Positions 1-41,249 of a DNA stretch of 41,249 nucleotides are shown here, in pieces. The notes under the pieces are model-generated. The model did not search any database. It was not told the origin of the DNA and was given only the letters and a program-made list of their open reading frames with translations. The DNA comes from Actinomycetota bacterium (lineage in GTDB: Bacteria; Actinomycetota; Geothermincolia; Geothermincolales; RBG-13-55-18), in contig JACVJK010000009.1 in NCBI GenBank assembly GCA_015711955.1, positions 1-41,249 of the forward strand. The letters run 5' to 3'. Positions within the stretch are counted from its first letter, which is position 1. Each line of letters starts with the position of its first letter. The translations under genes were made by a program, and so were the position numbers.

Positions 1-525
1 GTCCCCCCGCAGGACGAACCCATCGCTTTCGGGGCGCGCCACGACCTGGAAGGCCTTTCCGCGCCAGGTGGGAGTCACGTCATCCTCGCCGAACACGGGA
101 AGTATGAAGGAGACCAGCACGGGCTCCTGCCCGCAGAACAGGGGGGCGAAGCGGGCCCGGGCCTCCTCGACCGCGCGCCCCCGCAGGGCCAGGGTCGCCT
201 GCAGGGCCAGGCTGTGGGAGGCGAGGTAGGCCAAGCCGGTGTCAGCCCAGCCCAGCGCCTCCAGCGCCGCCGCCACCGTGTAGGCGGCCTCGGGGGAGTC
301 GTGCCCCTCACCGCCCAGGCTCTCCGGCCAGAACATGCGCTGGATGCCCAAACCCACCATGGCTTTCCCGAAGGCTGGCCGGAGGAGCTTTTCGTAGTCC
401 TCCTTGAGCTCCAGACGCTTTTCCGCCACCTCCTTTCGCAACATCTCCAGGAGGCTTTGGGCCAGAGCAAGGTCTGCGTCCTTGACGCGGCTCTTCGGAT
501 ATGGGAAGAGTTCCCAGTCCTTCAT
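1..525 (-). CDS. acyl-CoA dehydrogenase, N-terminal part (cut by window edge)
   Basis: Reading the minus strand from an ATG at 525-523 gives 175 uninterrupted codons to the window edge; the 3' part lies outside. The visible protein begins MKDWELFPYPKSRVKDADLA, has a long N-terminal helix region, and then the IQRMFWPESLGGEG stretch (about residues 62-75). This stretch matches the N-terminal helical domain of acyl-CoA dehydrogenases and parallels GLQRMIFPEDLGGWG in the neighbouring gene. These flavoproteins oxidise acyl-CoA thioesters to enoyl-CoA and pass electrons to electron-transfer flavoprotein. A GGAGGGTGAG ribosome binding site lies directly before the ATG. The gene is the second of a tandem pair with the dehydrogenase at 751-2019, 225 bases apart on the same strand, so the products may form a heteromeric enzyme. 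The flavin-binding and catalytic parts are not visible, so substrate and activity cannot be judged. Confidence 0.85.
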   Translation of the reverse strand, partial: MKDWELFPYPKSRVKDADLALAQSLLEMLRKEVAEKRLELKEDYEKLLRPAFGKAMVGLGIQRMFWPESLGGEGHDSPEAAYTVAAALEALGWADTGLAYLASHSLALQATLALRGRAVEEARARFAPLFCGQEPVLVSFILPVFGEDDVTPTWRGKAFQVVARPESDGFVLRGD

Positions 526-639
526 CTCACCCTCCCTGACGGATCCTCACCTTCTTTCGGTCCCCAGCGAGGGATCGCCCGGAACCGACTTCCTCACCGC
601 CCCTCCCGCCCGGACGTTTCCATCCATATATTTCCATCC

Positions 640-670
640 CTCCTGCGGGCCTGTGTCGTAGGCCCGGAGC
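640..670. other. small hairpin between the two dehydrogenase genes
   Basis: CGGGCC and GGCCCG arms around position 645-665 can pair around a 9-base loop. The hairpin lies in the 225-base spacer between the two minus-strand dehydrogenase genes and has no T-run behind it, so it may be an intercistronic processing or pausing site rather than a terminator. Confidence 0.25.
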
Positions 671-750
671 CTTTCCGTCAACTCCCTCCCGCGGAGTCCG
701 TCTTCTCTTCGAGATCGAGCCTCGAGGGCGAGAGGGGTCGCGCGGGGCCC

Positions 751-2019
751 TCACAAGGTGGCGCACTCGTAGAACCAGCGCGCCGTCTCCATCTGGCAGA
801 GCTGCTTGGAGCCCTCCACCAGCTGCAGTATCTTCACGTCCCGCCAGTGCTTCTCCACGTCCCACTCCCGGTCGGGTCCGAAACACTCCATTAGGTTCAT
901 CACTTTCCCGGTGACCTCGATGAAACGGTCCATGGCCAGGTAGCGCTGGGCCCTCATCTTGGCCACCAGCCCCGGGTCCCAGAGGGGCCCGTACAGGTCG
1001 TGGCGGTCGCACATCCTGGCGCACTGGTATCCCACCATCCTTATGGCCTCGATGTTGGCGGCGAAGTCGGCCAGCACCCCGGCCACGGCGTCGTTCTCCT
1101 TGAGGGGCAGGCCCCGGTATCTCTTGCGGCTCGCGAACTCGTAGACCCGCTCGTAGATGTTCATCATGGCCCCGGAGATCCAGGCGATCACCCCCATGTT
1201 CCCCGTGGACATGACCTCGCCGAAGTACTTGGCGTCGTCGCCGGGGCCGCAGGCCCGGTACCAGGACGGCACCCGCACGTCCTCGAACCAGACGTCCGAG
1301 TTCCTGTCGGCGGCCATGCCCGCCTTGTCGTAGGGCGGTCCCTGGGTTACCCCCGGGGTGTCGGAGGGCACGTATATGACCGCGATGTCCCGGGGATCCT
1401 CAGAGCCAGGGTTGGTGGTGCATACCACGGCCATGAGCTTGGCCAGCCCGCCGGTGTTGGAGGGCCACAGCTTATGGCCGTTTATCACCCACTCGTCGCC
1501 GTCCAGCACGGCGGTGGTCCTTATGGTGCTGCCCTTCACGATCTCTATGTTCTCGATGTCCGACCCACCTTGGGGCTCGGTCATCACCAGGGCGGAGAAG
1601 ACGGGCTCGGTGCTCTGGCAGAACATGGGAGCGAACTCCTCCAGCAGGCGGCGGTTCTCGTGGGGTTCCAGGGCTATGAACAGCAGGGGCCAGAAGGACG
1701 CGCCGAAGGCCAGGGCCATCCCCGTGTCGGCCCGGGCTATCTCCTCGAACATGCGGAAGGCGGCGGTGCACATGTAGCCGGACCTCCCCATCCCCCAGCC
1801 CCCCAGGTCCTCGGGGAAGATCATTCGCTGAAGCCCGTACTCCCCCAGAAGTTTCTTGAGGGGAGGATGGATGAGGCGGTGGTCAAGGTAGTCCTCGTCG
1901 TACTGACGGCGGTAGGGCATGACCTCCCTCTCCGCCCACTCCCGGAAAATGGAGGTGAGAAGGTCGTCCATGGGAGTGGCGTATTCCAGAGGACGGGTGA
2001 AGACGTCGATGCTCCTCAT
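751..2019 (-). CDS. acyl-CoA dehydrogenase
   Basis: A complete 422-residue acyl-CoA dehydrogenase, a length usual for the family. Three family regions are visible. The N-terminal helical domain contains IFPEDLGGWG (about residues 88-97). The middle beta domain contains VMTEPQGGSD, the flavin/substrate-binding signature. The C-terminal helical domain contains LVEGSKQ, where Glu402 sits at the position of the catalytic base of medium-chain-type enzymes. It should therefore be a catalytically competent flavoenzyme oxidising an acyl-CoA to the enoyl-CoA with electron-transfer flavoprotein as acceptor; chain length or aromatic substrate cannot be read from sequence. It starts at the ATG at 2019-2017 after a GGAGG-type site. 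Transcription probably begins at the consensus promoter at 2198-2170 and continues into the second dehydrogenase at 525-1. Such pairs occur in fatty-acid or aromatic-acid degradation clusters, but no other pathway gene is in view. Confidence 0.93.
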   Translation of the reverse strand: MRSIDVFTRPLEYATPMDDLLTSIFREWAEREVMPYRRQYDEDYLDHRLIHPPLKKLLGEYGLQRMIFPEDLGGWGMGRSGYMCTAAFRMFEEIARADTGMALAFGASFWPLLFIALEPHENRRLLEEFAPMFCQSTEPVFSALVMTEPQGGSDIENIEIVKGSTIRTTAVLDGDEWVINGHKLWPSNTGGLAKLMAVVCTTNPGSEDPRDIAVIYVPSDTPGVTQGPPYDKAGMAADRNSDVWFEDVRVPSWYRACGPGDDAKYFGEVMSTGNMGVIAWISGAMMNIYERVYEFASRKRYRGLPLKENDAVAGVLADFAANIEAIRMVGYQCARMCDRHDLYGPLWDPGLVAKMRAQRYLAMDRFIEVTGKVMNLMECFGPDREWDVEKHWRDVKILQLVEGSKQLCQMETARWFYECATL

Positions 2020-2169
2020 CCTTACCTCCCTCCTGGCCCGTGCCCTTGCCCCGGCCGCGCATTCTGGAAAAGATTGGAACCACGACGTCGTGACGAGATG
2101 AGCTGTTGCCGGAAAAGAAGAGCTTTTTGCGACCGGAAAGCCGACAGCCGAATCCCCCTACAGGACCGT

Positions 2170-2198
2170 ATTCTATAACCGCCTTTTTCCAGTGTCAA
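2170..2198 (-). promoter_or_regulatory. sigma-A type promoter for the acyl-CoA dehydrogenase operon
   Basis: On the minus strand TTGACA (2198-2193) is followed after exactly 17 bases by TAGAAT (2175-2170). This is a near-perfect housekeeping promoter pointing at the dehydrogenase gene that starts at 2019. Predicted initiation near 2163 leaves a leader of about 145 bases, in which no riboswitch was recognised. Confidence 0.7.
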
Positions 2199-2545
2199 AC
2201 ACCCGTTTCGAGCGGCGCTCCTTAAACGCCTTTCGCAGGATTGAGGGATCCTTTGAGGCGAGAGCCAGAGTGCTCGCAGTTCGGAGAAAAAGCGATAGGT
2301 TGGAGGAGCGAAAATTACTGACGGTAGGATCGATTGGGAAGACCGGGCTTGAGATGGATTGGATTGGTAGTATCATTAACCAAAGGGAGAGGCTGGTTTA
2401 AGCTGGAAGGTTTTTGCTGTCTCGGCGGAGAGAAGTGCTATCCAAATCGGGTTTCGTGGGGCCAAATGTCGCTCGAGATGATCATGAGGGCCTCGCTTTG
2501 GAGTAAGGCGCCAAGGGCAAAACCTCGAGGAGGAACGATTAGAAT

Positions 2546-2654
2546 GGCTCCGCGTATCCCTCTACGGGGAGATGGTTGAAGGATCCAACCGGCGGACATC
2601 CGGCGAAACCGCGTAAAGGTTCCGCTGATCCCTCTACGGGGAGATGGGGCAAGG
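2546..2654. repeat. two 37-base repeats with a 35-base spacer (possible CRISPR relic)
   Basis: Positions 2546-2582 and 2618-2654 match at 31 of 37 bases, with an identical 20-base core ATCCCTCTACGGGGAGATGG at 2556-2575 and 2628-2647. The spacer is 35 bases. The core can form a short CCC/GGG stem, and the first copy continues TTGAAGG, similar to the TTGAAAC end of many CRISPR repeats; the second copy is changed there, as terminal repeats often are. Only two copies are seen and there is no cas gene, so this could also be an unrelated duplicated regulatory element. Confidence 0.4.
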
Positions 2655-2723
2655 CGAGACCCGGTCGCCCGTGGAGGTTAGGTTCTTCTATAGAGCGGCT
2701 TGTCATTTGGGGGAGGGAGTAAG

Positions 2724-3632
2724 ATGAAGGACTCCACCAAGATGGTCTTCCGACTTCACGGGTGGAGGGTGGACCGCGCACTGCACAATTACCTCTATTT
2801 CGTCTTCTACGACACGTACGTGAAGGGGGCGCTCTACCTCACCAAGGGGGTCGTGGCCCTTCTGGGTCGATTCTCCCCCACCCGGCACGTGGCCCGGTTC
2901 ATATTCGACCGCTACCACGCCAAGGTACTCTCGCGAGGCGACCTCAGCAAGATCCTCCAGCTGGAGGAGACGGTGGACCTGGGGCCGGACACCACGGGCA
3001 GGATAATCCCATTCCGCCACGCCAACCGGATAGTCCTGAGGGAGCCCACTCACCTGGCGGTTATGGACTGCCCCTGCAAGCTGGAGCTGGACGACCCATG
3101 CCAGCCGGTGGCCTCTTGCATAGCGGTGGGGAGGCCCCTGGTGGACTTCTGGCTGGAGCACTGCGCGAGGTACCACGCGAGGCGTATAAACCGGGAGGAA
3201 GCCCTGGACATCATCGAGCGCCACCGGCGCAGCGGCCATGTCACCCAGGCCTTCTTCAAGGTGGCCACCGGGGGGAGCATGGGGGTCATCTGCAGTTGTT
3301 GCCCTCGGTGCTGCGTGAGCATGCGGGCGACGGCTCTGGTGCAGAGGATCAAGGGCGCGGAGGGCATGTCCCAGTACGCGCCCTCGGGATACAAGGTGGC
3401 CCGCGACCCGGAGAGGTGCCGGGGCTGCGGGGGCTGCGCCGAGGCATGCCACTTCGGGGCGGTGGAGGTCCGGGAAGGAAGGAGGGCATACCATCCGGAG
3501 AGATGCTTCGGTTGCGAGCTGTGCGTGGAGAGGTGCCCGGAGGGGGCCCTTTCCCTGTACCTCCCCGAGGGAGGCCTGCTTCCCCTGGATCTGGACCTGG
3601 TCCGCGAGGCCCTGGCCGGCGGTGCTCGGTGA
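2724..3632 (+). CDS. 4Fe-4S ferredoxin-domain protein with Cys-rich N-terminal region
   Basis: A 302-residue protein. The C-terminal third carries two classical 4Fe-4S motifs, CRGCGGCAEAC and CFGCELCVERC, each CxxCxxCxxxC, typical of a bacterial two-cluster ferredoxin domain. The middle has further cysteines: CPCKLELDDPC with a Cys six residues later, and CSCCPRCC. These could hold another metal centre. The protein lacks a signal peptide, so it is likely a cytoplasmic or membrane-associated electron carrier or a subunit of an oxidoreductase. The start is placed at the ATG at 2724, preceded by a GGGAGGGAG site; an in-frame upstream start at 2700 would precede that site. Its partner is not evident: the next gene is an epimerase 420 bases downstream. 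The family of the N-terminal part was not recognised. Confidence 0.85.
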   Translation: MKDSTKMVFRLHGWRVDRALHNYLYFVFYDTYVKGALYLTKGVVALLGRFSPTRHVARFIFDRYHAKVLSRGDLSKILQLEETVDLGPDTTGRIIPFRHANRIVLREPTHLAVMDCPCKLELDDPCQPVASCIAVGRPLVDFWLEHCARYHARRINREEALDIIERHRRSGHVTQAFFKVATGGSMGVICSCCPRCCVSMRATALVQRIKGAEGMSQYAPSGYKVARDPERCRGCGGCAEACHFGAVEVREGRRAYHPERCFGCELCVERCPEGALSLYLPEGGLLPLDLDLVREALAGGAR

Positions 3633-4052
3633 ACGGTCCGAACATGCCGAAGGACGGCAGGGTTTAGGGGATCCCGATCCCCCCACTTGATAGGAGTGAA
3701 AAACGGCTCGCCTGGAATGGACCCGGTCCACGGAGCCCCCCGCTGGCGTCGTCAGCCCCGGCGGGGGTTGACCTAAGGATGGAAGTCAGGGCCTTTCGGG
3801 ATACGGTCCTCTCGAGGAGCGGATGGAGGTGATGCCGATCCCTGAAATATCGTGGTGCGCTAGGTGCGTGAATCGCCGTGGGAGCCACAGCGTGGCAGGA
3901 TGGGTGCCGCCGCGTGGTGGCCGCGGCTTCCCGAGGAAACCCCTTGTTGGATGCGAGGGGAGTCGTCGTCGGTGGGCTCGCGGGTCGCCCCAAGTAACCG
4001 CGGGGCTCCAAGGGTGCAAGATGGCAAGCTCAACAGCGAGGGAGGGAGTGAC
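3633..4052. other. 420-base gap with two GC-rich hairpins
   Basis: The gap contains a hairpin with arms GGGGATC and GATCCCC (3667-3682), which may end transcription of the ferredoxin-like gene. A second hairpin has arms CCCCCGC (3737-3743) and GCGGGGG (3761-3767). Neither has a T-run. A 77-codon open frame at 3823-4056 overlaps the epimerase ATG by four bases, but its Arg/Gly/Trp-rich content and codon use do not look like a gene. Confidence 0.45.
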
Positions 4053-5042
4053 ATGACCAAGACCTTGGCCGTGACGGGTTGTTCGGGCTACATCGGAGGA
4101 AGGATCATGGAGCACCTGGAGGAGGTGGACTGGGTGGACAAGGTGCTGGGAATCGACGTGAAGCCCCCCGCGAATCGGTGGAAGAAGCTGGACTTCTATC
4201 CCCTGGACGTGCGCAGCTCGGAGATATCCCGCCTGTTCTCGGAGAAGAAGCCCGACGTTCTGGTGCACCTGGCCTTCATCGTCAACCCCCTGCGCGACGA
4301 GAGGGAGATGCACGACATAGACGTGAGGGGCACTGAGAACGTCCTGCGGGCGGCGGCCCAGGCGGGGGTGAACCACGTGGTCATAGCCTCCTCCAGCTCC
4401 GCCTTCGGGGCCTTCCCCGACAACCCGGAATGGCTCACGGAGGACCATCCGCCCCGCCGCATGCCCAACTACACCTACGCCAGCGACAAGTACGAGGTGG
4501 AGGTGATGGTCAAGCGGTTCATGGAGGAGAACCCGAAGACGAAGGTGGCCGTCATCCGGCCCTGCATCGTTTACGGGCCCAACGTGAACAACTACCTCTC
4601 CCGCTTCATACTGCGGCTCCCCTTCATACCCTCGGTGGACGGGCAGCTACCCCAGATGCAGTTCGTCCACGAGGAGGACGTAGCGGAGGTCTTCCTCAAG
4701 GTGATAGAAAGGGAGGCCACGGGCTACTTCCACTCCTGTGGGAGCGGCACCGTGGGGGTGGACGAGATAGCCGCCTTGGCGGGCAAGCCCCTGGTCAAGG
4801 TGCCCGCCCGCGTGGCCTACCCGGCGGTGGACCTGCTCTGGAAGGCGCGCTTCCCCCTGGTGGAGGGGCCCTCCGGGATGCTGGACTTCATACGCTACCG
4901 CTGGACCATCTCCGACCAGGCCACCCGAGAGGCCCTGGGGCTGGGCCCCAGGAGGTCCAGCCGGGAGGTGCTACAGGAGATGATCAGGACCCACAAGGAC
5001 GGGAGGAGGTTCAGGCTACCGGGAAGAGGGAGGGCGGCCTGA
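4053..5042 (+). CDS. NAD-dependent epimerase/dehydratase (extended SDR)
   Basis: A 329-residue extended short-chain dehydrogenase/reductase. The N-terminal Rossmann fold begins TLAVTGCSGYIG (residues 4-15), the GxxGxxG nucleotide-binding signature. The catalytic set is visible as a Ser run at about 113-116 and YASDK with Tyr142 and Lys146. Members convert nucleotide sugars, steroids or similar alcohol/ketone substrates using NAD(P); the substrate here cannot be named. The ATG at 4053 is chosen because GGAGGGAG lies just upstream; the open frame extends to 3864, but the added part has no domain and crosses the hairpin-rich gap. The gene stands alone between gaps of 420 and 400 bases. Since the flanking region is not glycan-related, a lipid or steroid-type substrate is as likely as a sugar. 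Confidence 0.88.
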   Translation: MTKTLAVTGCSGYIGGRIMEHLEEVDWVDKVLGIDVKPPANRWKKLDFYPLDVRSSEISRLFSEKKPDVLVHLAFIVNPLRDEREMHDIDVRGTENVLRAAAQAGVNHVVIASSSSAFGAFPDNPEWLTEDHPPRRMPNYTYASDKYEVEVMVKRFMEENPKTKVAVIRPCIVYGPNVNNYLSRFILRLPFIPSVDGQLPQMQFVHEEDVAEVFLKVIEREATGYFHSCGSGTVGVDEIAALAGKPLVKVPARVAYPAVDLLWKARFPLVEGPSGMLDFIRYRWTISDQATREALGLGPRRSSREVLQEMIRTHKDGRRFRLPGRGRAA

Positions 5043-5447
5043 GCCGCAGAGAACGCCTGGGACAAGGGCCGGGAATGGAGAACCGATCATCTTCTCCGCG
5101 CGAGCGTTCCGGCGCCAGCGCGTCCTTTTGGGGCGGCCTGGTCGAAAGCGAGATTACGCCGGCGGCAGGGGGTGATTGAAGCGACCAGGTGAGGCGTGCC
5201 TAACCAATCAAAACCCGAACCGGTCTTTTGTGTTTTGGGGATGTCTTTTTGGGAGGTATTAGCTCGCCAGGCGGGGCGCCTACGGGGCCATACCGAGCGC
5301 GACCTCTCTGGGATATTTTCCCAGCAAGCTGCTCGCGAGGTAACCACCCTATTTCAAGCCCTGAGGATGAAGAGCGGGATCTTGGCCCCACGGCCTCCTT
5401 CGTGTATCGCGATCGGGTGGCCTCCTTGAGATCTTGAGGGCTTTGAC
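5043..5447. other. 405-base convergent gap with a multi-hairpin element
   Basis: This lies between the plus-strand epimerase and the minus-strand small protein. No gene was found. Positions 5255-5341 can fold into several stems: GGTAT/ATACC (5255-5259 with 5290-5294) enclosing AGGCG/CGCCT (5269-5273 with 5277-5281), then ACCTC/GAGGT (5302-5306 with 5337-5341) enclosing CTGGGA/TCCCAG (5308-5313 with 5319-5324). This may be a bidirectional terminator or a structured RNA. Confidence 0.4.
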
Positions 5448-5645
5448 TCACTCCTGGCCGCAGCCTTCTCCTGCACCTTGGCTCCTGATCAAGGGCACGA
5501 GCACGAAGACACCGAAGACCAGGGTGAGGGCAGCGTACAGCTTGGGGTCCTTCCCCTTCTTCTGGGCCACGCGGTAGGCGACGGCCGCCTCTATGGGGTG
5601 GACCAAGGCCAGGAACTTGACGGTCTTCTTGAGGAGATCCTTCAT
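5448..5645 (-). CDS. small single-pass membrane protein, unknown function
   Basis: A 65-residue protein starting at the ATG at 5645-5643, with GGAGGGAAG directly upstream. A basic amphipathic N-terminus (MKDLLKKTVKFLALVHPIEA) is followed by YRVAQKKGKDPK and one membrane segment at roughly residues 36-51 (ALTLVFGVFVLVPLI), then a short polar tail with one Cys. Family not recognised. It is transcribed divergently from the MoxR operon, and a perfect 20-base palindrome lies between the two starts, so the two units may share one regulator. The good start site and the shared control region support a real gene despite the small size. Confidence 0.65.
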   Translation of the reverse strand: MKDLLKKTVKFLALVHPIEAAVAYRVAQKKGKDPKLYAALTLVFGVFVLVPLIRSQGAGEGCGQE

Positions 5646-5687
5646 CTTCCCTCCTTCGTCCGGGAACCGACACGGTGTCAATGCCCC

Positions 5688-5707
5688 CTTAACCCCCTGG
5701 GGTTAAG
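5688..5707. promoter_or_regulatory. 20-base palindromic operator candidate
   Basis: CTTAACCCC and GGGGTTAAG are perfect 9-base arms separated by CT. The palindrome sits between two divergent genes. It lies just downstream of the extended -10 of the minus-strand promoter (5725-5717) and immediately upstream of a TAGAAT (5709-5714) that could serve as -10 for the plus-strand MoxR operon. A dimeric repressor bound here could control both directions. Confidence 0.55.
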
Positions 5708-5716
5708 ATAGAATCA

Positions 5717-5725
5717 ATTATAGCA
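5717..5725 (-). promoter_or_regulatory. extended -10 promoter element for the small membrane protein
   Basis: The minus strand reads TGCTATAAT, a consensus extended -10 element, about 70 bases upstream of the ATG at 5645. No good -35 is seen, as is common with extended -10 promoters. The predicted start of transcription falls inside or next to the palindrome at 5688-5707. Confidence 0.5.
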
Positions 5726-5770
5726 GGAGCAGGAAGCGGAGGAACCAAGCGGACTTGACGGAGGAAGGGG

Positions 5771-7255
5771 ATGCCCCAAGAGAGAAACCACTTGGAGCTG
5801 CGCAGGATCTACCGGGCCATAGAGGAATCCGGCCTGTACATAAACCTCAACCACGACGTGCGTTTCCGCGAGCAGAGGGAGATCCCCCTCAACCTCAACG
5901 AGACCGAGTCGGTGGTGCTGGCCGAGGAGTCGTACAACTCCCCGCTGCTCTTCGCCCTGCTGACCTCGGTGATGCGCAACGGCACCATGATACTCTTCGG
6001 CTCTCCCGGATCGGGCAAGACCACATCCGCCGAGTTCGTGGGAGCCCTGGTCTACGGGAGGATCCTGGAGGAGACCTTCGGCGACGGTGCCGGGCCCTTC
6101 CGGGTGATGGAGGCCATCCACGAGGCCACCATCCACGGCCACCAGGAGCTCACCGAGGAGAAGATGCTGGGCAGGCCGCACCTGGGAAGGCTCATGCGGG
6201 ACGGGGAGGAGGTGGTGGTGCCCCGCAAGTTCGTCTTGAGCCCTTTCCGCATGGTGGACGAGGTCAACCGCCTCACCCCCGGCAGGACCAACAACCTACT
6301 GGAGCTGATGGACCGGGGTTTCACCGTCTACGGCGACACCAAGATCTACGCCGCGGAAGGGGTGACCTTCCTCACCGCCAACTTCAGAGACATAGCCTCC
6401 TCCGACCTCACCCCGCCTTTCCTGGACCGGATTGACGTGGGGGTCTTCTCCCCTACCCTGAACCCCTACTTCCTGGAGATGGCGGGGGGAGGGGAGGACA
6501 GGAAGCTGGCGGGTGACGAGGAGGCCTTGGTGGCCAGGATCAGGAAGGAGATAGGGGTGGAGTTCACCCGCGAGGACCTCGCGGAGATCCGGGCGGAGAT
6601 CGCCGCGGTGGAGATGGAGCCGGAGGCCCGCTACATCCTCTACAACTTCATCTCCGAGGTCAACGGGTGCGCCATGGCCTCCCCCGAGCTGGAGAGGAAG
6701 AGCAAGGGGTTCGCCTGGTTCGTGAGGCCGCCGGTGCTGTGTGCCCAAGCGGACGACGGAGGGCCGGGTTCGGGCCACCTTGGAGGCTGCCATTACCACA
6801 ACACGGAGAACATCTGCTACCGCACAGAGAACGAGGTGAGCGTCCGTTCGGCCCGCACCATTGAGAGATACGCGAAGGCGGTGGCCTGGTTCCGGGGAAA
6901 GCAGAGAGCGGGGGTGGAGGACCTGGAGGCGGTGGTCCCCTACGTGCTCTGGTTCAAGTTGGTCCCCACCGACCGGGCTTGGGCGGAAAGGCCGGAATTC
7001 ATGAACGACCGCATCGCGATGGTAAGGGAGATGTTCGAGGTATCCAAGAACCACTATCTCAAGAGCAGGAGGATGATCAGGACCCTGGACGCGGTGCTTG
7101 ACCTATACGAGCGGGCGATGAAGGGCCAGCCAATGGAGCCGGAGCTGGTATTGGAGGCGCTCAGTTCCCTCAGAAAATACGACTCGCCAGCCAAGTATCC
7201 CATAGCAACCATGCTGAGGCAGGTCTATCGGGAACTTGTGGGCAAAGGTGTTTGA
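5771..7255 (+). CDS. MoxR-type AAA+ ATPase with Cys/His insert
   Basis: A 494-residue AAA+ ATPase. Walker A is GSPGSGKT (77-84), Walker B lies around MVDEVNRL (161-168), and the ATIHGHQELTEEKMLGRP stretch (about 119-136) with PPFLDRIDV (215-223) is typical of the MoxR group. MoxR ATPases act as chaperones that remodel or load partner proteins, usually together with a VWA-domain protein; the VWA partner is the next gene. Between the ATPase core and the C-terminal helical lid there is a Cys/His-rich stretch (Cys300, Cys324, Cys340, His341, His343, Cys349) that could bind zinc or an iron-sulfur centre; similar inserts occur in archaeal relatives as far as I recall. The ATG at 5771 follows GAGGAAGG. 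The next gene begins 24 bases after the stop, which indicates an operon. Confidence 0.9.
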   Translation: MPQERNHLELRRIYRAIEESGLYINLNHDVRFREQREIPLNLNETESVVLAEESYNSPLLFALLTSVMRNGTMILFGSPGSGKTTSAEFVGALVYGRILEETFGDGAGPFRVMEAIHEATIHGHQELTEEKMLGRPHLGRLMRDGEEVVVPRKFVLSPFRMVDEVNRLTPGRTNNLLELMDRGFTVYGDTKIYAAEGVTFLTANFRDIASSDLTPPFLDRIDVGVFSPTLNPYFLEMAGGGEDRKLAGDEEALVARIRKEIGVEFTREDLAEIRAEIAAVEMEPEARYILYNFISEVNGCAMASPELERKSKGFAWFVRPPVLCAQADDGGPGSGHLGGCHYHNTENICYRTENEVSVRSARTIERYAKAVAWFRGKQRAGVEDLEAVVPYVLWFKLVPTDRAWAERPEFMNDRIAMVREMFEVSKNHYLKSRRMIRTLDAVLDLYERAMKGQPMEPELVLEALSSLRKYDSPAKYPIATMLRQVYRELVGKGV

Positions 7256-7278
7256 CTCCTCCAGGAGGGTGACCCGAT

Positions 7279-8877
7279 TTGTGGACCGACGGATTCGACC
7301 CACGGGAAACGCTGGAGAAGGCCATGGCCTTCTGCGGGTATCCCCGGATGATGGAGCCGGAGCTGGTGGTCGATCCGGCTCATCACCCCCACGCCGAAAA
7401 GCTGAACGGCCGATTCGGCTTTTGGGAGCCCTCCGAGAACCGGGTCTACGTCAACCTGCCGGAGGTGCACGAGCGCCTGGGGTTGGAGAACCTCGAGGCG
7501 GTCCTGGTCTACCAGATACTCCACTACGCATTGGCCCCCTTCGACTCCCGGACCGCCCTCAAGCTGACCGCCTCCGCCAAGGTGGCACTGGACGGGAGCA
7601 GGGATGACGACAGAAGGAAGGACACCTCGTTCTCCGAGGCGCTTAGCCTGCAGAGGGTTTTCTGCGACATCATCAACGTAACCTACGCCGCACTCCACGG
7701 CATGAGGGAGGAGATGGTCCGCCTTTACCGGGCCATGGACCGGGACAAGGGGTGGAGGGCTACCATGTTCTGGAAGTTCTTGCTCTGTCTCTTCGAGGAG
7801 CTCTGGGACTGCAAGGGCTCCCTTCTGGAATGGGCACCGCGAAGCCTGCGGGAGGATGCCCAGAAGATGGGAGCCGTTCTCCTGGCCCGTCCTTTCGCCG
7901 CTCCCACCTGGGAGGAGAAGATAAGGCTGCTGGCGGGCTTCTTCCGCAAGTACTATCGGGACGGCGACGAGATGGACGACGCCCGCCTCATGGACCACGG
8001 CATCGACGAACTGCGGGGCAGGTCCATGGATCAGTTGTTGCGGGAGGTCTCGGCAGAGTTGGGCCTTCAGGACTTCAAGGACATCGTGTGCGGGCTGGGG
8101 GAGGGCTCCGAGATCCAGGCCCTGGTCTGGTTCTACCGCGATCTGGCCCGGCGCTACGAGGTCCGCATCCGCCCGGTCAGGAGCGAGTCCGGCGAGGAGG
8201 TCCCCTATGCCCCCCGGGCCTGGGGGCTGGGGGATCCCCTGGAGAAGCTGGACCTAGCCTACACCCTGTACACCTCGGGCAGGGCGGTGCCCACCCTCAC
8301 CACCAAGCAGTGGGACCTCACCCGGTTGGACGTGCCCGCCAGGAGGAAGACCCCACCCGACGTGGTGATAGTGCTGGACGCCTCGGGATCCATGACCAAC
8401 CCCTCGGTGGAGGTGGCCAACGCGGTGCTGGCGGGTTTCGTGCTGGCCCGCTCGGCGGCCAACATGGGGGCCAAGGTGGGGCTGGTGGTATATTCCGACC
8501 AGCAGCGCTCTTATCTGGTGGAACCCACCTGGCATTTGCGGAAGGTGGAGGAAGGATTGGTGACCTATTACGGAGGCGGTACCGTGTTCCCAGTGGATGA
8601 GTTTCGGTACCTTTTCGGACTCGAGCCTCACCGACCCAAGCACTTCTGCCTCATATCCGACACCGAGATAGTGAACCTCCAGGAGGCCAGGGACCTCCTG
8701 GAGGAGGCCCTGTCGGTGCACCCCGAGAACTCGGGGTCGATATTCCTCATCGACCAGAGCTACAACCGCAACGCCGAGGTGCTGCGGGAGGCTGGTTACC
8801 AGGTGTTTCCGGTAACCCGGGGAGAGGACCTGGTCAGGGTGGTGGCCGGCAAAGCCCACGAGCTTTACGCCTGGTAG
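7279..8877 (+). CDS. VWA-domain protein with metallopeptidase-like N-terminal part (MoxR partner)
   Basis: A 532-residue protein. The C-terminal part is a von Willebrand factor A domain with the metal-dependent adhesion motif DASGSM (367-372) after VVIVL, expected to bind a divalent cation and mediate protein contacts. The N-terminal 300 residues resemble the putative metallopeptidase region found in DUF2201-type VWA proteins. Where a zinc-binding HExxH would be expected there is YQILHY (78-83), so protease activity is doubtful. The start is a TTG at 7279 with AGGAGGG nine bases upstream; the next in-frame ATG is at 7324. It is the second gene of the MoxR operon and presumably receives or targets the ATPase to a client. 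There is no signal peptide or membrane segment, so it is cytoplasmic. Confidence 0.87.
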   Translation: MWTDGFDPRETLEKAMAFCGYPRMMEPELVVDPAHHPHAEKLNGRFGFWEPSENRVYVNLPEVHERLGLENLEAVLVYQILHYALAPFDSRTALKLTASAKVALDGSRDDDRRKDTSFSEALSLQRVFCDIINVTYAALHGMREEMVRLYRAMDRDKGWRATMFWKFLLCLFEELWDCKGSLLEWAPRSLREDAQKMGAVLLARPFAAPTWEEKIRLLAGFFRKYYRDGDEMDDARLMDHGIDELRGRSMDQLLREVSAELGLQDFKDIVCGLGEGSEIQALVWFYRDLARRYEVRIRPVRSESGEEVPYAPRAWGLGDPLEKLDLAYTLYTSGRAVPTLTTKQWDLTRLDVPARRKTPPDVVIVLDASGSMTNPSVEVANAVLAGFVLARSAANMGAKVGLVVYSDQQRSYLVEPTWHLRKVEEGLVTYYGGGTVFPVDEFRYLFGLEPHRPKHFCLISDTEIVNLQEARDLLEEALSVHPENSGSIFLIDQSYNRNAEVLREAGYQVFPVTRGEDLVRVVAGKAHELYAW

Positions 8878-8920
8878 GGCGGCGCGAACAATGGCGGGGT
8901 TCCGGAAGGGGTGAAGCGAG

Positions 8921-9823
8921 ATGCGTTTCCCCAAACCGCATCTGGGCGAGGAGAGAGGTTCCCTGGAGGAGATCCTGGAGACGACCAAGAGGGAAGAGAA
9001 GGCCGAGCGGGAGCGGTATGAACGGTTCACGGTGAGGGAGCTGTTCCTTTCACTTCGCAGCCGCGACCGGATGAGCAAGAAAAGGGTGAGAAAAGCCCTC
9101 CCCGACCGGGACGACGAGGAGCTCTTGGGGCTCATCACCCGGCTGCTGGAGAGGGCTGCCACTGCCTACCTTTCCTTTCGCTCCCGTTGGGAGAGGGAGG
9201 TGCTGGGTTACCTCACCAGCATCGGGGCGGAGGTGAGCGCCGCACTGGGGCTGGGCCCCTTCCGGGTTCCCGACGGGTTGGACTACGTGGGGTTGGAGGC
9301 GGAGGGGAGCGGCAATCAGCGGCCGGCCATCTTGTCCCGCCACCTGGGGGCCTTCGCCGGCATGAAGGCGGTCAACCTCGACCTCACCGCCTCCACCCTG
9401 GGCGACTACGGCTTTCGCCGAGCGGTGGGTTGCAAGGTGGAGGCGGAGACGGTGGGAAAATGCTTCGGCGAGGAAGCGGAGAGGATCCGCCTGCGGGCGG
9501 AAAGGGCAGGGGATTGGCTTTTCCTCAAATCCAAGGACTGTGAGGCCGAGGTGGGAGAGGTGGGGAGGTTGGCGGGCCTTGACTCCCGGGGACTCCGCCT
9601 CGTGGTGAGAAGGGCGGGGGCCGAGTTGGGCGCCAGGGCTGAGGAAGCGGAGTTCTACGTCACGGAAAGCCTCAAAGGATTGGGACTCAGGGGAAGGGGG
9701 ACCGTGTACCTGACCCCTGACCTTTTCCAGGCGGCCTTGGAGGCCAGGACCTCCTTCCATCTGGTGGAGCTGGAGGGAACCATTGAGCCCGGAAGAGGCC
9801 ATAAGGAAGCTGGAGGGCGGTGA
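8921..9823 (+). CDS. conserved-context protein of unknown function (MoxR/VWA operon)
   Basis: A 300-residue protein that I do not recognise. The first 60 residues are highly charged and probably helical (ETTKREEKAERERYERFTVR). Residues 60-100 look like a second helical segment. The remainder is Gly/Leu/Val-rich with alternating short strands (NLDLTASTLGDYGFRRAVG, RLAGLDSRGLRLVVRR), compatible with an all-beta or beta-helix fold. There is no membrane segment, signal peptide or known catalytic motif. The ATG at 8921 has GAAGGGGTG upstream. It starts 43 bases after the VWA gene, and its last 41 bases overlap the next gene, so it is co-expressed with the MoxR/VWA pair and may be their client or adaptor. 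High GC at third positions supports real coding. Confidence 0.7.
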   Translation: MRFPKPHLGEERGSLEEILETTKREEKAERERYERFTVRELFLSLRSRDRMSKKRVRKALPDRDDEELLGLITRLLERAATAYLSFRSRWEREVLGYLTSIGAEVSAALGLGPFRVPDGLDYVGLEAEGSGNQRPAILSRHLGAFAGMKAVNLDLTASTLGDYGFRRAVGCKVEAETVGKCFGEEAERIRLRAERAGDWLFLKSKDCEAEVGEVGRLAGLDSRGLRLVVRRAGAELGARAEEAEFYVTESLKGLGLRGRGTVYLTPDLFQAALEARTSFHLVELEGTIEPGRGHKEAGGR

Positions 9824-10475
9824 GATAGGGGAGTGCCTCCTCGTTCCGGTCCGGATCGAAAGGGGAAGGACCAGTCGGGAGGTAAATTTTTCCATAATTT
9901 TGTCCTGTCCCTCCGGGGAGTCAATGGAACCTGTGGTGGATGGACTCTACCGCAGGGATGATGGATCAGGGAGGTTCTCCTGGGTGGAGTTCCGTTACCG
10001 GCCCTTGGTGCGGTTTTCCGGGAACGGGACCTTGGATCTGGTGGAAGCAGGCCTCACCGAGACCCTCTTTATCCATCTGCGGGGGTTGATCGGACCCGGC
10101 GGGGCCTTCCATGTGGTATACGGCGCCGAGCCCCATCAATTTTTCAAAGAGACCTCAGAGGGGCTGAAGAAGGGATTCCCCCCACCTCTCACCCCCCTAG
10201 GATATGAGCTCTGGAAATGCGGCTTCCGCTGGTTCAAGGACTGGTACTTCCCCGAGGGATGGCTCGAGGGCTCCATGAAACTGCAGGCCACCCTCCCCTT
10301 AAACGCTGAACTAGCCCAGGAGCGGAGCAAGGAGATGCAGGAGGAGGTCGAGAGGTTCGTGCGCCGGGTGAACGCGGGGATGGTGGTGAGGGAAAAGACA
10401 CTCGAAAGGGCGCTGTCGCGAGCGCGGGAGCTGGGCCTCTTTCCGCGGGAAAACATGGCCTTGGGAAGAAGTTAG
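9783..10475 (+). CDS. DUF1122-like protein
   Basis: A 230-residue protein starting at a TTG at 9783 with GGAGGG five bases upstream, inside the end of the preceding gene in another frame (41-base overlap, implying translational coupling). The segment LGYELWKCGFRWFKDWYFPEG followed by MKLQATLP resembles, from memory, the signature of the DUF1122 family, found mainly in archaea and some bacteria and of unknown function. The FHVVYGAEPHQFF stretch precedes it. The C-terminus is a charged helix (about 175-220). No membrane segments. As part of the MoxR/VWA/unknown operon it may act with that system. The family assignment is tentative. Confidence 0.65.
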   Translation: MSPEEAIRKLEGGEIGECLLVPVRIERGRTSREVNFSIILSCPSGESMEPVVDGLYRRDDGSGRFSWVEFRYRPLVRFSGNGTLDLVEAGLTETLFIHLRGLIGPGGAFHVVYGAEPHQFFKETSEGLKKGFPPPLTPLGYELWKCGFRWFKDWYFPEGWLEGSMKLQATLPLNAELAQERSKEMQEEVERFVRRVNAGMVVREKTLERALSRARELGLFPRENMALGRS

Positions 10476-10548
10476 AGCGAGGGCGCCTCCCGAAGGCACG
10501 TTGCCCATCGGACACGGTCCCGTCATCAGCGAGGGCTAGCGCGGGGGA

Positions 10549-11868
10549 ATGGGCCGTCGTTCGAGAGGAAGGCACCGTCGGTTCGAGGCAAAGAGGACGG
10601 GGCCTACCTGGTGGGCGAGAGGAAGGAGGGGACGGCAGGTGGAGGAATATCCGAATCTCGGTGAGGATGGGAGGAGGCCGCGCCGAACCCTCCTCTCGGC
10701 TTTTGCGATCCTCGCTCTTTTGACGCTGACCTTTTTCCTCCTCTGGGAGGCAGGTTTAATCCGGGGCCTGCTGGAATCGTTAGGGTTGAGGATTGGTGGG
10801 GGTAGGTGGGGATGGGACTGGCAAGAATTGGACCTCGGAATCTCATTGAAGTTGAGGTCGGCAGGAGTGAGAAATCTTGAGGTGAGAATGGTCCAACCGC
10901 CTCACAGATCGGGCTTCCAGGAATTGGCATTGGATTTGGATCCAGATCCCCAGGAAAGTTTCAGGGAAGGTGACCGGGTGATGGTGTTGCACCGTTTCGA
11001 TTTCCCTCCGCAGGAGGTAGCGCTGAGCTTGAAAGGCAGAGTCCTCTTGCGTCGGATGGACCTGGAGACGGCCATGAGGCAGGGTGGGTACACATCGGGG
11101 GAGGCACTGTCTTCTTTTTTGGCATCGGAAGAGCTGGTGGAGTCCGATGACCCGGAAATCCGGGCACTGGCTGCGGCCGTGGGGGGCGAAACCGATAGGG
11201 AGATGGCGGCGGAGATATGCAGGCTGGTGGGAAGGCTGCTGGATTACCGCCGAGAGACAGAGAACCGGGGAGCGTTGGCCGCACTGAGGCGGGGATGGGG
11301 TAACTGCACCGATTATTCCCACCTGATGGTGGCCCTGTGTCGAGCCAAGGGGATTCCCGCCCGCACCGCTCGAGGGCTCCTGGTGGAGAGGTCTTTTGGG
11401 GAGGGGGAATTCGGTGAGTTCCTTCACCGGTGGGTGGAGGTTCACCTGGAAGGATGTGGTTGGGTGACCTTCGACCCCACCCTTGCCGAGGAGGACCCGA
11501 CCATGGTCGAGCGTTTGCCACCCTTCCACCTCCTTTTAGGCGTGGGTGAGGGTGACCCTTGGCTCAAAGGAGGGGACATGTGGTTCGTGGAGTCGAGAGG
11601 GGGGAGCGTGGAGGCGGAGTGGGATATGACGGCACAGGTGAAGGGCGGCGGAAAGGGGGAGTTGCCCCACAGGACGAATCCAGGAAATATATGGAAGAAT
11701 CATGTGGATACGGGACTAGCACTTGAAAGCCGATCGAGTCTCAAGCGGATGCCACCTACGCTCATCGCTTGCCCTGACCCGAGAGCCGGTCGGCTGAATC
11801 GAAGGAAAGCGGATTCTGGGGACTCGATGTTCGACTTAGTGGTGCAGCACCGTGATCTTGGCGGATGA
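10549..11868 (+). CDS. membrane-anchored transglutaminase-like protein
   Basis: A 439-residue protein. A very basic N-terminus (1-46) precedes one membrane segment at about 47-67, so the rest probably lies outside the cell. The transglutaminase-like core has its triad in the usual order: Cys253 in GWGNCTDYSHL, His293 in FLHRWVEVHL, and Asp309 in WVTFDPT. Bacterial members act as peptidases, transglutaminases or cell-wall remodelling enzymes; MoxR gene clusters often contain one. It starts at the ATG at 10549, 73 bases after the DUF1122-like gene, with only a weak ribosome binding site. The last 80 residues have unlike composition (many Arg, Ser and Asn) and adjoin a segment with a partial gene duplication, so the natural stop may have been lost and the tail may be run-on sequence. 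Confidence 0.82.
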   Translation: MGRRSRGRHRRFEAKRTGPTWWARGRRGRQVEEYPNLGEDGRRPRRTLLSAFAILALLTLTFFLLWEAGLIRGLLESLGLRIGGGRWGWDWQELDLGISLKLRSAGVRNLEVRMVQPPHRSGFQELALDLDPDPQESFREGDRVMVLHRFDFPPQEVALSLKGRVLLRRMDLETAMRQGGYTSGEALSSFLASEELVESDDPEIRALAAAVGGETDREMAAEICRLVGRLLDYRRETENRGALAALRRGWGNCTDYSHLMVALCRAKGIPARTARGLLVERSFGEGEFGEFLHRWVEVHLEGCGWVTFDPTLAEEDPTMVERLPPFHLLLGVGEGDPWLKGGDMWFVESRGGSVEAEWDMTAQVKGGGKGELPHRTNPGNIWKNHVDTGLALESRSSLKRMPPTLIACPDPRAGRLNRRKADSGDSMFDLVVQHRDLGG

Positions 11869-11930
11869 ACGCGCGAGGTCCGTCTACCCCAAACCGACGT
11901 TGTGGGTGAGACCATAACCACGAGGAATAA

Positions 11931-12119
11931 CAGTAGCGAAAACCCAAGACCAAAGCCAGGATGTTCATGGCCAAGGTCACGGAACGGAGGCCCGCGGAGA
12001 GATTTAGCTGGTCACCTCCCTTGAATCCAATAGGGGTTTGCCGAGACGGACCTACCGATCACCGCTGGGCTCTCAGTAGCGAAAACCCAAGACCAAAGCC
12101 AGGATGTTCATGGCCAAGG
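11931..12119. repeat. 46-base direct repeat: duplicated 3' end of the membrane-protein gene
   Basis: Positions 11931-11976 and 12074-12119 are identical over 46 bases. The second copy is the 3' end of the minus-strand membrane-protein gene, encoding LAMNILALVLGFRY and the stop. The first copy lies beyond that stop; there the frame reads through into CYSSWLW instead of stopping. The 97 bases between the copies show no resemblance to the gene. The first copy is therefore a fragment left by a partial duplication or recombination. Confidence 0.8.
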
Positions 12120-12774
12120 GCACTGCGTAGATGGCCGCGGTTACCTTGATCTTTGAGGCGACGCTTTTTAGTCCGAGGACCAGGTTTGCAGCGGCGAACC
12201 AGTAGAAATATCCCAACAGGAATATGAGCCAGATACCGGCAAAACTTCGGTTCCACCACGGATACTCCCAAACCAAGTGATCGCCCAGGTTTAAAAGTAC
12301 TTCCACCAGAACGCAGAAACAGGCGAAAAATACGGCCATGAACCAACGATTGGGCATTCCCAGGATCTTCCTCTCTTTGTCCGGCAGGAGAGAATGGTAA
12401 TACACCAGTCCTAAAAGAAGGAAGGTGAAGATGATCTCTATATTCCATCCCACCATGACCCTGAACGCCGTGTCTCCCGGAGTGGTCCAGACAGCAGAGC
12501 GCTTGCTGAGATGGAAAACCCAACCATTCCAGGTCTCGTTGAAAAAGTCGCAGCCGAAAACCACCAGGGCGGTGAACAGAGGATCCCAGTTGCCGCTACT
12601 TCGGCAGGATTTGACCTCCCGGGCGTACACATAGGCCACTATGGCCAGTATCGGCACGACGTACCATTCAATGGTAGAGAAATCCCTGAGTCCCTCCAGG
12701 GCCCGACGCGAGGCTTCGGTAAGGGCAGCCGCCAAAGTGAGCACCTCCCCCTCTGATCCCTGTGGTTTAACCAC
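12073..12774 (-). CDS. multi-pass membrane protein, unknown function
   Basis: A protein of up to 233 residues with about six membrane segments: WYVVPILAIVAYVYA, PLFTALVVFGCDFF, IEIIFTFLLLGLVYYH, WFMAVFFACFCVLVEVLL, FAGIWLIFLLGYFYWFAAA and a last one ending in MNILALVLGFRY. Trp/Phe-rich polar spots between segments (FFNETWNGWVFHL) could bind a ligand or lipid. Family not recognised. The open frame begins at a GTG (12774), but a TTG at 12735 has GGGGGAG at ideal distance and gives 220 residues, so the true start is uncertain. The gene faces away from the universal stress gene to its right and is convergent with the transglutaminase. Its 3' end is duplicated downstream. Confidence 0.78.
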   Translation of the reverse strand: MVKPQGSEGEVLTLAAALTEASRRALEGLRDFSTIEWYVVPILAIVAYVYAREVKSCRSSGNWDPLFTALVVFGCDFFNETWNGWVFHLSKRSAVWTTPGDTAFRVMVGWNIEIIFTFLLLGLVYYHSLLPDKERKILGMPNRWFMAVFFACFCVLVEVLLNLGDHLVWEYPWWNRSFAGIWLIFLLGYFYWFAAANLVLGLKSVASKIKVTAAIYAVPLAMNILALVLGFRY

Positions 12775-12914
12775 ATCCCAGTGAAATCTTCTCCACTTTC
12801 TCCCTGATTCCCTCTTTGGGGGTTTTCAGGAATGAGACATGGGGTAGGGCAATCGTTTTCCCGCGTCGTGCCAGCATTGCCGCCACCGCCCCACCACTGC
12901 GCCTGGGATATGGA

Positions 12915-12920
12915 TATAAT
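12915..12920 (+). promoter_or_regulatory. -10 element of the universal stress protein gene
   Basis: A perfect TATAAT lies 30 bases before the ATG at 12950, in a GC-rich surrounding. No convincing -35 was found at 16-18 bases, so the promoter may depend on an activator or on the nearby upstream TGG. Confidence 0.45.
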
Positions 12921-12949
12921 AGATTCCCGGGCAGAAAAAGGAGGTGGGC

Positions 12950-13399
12950 ATGGTTAAGAAGGTTCTGGTGGCGGTGGATGGATCCGAGCCCTCCGGCAGA
13001 GCTGTGACCTTTGCGGCGGAGCTCTTCAGGGAAAAGGACGCGGAGATAGTCCTGCTCCACGTGGTGGAGGAGCCAGGATACGTGGGAATGTGGGCGGATG
13101 GCATCATGTCGCCGGAAGTCATAGTGATCCCGGCAGAGGTCAGGCAGGAAATGGAAAGGAGGGCGGAGGACATCCTCGAGAGCTCCAGGAAAATGATGGA
13201 AGAGAAGGGCATGATGGCGGTGGGCAAGATCAGGTGGGGGAACCCAGCGGCCGAGATAATCGAGGAGGCAAGCACGGGGAGTTATGATTTGGTGGTGCTG
13301 GGCACCCACGGCCATGGCGCCCTCAGGGGTTTTATCATGGGTTCGGTGAGCGATAGGGTGGCCAGGCATGCCCACTGCCCAGTGCTGCTGGTGAGGTGA
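12950..13399 (+). CDS. universal stress protein (UspA family)
   Basis: A 149-residue single-domain universal stress protein, the usual length. It begins VKKVLVAVDGSEPS, the first strand and loop typical of the family, and ends with GTHGHGALRGFIMGS then VLLVR. The G-2x-G-9x-G-S pattern is complete, so the protein is predicted to bind ATP like the MJ0577 group. A short insertion with Met and Trp (GMWADGIMSPE, about residues 47-58) is common in this family. The ATG at 12950 is preferred over the GTG at 12944 because AAGGAGG is just upstream. It is a single gene with its own -10 element and a possible terminator at 13460-13480. Its role in stress or energy limitation is inferred from the family. 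Confidence 0.93.
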   Translation: MVKKVLVAVDGSEPSGRAVTFAAELFREKDAEIVLLHVVEEPGYVGMWADGIMSPEVIVIPAEVRQEMERRAEDILESSRKMMEEKGMMAVGKIRWGNPAAEIIEEASTGSYDLVVLGTHGHGALRGFIMGSVSDRVARHAHCPVLLVR

Positions 13400-13460
13400 G
13401 GAGAGCTGCCACTGCCGGTAGCCTGGTGAGGAAAAACACTTCCATCTCGAGGGAGGGTAT

Positions 13461-13478
13461 GACGCTCCAGCGCTTTTT
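13461..13478 (+). terminator. possible terminator of the universal stress protein gene
   Basis: A short CGCT/AGCG stem is followed by C and a six-T run, about 65 bases after the stop codon. The stem is only four pairs, so this is a weak candidate. Confidence 0.3.
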
Positions 13479-13686
13479 TGTTGTGGCTGAGGGCAAATTC
13501 GCTTTCATGGGCTTTAAAAAAGGGAATGAGGTTAAAACCTTACTGAAAGCGGTCAAAAAGAGTCCTTGGTGCTCGGTATGGTCCGCTAAAGCGGTCCGAT
13601 GGGGCAGGTGATCGGTAGGCCTGTTGCTTTGGCGAATCCGTGAGGTCCATTTCCAAGATCTCGGATATGGAAGGAGGAATCCCGCC

Positions 13687-14865
13687 TTGGGAAAGACCAT
13701 CCAGGAGATAAACGAGCGCATAAAGAGTGGGAAGGCGGTGGTGGTGACCGCCGAGGAGATAATAGACCTTGTGCGGGAGAAGGGAGTGGAGAAGGTGGCT
13801 CGGCGAGTGGACGTGATCACCACCGGAACCTTCGGGCCCATGTGCTCCTCGGGAGCCCTCATCAACTTGGGACATCCCAAACCGCGCATGAAGATCCACC
13901 GGGCGTGGTTAAATGACGTGCCCGCCTACTGCGGCATCGCCGCGGTGGACTTATATTTGGGCGCCACCGAGATGGCGGAACACGATCCCCTCAACGAGGT
14001 ATTTCCGGGGGAGTTCCGCTACGGGGGCGGACACGTCATAGAGGACCTGGTGGCGGGCAAGAAGGTGAGGCTGAGGGCGGAATCTTACGGCACCGATTGT
14101 TATCCTCTGAGGAAGTGGGAGGCGGAGATCACCATCCACGACCTGCCGGACGCGCGCCTTTTCAACCCCCGCAACGCCTACCAGAACTACAACGTGGCGG
14201 TCAACCTCTCAGACCGTGTCCTCTACACCTACATGGGAGTCCTGAGGCCCAATTTGGGAAACGCCAACTACTGCAGTGCGGGGCAGCTTTCCCCCCTGCT
14301 CAACGATCCCCTGTTCCGCACCATCGGAGTGGGTACCAGGATTTTTCTGGGAGGTGGCATAGGTTACGTGGTGGACAGGGGGACTCAACACAACCCGGAT
14401 GTGCCCAGGACCAAAAGCGGGCACCCCAAGAGGCCGTCGGGCACCCTGGCGGTGATGGGTGACCTGAAAGGGATGAGTCCGCGCTACCTGGTGGGTTATT
14501 CCATGCTGGGATATGGGGCCACTTTGGCGGTGGGGATAGGCGTGCCCATCCCGGTGCTGGACGAGGAGGTGGTGGAAGCCGCTGCGGTTAGCGATTCCGA
14601 TCTTTACGCGCCCGTGGTGGATTACTCGGTGGACTATCCCCAGGGCACGGGCAGGGTATTGGGAGAGGTCTCCTACGCCCAGCTGAGGAGTGGCGAGGTG
14701 GAGATCCTGGGGAAAAGGGTACCCACCGCCTCCCTTTCCAGTTATTCTCGAGCGCGGGAAATCGCCTGCTTGTTGAAGGAGTGGATTCAAAGCGGCAGGT
14801 TCTTGCTCACCGAACCTGTGGAGCTACTGCCGTGCCCGGTTCGCGAAAGGGGAGGGGGAAAGTGA
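13687..14865 (+). CDS. L-aspartate semialdehyde sulfurtransferase (DUF39, homocysteine biosynthesis)
   Basis: A 392-residue protein of the DUF39 family. In Methanosarcina (MA1821) members are known to be needed for direct sulfur insertion into aspartate semialdehyde to form homocysteine, bypassing homoserine acylation. Typical stretches include the MCSSGALINLGHPKPRMK segment, a conserved Cys in YGTDCYPLRKWE, and YCSAGQLSPLLND, providing candidate catalytic cysteines. The start is taken as the TTG at 13687 because AAGGAGG lies nine bases upstream; the open frame continues up to 13624 without such a site. Its stop overlaps the GTG of the NIL-ferredoxin gene by four bases, matching the paired genes known from methanogens. 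This implies sulfide- or persulfide-based homocysteine synthesis in an anaerobe. Confidence 0.92.
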   Translation: MGKTIQEINERIKSGKAVVVTAEEIIDLVREKGVEKVARRVDVITTGTFGPMCSSGALINLGHPKPRMKIHRAWLNDVPAYCGIAAVDLYLGATEMAEHDPLNEVFPGEFRYGGGHVIEDLVAGKKVRLRAESYGTDCYPLRKWEAEITIHDLPDARLFNPRNAYQNYNVAVNLSDRVLYTYMGVLRPNLGNANYCSAGQLSPLLNDPLFRTIGVGTRIFLGGGIGYVVDRGTQHNPDVPRTKSGHPKRPSGTLAVMGDLKGMSPRYLVGYSMLGYGATLAVGIGVPIPVLDEEVVEAAAVSDSDLYAPVVDYSVDYPQGTGRVLGEVSYAQLRSGEVEILGKRVPTASLSSYSRAREIACLLKEWIQSGRFLLTEPVELLPCPVRERGGGK

Positions 14866-15269
14866 TCAGGCGGAAAGTGGTGCTCCATTTCCCCAGGGAG
14901 AAGGTGGACAAGCCCATCGTGAGCAAACTGGTCAGGGATTACGGCTTGGACTTCAACATCTTGAAGGCCTCCATAACCCCTCGTGAGGAGGGTCTTCTGG
15001 TGATGGAGATCACCGGGGAGGAAAAGGATTACCAGCGCGGCCTGGAGTACCTGGAGAACTGCGGGGTGAGGGTCCAACCCCTCTCCCAGGACGTGGCCAG
15101 GAACGAGGATAGGTGCACCCATTGCGGGGCCTGCCTGGCCGTCTGCCCCACCCGGGCCTTGTACATGGACAGCGAATCCATGCAGGTGATCTTCGATCGG
15201 GAGGAATGCGTGGCCTGTGAGCTGTGCGTCAAGGTCTGCCCTCCCCGGGCCATGGAGATACGTTATTGA
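14862..15269 (+). CDS. NIL domain / 4Fe-4S ferredoxin protein (partner of DUF39)
   Basis: A 135-residue protein. The N-terminal 75 residues form a NIL domain (MIRRKVVLHFPREKVDKP onward), a small alpha/beta domain also found at the end of methionine ABC-transporter ATPases. The C-terminal half carries two 4Fe-4S motifs, CTHCGACLAVCP and CVACELCVKVCP. The homologous MA1822 protein of methanogens works with the DUF39 enzyme in homocysteine formation, probably supplying electrons or handling sulfur. The GTG at 14862 overlaps the upstream stop (GTGA) and follows GGGGAGGGGG, showing translational coupling; in-frame starts further up lie inside the DUF39 gene. The hairpin at 15324-15361 probably ends the operon. 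Confidence 0.92.
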   Translation: MIRRKVVLHFPREKVDKPIVSKLVRDYGLDFNILKASITPREEGLLVMEITGEEKDYQRGLEYLENCGVRVQPLSQDVARNEDRCTHCGACLAVCPTRALYMDSESMQVIFDREECVACELCVKVCPPRAMEIRY

Positions 15270-15323
15270 GGACATCAACTCGGTGTGCGCAGAGCGAGTG
15301 AGTTCGGTCCCCCTGATGCCAAA

Positions 15324-15361
15324 GCCCGCTGCTGATGGGCCCTTCCTTTCGGGCTGCGGGC
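15324..15361 (+). terminator. hairpin after the DUF39/NIL-ferredoxin operon
   Basis: An outer stem GCCCGC (15324-15329) with GCGGGC (15356-15361) encloses an inner GCCC (15339-15342) with GGGC (15351-15354) around TTCCTTTC. It lies 55 bases after the stop. There is no T-run beyond CCTTA, so termination would be imperfect. Confidence 0.45.
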
Positions 15362-15486
15362 CTTAGGGGGCGTGACTTCAGGGCCGCAACTTAGGACCCC
15401 TTGCTCTAAAACGGGCTTCTTTGCGTTCCTATCCCCTGGTGCTTAGGCGTGAGAAAAGTTCTCAGGCAAGCGTGAGGAGGGCGGGG

Positions 15487-15810
15487 ATGGCCTATCTGGA
15501 GATAGGAGGTCAACACAGGATAGGTCTGGACGATCTTGCAGAGGGGACTCTTGGCAGGAGGGATCCTGCCAGCGGAGCTTTCCCCGAAGTGGACCTGGGT
15601 CCTTTCGGGGCCGCGGAGGCGGGGGTCTCGAGGGAACACGCCAAAATAACGAGGGTGGGGGGAGACCGCTTTTACATCGTGGATCTCAACAGCACCAACT
15701 CCACCTCCGTGAACGGCGAGACGTTGGAGCCCTTCAAGCCCAGGCTTCTTGAGGACGGGGATGAGATCACGATGGGACTTCTACGGCTGGTATTCCGCTC
15801 TGGTGACTGA
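15487..15810 (+). CDS. FHA-domain protein
   Basis: A 107-residue protein consisting of a single forkhead-associated domain. The phosphothreonine-binding signature is complete: GTLGRRD (about 20-26), VSREHAKI (49-56), and DLNSTNSTSVNG (about 69-80). FHA domains bind phosphothreonine peptides, so the natural partner is the Ser/Thr kinase encoded next, whose likely start is 124 bases downstream. The ATG at 15487 follows GGAGGGCGGGG; the open frame upstream to 15421 has no such site. It has no other domain, which suggests a stand-alone adaptor that reads kinase output. Confidence 0.9.
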   Translation: MAYLEIGGQHRIGLDDLAEGTLGRRDPASGAFPEVDLGPFGAAEAGVSREHAKITRVGGDRFYIVDLNSTNSTSVNGETLEPFKPRLLEDGDEITMGLLRLVFRSGD

Positions 15811-15933
15811 CCGGGCGGGCAAGGGATGCCGGCTGTCGCGATCCCTCCCCTGGCGCCGGGGCGTGGCTCGCTCTTTGCTAGGTCCCCTTATAGGCGCGTT
15901 AATGGGTTGAGCCTGTTTTGGTGTGGACGTCTC

Positions 15934-17649
15934 ATGTCCAACCCTCTCTATTCCGATAAAGATAACCGTAATCCCTCGGAAACAAAGCTAACGAGACCGG
16001 GTGGGGAAGGAGTATTGGCATCCAGGTATCGATTGATCAGGGAAGTGGGAAGAGGGGCCATGGGCCGCGTCTTCCTCGCCCACGACCGGTTACTGGAGAG
16101 AGAGGTAGCCATCAAGGAACTGATCCTCCCCTCTCATCTCGATGAGGAACAACGGAATGAGGCCAAAGAGAGGTTCCGACGTGAGGCCCGGGCGGCGGCT
16201 CGCCTCTCCCATCCCCATATCCTCACGGTTCACGATTTCCTTTGGGGGCCAAACTGGGCTTACATAGTCATGGAGTATCTGGAGGGCAAAACCCTCAGGG
16301 ACATCCTCGAGGACAGACTGCTTTCCCCCTCGGAGCTACTGAGTCTGGCGCCCATGGTCTGCGACGCCCTCCAGTACGCCCACCAGAAGGGAGTGATACA
16401 TCGGGACATAAAGCCCGACAACATATTCGTCTTGGAGAGCGGCAGCATAAAAGTGGCGGATTTCGGGATCGCCAAGATGATAAACGCCCCGGCAGCGATG
16501 ACCCGCGGAAGTATCCTGGGAACCCCCAACTACATCGCTCCCGAGATGATCGCTGGGGACGAATACGACCACAGAGTGGACATCTTCTCCTGGGGGGCCA
16601 CCATGTACGAACTGCTAACGGGGACTCGGCCCTTCGACGCGGAGGGAGACTACGCCGTTCTCTATCGTATCGTCAACGATAGGGAGAGACCCTTGAGGGA
16701 GTTGCGGGAGGAGGTGCCGGAAGAACTGGCCCGTCTGATCCACAGGTCTTTGGAGAAGGACCCTGAACGGCGCTATCAGAGCATGAAAGAGATGAAGGAG
16801 GAGTTTTTGCGGATCAGAGCGGGGCTGGGTATGAGGGGAGAGGCCGAATCCTTCGACCGAGAGGAAGCCCGCCGCAGACATCTGGAAGAGGCGGAGAGGT
16901 TGGAGGACTTCTCGCCGGTGGAATACGAAAGCTCGGGCGCCTTCCTGATCCACCGGGATCAAGAGTGGAAGGATTTAATAGCCAGGATCTACTCGGAAAA
17001 GGGATCGTCGACCCCGGAAACCGGTGCCGCTTCGAGCAGGGTAGAGTCTGAGCCTGGAGAGGCAGCGTCGAGGATAATGGATCCGGGGTTGATCAGTACC
17101 GCATTCGCCGCTTCCTCGTCCGGCAGGGAAACTCCAGTGCGCCTCCCTCCTGGGGTCTTGAACCGTTGGGAAAGTCCCGCCCAGGCTAGAACTGCTCCGG
17201 TGGATAGAGAGGAGCGGGAAAAGAGGAAGGCCATGGCGTGGATGGGAGCGGCCGTGGTGGGATGCGTGATGGGCGTCGCCTCTTTCGGGCTCCCCTGGGC
17301 CAGCGATTCGCTGCTGCTTCCCAAAGGGGTGAGCGGTTTCGACCTGTTGGAAGGCAAAGTCTTGACCTTACTCTTGGGTTCCACGCTGCTTTTAGAGGCG
17401 GCTTTTCTTTTGGGCTGGAGGAGGAGGGCCCTGCTCAACCTGGGGGAGACCCTTTCCCTGCTGTCGATCTTCTGTCTGCTGGCTTTCGTGGGGCTCAGGC
17501 TGATGGGGGAAGTGGGTGTGGAGAGGACTCAAGGACTGGAGTTTTGGAATTACCTCACCGAAGTGGGCATAGGCTTCTGGCTGGGGGCAGCGGGCTCCCT
17601 GGCTGCGGCTAGCTTCAGTGGGAGGGCTAGGTCTAGCTGGCCGGAATAG
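15934..17649 (+). CDS. Ser/Thr protein kinase with C-terminal membrane domain
   Basis: A 571-residue protein from the ATG at 15934; an in-frame ATG at 15826 would add 36 residues without clear homology, so the start is uncertain. A Hanks-type kinase domain spans about 30-300, with GRGAMGRV (39-46), VAIKE (Lys61), HRDIKPDN (Asp158), DFG (177-179) and APEM, all catalytic residues present. An acidic/Ser-rich linker (about 310-430) follows. The C-terminal 140 residues contain four hydrophobic segments, beginning MGAAVVGCVMGVASF. Most bacterial kinases of this group have one membrane span and outside PASTA domains; here the membrane part is a compact four-helix block with little outside mass, so it may sense membrane state or merely anchor the kinase. 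It is next to an FHA gene. Confidence 0.92.
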   Translation: MSNPLYSDKDNRNPSETKLTRPGGEGVLASRYRLIREVGRGAMGRVFLAHDRLLEREVAIKELILPSHLDEEQRNEAKERFRREARAAARLSHPHILTVHDFLWGPNWAYIVMEYLEGKTLRDILEDRLLSPSELLSLAPMVCDALQYAHQKGVIHRDIKPDNIFVLESGSIKVADFGIAKMINAPAAMTRGSILGTPNYIAPEMIAGDEYDHRVDIFSWGATMYELLTGTRPFDAEGDYAVLYRIVNDRERPLRELREEVPEELARLIHRSLEKDPERRYQSMKEMKEEFLRIRAGLGMRGEAESFDREEARRRHLEEAERLEDFSPVEYESSGAFLIHRDQEWKDLIARIYSEKGSSTPETGAASSRVESEPGEAASRIMDPGLISTAFAASSSGRETPVRLPPGVLNRWESPAQARTAPVDREEREKRKAMAWMGAAVVGCVMGVASFGLPWASDSLLLPKGVSGFDLLEGKVLTLLLGSTLLLEAAFLLGWRRRALLNLGETLSLLSIFCLLAFVGLRLMGEVGVERTQGLEFWNYLTEVGIGFWLGAAGSLAAASFSGRARSSWPE

Positions 17650-17852
17650 GGTCCCCATCTGGAGTGCTCGGAGTGTGAGGATGAGTTGGCGGCAGGATTA
17701 TGTTATTAAAAAGGGGGTTACGAGCCGTTCTCGCGGCTGCCTCCAAGCCGGGGCGCTCATCTGACAGGGAGATATTGATCCGCTGGAAACGAGACAAAGA
17801 GGCGCATATCTACGGTGGAGACGAGAATTGGGTGAGCGCTGTCTGGAAGGAA

Positions 17853-18722
17853 TCACCCCCTTGTCAAGTCCATGTTCTGCAGTAACCACTTCACGTAATC
17901 CCGCAATGGTTCCTCGTAATGACGAGCAGGGGAAAAGCCCCTGAGGCGCAGGTTCATGTTGTCCAAAGGGGAATAGGGGGGACGGGGACAGGGCAGCCCC
18001 AGCTCGGCGTATCTGATGGGTTCCACCGGTACATCGTCCCATCCTGCGACTTCCAATATTTTCCGGGCAAACTCGTATCGCGAGCAAATGCCCTGATTGG
18101 TGGCATGATATAGGCCATAGAGGCCGGACGAGCAGACCGAGTGGATGATGCGGGCCAGGTCCTCGGTGGCGGTGGGACAGCCCACCTCATCGGTGACCAC
18201 CCGAAGATACCCTTTCTCGGAAGCGTTGCGCAGAATGCTCTTGACGAAGTTCCTCTTTCCCGCTTTTCCGAAAAGCCACTGGGTGCGGAAGATGTAGTGG
18301 CGGGGGAGGAGGGAGGCGACGTACCTTTCTGCCGCCAGCTTGGCCCGGCCGTAGACGCCCTGAGGATTGGGTTCGTCCATTTCCGTGTAAGGGGCGTTTT
18401 TCTTGCCGTCGAAGACGTAATCGGAACTGATGAAGGCGCACGCGCAGTCGGCCTCCAAGCAGGCCAGGGCCACGTTCTGGGCCCCGATGTAGTTCACTCG
18501 GATGGAGGGATCGGGGTCCACTTCCGCTCGGTCGGCATCCACGTCGGCGGCGGAGTTTATCACCAGGTCGGGACTCAAGGAACAGATGGTATCCAGCAGC
18601 CTCCGGTTATCGGTTATGTCCAGGTCCAGGTCGAAGGGGTATACCTCTTCTCCCTCATCCCGGAAGACCTCCACCAAGTCGCTTCCCAACTGCCCTTTCG
18701 CCCCCAGGATCACCACTCTCAT
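17853..18722 (-). CDS. rmlD: dTDP-4-dehydrorhamnose reductase
   Basis: A 289-residue extended SDR enzyme, full length for RmlD. GAKGQLG (7-13) is the nucleotide-binding signature. SSDYVFDG (99-106) and YGRAK (Tyr124, Lys128) are the family hallmarks, and the RTQWLFG stretch is also typical. It reduces dTDP-4-dehydro-L-rhamnose to dTDP-L-rhamnose with NAD(P)H, the last step of dTDP-rhamnose synthesis. The ATG at 18722 is preceded by AAGGAGG. An RmlC-like gene is encoded divergently 250 bases away; rmlA and rmlB are not in the window. Rhamnose would feed the glycan locus to the right. Confidence 0.93.
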   Translation of the reverse strand: MRVVILGAKGQLGSDLVEVFRDEGEEVYPFDLDLDITDNRRLLDTICSLSPDLVINSAADVDADRAEVDPDPSIRVNYIGAQNVALACLEADCACAFISSDYVFDGKKNAPYTEMDEPNPQGVYGRAKLAAERYVASLLPRHYIFRTQWLFGKAGKRNFVKSILRNASEKGYLRVVTDEVGCPTATEDLARIIHSVCSSGLYGLYHATNQGICSRYEFARKILEVAGWDDVPVEPIRYAELGLPCPRPPYSPLDNMNLRLRGFSPARHYEEPLRDYVKWLLQNMDLTRG

Positions 18723-18975
18723 GAACTGCCTCCTTGACTAGCGCGGTCCCTCCCTTTTGGGTGAACGGAAAAAGTAACCCTCGGGTCAATCCAGCGCAGT
18801 TCACCGCGCAAGGTCACGGACTCGGGTGCTGGTTACCCGACGCGGCACCCATTATCATATCGTAAGGCGGTGAGGCCGGAGGGATTTCTTCTGCCTGCGA
18901 GTTTCGCGTGGAGCGTGAACCGCAAGAGGAAGTGGTCGGCTGGAACCTCTCGGAGGGCGAGGTGAGAGGGTGATG

Positions 18976-19431
18976 ATGGGAGACATCCAAGGCGTGGTGG
19001 TCAAGGAGCTGGTGCGCCACTGTGACGAGAGGGGCTATCTGGTGGAGATCCTGAGAGACGACGACGGACTCCTATCCCGTTTTGGCCAATCCACCTATAC
19101 CCTCACTTACCCCGGCGTTATAAAGGCCTTCCACTGGCACCGCTTTCAGGACGATCTTTGGTTCATAGCTCAGGGCGAGGCTCGGGTAGTGCTCCACGAC
19201 CTGAGGGACGATTCCCCCACTCGGGGCGTGACCCAGGTGATTTACGCCGGGGAACACCGGCCGCTCCTTATCCTCATACCGGCCGGGGTGGCCCATGGGT
19301 ACCAGGTGTTGGGCGATAGGCCCTTAGGGCTTTTCTATCACACCACCCGTTCCTACGACCCAAAGAGGCCGGACGAGGAGAGGATCCCTTACGACGACCC
19401 TTCCATAGGTTTCGACTGGGGAAGCCGTTAG
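18976..19431 (+). CDS. rmlC: dTDP-4-dehydrorhamnose 3,5-epimerase-like cupin protein
   Basis: About 151 residues, shorter than the usual 180, forming a cupin fold of the dTDP-sugar isomerase family. Matching features are GVIKAFHWHRFQDDLWF (the catalytic His region), IPAGVAHGYQVL, FYHTTRSYDP and the terminal IPYDDPSIGFDW. The reaction expected is 3,5-epimerisation of dTDP-4-dehydro-6-deoxyglucose. However, the canonical RGLHxQ is replaced by KAFHWH, so a related sugar epimerase or isomerase is possible. The start could be GTG 18970, ATG 18973 or ATG 18976; the last gives the best spacing to GAGAGGG. It is divergent from rmlD, so both may be controlled from the 250-base region between. The bidirectional terminator at 19573-19618 follows. 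Confidence 0.8.
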   Translation: MGDIQGVVVKELVRHCDERGYLVEILRDDDGLLSRFGQSTYTLTYPGVIKAFHWHRFQDDLWFIAQGEARVVLHDLRDDSPTRGVTQVIYAGEHRPLLILIPAGVAHGYQVLGDRPLGLFYHTTRSYDPKRPDEERIPYDDPSIGFDWGSR

Positions 19432-19572
19432 GTCGCCATTTCCAGGCCTCCCCGGATAGAGGGTTCCCCCGTCGTCACATTCCGTCTTGCCCTCGACTCC
19501 CTTCCCGGACCTACGGCGCGACCTCTGCGGATCCCATAATGGGTTGACCCGAGCCCCTTGTTCCGGGGAGTG

Positions 19573-19618
19573 TGTCGAAAGCGCCCCTGGCTAGTTCATG
19601 CCAGGGGCGCTTTCGATA
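19573..19618. terminator. strong bidirectional terminator hairpin
   Basis: Perfect 17-base arms (19575-19591 and 19600-19616) around the 8-base loop TAGTTCAT, extended by a G-U and a U-A pair. It lies between two converging genes, the rmlC-like gene ending at 19431 and the surface-protein gene ending at 19635. The stem has AAA and TTT near its base and can act in both directions. Confidence 0.8.
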
Positions 19619-19634
19619 GGTCATGTTCACGTCT

Positions 19635-22600
19635 TCAGACCCGCCTCGCCCCCGCCATCAAAAGCAAGCACCCCGCCAGAATGAGGAGGGAGGCCACCAG
19701 GGGCGGAATCCACAGAGGGGCACCGGTGGTGGGGAGCTTCCCCCTTACCAACTCGGGAGCCACCTGCGCTGGCGGGCTGGGCGGAGTCACGGGGCCGGGA
19801 CCAGGCGTGGGTGGCGGCACCACCTCTCCCCCGACCTCCACTAGGGCGTTGAAGAAGTCCAAGTCTTCGATGCGATCCCCCGGCTTCAGGAGCAGGTCGT
19901 AGCGGTCGGTGGCCGTGGCCTCCATGTTGTAGGGCATCACTTCGTATATGGAATAGTTGCCCGCCTCCAGAAGCTGGAAGGAATAACTCCCGTCATCGGC
20001 GGTCACGGTCTGCATCTCCACCCGCTCATCGGCCAGGGTGTAGCCAGTGAGCACCACGGTGATGCCTCCTACCGGTGGCTCGCCCGGGTCGTGGGCGCCG
20101 TCGCCGTCGTTGTCTTGCCACTTATATCCGGACACGGAGGCGTAAGGGGCGTTGGTGAATATCGCTGAGACCGTGGCCCCCGGTTCGACCTCAACCTCCA
20201 ACGATATGGGGCGGGTGGCGTAATAGCCAGAAGGAACGGCCTCACTGATCAGGTACTGTCCTGGCAGGAGACCCGCGAACGCGAAAGATCCGTCCTCGGC
20301 GGTCTCGGCGGTCATGACCAGTGAGGGATCGGTAATGCCTTGCAGGGTGATGGTGACGCCTCCCAAGCCCTGCTCGCCCTCATCCACGACTCCGTCGCCG
20401 TCCAGGTCCAATACCTTCAGGCCCTTGACGGTTCCGAAGGGGCAGTTGCCGAAGTCCACTACCGTTCCGATGCCGGATCTAACCTCGACCCTCACCTGGG
20501 TTGGGGTGGTGGGGGCCATGCCCGGAGTGGGACGCTCCACCACGGTGTAGACGCCCGTGAGAAGGCCCGTGAAGGAGTAGGAGCCGCCCTCGCCGGTCAC
20601 CGCAGTGGCCAGCGGTGTTCCCGATGGGGGATTACCGGCGTAAAGATCGATGGTTATACCGGCCAGGGTCACGTCCTCCTCGGGATCCCAGTAGCCGTCC
20701 ATGTCCGCGTCCAGCCACTTGCGGCCCGATATGGAACCGCTGGGGGCGTTGCCGAAGTAAAGGAACAGCTGCTCCCCGTGAGCCAGGTAGACCTCCACCG
20801 AGGTGGGGCCGGTGGGGAAGTAACCGGGAAGGGAATCCTCGTCCACCCTCACGAGGTATGTCCCTGCCTTCAAGCGGTCGAAGGAGAAGAAGCCACCCCC
20901 TGCCGTCTCCGCGGAGATGGGACCGGGCTCCACGATCACCGTGACCCCGTCGATGCCCACCTCGTCCTCGTCCATGATGCCGTCCAGGTCAGCGTCGTGG
21001 AATTTTATGCCCCTGATGGAGCCATATCTGGCGTTGAGAAAGTCCAGATCCTCCCGCGCTTGTCCTGATTCCAGGACGTGCGCCTCGTGGGTGCCGGAGG
21101 CGGGGCTCACCGGTTCCCAGGGAGATTCCAGGACCTCCCTGACCGTGTAGGTACCTGGGATTAGGTCCTCGAAGGCATAGGAACCATCCTCTTTGGTGGT
21201 GGTCTGGGCTATCTTGACCCCGTCCCTCCACAGCTCCACTGTAACCCCCGACACCGGTAGGTCTCCCTCGTCCGCGAAGCCGTTGTAGTTCCTGTCCTCC
21301 CATTTGCGGCCCCGGAGGGAGCACGGACGGCGGTTCAGGAAGTCGATCCCACTGCGCGCCTCGCCGTAGGCCAGGCTCAGCTCATGGCTTCCTCCCGCCG
21401 GGATGACCGGATACCAGTTCGAGCCGGTCGGGAGGATTTCCTCCACCCGGTAGCTGCCAGGCTTGAGGCCGTCAAAGCGGTAGGCGCCGCCGGCGTCGGT
21501 TTGGGTCTCCGCTATAAGAGCGGTGCCCCTGAAGAGGCGTATGGTGATCCCCTCCACGGGCCTGTCCGCCGGGTCGATGATCCCGTTGCCGTTGACGTCC
21601 TCGTACTTAGTGCCCGTTATGGTGCCACAGCGAGCCAGGGGCACGGAGACTTGCTGCCACCAGCAGGGCAGGGGACAGCGCAGTATCAAGCCGGGAAACC
21701 AGGTGCCAGCGGTGGCGTGATATCCCTCCGGGGGCACCACCTTAACCGCGTACTCGGTGTAGCCGGTTGGTCCGTCGCTGCGGGGCAGGTGGGCCCATCC
21801 GGCCCACCCTGCCGGATAAGGTGGCAGCACGATGCCGAATATATAGAGCATCCCGTAAACGCCCGAACCGGTGGTCTTGGCGTACGGCCCGTCGTATCCG
21901 TCTGCGGGAACCCATACGTTGTTGACCTTGCGATACAACTCGACTCGAACCCCGTCGAGAAGGGGCTCGTTCATGTCGGCCACGCCGTCGAAGTTAAGGT
22001 CCTCTCGTACTATCACCTCAACAATTCCGTTGTCGCAGTTAGCGGCGGGTTTTCTTGCGTTCAGGAAGTCGACGACAACTTCCTTGCCCTCGCTAACCAC
22101 CACCTGCCTTTCGGCGGGTTGAGTCGGTATCCAGTTCTCCCCCGGTATTTCTTTAATCGTATATGGTCCCGGCGCGAGCCCGGTAAAGGAGTAGGACCCG
22201 TCTTCTCCGGTTAAAGACGAAGCTTGCAAGGTTCCGTCCTTCCACAGCTCCACTTTTACCCCAGACACCGGGGGCTCCCCGTCTTGGCGAATACCATCCG
22301 CGTTCAAGTCCTCCCATTTGCGTCCCGCGATCTTACCAGGGACTGGCGGTATGGGTTGATTTCCGAAGAAGACGGTGACATGGCTGCCGAACTTGATCTT
22401 TATCTCGAAGGAGGTGGGGGTGGTGGGCTGATATCCGGCGGGGACCACCTCGGTCACCGTGTATGACCCGTCTGCTAACTGGGAAAAGACGGCGACCCCT
22501 TGGGAATCGGTATAGGCTTGACTCTTGTTCACCAGTTTTATGAGGACGTCTGGCATCCCGGGTTCATCGGGCTGACGGATTCCGTCTCCGTTTTGGTCCA

Positions 22601-22973
22601 GGTACTTTATCACGGTGATCTTTCCCTTTTTTGCGTGCTCCACTCCGTAGAGGGAATTGTAGGAGTAAAGCATCAAGGAGTGTATGCCGCTTCCTACCTC
22701 TCCCGGTAGTTGTCCCGTCGTTTCCTCGTTCGTTGTGTCCTGCGACGGGAAGTCGGCGACTTCGGCAGTTGTCACGGAATCGGGTTTTTCTTGCGAGGAA
22801 GTCACGGCGGTCCCCGAGGTATCGCCCCCCGAGGGGACGGTCCCGGACACCGTTTCACTTCCGGTTCCAACGGGTTGCCCCTCCCCCGCCGAGGCCGTTA
22901 TCAAGCCCCCGGATAGGGAGAAGGTCACCAGCAGGGATAGGACATAAACCGCCCACTTTTTGCCGGATTTCAA
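19635..22973 (-). CDS. LPXTG surface protein with nine SdrD B-like repeats
   Basis: About 1112 residues. A basic start and hydrophobic stretch (VYVLSLLVTFSLSGGLITASA) form a signal peptide. A Ser/Thr-rich region follows to about 115. Then nine repeats of about 105 residues each begin with patterns such as GRKWEDLNADGIRQDGEPPVSGVKVELW; each has a DxNxDGxxDxxE-type loop that in staphylococcal SdrD B domains binds calcium, and ends in a strand-rich Cna-B-like half. A Pro-rich linker leads to LPTTG, a membrane segment and a basic tail, the complete sortase signal. The protein is thus probably covalently attached to the wall as a long stalk or adhesin. No sortase gene is in the window. A TTG at 22973 has GGAGGT at ideal spacing; a GTG at 22982 is the alternative. 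The third repeat is divergent and carries a long insertion. Confidence 0.9.
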   Translation of the reverse strand: MKSGKKWAVYVLSLLVTFSLSGGLITASAGEGQPVGTGSETVSGTVPSGGDTSGTAVTSSQEKPDSVTTAEVADFPSQDTTNEETTGQLPGEVGSGIHSLMLYSYNSLYGVEHAKKGKITVIKYLDQNGDGIRQPDEPGMPDVLIKLVNKSQAYTDSQGVAVFSQLADGSYTVTEVVPAGYQPTTPTSFEIKIKFGSHVTVFFGNQPIPPVPGKIAGRKWEDLNADGIRQDGEPPVSGVKVELWKDGTLQASSLTGEDGSYSFTGLAPGPYTIKEIPGENWIPTQPAERQVVVSEGKEVVVDFLNARKPAANCDNGIVEVIVREDLNFDGVADMNEPLLDGVRVELYRKVNNVWVPADGYDGPYAKTTGSGVYGMLYIFGIVLPPYPAGWAGWAHLPRSDGPTGYTEYAVKVVPPEGYHATAGTWFPGLILRCPLPCWWQQVSVPLARCGTITGTKYEDVNGNGIIDPADRPVEGITIRLFRGTALIAETQTDAGGAYRFDGLKPGSYRVEEILPTGSNWYPVIPAGGSHELSLAYGEARSGIDFLNRRPCSLRGRKWEDRNYNGFADEGDLPVSGVTVELWRDGVKIAQTTTKEDGSYAFEDLIPGTYTVREVLESPWEPVSPASGTHEAHVLESGQAREDLDFLNARYGSIRGIKFHDADLDGIMDEDEVGIDGVTVIVEPGPISAETAGGGFFSFDRLKAGTYLVRVDEDSLPGYFPTGPTSVEVYLAHGEQLFLYFGNAPSGSISGRKWLDADMDGYWDPEEDVTLAGITIDLYAGNPPSGTPLATAVTGEGGSYSFTGLLTGVYTVVERPTPGMAPTTPTQVRVEVRSGIGTVVDFGNCPFGTVKGLKVLDLDGDGVVDEGEQGLGGVTITLQGITDPSLVMTAETAEDGSFAFAGLLPGQYLISEAVPSGYYATRPISLEVEVEPGATVSAIFTNAPYASVSGYKWQDNDGDGAHDPGEPPVGGITVVLTGYTLADERVEMQTVTADDGSYSFQLLEAGNYSIYEVMPYNMEATATDRYDLLLKPGDRIEDLDFFNALVEVGGEVVPPPTPGPGPVTPPSPPAQVAPELVRGKLPTTGAPLWIPPLVASLLILAGCLLLMAGARRV

Positions 22974-23219
22974 CTCACCCACCTCCAGTTGATAGTCTTC
23001 TTTGTCCGCCAGAAGTCTCCGCTAAACGGTTGAACTGCCGCGCGGGTAGCTTTTACGCTTTGAGTAAGCGCAAAAACTTGACATTAAAAAGGTGCTCAAA
23101 CACTCGCCTTTGTACAGAGAGGAAGAATTTGACAGCTTGGACTCTACCCCTCCGGATTGGTTTTTCTGATTTCCCCCCTTCCATGCGTCTTTGTCTCCCA
23201 CGATTCGGCTACCAGGTTA

Positions 23220-23225
23220 ATTATA
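23220..23225 (-). promoter_or_regulatory. possible -10 element for the surface-protein gene
   Basis: A perfect minus-strand TATAAT about 250 bases before the start codon, preceded by TTGGG. No clear -35 is found at the usual distance. If used, it produces a long leader containing the hairpin at 23051-23075. Confidence 0.35.
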
Positions 23226-23535
23226 CCCAAAATTCAACTTTTTCATACCTGATCCGCCTCATCGGTTATTCGGACGAGGCGCGGTCATCGGGAAGAGGGT
23301 CAGCCCTGGCGACGGAAGAACCAATCATTGCCCTAAAAGGTTCTTCACTGACTTGCGTTCAACCTGCGTTGTACGCGAGCCCAGCCATCCACCTCTTTGG
23401 AGGGACTTTGATGGGTCCAGGGCTCTTACACCATCGAGATCCCGCGGTATGCCATATATTGCCACGCAAGGAACTAAGGGGACTTCCTGTGGTTTTCTCG
23501 ATGTCTTGTCCCCAAGCAAAGGTAGCGATTATGTG

Positions 23536-23553
23536 GAAGGCAGTTGTGCCTTC
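23536..23553 (-). terminator. hairpin downstream of the O-antigen polymerase-like gene
   Basis: Seven-base perfect arms GAAGGCA and TGCCTTC with a four-base loop, about 165 bases past the stop of the minus-strand operon. No T-run, so only a candidate. Confidence 0.3.
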
Positions 23554-23716
23554 AGGTTAAAGGACAAAGGACTTGATGCATGATGCCCATCAAGCAAAAA
23601 CGGACCGCGACTCTTAAAGCTCGGGGTTTTGCCGATGGGGCGAAGGGCCCATGCACCAACGTCTGGGCGTTGACGTCTTATGAGCGATTCATCGGTATGA
23701 TGGTCATGACCTCTAG

Positions 23717-25345
23717 TCAACCTCTGCCACCGTCGGCGAAACTCCTCGCTCTCGTCATGGCCGGTCTAGGCCTAGGATAGGGAGAGGGAAAAGACCGGGG
23801 GGTTTCCTCCGTCCTGGGCAGGTTTACGCCGGCGTCTCCGAGCCGGTATAGGTTGTGAATGGTTGCACCCATGCCCAAGTAGAACCAGAAAAGGGTGAGC
23901 ATAGGTATGGCGAAGAGAAGCCAGGCGCCGAACATGTTGGCCACGGCGTATCCCACCATGCCCAAGAGGAACGCCTCGCTGAGGAAGTAGAGGAAGGGAT
24001 CACCCCGGGAACCTCTGCGGACCCGAAACAGGCAGAACCAGTAGACGATGAAGAGGGATATGAAAGGTATGAAGCCCACCAGCCCGTGGGATACCAGGTA
24101 GGTGAGGAAGGCGTTCTCCACCGCTACCCAGGTCTCCCTCATGTTGGCCTCCACTATCCGCTGTCCCTCCATCCCCATGCCCAGGCCAAGGAAGGGGTGC
24201 TCCAGGAAAAAGTCGAAGGCCATCCTATACTGGTACATACGTGCCTCCGCTGCTTCCCTGGCGCTCAGGCTGGTGAAGCGTTTGCGGACGAACTCCGGGG
24301 GGTTGAGCATCACCAGCACCATGGCCGTGACCAGGGCCACCGTGGCCGCCGTCAGCCAGATTCTCCGATCGGCGAAGCCGAAGGCGGCATATATCAGGCT
24401 GATGCATCCGGCCGCCACCCAGGCCGCTCTGGAACCGGTGAGAAAGAGGGCGCTCACGTTTATGCCCAGGCCCACCAGCAACAGGAACCAGACATACCAC
24501 CTTTTTCTACGCCAGGCGTAGCTCAGGAGGCTCACGAAGAAGGGAAGAGCGAACACCAGGTAACCCCCGAGGACGTTGGGGTGGAGGAAGGTGGAGTTGA
24601 TGCGGTAGGCCTGGGCTTCGCTTTCCCCGGCCACGTAGTTCACGTCCTTGGGATAGCCCAGCCGGGACAGGACCTTCTCCGCGATGTACTCGGTTTTTGT
24701 CTGGCCGATGGCTTTCTGTACCAACCCGAAGGCCGCCACCAGGGAAAAACAGATCATCATGAGCACCACCAAGCGCATGATCTGCCTGCGGGTGGTGATC
24801 AGGTTGAGCACCAGGAAGAAGACGTAGGCGAAGACCACCGTCCTCACGAAGCGAAAGCCCATCACCAGGGCGCTTCCCCCGTGAATGATGCCCACGAAGC
24901 CGGCGATGATGTTGGTGATGATATAGAGCAGGATGGCGAAGGCCAAGGGGCTAGACCTTCTCCACTGGGATTTCCCGGTGAGGGCCCGCAGCACCCAGGC
25001 CACGAAGGTCAGGGCCAACACGATCTCGTGGATGTTGAAATGTATGCCGCGGGTCTCTCCGGCGATGGCTACCTGGATCCCCAAGTTCCACGTGGGCCCA
25101 GCTTGAGGAAGGGTCAGGTTGAAAAACAGGGCGATGGCCACGCCCAGCCAAGGCGACCGGTAGATGAGGGCGAAAAGGGCAATGCCCCCCAAGAGGATGA
25201 ACACCACCTTGACCGGGAGCTGAGAGGAGACCAGGCCGGATATGATGCCCGCTACAGCGGCCAGGGAGAGCAAGGTGAGGGAAAAAGGCGACCCTGCCTT
25301 CCTTGTTAGGGATTCCGGTGTCTTGACCTCCACCCTCACCGTCAT
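23717..25345 (-). CDS. O-antigen ligase/polymerase-family membrane protein (Wzy/WaaL-like)
   Basis: A 542-residue protein with about eleven to twelve hydrophobic segments. The hallmark of the O-antigen ligase/polymerase family is a large outside loop between late membrane segments. Here the loop holds RMYQYRMAFDFFLEHPFLGLGMG followed by VENAFLTYLVSHGLVG, the typical HPxxGxG and N-x-L-h-h-h-G pattern. SGRA appears as LTGSRAAWVA in the preceding segment. Such proteins polymerise lipid-linked repeat units (Wzy) or ligate glycans to an acceptor (WaaL or protein O-glycosylation); with a flippase and a Wzz-like protein in the same operon, a Wzy role is most likely. It is the last gene of the minus-strand operon. 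The ATG at 25345 follows GGGGTGAG. The cytoplasmic tail is Pro/Arg-rich. Confidence 0.88.
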   Translation of the reverse strand: MTVRVEVKTPESLTRKAGSPFSLTLLSLAAVAGIISGLVSSQLPVKVVFILLGGIALFALIYRSPWLGVAIALFFNLTLPQAGPTWNLGIQVAIAGETRGIHFNIHEIVLALTFVAWVLRALTGKSQWRRSSPLAFAILLYIITNIIAGFVGIIHGGSALVMGFRFVRTVVFAYVFFLVLNLITTRRQIMRLVVLMMICFSLVAAFGLVQKAIGQTKTEYIAEKVLSRLGYPKDVNYVAGESEAQAYRINSTFLHPNVLGGYLVFALPFFVSLLSYAWRRKRWYVWFLLLVGLGINVSALFLTGSRAAWVAAGCISLIYAAFGFADRRIWLTAATVALVTAMVLVMLNPPEFVRKRFTSLSAREAAEARMYQYRMAFDFFLEHPFLGLGMGMEGQRIVEANMRETWVAVENAFLTYLVSHGLVGFIPFISLFIVYWFCLFRVRRGSRGDPFLYFLSEAFLLGMVGYAVANMFGAWLLFAIPMLTLFWFYLGMGATIHNLYRLGDAGVNLPRTEETPRSFPSPYPRPRPAMTRARSFADGGRG

Positions 25346-25413
25346 CGGCGTCTCACCCCATTGACTCGAAACCCGGCGAATCTCTTTTTCTCGAGTTCCG
25401 TCAGGACAGCGTT

Positions 25414-26661
25414 TCAGGGACCTGTTCTACCTGGTCCAATCTTGGCCTGAACGGGATGCCTCAGGCAGGTCGCGTCGCGCCGGCCTCCTTTGAGGATTCT
25501 CTCATATAGCTCGATCATCCTCACGGCGGTCTTTTCCCAGGAGTAGCGCGAAGCCCTCTCCCTGCCCTTTCGCGAGAGCTCCGTTGCCGCGTCACCCTTC
25601 AGGGCTTCCGCCAGCCCCCGGCCTATGTCGGAGGGGTCGCGGGGGTTCACCAGCACTCCTGCGTCTATCACCAGTTCCGGGTAGGAGGAGGCGCAGGAGG
25701 CCACCACGGGGGTCCCGCAGGCCATGGCTTCCAGCAAGGGAAGGCCGAAACCCTCATAGACCGACACGTTGACGAAGGCCGCGGCTCCCGAGTAGACGGC
25801 GGGAAGGTGGTCTTCCTCTATGTATCCGGCGAACACCACCCACTCTTCCGTACCCGTCTCCCGCACCGCCTCCTCTACCGGCTCCCTCAGTCCCTCCATG
25901 GGCCCGGCCAGCACCAGCCGAAGGCCGCTGCGGCGATGCGCTGGCTCGGCCTTTAGTAACTCCTTGAATCCCAGGAGAAGGTTGAGGACGTTCTTTCTTG
26001 GGTCGTAGCCGCCAAGGTAGAGGAGATAGGGTCTGGTGATGCCGTATTGTGGGAGCACCTCGGCGATCTCCTTCTCCTCTCTCGGGTAGAACTCCTCTGA
26101 GACTCCCTCCGGTACCACCTCGATCCTCTCTTCCGGAACCTTCCAGAGCCGGGCCACGTCCCGGGCGGTGTTCTCGGAAACCGCCACCACCGCTTCCGCC
26201 CGTTGAGCGGCTGCCCGATGGAACTCCATCCACGCCCAGGAGTTGGGTCCCAGGTATGGGCCCCTCAAGATGAGGAGGATGAGGTCGTGCACGGTGAGCA
26301 GGAAGGGTCGAGGAAGGAAGGGGCTGAGGTTGTGATCGATCCCGTGAAAGAGGTCCAGCCCCTCCTTGGCCACCTTACGGGCGAATAAAAGGTGCTCTGC
26401 CAGCATCCCCGGCCAAAAGAAACGGCTCAACGCCGGTGTTTCCCGGATTGGCACGTCCAGGAGGCCGCACGGCCTCTTAGCCAAGGGCCCAAGAGCTCCC
26501 GCGTTTTTCCCCTGTCTCGGGTCCCGACACGTGAAGAGCACCAGTTGGAGGTCGGGATCACCCGCTTGTCTGAGTGCTCGCAAAAGGTTCGCGGTATACC
26601 TGCCGATGCCCCTGAAACGGTTGATGTTGAAAAGGGCCCGGCCGTCTATGCCCACCCTCAT
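25414..26661 (-). CDS. GT4-family glycosyltransferase
   Basis: A 415-residue glycosyltransferase of the GT-B fold, GT4 type. It starts MRVGIDGRALFNINRFRGIG with the N-terminal donor-independent domain and ends with the nucleotide-sugar binding region: LYLGGYDPRKNVLNLL, then VSVYEGFGLPLLEAMACGTP with the E-x7-E motif. It transfers a sugar from an NDP-sugar to the growing lipid-linked unit in the cytoplasm. The ATG at 26661 overlaps the methyltransferase stop by four bases and has GGGGGAG upstream; the longer open frame further upstream is the reverse of the methyltransferase coding strand in another frame and has no homology. Expression is coupled to the methyltransferase. Confidence 0.93.
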   Translation of the reverse strand: MRVGIDGRALFNINRFRGIGRYTANLLRALRQAGDPDLQLVLFTCRDPRQGKNAGALGPLAKRPCGLLDVPIRETPALSRFFWPGMLAEHLLFARKVAKEGLDLFHGIDHNLSPFLPRPFLLTVHDLILLILRGPYLGPNSWAWMEFHRAAAQRAEAVVAVSENTARDVARLWKVPEERIEVVPEGVSEEFYPREEKEIAEVLPQYGITRPYLLYLGGYDPRKNVLNLLLGFKELLKAEPAHRRSGLRLVLAGPMEGLREPVEEAVRETGTEEWVVFAGYIEEDHLPAVYSGAAAFVNVSVYEGFGLPLLEAMACGTPVVASCASSYPELVIDAGVLVNPRDPSDIGRGLAEALKGDAATELSRKGRERASRYSWEKTAVRMIELYERILKGGRRDATCLRHPVQAKIGPGRTGP

Positions 26662-28172
26662 CGTCCACTCCCCCTTTTCGTCCCCATCTCCCGCTTTATG
26701 GCCAACGCCGCCAGCCACCTGCCCTTTTTGCCCATGAGGTGGGGGACTCTTCTGAGGGCCTTTTCCCACAGCAGAAGCGGGGTCAAGTCCCCCCGGTACA
26801 GCGCCGGCAGGGGTAGGTGGGGAAGCCAGCTCTCCACCGTGATCGGTTTGAGCCCACATGCCCGGATCAGCTCGCGGGCCTCCTTTATGTGGAAGATACT
26901 GGAAGGGGCGGGGAGGGGTCTCGTCTCCCAGCCCGGGAAGTCGCCGTTCTCCAGCAGAAGGAGCACCTTCCCGCCGGGCCGGGTCACCCGCACCCATTCC
27001 CGCAGGGCCGTTTCCGGGTCTTCCAACCGGTCCAGGGCGAACTGGGAGACCACGACATGGAAAAATTCGTCCGGAAAGGGAAGGCGGGCAGGGTCTGACA
27101 CCGTCCTTGAAACCCTCTGAACCATCCCGTGATCGGGGTCGGGTTCCGGTTGAGACGACGAAGAGGCCTCCGGGACCCCTTCTTTTACCGGCTGGTGCCC
27201 AGGTGGGGAACCCGTGAAAGGCTCCACCCAAGTGGTCTCGATGCCCTCCAGTTCGGAAAGTGTCCCGTACAGGTCTCCCTCGCGGTCACCCACCAGCAAG
27301 ATCTTGCATCCGCGAGGCGGCTCCAGGGCTCTCAAGATGCGCCCCGTACGGATGTCCAACTCCCTACCCCTGACGGCAGGTCGGGCCACGGCCATGAGGC
27401 TGGTGCAGAAGACGTATCCGAAGGGTCGGGCGAAGAGCACCTGGGTGGCCAACCTTTTCCATAGATTAGGCCTGAAGCCGGGCAGGAAGCTGCGGGGTAT
27501 GACGGTGGCCTCGAAACCCTCCTTCTGCAGGCCCCGCCAGAGTGAAAGGGGACTCTGCTCGTTAACGTGCATGATGTCGTCGTATTGGCCGCGCAGGTTT
27601 TCGGGCAGCTCCTTTCTGACCATGACCTTAAGAGCCAGTCGGGCCAGGGGATACCCAACTCGGTAGAACCAAGTGTTAGGTCCCGTGTGGACGATCAGTT
27701 TTCCCCAGGGGCGGAGCACCCGCTTTATCTCCCGAAGGCATTGCTGCACTTCGTAGGGGTGCAGGTGTTCGTAGACGTCCACCAGGAACACCACGTCGAA
27801 GCAGCGGTCTGGGAAGTCCAGACCCTTGGCGTCGGCCAGCTTGAACTCCACCCTTTTCCTCTCCTCGGGCTTGAGCATGCGGGCCCTTTCCCAGGAAAGG
27901 TCCAGGGCGGCAGGGGAATAATCGATGCCCACCGCCCGTTCCGCTCCTCTTCTGGCCGCCTCGCAGGTGAGCTCGCCCCTCCCGCAGCCGATGTCCAGTA
28001 CCCACCTGCCCCGCAGATCTCCCGCCAGGAGCAGGGCCTCCTCCATCCTCTCTGGAAGGCGGGTATCCCCCCGGGCGAAGAGTTCGTAGCCGTCGCAGTC
28101 GGTCATGAAATATTCGCGCGTGTATAGGTCTGGCGAAACGGGTGGGGGCAGCTCACCGCGATGATCGGACAT
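26658..28172 (-). CDS. tandem SAM-dependent methyltransferase fusion
   Basis: A 504-residue protein with two class I methyltransferase halves. The first (about 15-255) has VLDIGCGRGE (58-67) as the SAM-binding motif I, GIDYSPAALD, and FDVVFLVDVYEHL, so it should be active. The second (about 275-490) has ILLVGDREGD (291-300) in place of the Gly-rich motif, then SDPARLPFPDEFFHVVVSQFALDRLEDPE and TRPGGKVLLLLENG. Its motif I is altered, so SAM binding is doubtful. A Pro/Ser/Glu linker (about 320-350) separates the halves. In a glycan operon the likely job is methylation of a sugar hydroxyl or a chain-capping role. The ATG at 28172 follows AGGAGG; the end overlaps the glycosyltransferase start. 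Confidence 0.88.
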   Translation of the reverse strand: MSDHRGELPPPVSPDLYTREYFMTDCDGYELFARGDTRLPERMEEALLLAGDLRGRWVLDIGCGRGELTCEAARRGAERAVGIDYSPAALDLSWERARMLKPEERKRVEFKLADAKGLDFPDRCFDVVFLVDVYEHLHPYEVQQCLREIKRVLRPWGKLIVHTGPNTWFYRVGYPLARLALKVMVRKELPENLRGQYDDIMHVNEQSPLSLWRGLQKEGFEATVIPRSFLPGFRPNLWKRLATQVLFARPFGYVFCTSLMAVARPAVRGRELDIRTGRILRALEPPRGCKILLVGDREGDLYGTLSELEGIETTWVEPFTGSPPGHQPVKEGVPEASSSSQPEPDPDHGMVQRVSRTVSDPARLPFPDEFFHVVVSQFALDRLEDPETALREWVRVTRPGGKVLLLLENGDFPGWETRPLPAPSSIFHIKEARELIRACGLKPITVESWLPHLPLPALYRGDLTPLLLWEKALRRVPHLMGKKGRWLAALAIKREMGTKRGSGR

Positions 28173-28338
28173 GTCTACCTCCTACTCCCTTGGCTTCGAC
28201 TAACCCCAATAAAGCCCTTTGCCTACTCAGTTGACTGACGCGCATCAGGAACGGGGGCGCTTGCTGGTTTTTCGGTCTCGCCTTTCCCGGACGGAAGGCT
28301 CAGGCGCGCCGCTTCTACGAACGCCCCGCATCCGGTGG

Positions 28339-28368
28339 GACCCTCTTTCTAAAGACCCTCTTTCTAAA
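28339..28368. repeat. 15-base tandem duplication at the 3' end of the hydrolase gene
   Basis: GACCCTCTTTCTAAA occurs twice head-to-tail (28339-28353 and 28354-28368). The right copy includes the stop codon region of the hydrolase gene on the minus strand, so the second TAG-containing copy lies just downstream. Probably a replication slippage product without effect on the protein. Confidence 0.7.
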
Positions 28369-29419
28369 GGTATTTCTCGAACCATTCGAACATCAATTGC
28401 CACACCTCAGCCCTGCCCGCGGGGTCGTTGACGCAGTGTCCCTCGTTCGGATAGAGCTTCAATCTCACCCTCTTACCCCTTTCCCGCAGGAGTTCATACA
28501 TCCTTCTGGCTTGTTCCACCGGGATTAGAGGATCTTTCTCCCCGTGGACGAGAAGCACCGCCGCCTGGATACCGTCCACGTAGTTCACGGCGGAGCGGAC
28601 CTGATACTCCTCGGGAACCTGTTCCGGTGTCCCTCCCACCATGGGTACGAACTCGTCCAGCAGGGGCTTGGCGGAAGGATCCCGAGAGTTCTTCACGTGG
28701 CGGTAAAGGTCCGCAGCATCGGTGAAAGCGGCCTCGGCCACTACCGCCTTTATGGTTGGGTCCCTCCCTGCGGCTATGAGGGATACGGCCGCCCCGTGGC
28801 TCTGTCCGTACATGCCCACCCGGTCGCCCTCCACGAGGCCCGTCTCCTTGAGGTGGCGTATGGCGGCCAACACGTCGTCCACCTCTCCTTTGGCCCCTTC
28901 ATGCCGGCCTTGGGAGCCGCCGCTTCCCCGGAAGTCCGGGTTGAAGACCAGGTATCCGCGGTCTCGGATCATGAGGGCAACGTCGCTGAAGTCCCCCGCG
29001 GTGCCGAAGCCGGCGTGGTTGACGATTATGAGGGGCCAGGGAGGTTGGCCTGAAGGCCTGAATAGCAGCCCGGACACGGGGGTCCCATCTAGACTCGTGT
29101 AGTCGACCCGCTCGGCCACTTTCTCCAGGCCCTGCAAGGCTTGATACACCTGATCTATCAGATGGTTGGCGGCGCCGTAGTCCTTGCGATTGTATGCTTC
29201 CAGGGCCTGCAACCATAGGGCCCTAGCCCTTCTCACGTCGTAACCCTCGTTTGCCTTTTGGGATATCTCTTGGGCAGCGGAAAGCCCCCTGGTGGTAACG
29301 GCGGCCTGTTCAAACACCTTCTTGAGAGCGCAGGAGCATCCTCCCGCAAGCAGCAAGGTGATGAACACCGCCACCAACAGGACCGTTTTCGCCGCTCTGC
29401 GGTGACCCAAGAACTTCAA
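28364..29419 (-). CDS. alpha/beta hydrolase lipoprotein
   Basis: A 351-residue protein. A basic start, hydrophobic segment and lipobox LLAGGC with Cys28 indicate a lipoprotein anchored outside the membrane. A short helical region (about 35-105) leads to an alpha/beta hydrolase fold of the prolyl-oligopeptidase/dienelactone hydrolase type. Ser207 in MYGQSHG is the nucleophile, Asp296 in HGEKDPLIP the acid, and His328 in NEGHCVND the base. Substrate could be an ester in the surface glycan (for example deacetylation) or a peptide. The start is a TTG at 29419 after GGGGG. It lies in the glycan operon between the flippase and the methyltransferase, with 180 bases before it. Outside location suggests work on the finished polymer. 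Confidence 0.87.
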   Translation of the reverse strand: MKFLGHRRAAKTVLLVAVFITLLLAGGCSCALKKVFEQAAVTTRGLSAAQEISQKANEGYDVRRARALWLQALEAYNRKDYGAANHLIDQVYQALQGLEKVAERVDYTSLDGTPVSGLLFRPSGQPPWPLIIVNHAGFGTAGDFSDVALMIRDRGYLVFNPDFRGSGGSQGRHEGAKGEVDDVLAAIRHLKETGLVEGDRVGMYGQSHGAAVSLIAAGRDPTIKAVVAEAAFTDAADLYRHVKNSRDPSAKPLLDEFVPMVGGTPEQVPEEYQVRSAVNYVDGIQAAVLLVHGEKDPLIPVEQARRMYELLRERGKRVRLKLYPNEGHCVNDPAGRAEVWQLMFEWFEKYL

Positions 29420-29600
29420 CGTGAGACAACCCCCCTCGTTCTCTTATGGGAGCTGCCCCTAATGAGGCCAACCCATCCTCCTAATCCAAGGAACCATAAA
29501 ATCCATAAAAATTCATCGGCATCGAGCAGGAGGCGATCTCCGGTTTCCCTGAGATATGCCCATCCTCCAACCATGCCTCTCATCATCCTTGAGTCAGCCT

Positions 29601-31220
29601 TCAAGAGGTCAGAAGCCGGTTCAACGTCTTTAGTTCCTCTTTTTTCCATATTCCCACCACTAAGGAGGAAAGAAAATAGGCCGCTGTCGTCGCCATCCCC
29701 GCGGGAAGGGACCAGCGAAGGCTTTGGAGGAGGTCCTCGCCAGGGTTCCACAAGAGGAGGAGGGCGGAAGCTGCTGCGTAAGTGGGCAAAGCGGCCAGCA
29801 GAGGTCGTGGGAAGATCTCCTTCCAGTAAGGTCGAAAGCCGGCTTCCCTGGACAGGGCTTTGGAGGCCATGAAGAATATGGCCGCCTCGCTCAGGGGGAC
29901 TGTCGCCGCCGCCCCCATGTAGCCTAACAGGGGCACCAACAGCAGGTTGAGCGCCCCCTTGAGCGCCAGCCCCCACAAAATCACCCCGGTGAGGGACTTT
30001 TGGCGATTGAGGGCCACGAAGAACGGAAAAGACACCGCGGTCATGAAGGTGAAGTTCATGGCGGCCATGGTCAACCAGGCGGCAGGCCATGCCTCCACGA
30101 ACTCGCTTCCCTGCAGGAAAAGCACCGGCCTCGCCAAGATGGGTACCGTGACCGTGAGGGGCAACACGGCCCCCAAGCAGTAGAAGGTCAATTTTCGCCA
30201 CAGCTCCGCCGCCTTATCGGGGTCTCTTCCCGTGACCCGAGAGACGGCGGGGAGAAGAGCCATGTTCACGGCAATGGTGAGAAAGACGAAGGCCTTGGCG
30301 AAGAGCCCGGCGGCGGAGTATAGGCCCACCTCCCGGTCCCCCCTCAGCCAGGAGAGAATGGGCAGGTCGAGGCCGGCGTAAACCGTGATCCCTGCCCCCA
30401 CCACCGCCAATGGCCACGCGCTCCGGAGAAGGTATCTCCACAAATCGGGTTTCACCAGCCGCGCCGGAAGCGGATCTTCGTGGGTGATCGAGGGAAAGCC
30501 CTTGGCCACCTCTTGGTCCTGCCGGCGCCGTACCCAGATATAGGCCAGTCCGAAGTGGATCACGGAGTACAGATACGCCGCCAAATAGGCGAGCACCAGC
30601 GGATATACCCGATTGCCCACCAGAGCCAGCGCTGCCAAGGAAAGGGAAACCCGGGCTGTTCCCATGATGAGGTACACGAGGGCCACGAAAGGCAACCTTT
30701 CCAGCGATATGAAGGCCTCGGCCAAGGTGTTGGAAAGGGGTTGCTCCACCAAAAGGCAAAAAGAGAGAGCGAAAAGCACGACAAGCTTCTCCGAGGCCAA
30801 GGGGCTGGAGCGTTGGGCGGCCCAAGAGACCAGGTTTATGAGGTTCAAGGCAATAAAGCCCGCGGACCCCAAAAGCAGGCGGAGGCCTACCGTGGCGGGG
30901 ATATACCTACTTAGGAGGCGGTGGTTCCGGGAGATGTCCCTGATGGTTATGTTCCCCATGCCGAAATCGGGAATCACCTGGATTATGGCGTAAAGGGCGA
31001 AGGCGTAGTTGTAAATTCCGGCTCTTTCTGGCCCCAGAACCCTATTGACGTAGATGGCGAGAATGAAGGTCAAGCCGGAAGTGATGACGCGAGCGGAGGC
31101 CAGGTAGACGGCATCCCGGGACAACTTCCCCAGACTCCCCCCCCGCCCTTCGGGTGGGGTTATTATCGGGGTCTCGGGAAAGGGCTCTTCCTCCGTCGGC
31201 GGGTTGTTCTTCGTTTCCAA
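29601..31220 (-). CDS. polysaccharide flippase (MOP/Wzx-type)
   Basis: A 539-residue protein with about 14 membrane segments. The N-terminus after a Pro-rich tail contains LSRDAVYLASARVITSGLTFILAIYVNRVLGPERAGIYN, typical of the polysaccharide transport (MATE-like) family. AVGLYSAAGLFAKAF in the middle, with GLYSAA just after the central Asp/Glu/Arg loop, is also characteristic. It would move lipid-linked repeat units to the outer face of the membrane for the polymerase encoded at 23717-25345. The start is a TTG at 31220, eight bases after the Wzz-like gene, with only GGAG as ribosome binding site, so translation probably depends on coupling to the upstream gene. Confidence 0.9.
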   Translation of the reverse strand: METKNNPPTEEEPFPETPIITPPEGRGGSLGKLSRDAVYLASARVITSGLTFILAIYVNRVLGPERAGIYNYAFALYAIIQVIPDFGMGNITIRDISRNHRLLSRYIPATVGLRLLLGSAGFIALNLINLVSWAAQRSSPLASEKLVVLFALSFCLLVEQPLSNTLAEAFISLERLPFVALVYLIMGTARVSLSLAALALVGNRVYPLVLAYLAAYLYSVIHFGLAYIWVRRRQDQEVAKGFPSITHEDPLPARLVKPDLWRYLLRSAWPLAVVGAGITVYAGLDLPILSWLRGDREVGLYSAAGLFAKAFVFLTIAVNMALLPAVSRVTGRDPDKAAELWRKLTFYCLGAVLPLTVTVPILARPVLFLQGSEFVEAWPAAWLTMAAMNFTFMTAVSFPFFVALNRQKSLTGVILWGLALKGALNLLLVPLLGYMGAAATVPLSEAAIFFMASKALSREAGFRPYWKEIFPRPLLAALPTYAAASALLLLWNPGEDLLQSLRWSLPAGMATTAAYFLSSLVVGIWKKEELKTLNRLLTS

Positions 31221-31228
31221 CTCCGGGA

Positions 31229-33487
31229 TTAGCCTTTTTGTCTCCTTCTCAAGCGCGCGATTATGCCGCTCGAGACGGATTCCGCCGCCGGTTGGGTGGT
31301 AGAGGAGGAGGCTCTCGGATTTTCCTCGAGAGCCTTGGTGACTTCGGGAGCAGCTGTGTCCAACTTACCTTCTGCAGCGCCCGCTTCGCTGCCCGTCTTT
31401 CCCCTTTCCTCAACCGCGCGGGAGATTGGTTCTCCTCCGCTGGGAATCGATGTAACTTCCTTTTCTGTGGGAGAGGATGCCCCGTAGGTCCTCGTCCTAA
31501 GATCGGCTCCCGCCTCCAGTAGGAGTTTCCTGAGGTGAGCCTGGGCCTCTTCTTCGGTTATGTGGGCGAATTCCCCTTCCCTGCGCATCATCCGTATTAT
31601 GGTGGCGGTTATCCTGGAGACGTTCTCCTCTCCTATGCCGTACTTCTCCAAGAAGACCTGGTAGTAGGCGCTGATGGCCTCCTCCGCGGTGGCCCTCACC
31701 TCCTCACGGGGGGATCGCAGCGCCCTGATCCAGCTCCTGGGAATGGAGTCCCCAGACCTCCCCAATCTGCGGAAGGTTTCCACCGCCGTCTGCCGGATGC
31801 GGATCAGCTCTTCTTGGTCGGCTTTAGGTCGTTGATCTGAAAGGTCCTCAGGGCCAGGACTCCTTGAGGTGAAGCCCTCGGAAGGGGGTCTATCCGACAC
31901 CCCGGCCATGGTCTTTGCAGAAAGGGCTTCATCCCATGCCATTTGACCGGGAACGGATGGGGCTTCCGACGCCGCCGCCTTCTGGCCCTCCGGTGTCCCG
32001 GTCCCTTCATCCCTCTCTTTGCTCGTGATCTGCGGTTTGGAGGCGACCTCGGCGGGCGCTGGCTCTCCCTTCACCTTCGCTGCGGCTTCCCGGACCCTCT
32101 CCGGGGCCGGGCTTTCCTCGAGGGGCATGCGGAACCTCTTCCACCCTTTGATCTTCACGTTGGCGAGGATCACGCCGGAAGGAATGATCTCGAGCCTCTG
32201 CAGGGGGGCCAAGGCCTCCATAGCCACTTTCCTGGTGCAGTGCTCCGAGTCGATGAGGAGGAAGGAACTTCCAGTCCAGGAAGCGATCACGGTCGCGTCC
32301 GAGGCGAGGAGCAGCGGGGGGGCGTAAAAGATCACCAGATCGAACTCCCCTTCCATCTCCTTGACCCACTCCTCCCATCCCGGAAGAGATAGGAGGTCGG
32401 TGGACCGGGGTGTGGGTTTCCCCGAGGGGATGAAGTGGCAGCCTAAATCATCCAAGAAGAAGGCGGCTCGCGTCGGGTTCTCCCCCCGCTCCAAGGCCTC
32501 GCTGATCCCCTCTCTGTCCAGGGCCTTGAGCTCGCGGGTGAGGAAGCCCTCCATCATGTCGGCGTCCACCAAAAGGACCCTGCGCCCCGTTTTTGCCACG
32601 CCCCAGGCCAATGTGGCGGCATGGCGCGGCCCCTCTTCGTAGGGAATGACGGGTATCAGGGCCAAGGACTTTCGACCTCCTTCCCTGAGGGAGAGGAGGA
32701 GGTTGGACCGGAGATCGGAAAGGGCGGTCCAAGCTGGTGTCCCGGGTTGGAGGGAGGCGGGCGTCTTTGACGCCTCCTTGATCCGAGGGATGTTCCCCAG
32801 CACAGGGAGTCCCAATATCTCCTCGGTCTCGGCCACCGATCGGAAATGGGGGTCGAAGTATTCCCAGCCTATGGCGAGACCCAGGCCCAATACCAGGCCT
32901 ATGAAAACCCCCAAGCCGAGGTAAACCAGAGGTTTGGGCTGTACCGGCTTGGTGGGAGGCACCGCTCGGTTGGTGAAGACCAAGGTGCCGCCCATGAGGA
33001 GTTCTTTGAAATCCGCGTCGTAGTAGGGATTTTGCACCTCGCCTGCGGGCAGCAGGGTCTTGAGTTCCAGGATCTCCCCCCAGGCGTTGGCGATCTCTGC
33101 CACCCGGGTGGGACTGGAATCCGAGAAGATCATCTTGAAGGATGTGGAATTGGCTATTGGTACGGCGCTGGCTTTCCTCGCCAGTTCTTCGGGGGGGATT
33201 TCCAGGCCCAGCTCCCGCAGGCGCCGGCTCACCGTCTCCGCCACGCTCACGCTCTCGCAGGCATTGGCGATGCTGGACATGGCGGCGGCGTAGGCCAAGC
33301 CCACGGTGGGATCGGGCAGCTTGGTGGTGGGGTTCTTGGGGGGGGTGGCGGCCATGACTATCTCGGTCCGGTAGACGGGACCCTGTACCCTGGCCACCAC
33401 TGCGGCAACCAGGGCCGCCACCAGCACGATCAAAACGACCACCCACAGCCTTTTGACTACGGCAGTCCCCACGTCCTCGAGTTTCAT
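31229..33487 (-). CDS. Wzz-like chain-length protein with degenerate BY-kinase/MinD-like ATPase domain
   Basis: A 752-residue protein. Two membrane segments (about 14-33 and 187-207) frame a Wzz-type outside domain. A cytoplasmic domain like that of bacterial tyrosine kinases follows (about 240-445): LLVDADMM (305-312) matches Walker A', and DLVIFYAPPLLLASDA (383-398) matches Walker B plus the following loop. However, where Walker A (GEGKST) belongs it has IPYEEGPRHA (281-290), with no Gly-Lys-Ser/Thr, and the Walker B region has FYAPP where IDTPP is usual. ATP hydrolysis and kinase activity are probably lost. A unique 300-residue C-terminal extension, largely Glu/Ala/Ser/Pro with a helical region around 560-660, follows. 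It is the first gene of the operon; it starts at the ATG at 33487. Confidence 0.85.
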   Translation of the reverse strand: MKLEDVGTAVVKRLWVVVLIVLVAALVAAVVARVQGPVYRTEIVMAATPPKNPTTKLPDPTVGLAYAAAMSSIANACESVSVAETVSRRLRELGLEIPPEELARKASAVPIANSTSFKMIFSDSSPTRVAEIANAWGEILELKTLLPAGEVQNPYYDADFKELLMGGTLVFTNRAVPPTKPVQPKPLVYLGLGVFIGLVLGLGLAIGWEYFDPHFRSVAETEEILGLPVLGNIPRIKEASKTPASLQPGTPAWTALSDLRSNLLLSLREGGRKSLALIPVIPYEEGPRHAATLAWGVAKTGRRVLLVDADMMEGFLTRELKALDREGISEALERGENPTRAAFFLDDLGCHFIPSGKPTPRSTDLLSLPGWEEWVKEMEGEFDLVIFYAPPLLLASDATVIASWTGSSFLLIDSEHCTRKVAMEALAPLQRLEIIPSGVILANVKIKGWKRFRMPLEESPAPERVREAAAKVKGEPAPAEVASKPQITSKERDEGTGTPEGQKAAASEAPSVPGQMAWDEALSAKTMAGVSDRPPSEGFTSRSPGPEDLSDQRPKADQEELIRIRQTAVETFRRLGRSGDSIPRSWIRALRSPREEVRATAEEAISAYYQVFLEKYGIGEENVSRITATIIRMMRREGEFAHITEEEAQAHLRKLLLEAGADLRTRTYGASSPTEKEVTSIPSGGEPISRAVEERGKTGSEAGAAEGKLDTAAPEVTKALEENPRASSSTTQPAAESVSSGIIARLRRRQKG

Positions 33488-33586
33488 GTTCGTTATGCCC
33501 CCTCTGCTTGCCTGTTCTCGATTCCTGCCCCCATGAAGAGGATCCTTCTATCTTTTTCCCGCCCTTTTTGAGGCAATAAAAATCTC

Positions 33587-33614
33587 GCCTCTTTCGAAGA
33601 GGCACATTGTACCA
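33587..33614 (-). promoter_or_regulatory. extended -10 promoter and palindrome of the glycan operon
   Basis: The minus strand reads TGGTACAAT (33614-33606), an extended -10 element. Directly after it a perfect 7-base inverted repeat GCCTCTT/AAGAGGC (33587-33603, loop TCG) covers the expected transcription start, and GAGATTTTTATT follows. It can be an operator or an attenuator. The first gene begins about 100 bases downstream at 33487. Confidence 0.5.
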
Positions 33615-33735
33615 CTATATTACCGTATATACCCGAGGGTAGAAACGATGGCGAGGTCGGGGCGACCGCAATGAGGGAAGCTCGCGATCCGTCAAGCGTT
33701 CTGGGGTTTTAGGTCCGAAGGTAGAGGGTGGAGCG

Positions 33736-35829
33736 GTGACCGCACCCCGCGTGACGATGTCCGGCAAAAGGACTCACGGGCTGCCCGAAAAAGAGAGGTG
33801 GGGGTTGGACGACAAGAAAAGGGGCTACGAGGAGGGTTATTACCGCTACCGAGAATCCACCCTTGACTTCCGGGTGGAGGCTAGACTCATCGGCAAACTC
33901 CTCAGGACCTTTCCCGGTTGTCAAGTGCTGGAAGTGGGCTGCGGCGGCGGGGCCCTCATGCGAACCCTGGCCGGTCGGGGTTGTCAGGTGACCGGGGTGG
34001 ACATCAGCAAGGAGGCGGTGCGGCTCGCCTCCAGGGAAGCAGAGGGGTGCGAGGCGCTCCAGGCAGACGCATGTGCGCTTCCCTTTGACGGTGTCTCTTT
34101 CGACAGGGTGGTGGCCCATCACCTGATCGAGCACCTGGCGGACCCAGAGAAGGCCCTGCGGGAATGGGCGAGGGTTTTGAGGGATGAAGGGATTCTGGTC
34201 ATCTGCACCCCCAATAGACGTTACCCCAGCCCCCGCATATTCGACGACCCCTCCCACGTGTGCGTTTATGAGAGGGAGGAGCTTTGCCGTCTGGTGGAGG
34301 CCTCGGGTTTCGAGGTCATTGAGAGCTTCACCGTGTTCCCCCACCTGCTAAAGGACAGGATCAGCGTGAAGGTGGGAGTGCCCCTCCACTTCCTCTTCCG
34401 GCACCTTCCTCCCTTTGCCGAGAGGGGCAGGAGCATCCTGCTCGCCGCGCGAAAGCCGCCGGGTGATGCTAAGCGAAGGAGCAGCTCGAACGAGGTCTCC
34501 GATGGTGAAAGGGGGGATGGACCCTCGGGTCCCAGAGTCCTGGTGGTGAACCACGCGGTGGAGCTGGGAGGGGCGGAGAAGGTTTTGCTCCGCCTCACGG
34601 ACCATCTCCTTGCCAGGGGATTCGAGCTCGGCCTTGCCTGTCCGTCCGAGGGTCCCCTTCCCGAAGAGATGCGGAAAAGAGGGGTGCGCGTCCATCTCGG
34701 ACTCCCCCATCCGCGCTTGTTACGCATCAGGAGGAAGTCCCTGGGAGGCGGGGCCTCCGCGTTGCTCTATCCGCTGTACTTTGCCTTATCCGTGGCCCGC
34801 CTGGTCTCCCTCATCCGGCGAGAAGGTTACCAGTTGGTCCTCACCAACAGCGTCAAGGCGGATATCTACGGGAGCCTGGCGGGGAAAATCATCGGAAGGC
34901 CGGTTCTCTGGAGATTTCACGACATCCCCGACCGGCAGGCCTTCTCCCGTTTGAACCTCTTTCTCATTAGGACCTTCGCCTCCCTTTTCGCAGACCGGGT
35001 GCTGGTGGTTTCGGAGGCGGCGCGAAGGGCCTTTTTGAGCTTGGGGATCCCGGTGGGGAAGGTGAGGACCGTTTACAACGGATTGGACCCGCGACGGGAG
35101 GTTGCCATGACGGATCCGTCGTCGGTGCGCAAGGCCCTGGGGATCCCACAAGGCTCTCCCTTGGCGGTCTGGGTGGGAAGGGTGGTGGACTGGAAGGGCC
35201 CGGACAGGTTCGTGGCGGCCGCGGCAGAGGTCGCCGAGAGGATGAAGGAGGCCCGTTTCCTGGTGGTGGGCGACGCCCTTTTCGGGGACAGGGATTACAT
35301 TGAGGGGTTACGGGAGGAAGTGGCTCGCAGGGGCTTGGATGACAAGTTGAAGTTCACCGGTTTTCGCGATGACGCTTTGAGCATCTTGGCGGCCTCTGAC
35401 GTCCTGGTTCACTCATCCATGCTTCCCGACCCGCTTCCCACCGTGATCTTGGAAGCCATGGCCTTGGGCAAGCCGGTGGTGGCCTTCCGGGGAGGTGGGG
35501 TGGAGGAGATGGTGGTGTCCGGGAGAACTGGCCTTCTTGTGGATGCAGGGGACACGGAGGGGCTGGCCAGAGCCATGGAGAGGCTTTTGTCCTCCCCCGA
35601 GGAGGCGGCGGAGATGGGCAGGAGGGGAGCCGAGAGGTTCCAGGAACTGTTCACGGTGGATTCCACCTATCGGGTCATAGGGGACGAGCTGCGACTATTG
35701 GCCAGGATGGGGCGAGGGGGCGGACGACCGGCGCTGGGCGGGAGAAATCCTGGCTCTTCCCGTGGCTCTTCCAACGAGGCCGGAGGAAGCGGAGCTTCCG
35801 GAGGCACTCCGGGGAGGGATGCGGGATGA
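33736..35829 (+). CDS. fusion of SAM-dependent methyltransferase and GT4 glycosyltransferase
   Basis: A 697-residue two-enzyme protein. Residues about 30-240 are a class I methyltransferase with VLEVGCGGGA (64-73), GVDISKEAV and a VVAHHLIEHL segment. A charged linker (about 241-265) follows. Residues about 267-670 are a GT4 glycosyltransferase beginning RVLVVNHAVELGGAEKVLL, with WVGRVVDWKGPDRFV and PDPLPTVILEAMALGKPVVAFRGG carrying the nucleotide-sugar binding residues. A Gly/Ser-rich tail ends the protein. A methylated sugar being added and modified by one polypeptide is plausible. The GTG at 33736 is chosen, though GTG 33751 or ATG 33757 are possible; the ribosome binding site is weak. The end overlaps the next glycosyltransferase by four bases (ATGA). 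Confidence 0.88.
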   Translation: MTAPRVTMSGKRTHGLPEKERWGLDDKKRGYEEGYYRYRESTLDFRVEARLIGKLLRTFPGCQVLEVGCGGGALMRTLAGRGCQVTGVDISKEAVRLASREAEGCEALQADACALPFDGVSFDRVVAHHLIEHLADPEKALREWARVLRDEGILVICTPNRRYPSPRIFDDPSHVCVYEREELCRLVEASGFEVIESFTVFPHLLKDRISVKVGVPLHFLFRHLPPFAERGRSILLAARKPPGDAKRRSSSNEVSDGERGDGPSGPRVLVVNHAVELGGAEKVLLRLTDHLLARGFELGLACPSEGPLPEEMRKRGVRVHLGLPHPRLLRIRRKSLGGGASALLYPLYFALSVARLVSLIRREGYQLVLTNSVKADIYGSLAGKIIGRPVLWRFHDIPDRQAFSRLNLFLIRTFASLFADRVLVVSEAARRAFLSLGIPVGKVRTVYNGLDPRREVAMTDPSSVRKALGIPQGSPLAVWVGRVVDWKGPDRFVAAAAEVAERMKEARFLVVGDALFGDRDYIEGLREEVARRGLDDKLKFTGFRDDALSILAASDVLVHSSMLPDPLPTVILEAMALGKPVVAFRGGGVEEMVVSGRTGLLVDAGDTEGLARAMERLLSSPEEAAEMGRRGAERFQELFTVDSTYRVIGDELRLLARMGRGGGRPALGGRNPGSSRGSSNEAGGSGASGGTPGRDAG

Positions 35830-36938
35830 GGGTGGGGGTGGAGGGGAGGACCTTTCAAGGCCCCCTTTACGGCGTGGCCAGGTTCCTCAAGAACGTCCTC
35901 GCGCACATGGCGCGGATGGGCGAGGACGACCTTTTCCTGGTCTACCTGTCCCGGGAGGCGGAGGATCCGGGTATAAAAGCCCCCAACGTGATGTTCAAGG
36001 TGCTCAGGGGAGCGCCCGGCATCACCTGGAGGCATCTCAGGATGCCCCTGGAGATGAGGAGGGACGATGTGGACGTGCACTTCTCGCCCACCTACTTCGT
36101 GCCCCTCTGGAGGGTGTGCCCGGAGGTGGTGGTGGTGCACGACATCAGCTTCAAGGCCCACCCGGAGTGGTTCAAGCGGGACCGCCGCTTCCTCTTCGAC
36201 GACATCTTCTGGAGGGCGGTGAAGAGGGCGGATCGGGTGATCACCCCCAGCGAGTTCTCCCGGGGGGAGATCGTCCTCCACTTGGGGATAGACCCTGGGA
36301 AGATAAAAGTGGTGCCCAATGCCCCCGAGGAGGTCTTCCGGCCGGTGGAGGACCCATTGGTCCTGGAGGACTTGAGGAAGAGGTACGGACTACGGGAGCG
36401 GTTCCTGCTTACCGTGGGGGCCATCCACACCCGGCGCAACCTGGAGCGTCTGGTGAGGGCGGTGCACAGGGCGTCTTCCCGAGTGGGGGAGCGGCTACAG
36501 TTGGTGGTGGTGGGGATGCCGGCTCCCTTCTCCCCTCCCGTGAACTTCATGGGCGAGGCGGAGAGGTTGGGTATGGCCGGTGACGTCACGCATCTGGAGT
36601 ACGTTCCGGAGGAGGACTTGGTCCTCCTCTACAACGCCTGCAGCCTTTTCGTGTATCCCTCCCTTTACGAGGGATTCGGGCTGCCGGTGGTGGAGGCCAT
36701 GGCCTGCGGCACCCCCGTGGCCTGCGCCCGCTCCAGCGCCCTCCCCGAGGTGGGAGGGGACGCGGTCCTTTATTTCGATCCCTTGGATGTCGAGGATATG
36801 ACCGAGGCGATCGTCGCCGGCCTGGGAAAGTCGGGGCGAGAGCTGGCAGGGAGGGCCGCGGAAAGGGCCCTTTCCTACTCGTGGAGGAGGACGGCGGAGG
36901 AGATCTACTTCGTGCTCAGGGAGGTTACGGGGAAATGA
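35826..36938 (+). CDS. GT4-family glycosyltransferase
   Basis: A 370-residue GT-B enzyme beginning MRVGVEGRTFQGPLYGVARF, similar in order to the enzyme at 25414-26661. VVVVHDISFKAHPEWF in the N-terminal domain, LLTVGAIHTRRNLERLV, and YPSLYEGFGLPVVEAMACGTP near residue 280 are the family markers; the E-x7-E set is complete. It presumably adds one sugar of the repeat unit, possibly mannose, the commonest donor for this subgroup, but that is not shown. The ATG at 35826 overlaps the preceding stop. A nested hairpin at 36935-36993 follows the stop, before the next gene at 37035. Confidence 0.92.
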   Translation: MRVGVEGRTFQGPLYGVARFLKNVLAHMARMGEDDLFLVYLSREAEDPGIKAPNVMFKVLRGAPGITWRHLRMPLEMRRDDVDVHFSPTYFVPLWRVCPEVVVVHDISFKAHPEWFKRDRRFLFDDIFWRAVKRADRVITPSEFSRGEIVLHLGIDPGKIKVVPNAPEEVFRPVEDPLVLEDLRKRYGLRERFLLTVGAIHTRRNLERLVRAVHRASSRVGERLQLVVVGMPAPFSPPVNFMGEAERLGMAGDVTHLEYVPEEDLVLLYNACSLFVYPSLYEGFGLPVVEAMACGTPVACARSSALPEVGGDAVLYFDPLDVEDMTEAIVAGLGKSGRELAGRAAERALSYSWRRTAEEIYFVLREVTGK

Positions 36939-36993
36939 AGGGCATGAAGGGGACCTCGATCCCACCGAGGGGTCATTCGGGGTGGCCCTTCAT
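36935..36993 (+). promoter_or_regulatory. nested inverted repeat between two glycosyltransferase genes
   Basis: ATGAAGGGC (36935-36943) and GCCCTTCAT (36985-36993) are perfect 9-base arms, enclosing a second stem CCTCG/CGAGG. The left arm includes the glycosyltransferase stop codon. No T-run follows, so it may be an attenuator or an RNA-stability element separating expression of the first two and last two genes of the operon. Confidence 0.45.
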
Positions 36994-37034
36994 GAGGAGC
37001 AAACCGCTTTCGCCAGGCGCTGCGGGAAAGAGAG

Positions 37035-38033
37035 GTGGTCGCTTTGCTGGACTGGTCCGATCCCGATAGATTCAAGCCCACGGTGAGCGCCGTCATACCC
37101 AACTGGCACCGCAAGGACGATCTCCGGGAGGCGCTTCTGGCCATCAAGGCCCAGACCTATCCGGTATCGGAGATCATAGTGGTGGACAACAACTCCACCG
37201 ACGGGACCCGGGAGATGGTGGAGAGGGAGTTCCCCGAGGTGATGTTCATCCAGTCTCCCCACAACATCGTCATCCAGGCCCTCAACATCGGGGCCAAGAC
37301 CGCCCATGGAGACATCATCCTCCACCAGGACAACGACGGGGTGCTGGAGCCGGACGCGGTGGAGAAGATGGTCAGGGTTTTCGCCTCCGACCCGCGCATC
37401 GCCGTGGTCCACTGCAAGAACGTGTACTACGACACCGGTGAGGTGTTCGACCCCCTGCGCTGGTTCACCCCGGAGGAGCACGCTTCCGACGGCGTGTTCG
37501 ACGTACCAACCTTCCACGGCAATGGGGCGATGATCCGCCGGGATGTTTTGGAGGAAATCGGGTATATCGAGCCGGAGATCCTCCTCTACCAGTTCGAGCG
37601 CAACATATCTGCCAAGGCCATCGACCGGGGGTATCGCATCGTCTACCATCCCGCCGCGGTGATCAGACACAAGATCTCCCGGGAGGTGCGAAATCCCGGC
37701 CACCGCCTATACATCACCATGACGGGCGGTTGGTGGTACCTGGCCCGGTTCTACCCGTTGGGCAAGGCCCTGCAAAAGTCATTGGCATACCTTTTGTTCT
37801 TCATCCTCTACACCGTCAAGTACCGCACCTTCCGGGATTTCCTCCGAGGCATCGAGGACACCCTCCTGGGCCTGCCCCAAGTGCTCAGAGGTAGACGGGT
37901 GCTGTCCCCGGAGACCGTGCGTTTCCTGGAGAGCAATCCCTACGAGACGGCGATGATAATCTACGGGTCGTGGGATACCTTGAGAAAGTGGTTCAGCTCC
38001 TTTTGGACGAGAAGGAAAGCTAAGAGGGGGTGA
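37035..38033 (+). CDS. GT2-family glycosyltransferase
   Basis: A 332-residue GT-A type family 2 enzyme. VSAVIPNWHRKDDLREAL (about 17-34) and IIVVDNNSTDGT (47-58) form the nucleotide-binding part, and HQDNDGVLEPDA contains the DxD-type metal site. FHGNGAMIRRDVLEEIG is the usual acceptor-side motif. In rhamnan and similar pathways this group transfers rhamnose, which suits the rml genes at 17.9-19.4 kb, although the donor is an inference. A C-terminal hydrophobic patch (YLLFFILYTVKYRTFRDF) may touch the membrane. The start is a GTG at 37035; a TTG at 37044 with GAGAGGTGG upstream is an alternative. Confidence 0.9.
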   Translation: MVALLDWSDPDRFKPTVSAVIPNWHRKDDLREALLAIKAQTYPVSEIIVVDNNSTDGTREMVEREFPEVMFIQSPHNIVIQALNIGAKTAHGDIILHQDNDGVLEPDAVEKMVRVFASDPRIAVVHCKNVYYDTGEVFDPLRWFTPEEHASDGVFDVPTFHGNGAMIRRDVLEEIGYIEPEILLYQFERNISAKAIDRGYRIVYHPAAVIRHKISREVRNPGHRLYITMTGGWWYLARFYPLGKALQKSLAYLLFFILYTVKYRTFRDFLRGIEDTLLGLPQVLRGRRVLSPETVRFLESNPYETAMIIYGSWDTLRKWFSSFWTRRKAKRG

Positions 38034-38039
38034 GCGACG

Positions 38040-38708
38040 GTGCAGGGATCCGCTGCTTCGCACTTCCTCGAGGACTTCCGGCTGGCCCTGAAGCGCAAGG
38101 GTTTCGGTAACCTCATGAGGGACATCTTCCTGCATCCCGGAAACCAGGCCATAGCACTGTACCGCATCTACCGGATGCTCTACTTGAAAGGCCACGTAAA
38201 TCTGGCTTTCCTCGGATACCGCCTGAACTACTTCCTCTGCGGCGTGGAGATCCACCCCGACGCCGAGATCGGCCCCGACTTCCACCTGGATCACCCCATC
38301 GGAGTGCTCATCGGCAGGAGGACCCGCATCGGGAGGGGGGTGCGCATCTACTCCCACGTGGCGGTGGGAGCGGTGGGCCTTCCCGAGGAGAACCCCTTCA
38401 TGGACGTGCGGGATTACGTCCAGATCTACCACGGTGCCATGGTGGGCGGTAGCTGCACCATAGGCGAGTACGCCCAGATAGGGTTGAACGCGGTGGTCTG
38501 GAACCAGGACATACCGCCCTACGCGGTGGTGGTGGGCAATCCGGGAAGGGTGATAAAGATCGCCGGCAAGAGGGTGAACCCCGACGATTACCGGGATTAC
38601 AAGTACGATCCCTCGGATTACAAAGGGCCCATTCCCGGCCACGATCCCAACAGGGTGGAGAGGAGCATGGACTGGACCGACCCGGGAAGCTACGGGGGCC
38701 GGACCTGA
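38040..38708 (+). CDS. hexapeptide-repeat acyltransferase (serine acetyltransferase-like)
   Basis: A 222-residue protein. An N-terminal helical part leads to a left-handed beta-helix built of hexapeptide repeats: VEIHPDAEIGPDFHLDHPIG, VLIGRRTRIGRGVRI, and after a loop VGGSCTIGEYAQIGLNAVV ending PPYAVVVGNPGRVI. DHPIG with His is the active-site region in serine acetyltransferase-like enzymes. In glycan loci these enzymes acetylate sugar hydroxyls using acetyl-CoA. A C-terminal extension rich in Asp, Tyr and Pro (about 185-222) is unusual. It starts at a GTG at 38040, six bases after the GT2 stop, with GAGGGGG upstream. The last gene of the plus-strand operon. Confidence 0.88.
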   Translation: MQGSAASHFLEDFRLALKRKGFGNLMRDIFLHPGNQAIALYRIYRMLYLKGHVNLAFLGYRLNYFLCGVEIHPDAEIGPDFHLDHPIGVLIGRRTRIGRGVRIYSHVAVGAVGLPEENPFMDVRDYVQIYHGAMVGGSCTIGEYAQIGLNAVVWNQDIPPYAVVVGNPGRVIKIAGKRVNPDDYRDYKYDPSDYKGPIPGHDPNRVERSMDWTDPGSYGGRT

Positions 38709-38924
38709 TCCGAGCTTTTCTTTCTGCGGGCCCGCCTACGCCGGCGACCTTGAGGGCCGGGACTTATCGCGTGGCAGGCGCCGCGGATAGGTGGGCGTGA
38801 ACCCCGAGGCACCGCTCCTTTTGGGTTCACCAGAGCGGCGGGGTACCAACGCCCTCGGGAATGGGAAGAAAACGCCTGGTCTTTCTGCCAGGGGCAAAAA
38901 CCTATGACTGATATGGCAAGAAGT

Positions 38925-38947
38925 AGGACCCGCTTCAAGCGGGTCCT
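38925..38947. terminator. bidirectional terminator between converging genes
   Basis: Perfect 11-base arms AGGACCCGCTT (38925-38935) and AAGCGGGTCCT (38937-38947) around one base; in RNA the loop would open to about five bases. It lies between the acyltransferase gene (plus) and the sugar-phosphate transferase gene (minus). A weaker CCTGG/CCAGG stem stands upstream near 38873-38891. Confidence 0.7.
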
Positions 38948-38987
38948 CTTGCCTTCCCCCCGAACCCCCGGAACTGGTTAGCGGTTA

Positions 38988-40628
38988 TCAGTAGGCACCG
39001 TTGGAGGTGAATACTGCGAGCACCGTGCGGAGTATGATCTTTATGTCCAGCCAAAGGGACCACTTCTCGATGTAGTAGAGGTCGAGCTTTATCATCTCGT
39101 CGAAGGGAAGGTTGCTCCGCCCGCTCACCTGCCACAGCCCGGTGATGCCCGGTTTCACGTTGAGCCTCTGCCGGTGCCATTCCTTGTACTGTTCCACCTC
39201 CTCCTGGATGTGGGGTCGAGGGCCCACCAGGCTCATCTGCCCCGCCAGGACGTTGAAGAGCTGGGGAAGCTCGTCGATGGAGAACTTACGGATCCACCGC
39301 CCCACCCGGGTCACCCGGGGGTCCTCCTTGGCCTTCCAGCAGAGCCAACCGTGCTCTCCCCGGTGCTTTTTAACCAGTTCTTCCTGCATGGCGTGGGCGC
39401 CGTTGACCATGGAGCGGAATTTCAAGCAGTTGAAGGGTTTTCCGTCCTTGCCCACCCGGCGGTGCTTGAAGAACACGGGTCCGGGGGAGTCCAGCTTGAT
39501 GGCCACGGCGGTGACGAGGAGCAAAGGCCAACTCACCAGCAGGAGCAGGGTTGCCAGCACGTAATCTTCCGCGGCCTTCAATATCCGTTTGTATCCGCTG
39601 AGTTTCTTCTCCCTCAGCTGTATCAGAGGTATCCCTCCGATCTCGCTCACCAACATCTCGTTGGTGATGACCTCGAAGAGCCTCGGGATGATGGAGCACT
39701 CCACTCCTAACCGGTTGCAGTGGCTGGCCAGATCCAAAAGTTGTTGGGAGTCACAGTTACTGAAGGCGATGATCACCTTCTCCACGTGGAAGTCCCGTAT
39801 GACAGAGGGCAGGCTGTCCAGCTTGCCCAGGACCCTCAGGTGCCGCAGCTCCTCTTCCTGAAAATCGGTGTAGAGGGGGTCGTCGTCCAAAAAGCCCACC
39901 GGTTTCAGCCCGAAGCAGCGGTGCCTGACCAGCTTCCTCGCCACCTCCTTGCCCACCTTGCCGGCGCCGATGATGAGGGTATTCCTCTGTACCACGTCCC
40001 CCAGGCCGGTGAGGCGGGCCATGATCTGTAAGAACAACCTCTCGGTGAAGATCAATAGGATGAGAGAGGACCAGAAGAAGGCCAGGAAGCCGCGGTCCAG
40101 GACGGAGATGTCCAAGAGGAAGGAGGCCACCAACAGGCAGACCACGTAGGCGTTCACCGCCCCCAATATCCTGGGCACCCGGTCCAGGATCTTCACGAAG
40201 TTCCTCACGTCGTACATTCCCACCGACTTGAGCGATATGAGCAGCACGGGGGACATCACCATGAGGCTCGCCAATAGGACCCCTAAGGGGGGGATGTTCT
40301 CAGGCGGGAAAAGGGAGGTCACCCAAGGATGGGAGTATCTCATCCAGTAGGCCAGCGCCGTGGCCCCCGCCACCGCCGCCAGGTCGAACGCCACCCTGGC
40401 TCCCATCCGGAGAGCCGTCTCCCACTTCCTGCGGGCCGCGTTGGCGGCGGTTGTGGTGTGTGTCTGTGCCAGGAGGGACTTTAGATCCTCGTCGGTTATG
40501 ACGGGGGTTTCCACGAGCGCCCCGCCGTTGCGGCCGTTCTTTCCGTTGCCGCTGCTTGAGCCCTCAGATCGGTCCAAGATCTGCAGTCTTCTAAAGTCGC
40601 GCGCTCGCTTCGTGAGCTCCTTCTCCAT
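38988..40628 (-). CDS. polyprenyl-phosphate sugar-1-phosphate transferase (WbaP/CpsE-type)
   Basis: A 546-residue initiating enzyme. After a polar N-terminus come about four membrane segments (75-205). A CoA-binding-like Rossmann domain follows, with LIIGAGKVGKEVARK (218-232). Another membrane/re-entrant segment (about 357-377) precedes the catalytic domain: DSPGPVFFKHRRVGKDGKPF, LKFRSMV, WIRKFSIDELPQLFNVL and GQMSLVGPRP. All conserved residues of the polyprenyl glycosylphosphotransferase family are present. It transfers a sugar-1-phosphate (often glucose or galactose) from UDP-sugar to undecaprenyl phosphate, the first step of repeat-unit assembly. The ATG at 40628 has GGAGGGGG upstream. The upstream glycosyltransferase gene overlaps its start by 38 bases. 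Confidence 0.93.
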   Translation of the reverse strand: MEKELTKRARDFRRLQILDRSEGSSSGNGKNGRNGGALVETPVITDEDLKSLLAQTHTTTAANAARRKWETALRMGARVAFDLAAVAGATALAYWMRYSHPWVTSLFPPENIPPLGVLLASLMVMSPVLLISLKSVGMYDVRNFVKILDRVPRILGAVNAYVVCLLVASFLLDISVLDRGFLAFFWSSLILLIFTERLFLQIMARLTGLGDVVQRNTLIIGAGKVGKEVARKLVRHRCFGLKPVGFLDDDPLYTDFQEEELRHLRVLGKLDSLPSVIRDFHVEKVIIAFSNCDSQQLLDLASHCNRLGVECSIIPRLFEVITNEMLVSEIGGIPLIQLREKKLSGYKRILKAAEDYVLATLLLLVSWPLLLVTAVAIKLDSPGPVFFKHRRVGKDGKPFNCLKFRSMVNGAHAMQEELVKKHRGEHGWLCWKAKEDPRVTRVGRWIRKFSIDELPQLFNVLAGQMSLVGPRPHIQEEVEQYKEWHRQRLNVKPGITGLWQVSGRSNLPFDEMIKLDLYYIEKWSLWLDIKIILRTVLAVFTSNGAY

Positions 40629-41249
40629 GATCCCCCTCCGTTCCCTTGTCGGCTAGCCTCACGAGGCATCCCCTTGTGGTCGTTTTCCCACGATCCATGA
40701 AATCCGCGTAGGCCCTTTCCACGAAACGTCTGATCCTTTCCTGGAAAACGGGCAGGTCGAAAGTCAGGGCGTGACGGCGGATGATCTCGGGGTCGAAATC
40801 CTCGGGGTGGAATCCCCTCACCGCCTCCTCCACTGCCTCCGGATCCTGGCGGTCGAAGAACATGCCCGTCTTTCCCTCCACCACCGTCTCGGTGGCTCCC
40901 CCAGCCCGGTAGGCTATCACCGGCCGTCCGGAGGCCATGGCTTCCAGGGGCACGATCCCGAAGTCCTCTTCCTGGGGGAAGATCAGGGCCATGCACCGGG
41001 AATAGAGTTCTGCCAACTCATCATCGCTCACCCTACCCAGGAACTCCACGTTGGGCCGGGCCCTGGCGCGGAGGCCCTCCAGCTCGGAGCCGGTTCCCAC
41101 CACCTTGAGGGGAAGGCCCAGTCGGTTGAACGCCTCCACCACCAGATCCGCCCTCTTGTAGGGGATGAGTCTTCCCACCAGCAGGTAATAGTCATCCACC
41201 CGGCGGGAGACGCGGAAGAGGGAGGCGTTGACCGGCGGGTATATGACCT
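40591..41249 (-). CDS. GT4-family glycosyltransferase, C-terminal part (cut by window edge)
   Basis: The reading frame is open from the window edge (VIYPPVNASLFRVSRR before VDDYYLLVGRLIPYKRADLV), so the gene continues to the right. The visible 218 or so residues are the nucleotide-sugar-binding half of a GT-B enzyme: LLVGRLIPYKRADLVVEAF, then EFLGRVSDDELAELYSRC and PQEEDFGIVPLEAMASGRPV with the E-x7-E motif. The sequence is similar to mannosyltransferases of the WbaZ type, a tentative resemblance. The C-terminal tail (about 30 residues) is Lys/Glu/Gly-rich and overlaps the start of the sugar-phosphate transferase gene by 38 bases, so the two are co-translated. Confidence 0.88.
   Translation of the reverse strand, partial: VIYPPVNASLFRVSRRVDDYYLLVGRLIPYKRADLVVEAFNRLGLPLKVVGTGSELEGLRARARPNVEFLGRVSDDELAELYSRCMALIFPQEEDFGIVPLEAMASGRPVIAYRAGGATETVVEGKTGMFFDRQDPEAVEEAVRGFHPEDFDPEIIRRHALTFDLPVFQERIRRFVERAYADFMDRGKTTTRGCLVRLADKGTEGDHGEGAHEASARL

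Follow-up and report, generated by a model that had tools for sequence, protein, structure and literature searches.

Pairs of a MoxR-type AAA+ ATPase and a VWA-domain protein are widespread, and few of them have a known client. NorQ-NorD is one such pair, which inserts iron into nitric oxide reductase. In NorQD, the ring-shaped ATPase holds a finger of the VWA protein in its pore, hydrolysis twists the target, and the MIDAS has been proposed to grip that target at an acidic site (PMC13036017, PMC9976466). Escherichia coli carries the two-gene pair RavA-ViaA, as well as YehL-YehM-YehP-YehQ, in which a MoxR and a VWA protein are accompanied by further conserved proteins. In addition, four MoxR-vWA ternary conflict systems have been described, with VMAP, iSTAND, FtsH or a beta-propeller as the third component (PMC7159879).

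Here we analysed a MoxR/VWA locus in a stretch of 41,249 nucleotides from an Actinomycetota bacterium, the whole of which we call the window. A preliminary description had read five genes of this locus as one module, namely a MoxR ATPase, a VWA partner, a 300-residue protein (hereafter P300), a DUF1122-like protein and a transglutaminase. A check of the reading frames found all five where they had been placed, on one strand. Across genomes, MoxR, VWA and P300 form a conserved unit, which is smaller than the five genes first read. The features of the locus are as follows.

5771-7255, plus strand: MoxR-type AAA+ ATPase, 494 aa, with Walker A GSPGSGKTT, Walker B FRMVDE and Arg finger region FLDRID
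6740-6817, plus strand: Cys/His cluster in MoxR, C324-...-H336-...-C340-H341-Y-H343-...-C349, putatively metal-binding
7279-8877, plus strand: VWA-domain partner, 532 aa, TTG start
7510-7524, plus strand: YQILH in the VWA N-domain, at the HEIGH position of the distant G163 homologue, apparently a degenerate zincin-like motif
8377-8394, plus strand: MIDAS DASGSM in the VWA domain, with GGGT at T435 and SD at D461, invariant
8921-9823, plus strand: P300, 300 aa, third component, orphan family
9269-9715, plus strand: predicted beta-solenoid of P300, spanning residues 117-265 in about eight coils, each exactly 18 residues long
9783-10475, plus strand: DUF1122 protein (PF06557), judged to lie outside the module

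The assignments of the first two genes held up well. The ATPase matches the MoxR-type AAA lid PF17863 (AAA_lid_2) at E 2.8e-5, with 24.2 bits against a cut-off of 22.7, and its AAA_5 match falls just below the cut-off (Pfam). Walker A and B, sensor 1 and the Arg finger are intact and kept in homologues, which places the protein in the MoxR clade of AAA+ ATPases. Its partner matches the VWA domain PF00092 at E 3.5e-5 (Pfam) and begins with a TTG codon, at a position that is GTG, TTG or ATG in homologues. With the MIDAS residues DxSxS-T-D intact and a gene adjoining that of MoxR, it has the hallmarks of a MoxR VWA co-chaperone; the protein stops after its VWA domain and carries no fused effector.

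Among the described systems, NorQ-NorD shares with the window locus a MoxR-clade AAA+ ATPase and a partner with a C-terminal VWA domain and an intact MIDAS. The structural model of the window VWA protein (pLDDT 69) matches VWA structures, among them chain 9qhg_G of the NorQD complex at E 7.6e-4 and the Mdn1 MIDAS 8ql1_C at E 1.2e-3. In contrast to NorQ-NorD, however, no nitric oxide reductase genes were seen at the window locus, which adds P300 as a third protein and whose ATPase contains a Cys/His cluster. RavA-ViaA is likewise a two-gene pair of comparable size (498/483 aa vs 494/532 aa in the window), whose AAA and VWA cores align with those of the window proteins (hhalign E 6e-4 and 5e-5). 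Yet the alignments cover these generic core segments only and do not extend into the regions specific to RavA and ViaA; the ViaA N-domain is unmatched, no P300 accompanies the pair, and RavA lacks the Cys/His cluster. The Yeh set resembles the locus in combining MoxR and VWA with further conserved proteins, and the MoxR core aligns with YehL at E 2.3e-5 (hhalign), whereas P300 is unrelated to YehM and YehQ, sizes and domains differ, and YehL has no Cys/His cluster. No sign of P300 was seen in those known MoxR/VWA systems that could be compared.

The Cys/His cluster follows the pattern C-x(15-16)-CHYH-x5-C with one further His and lies just before the sensor-2/lid helix. It is invariant in the 15 close MoxR sequences of our alignment and absent from the distant MoxR of G163, from RavA, from YehL and from a classical MoxR. 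It is a likely metal site.

The distant set in G163 (L065:5198-9563) consists of a MoxR (29% identical), a further protein of ~333 residues, and a VWA protein that is a full-length homologue (hhalign E 3.5e-16). Since this full-length homologue has HEIGH where the window family has YQxLH, the VWA N-domain, for which the model is of low confidence, may have descended from a metallopeptidase and be inactive in the window family. The G163 protein, which keeps HEIGHH, is possibly an active metallopeptidase-VWA relative. By profile comparison, the reading frame that separates MoxR from VWA in G163 is unrelated to P300, and third partners of MoxR/VWA may therefore differ between lineages.

To follow the three genes across genomes, we searched 397 Actinomycetota genomes, covering this one phylum, with profiles of MoxR, VWA and P300. 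The MoxR profile matched 18 genomes and the VWA profile 17, with 16 close in each case; the close pairs come from the window's family, in which every one of the 15 members sampled has them, and from one genome of another family in the same class (G057). P300 was found in 15 genomes, all among these 16, and the exception, G294, has a contig that ends within 175 nt past VWA. P300 directly follows VWA except in G015, where it lies ~13 kb away on the same contig. The preliminary description had made its proposal depend on homologues of P300 and the DUF1122-like protein not occurring mostly without MoxR/VWA; for P300, every genome that has it (15/15) also has MoxR and VWA, next to it with a single exception. 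The gaps among the three genes are often 1-30 nt or overlaps, the smallest being 1-7 nt, and reach up to 333 nt in some genomes. Across genomes, the reading as one operon is supported for MoxR-VWA-P300 and not for the DUF1122 and transglutaminase genes. A promoter and terminator scan gave no more than shuffled sequences did.

The same three genes are present in G057 with none of their usual neighbours. The MoxR tree groups G057 with G156, within the window's family, at support 89/89; the VWA tree lacks the resolution to place it. Because G057 has just these genes in other surroundings and its MoxR branches within the window's family, the comparison suggests that MoxR, VWA and P300 may have moved as a block. 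All three genes are under purifying selection (dN/dS 0.05-0.21 for close pairs). Among the 397 genomes the unit occurs almost exclusively in one family, so the synteny may partly reflect common descent. A single-sequence scan with P300 across all phyla, which reaches no further than close relatives, returned only a fragment from a close relative, and no matches were found for P300 and VWA in plasmids or for P300 in viral contigs. P300 also gave matches in three f17 genomes; in the one that was read (L017), the match falls in the nucleotidyltransferase part of GlmU and is due to chance.

The surroundings of the unit vary. In several relatives the space 3' of P300 is taken by genes for an M24 peptidase, a secreted protein and a universal stress protein, and by the HcyBio gene. 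A flavin oxidoreductase gene often lies upstream in relatives, and its product was considered as a client; we rejected it as an obligate partner for lack of an orthologue in the window genome (no more than 27%; assembly 79% complete). In G188, a cas cluster, type I-C-like by eye, and CRISPR-like arrays lie just downstream of P300 (G188:C34 ~75.9-91.2 kb; L060, L106), and on the far side of the cas cluster the 3' end of P300 recurs in two extra pieces, covering residues 240-281 and 254-281, as if this end had been duplicated during insertion. CRISPR-like repeats, recognised by their repetitive translations, also occur downstream of P300 in G015:C6 (L013, ~14.2-19.0 kb of the locus), where P300 stands apart from VWA.

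P300 had been called unrecognised, and rightly so: searches of Pfam and NCBIfam gave no significant match for it, nor did Pfam give one for any of its 15 relatives. Most relatives are 281 aa long, and the window copy of 300 aa carries an extra tail of ~15 residues. The AlphaFold2 model (mean pLDDT 85, pTM 0.81) has helices at residues 15-110 and strands at 126-264, and the strand region coincides with an exact, gapless 18-residue repeat at residues 117-265 (z 8.1 at lag 18, z 8.4 at lag 36). Owing to this repeat we read the strand region as a beta-solenoid, and P300 is predicted to consist of a helical N-domain followed by that solenoid. Foldseek comparison of the model with the PDB gave a best E of 1.2, with none below E 1, and comparison with viral models gave a best E of 0.29 and no fold match. 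The solenoid likewise showed no relation to the GXGXG or left-handed beta-helix families, hhalign alignments to GltB and GlmU being no better than those of shuffled sequences. P300 is a new orphan protein family, whose predicted solenoid is unusually regular.

Given the co-occurrence of the three genes, their usual adjacency, the three-gene set of G057, the purifying selection and the intact ATPase and MIDAS motifs, we consider it probable that MoxR, VWA and P300 make up a MoxR/VWA-type machine that remodels proteins at the expense of ATP, with P300 as a new dedicated third component, either adaptor or client. By analogy with NorQD, MoxR would assemble into a hexameric ring, the VWA protein would plug this ring and grip an acidic residue of the substrate through its MIDAS, and ATP hydrolysis would twist or open the gripped protein. 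More tentatively, P300 might be the protein gripped by VWA, in the role either of an adaptor, its solenoid docking the final client, or of the client, and the Cys/His cluster might hold a metal, zinc most likely, that stabilises the lid or senses state there. A more specific, metal-dependent version, in which the ATPase cluster takes part in handling metal and P300 is the dedicated receiving or docking subunit of a housekeeping three-component MoxR-vWA system, rather than a conflict system, known to date from just one lineage of uncultured Actinomycetota, is a good deal less probable. The two unknown proteins had earlier been suggested to be clients or adaptors of the ATPase; with 15/15 co-occurrence P300 stays a candidate for this, and the DUF1122 protein, encoded at another locus in relatives, does not. 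If P300 is indeed a client or adaptor, the machine would be among the few of the MoxR/VWA kind with a target encoded alongside, and so directly testable. The stable three-gene unit, intact even in other surroundings, provides a defined protein set to co-express.

Alternatively, P300 may work independently of MoxR/VWA, sharing an operon with them for regulation only and being neither bound nor remodelled by them, which we regard as unlikely. The ~13 kb between P300 and VWA in G015 would fit this reading, as would its faster evolution: outside the window's genus, identity to the window copy is 46-53% for P300, 63-68% for VWA and 75-82% for MoxR. It also gains from G210 and G331, which encode a second P300-like protein that has the N-domain and the first coils, with the solenoid mostly lost, away from MoxR/VWA. 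As these extra copies stand apart from MoxR/VWA, the N-domain can apparently act without them. By eye, their genes (L107:6447-7136 and L108:5698-6387) neighbour flavin oxidoreductase and electron-transfer flavoprotein-like genes, and what remains of a flavin amine oxidase-like gene lies beside them. Against independence, no full-length P300 was found without MoxR/VWA in the 397 genomes, and G057 retains exactly the three genes where the usual neighbours are gone.

A defence or conflict function, with P300 as the third component of a ternary system, would combine MoxR and vWA with a third conserved protein in the way of those systems (PMC7159879). We hold it to be very unlikely, as the third component differs from those described and the window VWA protein carries no effector. 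Moreover, each genome sampled from the family carries the unit as a single, near-invariant copy that evolves slowly in a conserved position, whereas the described effectors are variable. The window proteins have no Pfam match to a ternary-system component and no meaningful PADLOC match; of the ternary-system models, at least bpMoxR was in the library, and it was matched by a classical MoxR, not by the window MoxR.

Compared with the three-gene machine that we favour, a module of all five genes fares worse still. In the window genome the genes do lie on the same strand with short gaps, and P300 and DUF1122 overlap at 9783-9823. This overlap of 41 bases, noted in the preliminary description, is real, and the DUF1122 start is plausible, relatives aligning to nearly the same N-terminus; it is nevertheless private to this lineage, because family relatives have DUF1122 elsewhere and other genes after P300. 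The DUF1122 (PF06557, E 7.4e-31) and transglutaminase (Transglut_core PF01841, E 2.9e-19) assignments are themselves sound (Pfam). DUF1122 is present in one copy in the window genome and in each of the four family relatives checked, and in 4/4 of these it stands at a separate locus among rubrerythrin- and desulfoferrodoxin-like genes (by eye). Outside the family it lies beside other genes, and phylum members have it without MoxR/VWA of this kind, so that DUF1122, in contrast to P300, occurs mostly apart from MoxR/VWA. For the transglutaminase, which by eye reads as membrane-anchored through an N-terminal hydrophobic stretch, no relative has an orthologue at this locus; its nearest relative is 37% identical and located elsewhere. 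Both are chance neighbours of the three-gene unit. As a conserved module the five-gene set is refuted; only as a private, recent association could it hold, which is highly improbable.

DUF1122 relatives of known structure are 2arh and 4zsv, and our literature search for DUF1122 found no paper. Its surroundings in relatives (L033, L034, L035, L036), which by eye also include DJ-1-like genes, offer a lead to the function of this uncharacterised family.

That the locus is a classical MoxR-DUF58-VWA-transglutaminase locus after loss of DUF58 is hardly credible: MoxR, VWA and transglutaminase do stand together in the window, but its MoxR has no match to PF07726 (Pfam), and G177 has a classical MoxR (AAA_3-type, PF07726 E 3.8e-63), DUF58 and a TgpA-type transglutaminase together at another locus. 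The remark that the usual DUF58 is missing was accurate in that no DUF58 gene lies at the window locus, where VWA matches DUF58 only at E 0.13, below the Pfam cut-off, and misleading in that the locus is not of the DUF58 type. It lacks the make-up of a classical MoxR-DUF58-transglutaminase (MRP) locus and, by its sequence features, is a MoxR locus of a different kind. No TgpA-type gene was found in the window genome, which is 79% complete; other family members have TgpA-sized transglutaminase reading frames away from the MoxR/VWA/P300 locus.

Further along the window, a 67-base direct repeat (11931-11997 and 12074-12140, 88% identical) reproduces part of the 3' end of a gene at 12073-12774 on the minus strand, and is possibly a scar of the rearrangement that brought DUF1122 and the transglutaminase here. 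The window also encodes, at 19635-22982 on the minus strand, a 1115-residue protein built from repeats of the SdrD_B, SpaA and carboxypeptidase-regulatory-like types; nearby Wzy, Wzz-like and glycosyltransferase genes mark a surface-polymer region.
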